From positions 1-20,154 of IMG/VR virus record IMGVR_UViG_3300009620_000092: a stretch of 20,154 bases of DNA. One strand, 5' to 3'. Of this stretch, positions 1 through 20,154 are shown piece by piece. Within the stretch, counting starts at the first letter, position 1; each line of letters starts with the position of its first letter. The notes beneath the pieces are model-generated. The model did not search any database, was not told the origin of the DNA, and worked only from the letters and a program-made list of their open reading frames with translations. The DNA is from a virus. Both the position numbers and the translations under genes were made by a program.

Positions 1-183
1 CCCGTAACAATCCAGCTAGAAAAGCTTAATCCATACAGAATGATAACTCTCAAAGAAAGAACGCTAACAATAACCGGAGACGAAAAGACCGCGTTTAGGT
101 TTACGCTCGATAGGGCTGGAGAGGTGATAGACGTGAACGAATTACCAAAGACCCTTCTTCCTGAAAGTACGGGAACGCTCTAA
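1..183 (+). CDS. C-terminal end of an unknown protein (5' truncated)
   Basis: Frame 1 is open from the first base of the window to a TAA at 181-183, giving the last 60 residues of a protein that begins upstream. The visible part contains alternating charged and beta-prone residues (for example TLTITGDEKTAFRFTLD) and ends LPESTGTL. I do not recognise a family. The stop codon overlaps the ATG of the next gene (TAATG), the same coupled arrangement as several gene pairs further along, which supports it as a real gene in the same transcription unit. An ATG at 40-42 lies in frame, but the open frame extends beyond the window edge, so the true start is unknown. Confidence 0.6.
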   Translation, partial: PVTIQLEKLNPYRMITLKERTLTITGDEKTAFRFTLDRAGEVIDVNELPKTLLPESTGTL

Positions 184-791
184 TGTCGATTACTTTAGCT
201 TTTATTCTTTTAACTAGTTTGATACTCTGGTTTGTTATTGGGTCTAAGGGTCTATGGGGACTGAAAGCGGCTACCATACTTTTAACTTTGTATCTATGCT
301 TATCTGTTAACTTCTCCTTAGAGAATCTTTTCGGCTGGCCTTCTAATCAACAGCCTCCAAAAGAGTTCAGGGTTCACTGGGTTGTTATAAAAGAACCGAA
401 TAAAAAAACCGGAGACAAGGGAGACGTGTACGTTTGGGTCACTGATATGAACCCAAAGGAAAAGGATGATGGCTCCTTTTTTATCTCTTTTGCTAATGAA
501 AACATGTACAAGCCTAGGGCTTATCGTCTAGAATATTCAAAGAAACTCCACGAAGACGGCCAGAAGGCTCTAGGAATGATTATGGGTGGTCAGGCTGTTA
601 TGGGGACCAACGAGGGATTACAGGGACAGGGAGAGGATGGAGACGGTCAAGGAGACGGTCAGGGTGAAGGTGGAGAAGGAGACGGTGATGGAGAAGGCGG
701 CGATGGAGAAGGAGGCGGAAGCTTGAGCAGAAATGGTGGAATATCATTTCAACCACTACCGCCAAGTAAATTACCAAGCAAAGGAGAGTAG
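183..791 (+). CDS. putative membrane protein with acidic Gly-rich C-terminal tail
   Basis: A 202-residue protein of unknown function. Two hydrophobic segments at about residues 3-20 and 25-43 suggest a membrane hairpin or a signal anchor plus one helix. A compact middle region (about 58-135) contains VHWVVIKEPNKK, VYVWV and PRAYRLEYSKKLH, giving a soluble mixed alpha/beta domain. Residues 145-179 are almost entirely Gly, Asp, Glu and Gln, followed by a Pro-rich end. The ATG overlaps the stop of the previous gene (TAATG), which implies coupled translation. I have the impression that similar short membrane proteins with this middle domain occur in other marine phages, but I cannot name the family or role. 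Possible roles such as a virion-associated membrane protein or a host takeover factor are guesses. Confidence 0.8.
   Translation: MSITLAFILLTSLILWFVIGSKGLWGLKAATILLTLYLCLSVNFSLENLFGWPSNQQPPKEFRVHWVVIKEPNKKTGDKGDVYVWVTDMNPKEKDDGSFFISFANENMYKPRAYRLEYSKKLHEDGQKALGMIMGGQAVMGTNEGLQGQGEDGDGQGDGQGEGGEGDGDGEGGDGEGGGSLSRNGGISFQPLPPSKLPSKGE
615..719 (+). repeat. low-complexity Gly/Asp/Glu-coding tract
   Basis: Imperfect repeats of GGAGACGGT, GGAGAAGG and similar 6-9 base units encode the Gly/Asp/Glu/Gln-rich tail (residues 145-179) of the membrane protein. All units keep the reading frame, so length changes would alter only the tail. Acidic Gly-rich tails are usually disordered and may bind divalent cations, but nothing here proves that. 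Confidence 0.75.
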
Positions 792-794
792 AGG

Positions 795-1829
795 ATGAAG
801 AAGGCGGTTCTTTTTGGCGTAACCGGACAAGACGGAAGCTACTTACTGGAGCTACTATTGGAGAAGAACTATAAGGTAGTTGGAGTAACTAGAAGAGTAA
901 GTACAGGTAATACCAGCAGAATTAGACATCTGCTAGACCACGAGGATTTTGAGATAGTAGAGGGCGATATTACTGACTATAGTAGTGTTCTTCGAATTGT
1001 CGAAGAGGCCTCGCCGGATGAGGTGTACAATTTGGCAGCAATGAGCCATGTTGGCACTTCATTTAATCAACCACTATTGTCAATCGAAGTTACGTGCAAG
1101 GGATGTTTAAACATTCTTGAAGTACTGAGAGAGCATAGTCCGAATACAAAGTTTTATCAGGCAAGCTCAAGCGAGATGTTTGGAGACTCCCTTGATGATG
1201 GGGGGTACGATTCGGAAGGGTTTTATCGCACGTATTCAAACCCCTATCAGAACGAGGAAACCAGATTCAATCCACAGTCTCCATATGCCGTGGCAAAGCT
1301 TGGAGCGCATCATCTTACTGGTTTGTATAGAAAGGCGTATGGCATATTTGGATGCTGTGGAATCCTGTTTAATCACGAAAGCGAACGACGCGGAGCAAGA
1401 TTCGTTACAAAGAAGATTACGAAGTATATCGCAGAACTAGACCATCATTTCAAAAATGGCGGTTCTAACAAGGATGCTCCAATTCTTGGTTTGGGCAATC
1501 TTGACGCCAAGCGGGATTGGGGACACGCAAGGGATTATGTAGAGGCTATGTGGCTCATGTTGCAACAAGACGAGCCGGATGATTATGTTGTTGCTACTGG
1601 AGAAACCTATACAGTAAGAGATTTCCTTATTGCTGCATTTAAAGAAATTGGTATTGATGACTTTACACCATTTGTTGTTCAAGACCCACGTTTCATGAGA
1701 CCTTCAGAAGTTCCATATCTTAGAGGAGAACCAAGTAAAGCTCGGGAAAAACTGGGATGGAATCATAAAATATCGTTTGAGGACTTGGTAAAAACCATGG
1801 TTAATTACGATATAGCGAGACTAGAATGA
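795..1829 (+). CDS. gmd: GDP-mannose 4,6-dehydratase
   Basis: A short-chain dehydrogenase/reductase of the extended type, 344 residues (the usual GMD length is about 340-375). It should convert GDP-D-mannose to GDP-4-keto-6-deoxy-D-mannose, the precursor of GDP-fucose, GDP-rhamnose and GDP-perosamine sugars, in the cytoplasm using bound NADP. Visible motifs are the nucleotide-binding GVTGQDG (8-14), VYNLAAMSHV (77-86), SSSEMFG with the catalytic Glu127 (124-130), the Tyr164-x3-Lys168 pair in SPYAVAK, LFNHESERRG (191-200) and RDWGHARDYVEAMW (240-253). Compared with bacterial GMD from memory, about a dozen extra residues lie between FG130 and NEETRF (roughly 131-151). An AAGGAG at 780-785 lies nine bases before the ATG. 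It ends in an ATGA overlap with the next gene. No partner epimerase/reductase (fcl, rmd) is in the window, so the final sugar is unknown. Phage-borne gmd genes are known from other phages. Confidence 0.95.
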   Translation: MKKAVLFGVTGQDGSYLLELLLEKNYKVVGVTRRVSTGNTSRIRHLLDHEDFEIVEGDITDYSSVLRIVEEASPDEVYNLAAMSHVGTSFNQPLLSIEVTCKGCLNILEVLREHSPNTKFYQASSSEMFGDSLDDGGYDSEGFYRTYSNPYQNEETRFNPQSPYAVAKLGAHHLTGLYRKAYGIFGCCGILFNHESERRGARFVTKKITKYIAELDHHFKNGGSNKDAPILGLGNLDAKRDWGHARDYVEAMWLMLQQDEPDDYVVATGETYTVRDFLIAAFKEIGIDDFTPFVVQDPRFMRPSEVPYLRGEPSKAREKLGWNHKISFEDLVKTMVNYDIARLE

Positions 1830-2758
1830 ACACATATTTTCTATCCAACCAAGATGTTATTGATTTGATTAGCGTTACAGAGTGTATTGGGGTAATTGAA
1901 AAACTATTTGCCAATATACAAAAAACCAAAATGCCTCCAAAGGTATACATGGAAATACCGGATGGAGACTTTAGGTCTATGCCAGCCATTGTAGAGAATA
2001 CTGCGGGAATTAAATGGTGCGGCGTTCACTTAGATGGTACAAAGAAGAAAAGGAAGTGTAATATATTTGCCAAGGTTTTAATCAATCAGGTTGATACCGG
2101 AGAGCTTCTGGCAATTATGGATGGTGAATCTATTACTGCAATACGAACAGCGGCGGTTACTGGAGTTGCTACAAAATATATGGCAAGACAGGACTCAAAA
2201 ATTGCAGCATTCGTTGGATGCGGTAATCAGACACGCTCTCAAGTGGAAGCCGTATGTCACGTGCTTGACATAGAACAAGTAAGGCTTTTCGACTTGGATG
2301 AGGACAGATGTAAGCAGGTAGCAGTTTCACTTATTATGGATGGCGTAGATGTTGTTCCCTATACAGATTTGGTTGACTGTATTAAAGATGCAGACGTAAT
2401 TACTACTCTGACGCCTTCAAGAACTGGATTTCTAAAGCACGAGTGGCTTAAAGATAAGGTACATATAAACGCTGTCGGTGCAGATGCCGAGGGAAAGCGC
2501 GAGCTTTCTCCTTGCGTTTTGGAAAATGTGGACCTTGTTGTTTATGACAACTGGGAACAATGTTCTCATTCTGGTGAAATTCAGTATACTCCCTACTATG
2601 AAAAGAAACAGGACTGGTTCCAGCTGGCTGATATAGTTTCTGGAAAACTTCCTACAGAAGGAAATCAGACTTTGTTTGATGCTACGGGGTTGGCAATAGA
2701 GGATGTTGCAACCGCTAGATATATTTACGACAAGAAGGAAAACTTACTAAAGATATAA
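1826..2758 (+). CDS. ornithine cyclodeaminase / mu-crystallin family protein
   Basis: A 310-residue member of the ornithine cyclodeaminase, archaeal alanine dehydrogenase and mu-crystallin family, close to the usual length of 310-350. Family features are GIKW with the substrate-binding Lys63, SITAIRTAAVTGVATKYMA (102-120) with Arg107, the Rossmann motif AFVGCGNQTRSQVEAV (128-143), HINAVGADAEGKREL (213-227) with a candidate catalytic Asp220, HSGEIQ (248-253) and TLFDATGLAIEDVATA (282-297). All blocks are intact and in the family order, so it is probably active. Family members use NAD(P)H and act on amino acids: ornithine to proline plus ammonia, alanine/pyruvate interconversion, or reduction of cyclic imines. 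The substrate cannot be read from the sequence. The ATGA overlap with gmd suggests they are made together. A phage copy is unexpected and might be a host-derived metabolic gene. Confidence 0.9.
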   Translation: MNTYFLSNQDVIDLISVTECIGVIEKLFANIQKTKMPPKVYMEIPDGDFRSMPAIVENTAGIKWCGVHLDGTKKKRKCNIFAKVLINQVDTGELLAIMDGESITAIRTAAVTGVATKYMARQDSKIAAFVGCGNQTRSQVEAVCHVLDIEQVRLFDLDEDRCKQVAVSLIMDGVDVVPYTDLVDCIKDADVITTLTPSRTGFLKHEWLKDKVHINAVGADAEGKRELSPCVLENVDLVVYDNWEQCSHSGEIQYTPYYEKKQDWFQLADIVSGKLPTEGNQTLFDATGLAIEDVATARYIYDKKENLLKI

Positions 2759-2767
2759 GGAGAAGAC

Positions 2768-3169
2768 ATGAGAAGCAAGATGGTGGATATCTGTGTTATA
2801 GCGCTCGTTTGTGCTAATGTTCTAGGTATAGTATACATAGCCGAACAACAAAATTATTTAACGGCTAGTATGAAAAAAGATATCGAATATATCAAAGAAG
2901 AAATGGATGAAATCTACGGGATGAAGGCAAGGGAGGAAGCAAAGGCATACGTCCTTATGGATACTATGATTCGTGTTTTCCATTATGCCAAGCCACACAA
3001 AACTCCTCAACCGGCATGTCCAGAATGTGACAGTCTTATAAGAGAGGGATTGGAACTTCCAAAGAGAAAACCGGGAGAGAAAACTGTGTGGCAGCAGTAT
3101 CTAGAAAAAAAGAACGGTTCTCCCAATGCTATACCGGGTAGTCATAAACATGGTAAAAGTAATGGATGA
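2768..3169 (+). CDS. small membrane-anchored protein of unknown function
   Basis: A 133-residue protein that I do not recognise. One hydrophobic segment near the N-terminus (about residues 6-26, preceded by Lys4) looks like a signal anchor. A charged helical stretch follows (about 36-62, heptad-like, KKDIEYIKEEMDEIYGMKAR), then one CPEC pair at Cys84/Cys87 and a basic, polar C-terminal end. A strong AAGGAG at 2757-2762 overlaps the stop of the preceding gene and fixes the ATG. The layout (N-terminal anchor plus periplasmic or cytoplasmic coiled coil) resembles inner-membrane spanins, but no lysis genes are nearby and the single CxxC is not typical, so that is only one possibility. Its 3' end overlaps the start region of the next gene. 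Confidence 0.75.
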   Translation: MRSKMVDICVIALVCANVLGIVYIAEQQNYLTASMKKDIEYIKEEMDEIYGMKAREEAKAYVLMDTMIRVFHYAKPHKTPQPACPECDSLIREGLELPKRKPGEKTVWQQYLEKKNGSPNAIPGSHKHGKSNG

Positions 3170-3374
3170 GATGACCCAGTTGGGTATTAAATCTCATAAT
3201 TACAAAACCACGACAGTTTACGTAGAAGCAAAAAGCCCCGACGACGCTTGCGCCAAGGGGACTAGAAAAGTATGTAATGAGATACTCCACGAGAGAAATA
3301 CAACTAGAATTAAGCAGTTGGCAAAGAAGGTAGCAAAAACAGTTTCTGTCAAGAGCGTGAGGATTAAGAAATAA
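3150..3374 (+). CDS. small basic hypothetical protein
   Basis: A small Lys/Arg-rich protein. The frame is open from an ATG at 3126, with further in-frame ATGs at 3150, 3162 and 3171. I chose 3150 (74 residues), since a weak GGG-containing sequence lies about a dozen bases upstream, but 3171 (67 residues, MTQLGIKSHNYK), immediately after the stop of the preceding gene, is also credible. The visible part has a beta-like segment (TTTVYVEAKSPDDA) and a basic helical C-terminus (RIKQLAKKVAKTVSVKSVRIKK). The first half resembles short proteins that modify or relay a conserved 'aspect of data acquisition' motif only superficially, so no family is assigned. It overlaps both neighbours, in the TAATG manner at its 3' end. 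Confidence 0.6.
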   Translation: MVKVMDEMTQLGIKSHNYKTTTVYVEAKSPDDACAKGTRKVCNEILHERNTTRIKQLAKKVAKTVSVKSVRIKK

Positions 3375-3649
3375 TGCCTAATAGATTTAGGCCGGAAGCC
3401 GATACGGAAGTATATGCTAATTGGAGAAGGAAAGTTTACGCTAGGGATAAAGGCAAGTGCCAGATGCCCGGATGTAAAAAAAGAAAGAGGATACAGGTTC
3501 ATCATATACGCAAGTGGTCTAGCGCTTCATCATTACGATATGAAGTTAGTAATGGTATATGTTTATGCTGGGAGTGTCACAAGGAAGTTACAGGAAAAGA
3601 GGAGCACTATGAAAGACTTTTCTACGAAATAATTCATAATGGTAGATAA
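3374..3649 (+). CDS. HNH endonuclease
   Basis: A 91-residue single-domain HNH (beta-beta-alpha metal) nuclease. Cys29 and Cys34 (CQMPGC) and Cys65/Cys68 (CWECH) form the structural zinc site. VHHI (42-45) supplies the catalytic His, Asn60 is the central Asn and His69 the last ligand. Small HNH proteins encoded beside phage terminases, such as HK97 gp74, are known to help the terminase cut concatemeric DNA. The position two genes before TerL, in a coupled TAATG arrangement with the previous gene, supports that role here. A homing or free-standing mobile HNH nuclease is the main alternative, but the small size and the tight overlap with both neighbours argue against it. Confidence 0.92.
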   Translation: MPNRFRPEADTEVYANWRRKVYARDKGKCQMPGCKKRKRIQVHHIRKWSSASSLRYEVSNGICLCWECHKEVTGKEEHYERLFYEIIHNGR

Positions 3650-4124
3650 ATTTTCTATTATACGAGATACCAGAGAAAAGGAAGGGTGGGATTTCGATTT
3701 TTATAGTAGCTGCGCGATAGAGTCGCGGGGTCTTAAGACCGGGGACTACACACTGGAAGGGCTTGAAGAGATTCTATGCATCGAAAGAAAGGCCAATACA
3801 GGGGAGCTTTCCATGAATCTTGGGAAGCACAGAAAACGATTTGAAGCAGAGCTAGAACGCATGGCTGAATTTCGTTGGGCATATATCCTGTGCGAGTTCA
3901 GTCTAGAGAACCTCATGCAGTTCCCAAAGAATTCAAGCATACCACCTTACAGATGGAAGTATTTACGTATGAATGGTAAGTTCATGGCAAAGCTTCTCTC
4001 TAGATATCAGGAAGACTACGACATAGAGGTGGTCTTTTGTGGAGAAAGGGAATCCGCAGAAAATAAGGCGATAGAGATATTCAAAGAGATTACTGAGACG
4101 ATAGGCAGAGAAGCAGATGAATGA
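3639..4124 (+). CDS. XPF/ERCC4-type nuclease domain protein
   Basis: A 161-residue protein with the ERCC4 nuclease signature. IIRDTREKEGW carries Asp10, LKTGDYTLEG carries Asp36, and CIERKAN carries Glu49-Arg50-Lys51, matching the GDx(n)ERK metal-binding core of XPF, Mus81 and Hef nucleases. Family members cut branched or 3'-flap DNA. The rest (about 60-155) is helical and completes the restriction-endonuclease-like fold, with no helix-hairpin-helix tail visible, so it is a minimal single-domain form. It overlaps the HNH gene by 11 bases at its start and terL by 8 bases at its end, so it is translated with the packaging genes. A plausible job is trimming branches or Holliday junctions from replicating DNA before packaging. 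That is inference from position. No strong ribosome site precedes the ATG, which suggests coupling. Confidence 0.88.
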   Translation: MVDKFSIIRDTREKEGWDFDFYSSCAIESRGLKTGDYTLEGLEEILCIERKANTGELSMNLGKHRKRFEAELERMAEFRWAYILCEFSLENLMQFPKNSSIPPYRWKYLRMNGKFMAKLLSRYQEDYDIEVVFCGERESAENKAIEIFKEITETIGREADE

Positions 4125-6090
4125 CAGAGTTATAAAAGACGCTTGGCTGGATGTAGATGTCGATGAAGACAGCTTGTTCAAGCCATTAAACTACATCAGG
4201 TCGGGAGACCCGGATGAGTTTGAGTTACGTTTAGCTTGGCTGTTTATGCAGCCAGAATATTTTAGCTTTGCCGCCAAGGAAGTGTTCAACATAGAGGTAC
4301 TTCCGATGCAAGCCCTAATTCTTAAAGAGTTATGGGGGCGTCGGTTTCCGATGTTGGTTGGCTCTCGTGGTCTAGGAAAATCATTTGTTTTATCGCTATA
4401 CGCCATGATGCGAGCATTTTTTATGCCGCGTCGAAAAATCGTTATCGTGGGCGCAGCGTTTAGGCAGTCAAAGGTCTTGTTTGAATATATGGATACTATA
4501 TGGAGCAATGCTCCTATCTTAAGAGATATGGTTCCATCAAACAGCGGCCCCAGACGAGATGTTGACAGATGTGTTATGCATATAGGTGACAGCACTATCA
4601 CATGCCTCCCTCTTGGTGATGGCTCTAAGATTCGTGGTCAACGTGCAAACGATATTATTTCTGATGAATTTGCATCTATACCTAGAGAAATCTTTGAAAA
4701 CGTTGTTGCTGGTTTTGCTGCCGTTAGCTCTTCTCCGATAGAGAACGTAAAACTAACCGCGTCAAAGAAAAAGGCTATAGAGCTTGGTGAAATGACAGAT
4801 GAAGAGCTTTACAACCGAGACCCGGAATCGAACCAGATTATTCTTTCGGGGACTGCTTATTATGATTTTAATCACTATGCAGAGTATTGGAAAAGATGGA
4901 AATCAATAATATCAAGTGGGGGGAACCGTAGAAAGCTTGGGGAAATATTTGGTGATGACGATATTCCAAAAGACTTCGATTGGCGTGATTACAGTATAAT
5001 AAGGGTTCCTGTAGAACTTCTTCCAGAGGGGTTCATGGATTCTGCTCAGGTGGCGCGCTCAAAGGCGACAGTACATTCTGGTATATATCAGATGGAATAT
5101 GGGGCTTGCTTTAGTACTGACAGCAAGGGTTTCTTTAAGCGCTCATTAATTGAATCTTGCGTTGTGAGTAAAAAGGAGCCGATTAATTTTCCAAGTGGAG
5201 AAGCGTTTTTTGAACCTTTTCTAAGAGGAAACCCCAATCTAAGATACATCTACGGAATAGACCCGGCATCTGAAGTTGATAACTTTAGTATTGTTGTTAT
5301 AGAGATGCACGAAGACCATAGACGGGTCGTTCATTGCTGGACTACCACTAGGAGTGAACACAAAGAAAAAGTCAAGGCGGGACTTGTTAAGGAGACGGAT
5401 TTTTACTCGTATTGCGCTAGAAAGATACGAGACTTGATGAAAACGTTTCCGTGTGAAAGAATCGCTATGGATGCTCAGGGAGGCGGAATAGCGGTGATGG
5501 AGGCTCTTCATGACAACGACAAGATTCAGGAGGGGGAGCTTCCCATTTGGGAGGCAATAGACGACAAAAAGGAAAAAGATACTGATGGAAATCCGGGGTT
5601 GCACATATTGGAGATGTGTCAATTTGCAAAATCTGACTGGCTTTCTGAAGCGAATCATGGATTGAGGAAGGACTTGGAGGATAGGGTATTGTTATTTCCT
5701 GCCTTTGATTCTGTAACCATTGGACTGTCTCTTGCAGATGACAAATTCAAGAAGAGGGTGTTTGATACGTTGGAAGACTGTGTTATGGAAATTGAAGAGC
5801 TTAAGAATGAACTTTCAATTATTGAGATGACGCAGACTCCTGCCGGTAGGGATAAGTGGGATACACCACAAGTAATCGTTGCCGCTGGAAAAAAGAGCAA
5901 GCTAAGGAAGGACCGATACAGTGCGTTGATAATGGCCAACATTGCGGCTCGTACTATACAAAGAACTCCGCATTCGCCGGATTATGAATCCTTTGGCGGA
6001 TTTGTTGGCGGAAAGAATAAAGACGTAAAGGGTCCAGACTATATAGCTCCAAGCTGGTTTTCAGAAGGAATGAAAGGGATTTATGACTAA
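4117..6090 (+). CDS. terL: terminase large subunit (packaging ATPase/nuclease)
   Basis: The motor that pumps DNA into the prohead and cuts the concatemer, 657 residues. The ATPase half shows Walker A GSRGLGKS (82-89), Walker B DIISDE with Asp183-Glu184, and the coupling motif SGTAYY (244-249). The nuclease half shows the RNase H-like acidic residues: Asp382 in YGIDPAS, Asp452 in AMDAQGGG and probably Asp599 in LRKDRYSAL. This architecture matches the longer T4/SPP1-like TerL proteins. The start at 4117 overlaps the ERCC4 gene (stop at 4122-4124). It is an intact, full-length copy. No small terminase subunit is recognisable in the window. It may be further upstream, or one of the small unknown genes may serve. 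The stop codon is followed within three bases by the first GGTGTATAAT promoter-like motif. Confidence 0.97.
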   Translation: MNDRVIKDAWLDVDVDEDSLFKPLNYIRSGDPDEFELRLAWLFMQPEYFSFAAKEVFNIEVLPMQALILKELWGRRFPMLVGSRGLGKSFVLSLYAMMRAFFMPRRKIVIVGAAFRQSKVLFEYMDTIWSNAPILRDMVPSNSGPRRDVDRCVMHIGDSTITCLPLGDGSKIRGQRANDIISDEFASIPREIFENVVAGFAAVSSSPIENVKLTASKKKAIELGEMTDEELYNRDPESNQIILSGTAYYDFNHYAEYWKRWKSIISSGGNRRKLGEIFGDDDIPKDFDWRDYSIIRVPVELLPEGFMDSAQVARSKATVHSGIYQMEYGACFSTDSKGFFKRSLIESCVVSKKEPINFPSGEAFFEPFLRGNPNLRYIYGIDPASEVDNFSIVVIEMHEDHRRVVHCWTTTRSEHKEKVKAGLVKETDFYSYCARKIRDLMKTFPCERIAMDAQGGGIAVMEALHDNDKIQEGELPIWEAIDDKKEKDTDGNPGLHILEMCQFAKSDWLSEANHGLRKDLEDRVLLFPAFDSVTIGLSLADDKFKKRVFDTLEDCVMEIEELKNELSIIEMTQTPAGRDKWDTPQVIVAAGKKSKLRKDRYSALIMANIAARTIQRTPHSPDYESFGGFVGGKNKDVKGPDYIAPSWFSEGMKGIYD

Positions 6091-6092
6091 TT

Positions 6093-6102
6093 GGTGTATA
6101 AT
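6093..6102 (+). promoter_or_regulatory. GGTGTATAAT promoter-like motif, copy 1 (portal)
   Basis: A perfect GGTGTATAAT in the 59-base gap between terL and the portal ATG at 6150. The TATAAT half matches a bacterial -10 box. No good -35 box is present at the usual spacing. The identical decamer precedes three other transcription units in this window, which is the main evidence that it is functional. Confidence 0.7.
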
Positions 6103-6149
6103 AAATTATAATCCGATTGTTAATTCAATTACCCGGAGCATCAATTCAA

Positions 6150-8330
6150 ATGGCCGATAGTCCTGTTCCAGATAAGAAACCAGACCCAGCATATATTACT
6201 TGGAGAGACGACGCAGAAAGGGCAAAGGCTTTTGACGGTATGTCTGATACCGTAGAGTCCTACGACGGGGTGATGAGGGCTACGTCTTCCCATCGTTCGT
6301 TTCTAGATATTGAAACGAATAGGTCTGTAAGAAGTGATTTTGTTAAAGATGACTATTATAGATTCAGACGACACGAAGCCCTGCCAAAGAAGCAAAAAGA
6401 CATCATGAGTATGTGTATGTCTGCTTACAATACGGTGGGAATTATCAAAAACATCATCGACCTGATGGGCGATTTTGCTTCTCAGGGAATCACCATCGTT
6501 CACCCAAATGCGCGTATAGAGAGGTTCTATAAGCGCTGGTTTGACAAGGTTGGTGGTCAAGAAAGGTCTGAGAGATTTCTCAATATGCTATATCGTTGTG
6601 GAAACGTTGTAGTAAAACGAAGAACCGCAAAGATAAACAAAAAGCTGGAAGAGACTTTTAAGAGAGCAGCCGCAGGTGATGTTGATATCATGACAGATAG
6701 GGTTGCTAAAAGGGATATTCCTTGGATATACGATTTTCTAAACCCGCTTTCTATTGAAGTAGTTGGGGATGAACTAGCCGTATTCGCTGGAAAACCTAAA
6801 TATGCTCTTAAGATTTCCAAGGGAACTTCAAATCTTATCAAGCGTGCTTTTGATAACAACCCAGACAAAGACTTAGTTGCCAATCTTCCATCCGACCTTC
6901 TCACGAAGGTGAATAAGGGGGAGCGACTTATCCCTCTAGACCAAGACAAGGTCCGCGCCTTCTTCTACAAGAAGGACGATTGGATGATGTGGGCTAATCC
7001 TATGATTTATGCTATTCTAGATGACATAGTCATGCTTGAGAAGATGAAGCTCGCTGACATGTCTGCTCTTGATGGTGCAATTTCTAACATCAGGCTTTGG
7101 AAGCTTGGCGATATTGAAAACAAGATTCTCCCCACCAAGGCAGCCATTAATAAACTTCGCAATATTTTAGCTAGTAATGTTGGCGGCGGAACAATGGACT
7201 TGGTTTGGGGTCCAGAGCTAAACTTCCAAGAATCAAACAGTCAGGTATTTAGATTCTTGGGTTCAGAAAAGTATGGACCAGTTTTATCCAGTATCTACGC
7301 TGGTCTTGGTATTCCACCTACACTTACCGGCTCATCTGGAAGTTCGGGCGGAAGCTTTACCAATAACTTTGTTTCTCTGAAAACTCTAATAGAGAGACTT
7401 GAGTATGGCAGAGGTATTTTGCTTTCGTTCTGGAAAAAGGAAATCGAAATAGTTCAAAAGGCCATGGGATTTAGGCTTCCTGCCAAAATTCGTTTTGACC
7501 AGATGGCGTTGTCCGATGAGGCGGCAGAAAAGAATCTGCTCATACAGCTTCTTGATAGGGATGTCATCAGCGCTGAAACCATTGTCGAAAGGTTTGGAGA
7601 AATTCCAGAAATCGAGAAGATTAGAATTAAGAGAGAGGCCAAGAACAGGCAAATGGAACTGCAACCACCAAAGGCAAGCCCATATCACAATCCACAGCAT
7701 AGACAAGACTTGGAAAAGATTGCTCTTAGCAAGGATGGTTTGACCCCCGGAGATGTTGGACTTCGCCCGGCAGACGATGTTGGCCCTCATCCACTTACTG
7801 TTCCGTCAGATAGGCCAAAGCAGGAAGAAATCCCACAGGAACCGGAGCAGCAGTCTCCCGGCCCCAACAATGACAAGGAGAGTTCTCCCACGGGTAGGCC
7901 AGAAGACGGCAGGCCAAAGTTTTCCAGAGACACTGAAAAGAGAAAGCAAAAGAGGGTTCTTCCCAGCGTTAAGGCGGATTCAGAGTTTGCAAGCCTGTTC
8001 CTATGGGTCAATGAATCGCAGAAAAAAATCTCGGAAATAGTTAATCCCGCCATACTTGCTCACTATAATAAGAGCAACTTACGAAGTCTAACAAAGAGCC
8101 AGCTAGAGAACTTGGAGTATATTAAATTCGGTGTTCTTTCTAACTTGGACCCGCATAATGAAGTTACTATAGAAGTTATAGAAAGCGTTTTGAGAAGAAA
8201 CCTGCCGTTGCAGAAATCTGTATCCGAGTCCTTCGACTCATTAATGGAGGGGCAGGATTCAGGATTATCAATAGATGACGCTAGAAATATCAGAATAATG
8301 TCTGTTGTTCTTGCCTGTAGTGACAGCTAA
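6150..8330 (+). CDS. portal protein
   Basis: The dodecameric ring at the capsid vertex through which DNA is packaged, identified by size (726 residues from this start), position directly after TerL, and sequence features. The N-terminal and central core (about 60-490) includes the mixed alpha/beta region with CGNVVVKRRTAK, then the clip/stem-like stretch FLGSEKYGPVLSSIYAGLGI and a Gly/Ser loop (LTGSSGSSGGSF, near 390), which is commonly seen in this class of portals. A Pro-, Glu- and Lys-rich, probably disordered segment covers about 510-610, and a helical tail (about 630-715) ends the protein. The frame is also open from a TTG at 6117, but ATG 6150 gives the natural start MADSPVPDKK. The only SD-like GGAG lies at 6130-6133, farther away than usual. 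The long disordered C-terminal extension is unusual for a portal and may contact scaffold or packaging proteins. Confidence 0.92.
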   Translation: MADSPVPDKKPDPAYITWRDDAERAKAFDGMSDTVESYDGVMRATSSHRSFLDIETNRSVRSDFVKDDYYRFRRHEALPKKQKDIMSMCMSAYNTVGIIKNIIDLMGDFASQGITIVHPNARIERFYKRWFDKVGGQERSERFLNMLYRCGNVVVKRRTAKINKKLEETFKRAAAGDVDIMTDRVAKRDIPWIYDFLNPLSIEVVGDELAVFAGKPKYALKISKGTSNLIKRAFDNNPDKDLVANLPSDLLTKVNKGERLIPLDQDKVRAFFYKKDDWMMWANPMIYAILDDIVMLEKMKLADMSALDGAISNIRLWKLGDIENKILPTKAAINKLRNILASNVGGGTMDLVWGPELNFQESNSQVFRFLGSEKYGPVLSSIYAGLGIPPTLTGSSGSSGGSFTNNFVSLKTLIERLEYGRGILLSFWKKEIEIVQKAMGFRLPAKIRFDQMALSDEAAEKNLLIQLLDRDVISAETIVERFGEIPEIEKIRIKREAKNRQMELQPPKASPYHNPQHRQDLEKIALSKDGLTPGDVGLRPADDVGPHPLTVPSDRPKQEEIPQEPEQQSPGPNNDKESSPTGRPEDGRPKFSRDTEKRKQKRVLPSVKADSEFASLFLWVNESQKKISEIVNPAILAHYNKSNLRSLTKSQLENLEYIKFGVLSNLDPHNEVTIEVIESVLRRNLPLQKSVSESFDSLMEGQDSGLSIDDARNIRIMSVVLACSDS

Positions 8331-8353
8331 TTTTTTGATTATCTTGCTTTTCT

Positions 8354-8363
8354 GGTGTATAAT
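8354..8363 (+). promoter_or_regulatory. GGTGTATAAT promoter-like motif, copy 2 (protease/capsid)
   Basis: A perfect copy in the 50-base gap between the portal gene and the protease-scaffold gene. Here a TTGATT at 8336-8341 sits 17 bases before TATAAT, so this copy alone also resembles a sigma-70 promoter with a -35 box. The start codon at 8381 is only about 17 bases downstream, so the leader is very short, with a GAGGT sequence as the likely ribosome site. Confidence 0.7.
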
Positions 8364-8380
8364 TATTTGAGGTAACCATT

Positions 8381-9877
8381 ATGATAAAAATATATTCGTC
8401 AGAAGCACAGGCTGGCCTTGGAGAACAAATCTCCAACAACACCATAGCTTATACCGTCCCTGTTTCTACGCATGTTCCAACAACACACGAGAAACAGATT
8501 GCTAAGCTATTTACTACTGATGCCATAGACGCTAAGAAGTCGGTTGAACAGTTCGACCTATACTATATAAATTCAGTATTGGTGTCCACTGGCTGGAATA
8601 AAAACGACGATGTATTTGATACAAAAGAAACTTGGACTGCTCGCAACACCCCCGAAGACAAGCAGTTCAATTTTATGCATAGTGAAGATGATATTATTGG
8701 ACATATAACTGGCAACTGGGTTCTTGATGCAGAAGGAAATACAATTCCTGACGACTCAGAAGAATTGCCAGAAAAGTTTGATATTATCACAAGCGCAGTA
8801 ATGTACAATAGTTGGTCATCCGCTGAAAAGCAGGAATGGATGTCCAGTTTAATTCAGGAAATTGAGGCAGGAGAATGGTTTGTCTCGATGGAGGCAATCT
8901 TTAATAATTTTGATTATGCTATAGTCACGCCAGAAGGTAAGCATAAGATTATTGCTAGGAAAGAAGAATCATCATTCTTAACAAAGCATCTTAGAATTTA
9001 TGGAGGGACAGGAGAGTATGAAGGACACAAATTAGGGCGTTTACTGAGAAACATAGCTTTTTCTGGAAAGGGGTTGGTGTCAAAACCTGCAAACCCAAGA
9101 AGTGTTATTTTTACGGGTAACAAACCATTTCAGAATTCTCAGGCTAGCGAAATCGAAACTTTTAATATAGATTCCGAAAAGGAGAAATCTAGCATGGCTG
9201 ATGAAAACATCACTTTGCTCCAGAAGCAAATCGACGAGCTAAAGTCAGAGCTAGTAGAAGCTAAGTCTCGTGAAGACAGTCTAACTCAGCAGCTTAATGA
9301 GCTTGATACTAAGTCCCTTAAGGACGAAGTTGACGTTCTAACCGCTGATGTTGCTGAAAAGACCGAGACTATTGCTAAACTAGAAGAGACTGTAGTAATA
9401 CTAGAAGTAGAGAAGAAGGAATCTACTGAGGCTTTGGCCGAGCGAGAAGAAACTCTTGCGAAGCTACAGGCCGAAATAGATACCGCAAACGCTGAGGCCC
9501 ATAAGGCCGCTCGTTTGGCTGCTCTTACTGAGGCTGGTCTTGATACTGAAGACGCCGAAGCCAAGCTTGAATCGTTTGCTGATGCAACCGATGAAATGTT
9601 TGAAGAGATTGTCAAGCTAGTTGCATCTACTCCAAAGGTAGAAGAAGAAGTTGCGGAAGAAGAGGCTCAGGCCGATGAAGCCGAAGCCGAAGAAGACGAA
9701 GAGACAGATGAGGCAGAGGCCTCCGCTGATGAAGACGTTCTTGAGGAAGCTGAAGAAGTCGCAGAAGCATCACTAACTGATGCTGGTGAGACTGATGAAG
9801 TTGCCGATGCTCGTACTTCTGCTAGCGATTGGCTTCGTTCAAACGTTTTGAAGTCAACAGCAAATCTAGAAGACTAA
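8381..9877 (+). CDS. prohead protease fused to capsid scaffold
   Basis: A 498-residue head-maturation protein. Residues about 1-245 form a phage prohead serine protease domain of the S78/U35-like type. NFMHSEDDIIGHI carries the likely catalytic His100, EWFVSMEAIF the likely Ser169, and FSGKGLVSKPANPRSV (228-242) is the conserved segment that ends this domain. Residues about 272-385 are a long coiled coil (QKQIDELKSELVEAKSR and similar heptads), and 420-475 is extremely Glu/Asp/Ala-rich, ending in DWLRSNVLKST. The coiled-coil plus acidic part is typical of a scaffold that guides capsid assembly and is then cut up by the protease. Such a single-gene fusion resembles lambda gpC/Nu3 in organisation. 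An in-frame internal start at 9194 is described separately. The gene sits in the canonical place between portal and major capsid genes. Confidence 0.9.
   Translation: MIKIYSSEAQAGLGEQISNNTIAYTVPVSTHVPTTHEKQIAKLFTTDAIDAKKSVEQFDLYYINSVLVSTGWNKNDDVFDTKETWTARNTPEDKQFNFMHSEDDIIGHITGNWVLDAEGNTIPDDSEELPEKFDIITSAVMYNSWSSAEKQEWMSSLIQEIEAGEWFVSMEAIFNNFDYAIVTPEGKHKIIARKEESSFLTKHLRIYGGTGEYEGHKLGRLLRNIAFSGKGLVSKPANPRSVIFTGNKPFQNSQASEIETFNIDSEKEKSSMADENITLLQKQIDELKSELVEAKSREDSLTQQLNELDTKSLKDEVDVLTADVAEKTETIAKLEETVVILEVEKKESTEALAEREETLAKLQAEIDTANAEAHKAARLAALTEAGLDTEDAEAKLESFADATDEMFEEIVKLVASTPKVEEEVAEEEAQADEAEAEEDEETDEAEASADEDVLEEAEEVAEASLTDAGETDEVADARTSASDWLRSNVLKSTANLED
9179..9184 (+). promoter_or_regulatory. 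internal Shine-Dalgarno for scaffold-only start
   Basis: A perfect AAGGAG lies nine bases before an in-frame ATG at 9194, inside the protease-scaffold gene. Spacing and strength equal or exceed those of the annotated gene starts around it. It falls exactly at the junction between the protease domain and the coiled-coil region, which is where an independent scaffold would begin. Confidence 0.75.
9194..9877 (+). CDS. nested scaffold protein (internal start, same frame)
   Basis: Translation from ATG 9194 would give a 227-residue protein (MADENITLLQK onward) identical to the C-terminal part of the protease-scaffold fusion, made of coiled coil and acidic tail without the protease domain. In lambda, the scaffold Nu3 is made from such an internal start inside the protease gene C, giving many free scaffold molecules for few protease fusions. 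The sequence shown here (in-frame ATG, strong AAGGAG with nine-base spacing, position at the domain boundary) supports the same arrangement. Whether the internal start is used cannot be proven from sequence. Confidence 0.7.
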   Translation: MADENITLLQKQIDELKSELVEAKSREDSLTQQLNELDTKSLKDEVDVLTADVAEKTETIAKLEETVVILEVEKKESTEALAEREETLAKLQAEIDTANAEAHKAARLAALTEAGLDTEDAEAKLESFADATDEMFEEIVKLVASTPKVEEEVAEEEAQADEAEAEEDEETDEAEASADEDVLEEAEEVAEASLTDAGETDEVADARTSASDWLRSNVLKSTANLED

Positions 9878-9902
9878 CCTCGTATACAGGAGTTAAAATA
9901 TC

Positions 9903-10406
9903 ATGGCTCTTAAGAGTGACAGACACGAGCTAATGACCGATATCTCTTTCTTCATGAACGAAGTAAAAGAGAGAGGTTTTGTAGCTGTTCTAAGTACGGG
10001 CGGTTCTGGTTCAGCAATGGACCAGAGTGCGGCTCTTGTTACTTGTGCAAGCCCTTCGGGTAAAGCGCCCATGGGTCTTTTGCTTAACGATATGGTCAAT
10101 ATTGACCAGACTCGTCAGCATATTAACTGGCACAAGGACGAAGTTCAGAAGGGTGGCAAAGTTACCCTTCTACAACACGGATGGGTTGTTACAAACGCCA
10201 TCGACCCCGCCGACACGATTGTCGCGGGACAGACAGCTTTTGTTGGCAACAGTGGCTACCTTAGTAATGGCGACCCGTTCTATGGCCCCGGTGGCGGAAG
10301 CGCGTCAGCTTCCGGCGTTGTTGGTCGTTTCCTCTCCAGCGTGGACGAGGATGGGTACGCCAAGGTATTTATTAGCCTGCCCAACAGCAACCATCCAAAC
10401 GTTTAA
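9903..10406 (+). CDS. putative capsid decoration (cement) protein
   Basis: A 167-residue protein between the scaffold and major capsid genes, the position where lambda-type phages encode the head-stabilising decoration protein (gpD in lambda). It is Gly-, Ser- and Val-rich, with predicted beta strands (GFVAVLSTGGSGSAMDQ, GKVTLLQHGWVVTNAI, YAKVFISLPN) and a flexible glycine loop (YGPGGGSASASG), compatible with a beta-tulip-like fold. No catalytic motifs or membrane segments are present. An AGGAG at 9888-9892 with ten-base spacing supports the ATG and high expression. I infer the role mainly from position and composition. A minor head protein or head-fibre protein is possible. Confidence 0.65.
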   Translation: MALKSDRHELMTDISFFMNEVKERGFVAVLSTGGSGSAMDQSAALVTCASPSGKAPMGLLLNDMVNIDQTRQHINWHKDEVQKGGKVTLLQHGWVVTNAIDPADTIVAGQTAFVGNSGYLSNGDPFYGPGGGSASASGVVGRFLSSVDEDGYAKVFISLPNSNHPNV

Positions 10407-10428
10407 TCTCAGATAGGAGAATCTCGAT

Positions 10429-11436
10429 ATGAGTAATAAACTTACGAGACCAGACGATGCTTTTATCTCGCTGATTAAGCGTTCTGGTAGTCCCGATAAG
10501 GTTGAAGCTCTTTCCGCGCAGCGAGAAATCGCAAAGGCATTAGAAGAGCCTCTTCGGCAGGGTGTGCTCGTTGGCGATGTTGTAAGCAACATTTTCCAAG
10601 CTCTTACCATGGAACCCGGCACAACCACCGAGTTCCCCCTAGACCTACTCGCTCCCGGTGAGGAAGACGAGCATGTCGCATACACCAACCCCGGCCACGG
10701 TCGTATTCCCGAGCGTCAAGTCGAAGGCGATTATGTTATGGTTCCGACCTATAGCATTTCGTCCTCAATCGACTACTTGCTCCGCTACGCTCGTGACGCT
10801 CGCTGGGATGTTGTTGCACGCGCCGCTCAGGTTCTAGAGGCCGGTTTCGTTAAGAAGATTAACGATGACGGTTGGCATACCATTCTTTCCGCTGCTGTAG
10901 ACCGAAACATTTTGGTCTATGACAGTGACGCCGCAGCCGGTCAGTTCACGAAGAGACTTGTCTCTCTCATGAAGACCGTCATGCGTCGTAACGGTGGTGG
11001 CAACACAGCCTCCATTAATAGAGGTAGACTAACTGATATCTACCTAAGCCCAGAAGGTCTGGAAGATATTCGCAACTGGGGTGTGGACCAAGTTGATGAG
11101 GTCACACGCCGCGAAATCTATACCGCTGGTGAGGGTGGCATCACCCGAATCTTCGGTGTCAACCTCCACGACCTAGACGAGCTTGGTCAGGGTCAAGAGT
11201 ACCAAGAGTTCTTCGATAACGACCTCTCTGGTTCACTCGGTCCCTCTAGCGATGTCGAACTCGTCATCGGACTCGACCTGCAAAGCAACGATAGCTTCCT
11301 GATGCCCATGAAGCAACAGGTTCAGGTCTTTGAGGACGATACTCTTCATCGTCATCAGAAGGCCGGTATGTACGGATGGGCCGAGCTAGGCTTTGCGGTT
11401 CTCGATAACCGTAGAGTTCTCGCCGCATCCTTCTAA
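10429..11436 (+). CDS. major capsid protein
   Basis: A 335-residue protein directly after the putative decoration gene and directly before the strong terminator. Size, position and composition match the HK97-fold major capsid proteins that form the icosahedral shell, and no motif suggests an enzyme. Identifiable segments include an N-terminal helix (EALSAQREIAKALEEPLRQG), a long helical spine-like region (DYLLRYARDARWDVVARAAQ), a Gly-rich turn (MRRNGGGNTASINRG), YLSPEGLEDIRNWG and a C-terminal strand region (AELGFAVLDNRRVLAASF). The gene uses many C-ending codons (CTC, ACC, GAC, CGT/CGC) compared with its AT-richer neighbours, as expected for the most abundant virion protein. An AGGAG at 10415-10419 precedes the ATG by nine bases. 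No signal for proteolytic cleavage was assigned. Confidence 0.9.
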   Translation: MSNKLTRPDDAFISLIKRSGSPDKVEALSAQREIAKALEEPLRQGVLVGDVVSNIFQALTMEPGTTTEFPLDLLAPGEEDEHVAYTNPGHGRIPERQVEGDYVMVPTYSISSSIDYLLRYARDARWDVVARAAQVLEAGFVKKINDDGWHTILSAAVDRNILVYDSDAAAGQFTKRLVSLMKTVMRRNGGGNTASINRGRLTDIYLSPEGLEDIRNWGVDQVDEVTRREIYTAGEGGITRIFGVNLHDLDELGQGQEYQEFFDNDLSGSLGPSSDVELVIGLDLQSNDSFLMPMKQQVQVFEDDTLHRHQKAGMYGWAELGFAVLDNRRVLAASF

Positions 11437-11461
11437 GCTACCGAAGCTGTTACCACCCAAT

Positions 11462-11500
11462 CGCCCTGTCGGATGCATTTCCGGCAGGGCGGTTTTTTTT
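11462..11500 (+). terminator. rho-independent terminator after the major capsid gene
   Basis: A 12-base stem (CGCCCTGTCGGA at 11462-11473 pairing with TCCGGCAGGGCG at 11480-11491, with one G-T wobble), a six-base loop and then GTTTTTTTT at 11492-11500. This is a textbook intrinsic terminator with a perfect U-tract. It closes the head transcription unit eight bases before the next promoter-like motif. Confidence 0.95.
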
Positions 11501-11507
11501 AGATATT

Positions 11508-11517
11508 GGTGTATAAT
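11508..11517 (+). promoter_or_regulatory. GGTGTATAAT promoter-like motif, copy 3 (fibre operon)
   Basis: A perfect copy directly after the U-tract of the terminator, 38 bases before the fibre ATG at 11555. A terminator followed at once by this motif shows that transcription is stopped and restarted here, which is strong contextual support that the motif is a promoter. Confidence 0.78.
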
Positions 11518-11554
11518 ACTTTAGAAACAGTCTCTATACAGACGGGATAAAGGT

Positions 11555-14353
11555 ATGGCTCTAGCTATAGCAGACCGAGTAAAAGAAACAACTACCAGTA
11601 CAGGTACGGGCACAATTAATTTGGCCGGTGCTTCTACTGGTTTTCAGACATTTGTAGCGGGTATTGGCGGTGGAAACACCTGCTACTATGCTATTGAAGA
11701 CGCTGATGGCAGTGCTTGGGAAGTTGGCATCGGAACTGTAACAGATGCCTCCCCAGACACGTTGGCCAGAACAACGGTTCTTAAAAGCACAAATAGCAAT
11801 AACGCTTTAACTCTGACCAGTGGAACACACACGGTTTTTGCTACATACCCCTCAGACAAGGCGGTATTTAAGGATGAAAGCGGCATAGTTCTGGCTAGCG
11901 GAATACAAGTTGGCGCGTCGGGATTGTTGCTAGACAGCGTAACAATTACCACACTTCAAGCTGCGTCTGAATCTTTTGCCGACAATGACACAAGCTTAAT
12001 GACCTCTGCCTCCATACAAGACAAGATTGAGGATTATGGCTATACAACCAATACCGGAGATATAACAGCCGTAGTGGCTGGGTCGGGCATAAGCGGAGGG
12101 GCGACCTCTAGTTCCGCTACTGTAACCCTTGATTTAAATGGTCTGGCGAGTGGGGTAATAGCTGATAATGACTATTTGTTATTTGTAGACGTGAACGATA
12201 GCAACTCTGGCAAAAAGGAAAGCTTGGGTGATATAGCAGCGTTGTTCGCAGGAACAAACCTGACCGCTGCCAATTCTGTGATATCCGTAGATGACGCCTT
12301 TCTTAAGAACGACGCGAGCGATACAACAACCGGCGGGATTACTGCCGGTGGGTTTACTACTTCTGGCACATGGACAATGGATACTTCAGCGGGAGGTACT
12401 ACTGCAATTGACAGTATCAATATCACTAATGCCTTTACTGATAGTGATACAGTCATTATGTCTGCTGGAGCAATTAAAGAAAAGATTGAAGGCTACAGCT
12501 ATACAACAAATACTGGGGACATCACTGCTGTTGTTGCTGGCTCAGGAATTAGCGGAGGGGCAACTTCTGGTTCCGCTACCGTTACTTTAGACCTAAACGG
12601 TCTTGCGAGTGGGGTAGTGGCGGATAATGACTATCTTGTGTTTGTAGATGTGAATGATAGTAATTCAGGCAAAAAGGAAAACTTGGGTGATATAGCAGCC
12701 CTCTTTGCTGGAACAAACTTAACTGCTGCAAACTCTGTGATAGCTGTAGATGATGCCTTCCTCAAGAACGATGCTAACGATACAACAACAGGCACAGTTA
12801 CGGCAGCCGGGTTTACAACCACAGGACTTGCAACAGCATCCGGGGTAAAGGTTCAAAGAGATTCTGCTTCTGGTGTAATCATTAATTCGCAGATAGCTTT
12901 TGGCGATTATACGTTTATGTTGCCTTCTGGTAACGGAACTGATGGTCAGGTATTAACAACCGATAGTAAGAACACCTATTGGTCTACCTCAAGTGGTGGC
13001 GTCTCTGGAGATACTTTTGCTACAGACCTTAAGATAGGTAGAGATGCTCATAACTTAATAGATTTCACCACAGACGACGCCGTAACATTCAGGGTTGGAA
13101 ACGCTGATGAAATTACACTGGCGGCAAATGAGTTTTCTCCCACCACAAGTGATGGCATAGCGTTGGGAACCGGTAGTAAGATGTGGTCAGACTTATTCCT
13201 AGCGAATGGAGGAGTAGTTAACTTCAACAATGGTGACGCAACCCTAACGCATGAAAGCAACAAAATTGTAGCCAGTGGATGCGAGTTAGTTGTTAACCGT
13301 CCGGGTCGTAGTCTTGCTACATTCAGAAGAACCGATGATGGAGACGCTTCTATAGAGGTTGACGCATCTTTTCATGATGCCGACAACGACGCCCAGCTTA
13401 GAATGCTAACGGGAACCTCTGGTAAAGCTAGCATATTCTTTGGAGATACTGCTGACAATAATATAGGACTGATTTCTTATGACCATTCTGACAACAGCCT
13501 CACTATCAAAACGAACGCTACCGAAGCAGTATCAATTGACTCAGATGGCACATTAGCAACCAAAGGTATCATTAGAGAAGTGGCAACCAAAGTTGATACT
13601 AATTACACGATTGCTGCTGACGACCACATTATATTGGTTGACACCACGAATAGCGATAGAACGATTACCCTACCTTCAGCAGCCGCCGCCAACATCGGCC
13701 AAGAGTATACTGTCAAGAAAATAGATAGTGGTACTGGGGTTGTTAATATTGTTCCTAATACTACTGGTGGGTACGGTCCCGATGATATTGATGAATATGA
13801 TTTGAAATACGTGTTGTATGTACAACATGATTCAGTGACTTTCGTTTGTGGCCCCGGAGATGCTACAGCAGGTGATGAACAATGGTGGATTACAGCGGAA
13901 AGGAAACAAGCACATGCGGGCATTATGCAACAGCGAACGGTCTTGGCCTCCAGTGACCAAGGGCAAACCATTTCTAATGCGACTTTAACTGAGGTTACAT
14001 GGGACACCATTGAGAAAGAAATACCAGCCGGTCTAGCAGACCTGAGCACTGAACGATTTGACATAGCGAGGTCCGGTTTATATAATGTATGTGGGCATCT
14101 TTGGTATGACAACGGAATTGCTACTGGTGACCGCTGCGATTTACTCATATATAAAAACGGGACAATAGTTAAACAGGTCAAGACTATGGTTGCGCATTCA
14201 AGTAGTATGTACGTCACTGTCCAACTCAATACAGTAATGAATCTAGCGCCAAACGACTATATCGAGTTATGGACGTATCAAGATACCGGAAGTATTCCAC
14301 TTCATGTGCATCCTTATAGATATGCTACTTTTGCCATATCGGAGATATTATAA
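11555..14353 (+). CDS. tail fibre protein with duplicated repeat
   Basis: A 932-residue virion fibre protein that probably binds the host surface. The N-terminus (MALAIADRVKETT, then a Gly-rich segment, YYAIEDADGSAWEVGIGTV and HTVFATYPSDKAVF, to about residue 110) matches a module common at the start of phage fibre proteins, which probably attaches to the virion. Residues 127-271 and 286-424 are two copies of a long repeat. Further on come beta-rich shaft segments (DGIALGTGSKMWSDLFLANG near 530, IDSDGTLATKG near 665), the strand module YTIAADDHIILVDTTNSDR (683-701), and a C-terminal domain of about 140 residues (TLTEVTWDTIEKEIPAG to the end, with SGLYNVCGHLWYDNG) that resembles a C1q/TNF-like jelly roll. 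It shares the terminator-promoter junction upstream and overlaps the next gene by TAATG. Confidence 0.88.
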   Translation: MALAIADRVKETTTSTGTGTINLAGASTGFQTFVAGIGGGNTCYYAIEDADGSAWEVGIGTVTDASPDTLARTTVLKSTNSNNALTLTSGTHTVFATYPSDKAVFKDESGIVLASGIQVGASGLLLDSVTITTLQAASESFADNDTSLMTSASIQDKIEDYGYTTNTGDITAVVAGSGISGGATSSSATVTLDLNGLASGVIADNDYLLFVDVNDSNSGKKESLGDIAALFAGTNLTAANSVISVDDAFLKNDASDTTTGGITAGGFTTSGTWTMDTSAGGTTAIDSINITNAFTDSDTVIMSAGAIKEKIEGYSYTTNTGDITAVVAGSGISGGATSGSATVTLDLNGLASGVVADNDYLVFVDVNDSNSGKKENLGDIAALFAGTNLTAANSVIAVDDAFLKNDANDTTTGTVTAAGFTTTGLATASGVKVQRDSASGVIINSQIAFGDYTFMLPSGNGTDGQVLTTDSKNTYWSTSSGGVSGDTFATDLKIGRDAHNLIDFTTDDAVTFRVGNADEITLAANEFSPTTSDGIALGTGSKMWSDLFLANGGVVNFNNGDATLTHESNKIVASGCELVVNRPGRSLATFRRTDDGDASIEVDASFHDADNDAQLRMLTGTSGKASIFFGDTADNNIGLISYDHSDNSLTIKTNATEAVSIDSDGTLATKGIIREVATKVDTNYTIAADDHIILVDTTNSDRTITLPSAAAANIGQEYTVKKIDSGTGVVNIVPNTTGGYGPDDIDEYDLKYVLYVQHDSVTFVCGPGDATAGDEQWWITAERKQAHAGIMQQRTVLASSDQGQTISNATLTEVTWDTIEKEIPAGLADLSTERFDIARSGLYNVCGHLWYDNGIATGDRCDLLIYKNGTIVKQVKTMVAHSSSMYVTVQLNTVMNLAPNDYIELWTYQDTGSIPLHVHPYRYATFAISEIL
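11933..12366 (+). repeat. fibre repeat, copy 1
   Basis: It encodes fibre residues 127-271, beginning DSVTIT and ending GGFTTSG. The core from YTTNTGD (residue 163, base 12041) through the Asp-Thr-Thr-Thr-Gly stretch is a near copy of the second repeat, offset by 459 bases (153 codons). Compared over 98 codons by eye, it differs at six residues but at about 44 synonymous codons. Confidence 0.9.
12410..12828 (+). repeat. fibre repeat, copy 2
   Basis: It encodes fibre residues 286-424, beginning DSINIT, with its YTTNTGD core at residue 316 (base 12500). Preceding residues (FTDSDTVIMSAGAIKEKIEGYS) also align with copy 1 (FADNDTSLMTSASIQDKIEDYG), so the unit is longer than the nearly identical core. 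Confidence 0.9.
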
Positions 14354-14859
14354 TGGGAAGCGTTACAGTATTACCAGAACACAATATGAGAAAAATAGTA
14401 GAACTTTCTGGAGGAAGTCTTGACAAGTATAACTACTACTATAAAGGTGGTAAATTACATGTTAATGACGTGACACAGGAAGAACTGAACAACGGCTTAT
14501 CCACCTATATGGATAACTTGGACTTGTATTTGCTACAACCTCTAAGGGACAGTAGAAGTGAAAAGATGTCACGTCTAGCCAACGAGTATGTAGAACAATT
14601 CTATCCTTCTTATAGAAGGGAGCTTTTTATAGCCCTCGCTGAAGAAGCTAGAAATAATGGGTTAACGAACAGGACTGCATATATAGACCAATTGTTGACT
14701 TGGATTAAGACTGTAGTGTCAGCAGCCCTTCTTGCGGAAGACGCGATTGATTCTTGCGATACGGCAGAAGAAATAGAATCTATCAGCATTAATACAGAGG
14801 TATTCTCTGCTACAGACCCCGAGGTCACAATAAGAGGGGCAATGGCTATTGAAGATTAG
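14353..14859 (+). CDS. small unknown protein after the fibre gene (possible fibre chaperone)
   Basis: A 168-residue acidic protein. The first 45 residues look beta-prone (SVTVLPEHNMRKIVELSGG, YYYKGGKLHVNDV). The rest is helical (residues about 48-145, including RSEKMSRLANEYVEQF and RTAYIDQLLTWIKTVVSAA), followed by an acidic end. No known motif is recognised. It starts with TAATG overlap on the fibre stop, and small helical proteins directly after fibre genes are often fibre-assembly chaperones that are translated with their client. That role is inference from position and fold composition. A minor tail protein is an alternative. Confidence 0.75.
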   Translation: MGSVTVLPEHNMRKIVELSGGSLDKYNYYYKGGKLHVNDVTQEELNNGLSTYMDNLDLYLLQPLRDSRSEKMSRLANEYVEQFYPSYRRELFIALAEEARNNGLTNRTAYIDQLLTWIKTVVSAALLAEDAIDSCDTAEEIESISINTEVFSATDPEVTIRGAMAIED

Positions 14860-15421
14860 GCATTTTTATAAATTAATTCACGGTTGGTGTGATTTTGAAG
14901 ACATATATAAGGAGCAAGTTGAGGCAGCTAGTGACGGGTCTCATTTTGTAGAGGTGGGAACATATCAAGGACAAAGCGCTGCTTATATGGCAGTAGAGAT
15001 TGCTAATTCAAAAAAGAAAATACAGTTTGATTGCGTAGACAAATGGAAGTGGTGTTGGTCGAGTATAGAAAAAGCCGACGAAGATGATGACAGCAAGAAG
15101 ATTAAAGGAGGTGCGATTTATAACAATTTCCTCTTAAACACATTTCCAGTTAGAGATTATATAAATCCTATTAAAGAGTGGTCTGCCGATGCAGCACTTT
15201 TATACGAAGACAAGAGCGTAGATTTTGTTTTTATTGACGCAAGACATACATATGACATGGTTACACTGGATATTCAAAGTTGGTTACCTAAAGTAAAGAG
15301 TGGGGGCGTATTAGCTGGGCATGATTACTTTGATAAATTTCCAGAAGTCATTCAGGCGGTAGACGATTATTTTGGTGATTCAATATCTGTAAGAGGAAAC
15401 TCGTGGATACACCAGAACTAA
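14849..15421 (+). CDS. class I SAM-dependent methyltransferase (Methyltransf_24-like)
   Basis: A 190-residue methyltransferase. The SAM-binding motif I is VEVGTYQGQSA (34-44), the acidic ribose contact is probably Asp64 (DCVDKW), FIDARHTYD (128-136) is the family's motif IV region, and SGGVLAGHDY (151-160) closes the core. This type is often encoded with polysaccharide and sugar O-methylation genes, so the substrate may be a sugar, but the acceptor cannot be read. The start is a TTG at 14849, with a GAGGGG about ten bases upstream. No ATG occurs in frame until within the SAM-binding domain. It overlaps the previous gene by 11 bases and the following one by 19 bases, so it belongs to the fibre operon. 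Length is short but complete for a single-domain enzyme. Confidence 0.88.
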   Translation: MKIRHFYKLIHGWCDFEDIYKEQVEAASDGSHFVEVGTYQGQSAAYMAVEIANSKKKIQFDCVDKWKWCWSSIEKADEDDDSKKIKGGAIYNNFLLNTFPVRDYINPIKEWSADAALLYEDKSVDFVFIDARHTYDMVTLDIQSWLPKVKSGGVLAGHDYFDKFPEVIQAVDDYFGDSISVRGNSWIHQN

Positions 15422-17556
15422 AAAGCTACTTTGATTTTTTCCCAAAGGATATTTACTGTTGGATTAGGGGTGGATTAGTAAGAAGCCTGTTTGATAACAG
15501 TAAGACCAAAGACATAGATGTTTTTGTTTCAAACCGTCAAGACCAAGAAAGTATAGGTAAACATTTATTGAGTAGCGGTGCGACACATGTTGTTAATAGA
15601 GATATTTTAAACACCTTTAAAATCGATGGCCTTCAGGTAGATGTTTTTTGTGAAGAGGAAGGCTCTAGTCCGACAGATTGTGTAATCTGGTCTGACTATA
15701 CCATAGCGGCTGGCGCCATTGATTGTCACGGCAACATGTATTATCATCCAGATTTCATTAAGGATTGTATTGCAAAACGCTTACAGTACATAGGTAATGA
15801 TACAACCACCTCCCGAGCTTATAATAGACCAAACAGACTAAAAAGATTTCTCAATATAGGATACGAGATAGACAAAGAAAACATGTTAAAGCTTTTGGAT
15901 AGAATGTGTGTGGATAAAATCCCGTTACAAAAAGAAAGCTGGAAACCGACAATAAATAAATTTCACGTAGAAACAAAAACGACTTCTGGGTTTATATCAA
16001 AAGCTCAACCCAATGTAGAATCAACACCCAAACCTTTAGCTCCTTCGAGAGACTGCGTGTTAAAAGTAGCCATGCTAGACACAACCATTGCCATTAGCAC
16101 ATTTGACAGGCCAGACTGCCTTGATAAATTAATACAGTCAATAGTACAATATTATCCTAGCGTGCCAATCATAGTAGTTGACAACGGTATTGTTGAATAT
16201 AATACCCCAAAGTTGTTTAATAGCCATGTAAAAGTTTTCAGGATTAAAAAAGACGCCGGTTTGTCCGCGTGTCGCAATATGGCGATTGAACATGTAAAAA
16301 CTGAGTATGTTTTTATTATAGATGATGATGTTATTTTTACCGAGACAACAAAGATAGAAAATTTTCTGTCCGTTTTATACGAAGACCGACACATAGATAT
16401 AGTTGGAGGCTTGTTGTGGGATGAGGACAATAACAAATTACCAGCCACCCATAAAATTCCGGGTCAGGAAAATTTGATAGCTCAGTGTGACATAGACTTG
16501 GAAATAGTTGGAGACACCCTTTTTAAGTACCCAAGTCCAGATAATCTAAAAAAAACCAAGCACGGGATTAATTATAAATACGTAGATTATGTTATAAACT
16601 TCTTTCTCGCTAGGACAAAACTCTTCAAAGATATCCGGTGGGATAACAACTTAAAGCTCGCTGAGCATTTCGACTTTTTTCTGAGATTAAAGAACATGCC
16701 ATCCGGGTATGAACGCAGGGTTGCTTTTACGCCAGATGTAAAGGCTCACCACAAAAATAACAGCAGGGAAGAAGACCACTATCAGGAACATAGATTAAGA
16801 AGCAAGCACTTTTTTAAGATGTCAAAAGATAAGCATGGAATTAAGGATGTTGTTTTTTCGCATAGAGACTGGGCACATAGGACAATTAGGGGAGGACGAG
16901 ATAAGCAATCTTGGCAGTCTCCCATGTTTTTAGGAATAGGCACGGGGAGATGTGGAACAGCTTCATTAGCTAAGCTTATAGGGGGTTGTGACAACTGTGA
17001 AGTATTCCACGAGGCAAACTGGGAACATAAACAACACAAGCACAATACTCCCCTGCCTTGGGTTTTTGATGAGGACCAAGCGTCATTAAGAATAAAGAAC
17101 ATGAAAAAACGAGAATCTGTCCATTCCCTTTTTGGAGACGTGGCTTTCTACTATCTGAATTACTTGGACTTCTTCCTAGAAGAGTACCCCAACTTAAAAA
17201 TAGTCCACATATATAGAGACAAGGAAGAAGTAGTTAAGTCCTATCTCGCCAAAACATCCTCTGAATTTGGCCCAAAGGATTACGACAACTGGACCAAAGG
17301 CTCCAATATAGCAGACAAGATATGGACTCCCTGCTTTCCACAGTATGAAGTCGACAGCAAGCGAGAAGGGATATCTCGTTACTACGATGAGTATATAGCC
17401 AAAATAGAAAAATACAAAGACAGGATGTTTGAGATAGATGTCAAGAATCTGAACTCTTTTGAGTATCAGATTAAGCTTTTTGACTATCTGCAAATACCTT
17501 ACAGGAATAGAAAACACAGAGAAGTTATGGAAAACACCATCACAACAATAACTTGA
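15403..17556 (+). CDS. three-domain fusion: nucleotidyltransferase, GT2 glycosyltransferase, sulfotransferase
   Basis: A 717-residue fusion starting at a GTG (AGAGG about eight bases upstream) and overlapping the methyltransferase. Domain 1 (about 15-170) looks like the head domain of the polyA polymerase/CCA-adding nucleotidyltransferase superfamily: IRGGLVRSLF (21-30), KDIDVFV with Asp37/Asp39, and QVDVF with Asp80. Domain 2 (about 225-495) is a GT2 glycosyltransferase: TIAISTFDRP (228-237), IIVVDNG (256-262), the nucleotide-sugar metal site IDDDV with Asp307-309, and EHFDFFLRL (421-429) with the probable catalytic acid. Domain 3 (about 507-705) is a sulfotransferase: GIGTGRCGTASL (511-522) is the 5'-phosphosulfate loop that binds PAPS, and VHIYRDKEEVVKSY (601-614) is the 3'-phosphate site. 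All key motifs are present, so each domain may be active. The likely substrate is a glycan on the virion or host surface. Confidence 0.88.
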   Translation: MDTPELKSYFDFFPKDIYCWIRGGLVRSLFDNSKTKDIDVFVSNRQDQESIGKHLLSSGATHVVNRDILNTFKIDGLQVDVFCEEEGSSPTDCVIWSDYTIAAGAIDCHGNMYYHPDFIKDCIAKRLQYIGNDTTTSRAYNRPNRLKRFLNIGYEIDKENMLKLLDRMCVDKIPLQKESWKPTINKFHVETKTTSGFISKAQPNVESTPKPLAPSRDCVLKVAMLDTTIAISTFDRPDCLDKLIQSIVQYYPSVPIIVVDNGIVEYNTPKLFNSHVKVFRIKKDAGLSACRNMAIEHVKTEYVFIIDDDVIFTETTKIENFLSVLYEDRHIDIVGGLLWDEDNNKLPATHKIPGQENLIAQCDIDLEIVGDTLFKYPSPDNLKKTKHGINYKYVDYVINFFLARTKLFKDIRWDNNLKLAEHFDFFLRLKNMPSGYERRVAFTPDVKAHHKNNSREEDHYQEHRLRSKHFFKMSKDKHGIKDVVFSHRDWAHRTIRGGRDKQSWQSPMFLGIGTGRCGTASLAKLIGGCDNCEVFHEANWEHKQHKHNTPLPWVFDEDQASLRIKNMKKRESVHSLFGDVAFYYLNYLDFFLEEYPNLKIVHIYRDKEEVVKSYLAKTSSEFGPKDYDNWTKGSNIADKIWTPCFPQYEVDSKREGISRYYDEYIAKIEKYKDRMFEIDVKNLNSFEYQIKLFDYLQIPYRNRKHREVMENTITTIT

Positions 17557-17566
17557 GGTGTATAAT
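17557..17566 (+). promoter_or_regulatory. GGTGTATAAT promoter-like motif, copy 4
   Basis: A perfect copy directly after the stop of the fusion gene, 47 bases before the ATG at 17613. A second TATAAT lies at 17571-17576, so there may be two overlapping -10 boxes. The next gene has a strong AAGGAG at 17599-17604, as expected for a newly started transcript. Confidence 0.7.
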
Positions 17567-17612
17567 TTAGTATAATGGATTTTATGTTTAAAAAAACTAA
17601 AGGAGATACAAA

Positions 17613-18038
17613 ATGTCAGCAATGTCCGATTATTTAGAGGCCGCTCTAATTAACCACATTTTTAGAGGAACAGCGTTTTCACAACCGGCAGGTATTTACA
17701 TCGCTTTGACAAGTGGTGTACCCACAGACGCTACAACTGGTGGTACGCTAAACGAAATATCTGGCGCTGGTTATGCCAGAGCTTCTGGATGCGTTCCCAG
17801 CAGTAATGGCGACAGTAAGTGGGATGCTCCAACAACCGCTGGAGATACCGAGAACACAGCGGCCATCGAGTTTACCGCAGCCAGTGCGGATTGGGGATAT
17901 GTTTCTGGAGTGGCTATTGTAGACGCTCTAGCTGCCGGAAACATTCTTTTCCACGGCTCTCTCACAACGCCAAGAATTGTTCTCAGCGGCGATACTTTTA
18001 AGTTTAATGCCGGTGATATCGATATAACCCTAGCCTAA
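17613..18038 (+). CDS. small virion/tail-fibre-associated protein
   Basis: A 141-residue protein that I recognise as a type common in phage tail-fibre regions: an N-terminal helix with LEAALINHIFRGT, then PAGIYIALTSGVPTDA, a beta-rich middle with AIEFTAASADWGYVSGVAIVD and LFHGSLTTPRIVLSGD, ending FNAGDIDITLA. The role in the virion is not established; it is usually annotated as a tail fibre protein or as hypothetical. It is the first gene behind promoter-like motif 4, with a strong AAGGAG seven to eight bases before the ATG. It is followed after 12 bases by the next gene. Confidence 0.78.
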   Translation: MSAMSDYLEAALINHIFRGTAFSQPAGIYIALTSGVPTDATTGGTLNEISGAGYARASGCVPSSNGDSKWDAPTTAGDTENTAAIEFTAASADWGYVSGVAIVDALAAGNILFHGSLTTPRIVLSGDTFKFNAGDIDITLA

Positions 18039-18050
18039 AGGTTGGTCACA

Positions 18051-18500
18051 ATGAATATGACAGTTCTTAAAGATGAACTGCTCAATGACCCGCTTGGGAG
18101 AGGGTATTCCTCTATGAGTGACTTAGAGGTAATACAATCTCTCTTAGAGGTCAATCGCAGCGTTCTTACATCCATCCTTTCGGATGACCTTCTAGCGTGG
18201 GCTGGAATGAATGGAAGATTTGTAAAAATTACCAGAATAGCAGAAGATGAAACTAAGTCCGACGAACTTCGTTCGGTTGCTTGGGCTGCTAGAACCATGG
18301 TAGAGAGAGACGGGACTGACCTAGACCTCAACCTCCACGATAGGGAGGCAATGCTTGACTTGTTGGTTTCTGAAGGAGTAATAGATTCTTCAGATAAGGA
18401 TGACCTTGTTTCTTTAGCAAGCAAGCAAGCAAGCAGGGCCGAGGAGTTGGGGTTAGGCTTTAGGTTTCAGCAAGATGAGATTCAGAAAGCGAGGCCATAA
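18051..18500 (+). CDS. conserved phage protein of the fibre region
   Basis: A 149-residue mostly helical protein that begins MNMTVLKDELLNDPLGRGY. Proteins starting with a 'LK.EL..DPLGRGY..M.D' pattern are frequent in phage late regions next to fibre genes, but their function is not known to me. The frame also opens at a TTG at 18042, but an AAAGG at 18037-18041 is correctly spaced for the ATG at 18051, so I chose that. It contains five tandem AGCA units near its 3' end (18416-18435). It overlaps the next gene by TAATG. Confidence 0.78.
   Translation: MNMTVLKDELLNDPLGRGYSSMSDLEVIQSLLEVNRSVLTSILSDDLLAWAGMNGRFVKITRIAEDETKSDELRSVAWAARTMVERDGTDLDLNLHDREAMLDLLVSEGVIDSSDKDDLVSLASKQASRAEELGLGFRFQQDEIQKARP
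18416..18435 (+). repeat. five tandem AGCA tetranucleotides
   Basis: A perfect (AGCA)5 tract within the coding frame (residues around SLASKQASR). A change of one unit would shift the frame and truncate or alter the last 25 or so residues of this protein and disturb the coupled start of the following gene. Confidence 0.9.
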
Positions 18501-18907
18501 TGGCTGTTACCAAAGTTAATAGACAGGTCGAATGGAGCGGGGCAAGCTCTGTAAGCGTTTCTGCTAGCAGCAATGCTACAAGCGATGCGCACACGTTTGA
18601 TTCCACTTCTGTCTCAGCAATGATTACCACAAAGTGTGATAACGGTAGCACTCCTTCTACTGGAGATACAGTAGATTTCTATATATTGTATACAACAGGA
18701 GACCCGGACGGCGCCGCCACCGACGAGTATGATACTGTTGGTCACGCAATGCATGTTACGACTTTGGATACCAATTCGGAAGACCCAGCTAGAAAGACTG
18801 TAGAAATTCCAGTTAGTGCTAAAGGGTTTAAGGTATATGCTGTAAATAACTCTTCTTCGAATGCAATTACCATAAGTGCAGAAGTATACGAAACCAAGGC
18901 ATCGTAA
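18500..18907 (+). CDS. small beta-rich virion structural protein
   Basis: A 135-residue Ser/Thr-rich, beta-strand-rich protein (SVSVSASSNATSDAHTFD, VDFYILYTTGDPDGA, KTVEIPVSAKGFKVYAVNN, AITISAEVYETKAS). The composition and the neighbourhood (between two fibre-type genes) suggest a virion surface or tail component. I have the impression of similar sequences in phages, but cannot assign a named family. It starts as TAATG on the previous stop and ends three bases before the next ATG. Confidence 0.75.
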   Translation: MAVTKVNRQVEWSGASSVSVSASSNATSDAHTFDSTSVSAMITTKCDNGSTPSTGDTVDFYILYTTGDPDGAATDEYDTVGHAMHVTTLDTNSEDPARKTVEIPVSAKGFKVYAVNNSSSNAITISAEVYETKAS

Positions 18908-18910
18908 TAT

Positions 18911-20154
18911 ATGTTAGGGTTCAGTTCACTAAGTGAAACTCCTCTATCAACACCCAGCGCAGGACAGGCCCATTTAGGGTCTGTTTCTGTTAGCGCTAGC
19001 GGTGCGCTTAGTGCTAAAGCAGCTAAAACATCCTTGGCCGCAGCCTCTTTTTCTGCCCAAGCCTCATTATCAACAGCAGGGAAGGAAGATGTTTCCGGTG
19101 CTTCTCTAACCACTGGGCCAGCTACTCTTAGCGTAACAGCAAGGCTGAGCGTTTCAGCAAAAGGTGCCGTATCTGGACCGGCCACTCTTAGCGCAACGGG
19201 AAGACTAAGCGTTCCAGCAAAAAGCTCTGTGTCTGCACAGGCGTCTTTGTCTTCTGTCGCAAGAAAGGTTTCTGTTGGAGCCTCTGCGATTTCAGGCTCT
19301 GCAACCCTAGCTGCTGACGAAGTTATAAGTATTGTCGCAGCGACCACCATATCTGTAAGCGGCACTTTGTCTACAAAGGGAGCCGAAGACGTAGCTGGAA
19401 TTTCTCTTGCTACAGGACCAGCTACTCTTGGCGTAACAGGAAGACTAGACGTTTACGCAAAAAGCGCCGTGTCTGGACAGGCGTCCTTGGCTTCTACCGC
19501 AAGAAGGGTTTCTGTTGGAACGTCTACAATTTCAGGTTCTGCAACCCTTGCTGCCGACGAGGTTATAAGCATTGTTGCAGCGAGCGCCATGTCTGCAAGC
19601 GGTTCCTTATCTACCAAGGGAGCCGAAGACGTTGCTGGAATTTCTCTTACTACAGGACCAGCTACTCTAGGTGTCAAAGGGTTAATAATTGTTCGCATTG
19701 CTTGTAGTCTTTCGGGTCAAGCAACACTCGCTGGAGAAGGAAAAACCCCAAAAATAGGTGCCTCTGTAATAAGCGCCTCTGCTTCACTTTCTGCCAACGG
19801 CCAGCTAAAGATTTCAGGAATATCTTTATCAACAGGACCGGCGTCTTTATCCGCTATTTTAAGGAAGAGCGGATTAGGGGCGTGCTCTTTAACAGGCTCT
19901 TCGTCCTTCAGCGTAGACGGATACGCGACCACGAAGGGGTTAAACAGAATTATATTCCAGTCCAAGCCAAAGCTTGAGACAAAGCCCGCCCTACCAATTG
20001 TGGCCAGAGGTCACGCCTTTTCAGACAGCATAATAGCTGCTTGGCCTTTCTATGAACGGTACAGTTCTACAGTTAGAGACACATCTGGGATAGGGCGCCA
20101 CCTTTCGTTTAACAATATGGATGCCTCCACAGACTGGGAGGTTACAGAAAAGGG
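18911..20154 (+). CDS. Ser/Ala-rich repetitive tail fibre/adhesin with lectin-like domain (3' truncated)
   Basis: The frame is open from ATG 18911 to the window end (414 complete codons). It begins MLGFSSLSETPLSTP, a start typical of a family of phage tail proteins, and continues as a long Ser/Ala/Gly/Thr-rich region with short beta repeats (GPATLSVT, AISGSATLAADEV, GISLATGPATLG). Two 80-residue copies occur at 19201-19680. After about residue 335 the sequence changes character (GLNRIIFQSKPKLETKPALPIV), and from about 375 SIIAAWPFYERYSSTVRDTSG looks like the start of a concanavalin-like/LamG lectin domain, which normally follows a '..AWP' and 'D.SG.g' pattern. A receptor-binding fibre or adhesin is likely. 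AAGG about a dozen bases upstream is a weak ribosome site. The true C-terminus is outside the window. Confidence 0.85.
   Translation, partial: MLGFSSLSETPLSTPSAGQAHLGSVSVSASGALSAKAAKTSLAAASFSAQASLSTAGKEDVSGASLTTGPATLSVTARLSVSAKGAVSGPATLSATGRLSVPAKSSVSAQASLSSVARKVSVGASAISGSATLAADEVISIVAATTISVSGTLSTKGAEDVAGISLATGPATLGVTGRLDVYAKSAVSGQASLASTARRVSVGTSTISGSATLAADEVISIVAASAMSASGSLSTKGAEDVAGISLTTGPATLGVKGLIIVRIACSLSGQATLAGEGKTPKIGASVISASASLSANGQLKISGISLSTGPASLSAILRKSGLGACSLTGSSSFSVDGYATTKGLNRIIFQSKPKLETKPALPIVARGHAFSDSIIAAWPFYERYSSTVRDTSGIGRHLSFNNMDASTDWEVTEK
19201..19680 (+). repeat. two 240-base direct repeats in the adhesin gene
   Basis: Copy 1 is 19201-19440 and copy 2 is 19441-19680, exactly adjacent and in phase (80 codons each). 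A hand count gives about 38 mismatches in 240 positions (about 84% identity). A third partial unit of about 60 bases at 19141-19200 resembles the start of both. Segment 19081-19140 resembles 19381-19440, so the region is built of nested duplications. Confidence 0.93.

Follow-up and report, generated by a model that had tools for sequence, protein, structure and literature searches.

Phage-encoded sulfotransferases and the glycosylation of virions are both already known, as separate subjects (PMC10580990; PMC8290583; PMC11256854). The former have been reported as auxiliary metabolic genes in OM43-type phages and Synechococcus phage S-SRM01 (PMC10580990) as well as in glacier phages (PMC8290583), and their function has been called unclear (PMC10580990). 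As for glycosylation, the mycobacteriophages Che8 and Rita bear glycans on the capsid (Freeman et al., 2023, cited through PMC11256854). The sequence-only reading of the DNA considered here had held sulfation of fibres or of the host surface by a phage enzyme to be new; sulfotransferases in phages have already been published (PMC10580990; PMC8290583; PMC10829341). Our literature search, in which few subscription journals were covered, returned no report linking a sulfotransferase with virion glycosylation, nor any of sulfated virion glycans.

The gene described here joins a nucleotidyltransferase (NT), a GT2 glycosyltransferase and a PAPS-sulfotransferase (ST) in one protein. Our preferred reading, with a probability of about 0.5, is that the product is a soluble late enzyme that attaches a glycan to a protein of the virion, either fibre or capsid, and sulfates that glycan. 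With the auxiliary phage sulfotransferases it shares the same broad Pfam group, Sulfotransfer_3 (PMC10580990), and the presence in a phage genome, but those are single genes of unclear function, whereas here the sulfotransferase is fused, and elsewhere linked, to GT2 within structural blocks. The likeness to Che8 and Rita would be that phages with glycosyltransferase genes carry glycans on proteins of the virion, there the major capsid protein; the account of those phages includes no sulfotransferase, whereas in the present case GT2 and ST form one protein in a fibre block.

The three-domain gene and its surroundings

The window, that is the whole stretch of DNA analyzed, is a viral record 20154 bases long and belongs to a marine tailed phage of bacteria. 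Terminase, portal, head protein and Gp80 genes lie on one strand of this record, in keeping with the structural and fibre setting that the sequence-only reading had proposed. The features relevant to the argument are as follows:

795..1829, + strand: GDP-mannose 4,6-dehydratase, a sugar-nucleotide gene upstream of the terminase
10429..11436, + strand: major head protein (E 2.8e-7)
11555..14353, + strand: tail-fibre-like protein, 932 aa (no family match; named by place and layout)
14353..14859, + strand: 168-aa protein behind the fibre, conserved in the same place in the relatives L093/L094 (52%)
14849..15421, + strand: Methyltransf_24 protein, 190 aa (E 1.1e-18), directly upstream of the fusion gene and overlapping it
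15403..17556, + strand: NT-GT2-ST fusion gene, 717 aa, one uninterrupted frame
15454..15927, + strand: class II nucleotidyltransferase head, residues 18-175 (profiles, conserved residues, fold model)
16063..16872, + strand: GT2 (GT-A) glycosyltransferase, residues 221-490 (Pfam, conserved residues)
16918..17544, + strand: PAPS-sulfotransferase domain, residues 506-714 (Pfam, profile, fold model)
17613..18038, + strand: Gp80 (podophage GP4 fiber I protein), downstream structural gene (E 1.6e-39)

The 932-aa protein is named a fibre because its N-terminal stretch of about 110 residues is conserved in relatives while the remainder varies, and because of its genomic place; it is the candidate substrate of the fusion enzyme, of which the Methyltransf_24 protein is a probable partner. 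Two further genes of the window encode an ornithine cyclodeaminase/mu-crystallin family protein (1826-2758; one relative, L064, with 64% identity) and a long Ala/Ser/Gly-rich repetitive protein that runs off the contig end (18911-20152).

The fusion gene starts with a GTG codon, just upstream of which AGAGGA forms a plausible ribosome-binding site, and upstream of this GTG the frame stays open for 8 codons only. Its 5' end overlaps the 3' end of the methyltransferase gene by 19 bases. In base composition it is AT-richer than most structural genes of the window, which fits an exchangeable accessory gene. The protein contains no membrane-spanning stretch (maximum 19-residue Kyte-Doolittle mean, 1.09), consistent with an enzyme located in the cytoplasm, where it could reach PAPS.

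Within the collections scanned, the three-domain fusion was seen once. A full-length search of viral contigs and the phage collection for the same domain order, a check that the sequence-only reading had put forward, gave zero other cases, and the fusion is absent from the visible DNA of 80 relatives fetched by their major head protein. This uniqueness, together with the finding that no second contig among the viral-contig matches spans the gene, is what would be expected of an assembly or sequencing artefact, in which a lost stop or a chimeric contig had fused two or three adjacent genes. Such an origin is nevertheless very improbable. The frame runs for 717 codons with no internal stop, with linkers between the domains, and the putative ribosome-binding site and the gene overlap also speak against it; moreover, the usual gene order elsewhere is ST-GT2, whereas the domain order of the fusion is GT2-ST, an arrangement that the simple loss of a stop would not yield.

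Identity of the three domains

Profiles and fold models agree with the three domains, in one frame and in the order first read from the sequence, and their key motifs, described as intact in that reading, are kept and near-invariant in relatives, so that the catalytic residues are conserved in homologues rather than missing. Structure prediction was run for the NT and ST parts and both gave the expected folds.

As for the head, a PHROG nucleotidyltransferase matches residues 17-119 (E 2.4e-5), and a search with a profile of 80 such phage proteins gives E 3.2e-15 for residues 18-175, with none of 1000 shuffled sequences reported. Relatives of the head came from a profile built on distant phage homologues, two sequence patterns for this domain having found none. 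The AlphaFold2 model (pLDDT 82.2, pTM 0.73) matches CCA-adding enzymes (Foldseek E 8.8e-9, VIA Z 15.6), and G23, G24, D37, D39, D98, T100 and R145 are invariant in 42 aligned sequences. On this modelling, the predicted fold is that of class II CCA-adding enzymes and poly(A) polymerases; the nucleotidyltransferase of the earlier reading thus stands, while its suggested kinship with antibiotic modifiers does not. With the class II tRNA nucleotidyltransferases and poly(A) polymerases the head shares the fold, the GG...DxD motif and the later DxT motif, but the protein differs from them in leaving no room for body and tail tRNA-binding domains and in being fused to GT2 and ST. Those CCA-enzyme domains are not present, the head (to 175) and the GT2 domain (from 221) being separated by about 45 residues, mostly of low confidence in the model. 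By eye, the place of the EDxxR nucleotide-selection motif is occupied by N-R-P-N-R145, in which the R is kept and the E and D are not. A LicD identity of the head, prompted by the phage LicD-GT2 fusions L028, L030, L031 and L046, was rejected (hhalign probability 0.2% against phage LicD domains), and the likeness of the window protein to these fusions is one of layout only. The 80 phage members of the NT-head family (L151-L230) have open frames of 225-522 aa and are widespread stand-alone genes of the CCA/PAP-head type in large phages.

A head of this type could bind nucleic acid, and one could therefore think of an enzyme that glycosylates and sulfates the bases of phage DNA, or RNA. In PMC10829341, Iyer et al. 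(2013) are cited as the source on phage glycosyltransferase/sulfotransferase systems whose targets are nucleotides. We regard this as improbable, since no base hydroxylase, TET/JBP or base-modification kinase was found among the genes searched in the window (the record being a fragment), B4GALNT1 and not the DNA glucosyltransferases is the nearest match of the GT2 profile, and the paired loci described below sit in structural blocks.

The identity of residues 221-490 as a GT2 domain is certain, and glycosyltransferase activity is predicted from it. Pfam Glycos_transf_2 matches residues 228-410 (E 1e-15), and the DxD-type metal motif (D307-D309) and E421-H422 are invariant in nine aligned sequences. 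Among solved structures the best sequence match is B4GALNT1 (beta-1,4-N-acetylgalactosaminyltransferase 1; E 4.6e-18, profile E 6.6e-23), which, although closest in sequence, is an animal enzyme whose donor and acceptor need not match those of the phage domain.

Residues 506-714 are predicted to adopt the PAPS-sulfotransferase fold and to have the corresponding activity. Pfam Sulfotransfer_4 matches residues 510-681 (E 2.7e-6; 27.8 bits against a cut-off of 22.8), Sulfotransfer_3 lies exactly at its cut-off, and a profile of 26 sequences matches solved sulfotransferases (5tiz, E 6.5e-6). The motif GIGTGRCGT occupies residues 511-519; G511, G513, G515, R516 and H536/E537 are invariant or nearly so, and R605 and S613 are invariant both in 15 and in 26 aligned sequences. 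We take GxGTGRCGT to be the 5'-phosphosulfate-binding loop and R605/S613 to be the 3'-phosphate-binding Arg and Ser. The AlphaFold2 model (pLDDT 88.7, pTM 0.86) has a tyrosylprotein sulfotransferase (TPST) as its best VIA match (Z 12.8, rmsd 3.3 over 167 residues), and in the VIA ranking tyrosylprotein and other sulfotransferases come first, from Z 12.8 down to about 12, and P-loop kinases follow at 11.8. In view of this proximity of kinases in fold, it is the sequence evidence on which the domain is called a sulfotransferase.

The top structural matches by Foldseek and VIA are sulfotransferases that include TPST1, TPST2 and a tick TPST, and the tyrosylprotein sulfotransferases thus represent the closest solved fold, although the match is one of fold only, at 11-14% identity. 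They raise the alternative that the C-terminal domain sulfates a fibre or capsid polypeptide directly, while the GT2 domain acts separately. This is rather unlikely: besides the low identity, other sulfotransferases fall within one Z unit of the best match, and the repeated pairing with glycosyltransferases suggests a sugar as the acceptor. As in the earlier reading, we infer a sulfated glycan as the product, with direct protein sulfation as a possible alternative.

Neighbouring GT2 and sulfotransferase genes in other phages

The link between GT2 and ST that had been drawn from the fusion alone is strengthened by their recurrence as adjacent genes in other phages. Viral ST loci were gathered through the sulfotransferase alone, regardless of GT2. 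Duplicates and truncated contigs were discarded, as were two loci in which no ST frame was scored, and 14 remained (L004, L006, L007, L008, L009, L010, L011, L013, L014, L015, L017, L018, L019 and L021). A GT2 relative is the next gene, at a gap of at most 220 bases, in eight of them (L007, L011, L013, L014, L015, L017, L018 and L019) and not in the other six; among 11 cellular ST loci, several of them from Planctomycetes and Melainabacteria-like MAGs, there is none. The difference between 8/14 and 0/11 gives a Fisher p of 0.003, to be read with the reservation that many paired loci belong to one capsid/portal lineage, so that the 14 do not count as independent events. In 160 viral loci retrieved for other purposes there was no GT2 match. 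A GT2 scan added further ST-GT2 neighbours (L027, L029, L036, L041 and L044/L045), and a later scan L236, with ST followed by GT2 (E 4e-6). Such recurrence argues that the coupling of sugar transfer and sulfation is not a one-off accident.

The same pair occurs in cultured phages. Both domains are matched by 184 records of Salinibacter ruber phages; in S. ruber phage 5_12, the one opened in full, the ST-GT2 pair (genes 10-11) lies directly behind the HK97-type capsid gene, and the IMG/VR loci L011, L013, L017, L018 and L019 have this same order behind the major head protein. The unfused pair, found in many cultured S. ruber phages, is annotated as "hypothetical protein" in the records listed. 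Other structural blocks combine the domains in other ways: a GT2-ST-GT2 group lies between the portal and the head protease/major head protein in L036, and in L041 this order follows the portal, while in L029 an ST gene lies two genes before a protein with three GT2 domains (811 aa, 6357-8789), directly upstream of the tail terminator, which it abuts.

Polyenzymes without a sulfotransferase were also observed, namely a GT2-LicD-cytidylyltransferase-GT2 protein of 855 aa (L028:1618-4182), followed by a gene that resembles the tail-terminator gene of L029, and a LicD-cytidylyltransferase-GT2 protein of 610 aa (L046:3-1832). These look like one-protein pathways for a phosphodiester-linked virion glycan. 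As the partners of GT2 vary among the L036, L029, L028 and L046 blocks, a GT2 core with changing domains emerges as a design that recurs in the structural blocks of phages, with the window protein as one variant. In another phage sulfotransferase (L004:8007-9611), the ST part is joined to some 330 residues of no assigned type.

The fibre slot in relatives and the proposed role of the enzyme

The phage belongs to a very abundant group, its major head protein having more than 570 relatives in viral contigs; in the phage collection, no relatives were found by portal or major head protein, and the terminase matches are distant. In those relatives in which the DNA behind the fibre can be seen, several carry cassettes at this place with sulfotransferases of several families, or sulfotransferase-like motifs, together with methyltransferases, glycosyltransferases or pyruvyl transferases:

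L084:15178-19223: Sulfotransfer_3 (E 3e-10) with Methyltransf_24 and GT34
L069:18134-20635: Sulfotransfer_3 (E 5e-10) with Methyltransf_24
L125:15774-17841: Sulfotransfer_2 (E 5.5e-4, just below cut-off) with pyruvyl transferase
L077:17527-19481: putative sulfotransferase, short motif only, no family match and no solved-structure match
L112:14041-15325: putative sulfotransferase, short motif only, no family match

These sulfotransferases are unrelated to that of the window, and the presence of unlike families in the same slot argues for selection acting on sulfation near the fibre.

The related cassettes also include enzymes of the LPS/EPS type (WavE, pyruvyl transferase), and a GDP-mannose 4,6-dehydratase is present in the window and in 30 of the 80 fetched relatives. 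Both observations would suit an enzyme that alters glycans of the host envelope to bring about superinfection exclusion or to escape decoy receptors, in the way of serotype-converting phages. Serotype-conversion genes, however, usually encode membrane proteins and are expressed from lysogens, which counts against this alternative, as the fusion protein lacks a membrane segment and its gene, repeatedly like those of the relatives, lies in the structural block by fibre and capsid genes. We consider modification of the host surface unlikely, albeit the least so of the alternatives weighed here.

According to the preferred reading, modification of the virion, the enzyme would be made late in infection, in the cytoplasm, together with the structural proteins. 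The GT2 domain would take a sugar from a host nucleotide-sugar and attach it to a protein of the virion, which would thereby gain a short glycan; the adjacent tail fibre is the most likely acceptor, with the capsid as the other candidate. The C-terminal domain would then move sulfate from host PAPS onto the sugar added by GT2, and the methyltransferase encoded upstream may methylate the same glycan. For the CCA/PAP-type head, possible roles are the transfer of a nucleotide to the glycan or protein, RNA binding, and scaffolding. This proposal builds on a single frame that holds all three domains, with confident fold models for two, on active-site residues that are kept, on the genomic setting and on the recurrent GT2-ST pairing in structural blocks of phages; against it, the position beside structural genes is circumstantial and it is hard to see what the NT head would contribute to glycan synthesis.

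The pairing suggests that some phages may coat their own particles with sulfated sugars. A wider proposal, which we put forward tentatively and hold as less probable than the reading of the single enzyme, is that a class of tailed phages, including cultured S. ruber phages, devotes a GT2-ST module within the capsid/fibre operon to covering the virion in sulfated glycans, the window phage having condensed this module into a single polyenzyme whose NT domain would add a nucleotide to the product. The repeated pairing beside capsid and fibre genes provides a concrete hypothesis, namely sulfated sugars on virions; such glycans, if present, would matter for how particles adsorb, how stable they are in salt water and how hosts or grazers recognize them. 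The presence of the unfused pair in cultured S. ruber phages makes this hypothesis testable by mass spectrometry of virions. In another Salinibacter phage, a TnpB/Cas12f-like protein (L002:4588-6090; Cas12f1-like TNB domain, E 1.3e-20) is encoded upstream of the head genes.
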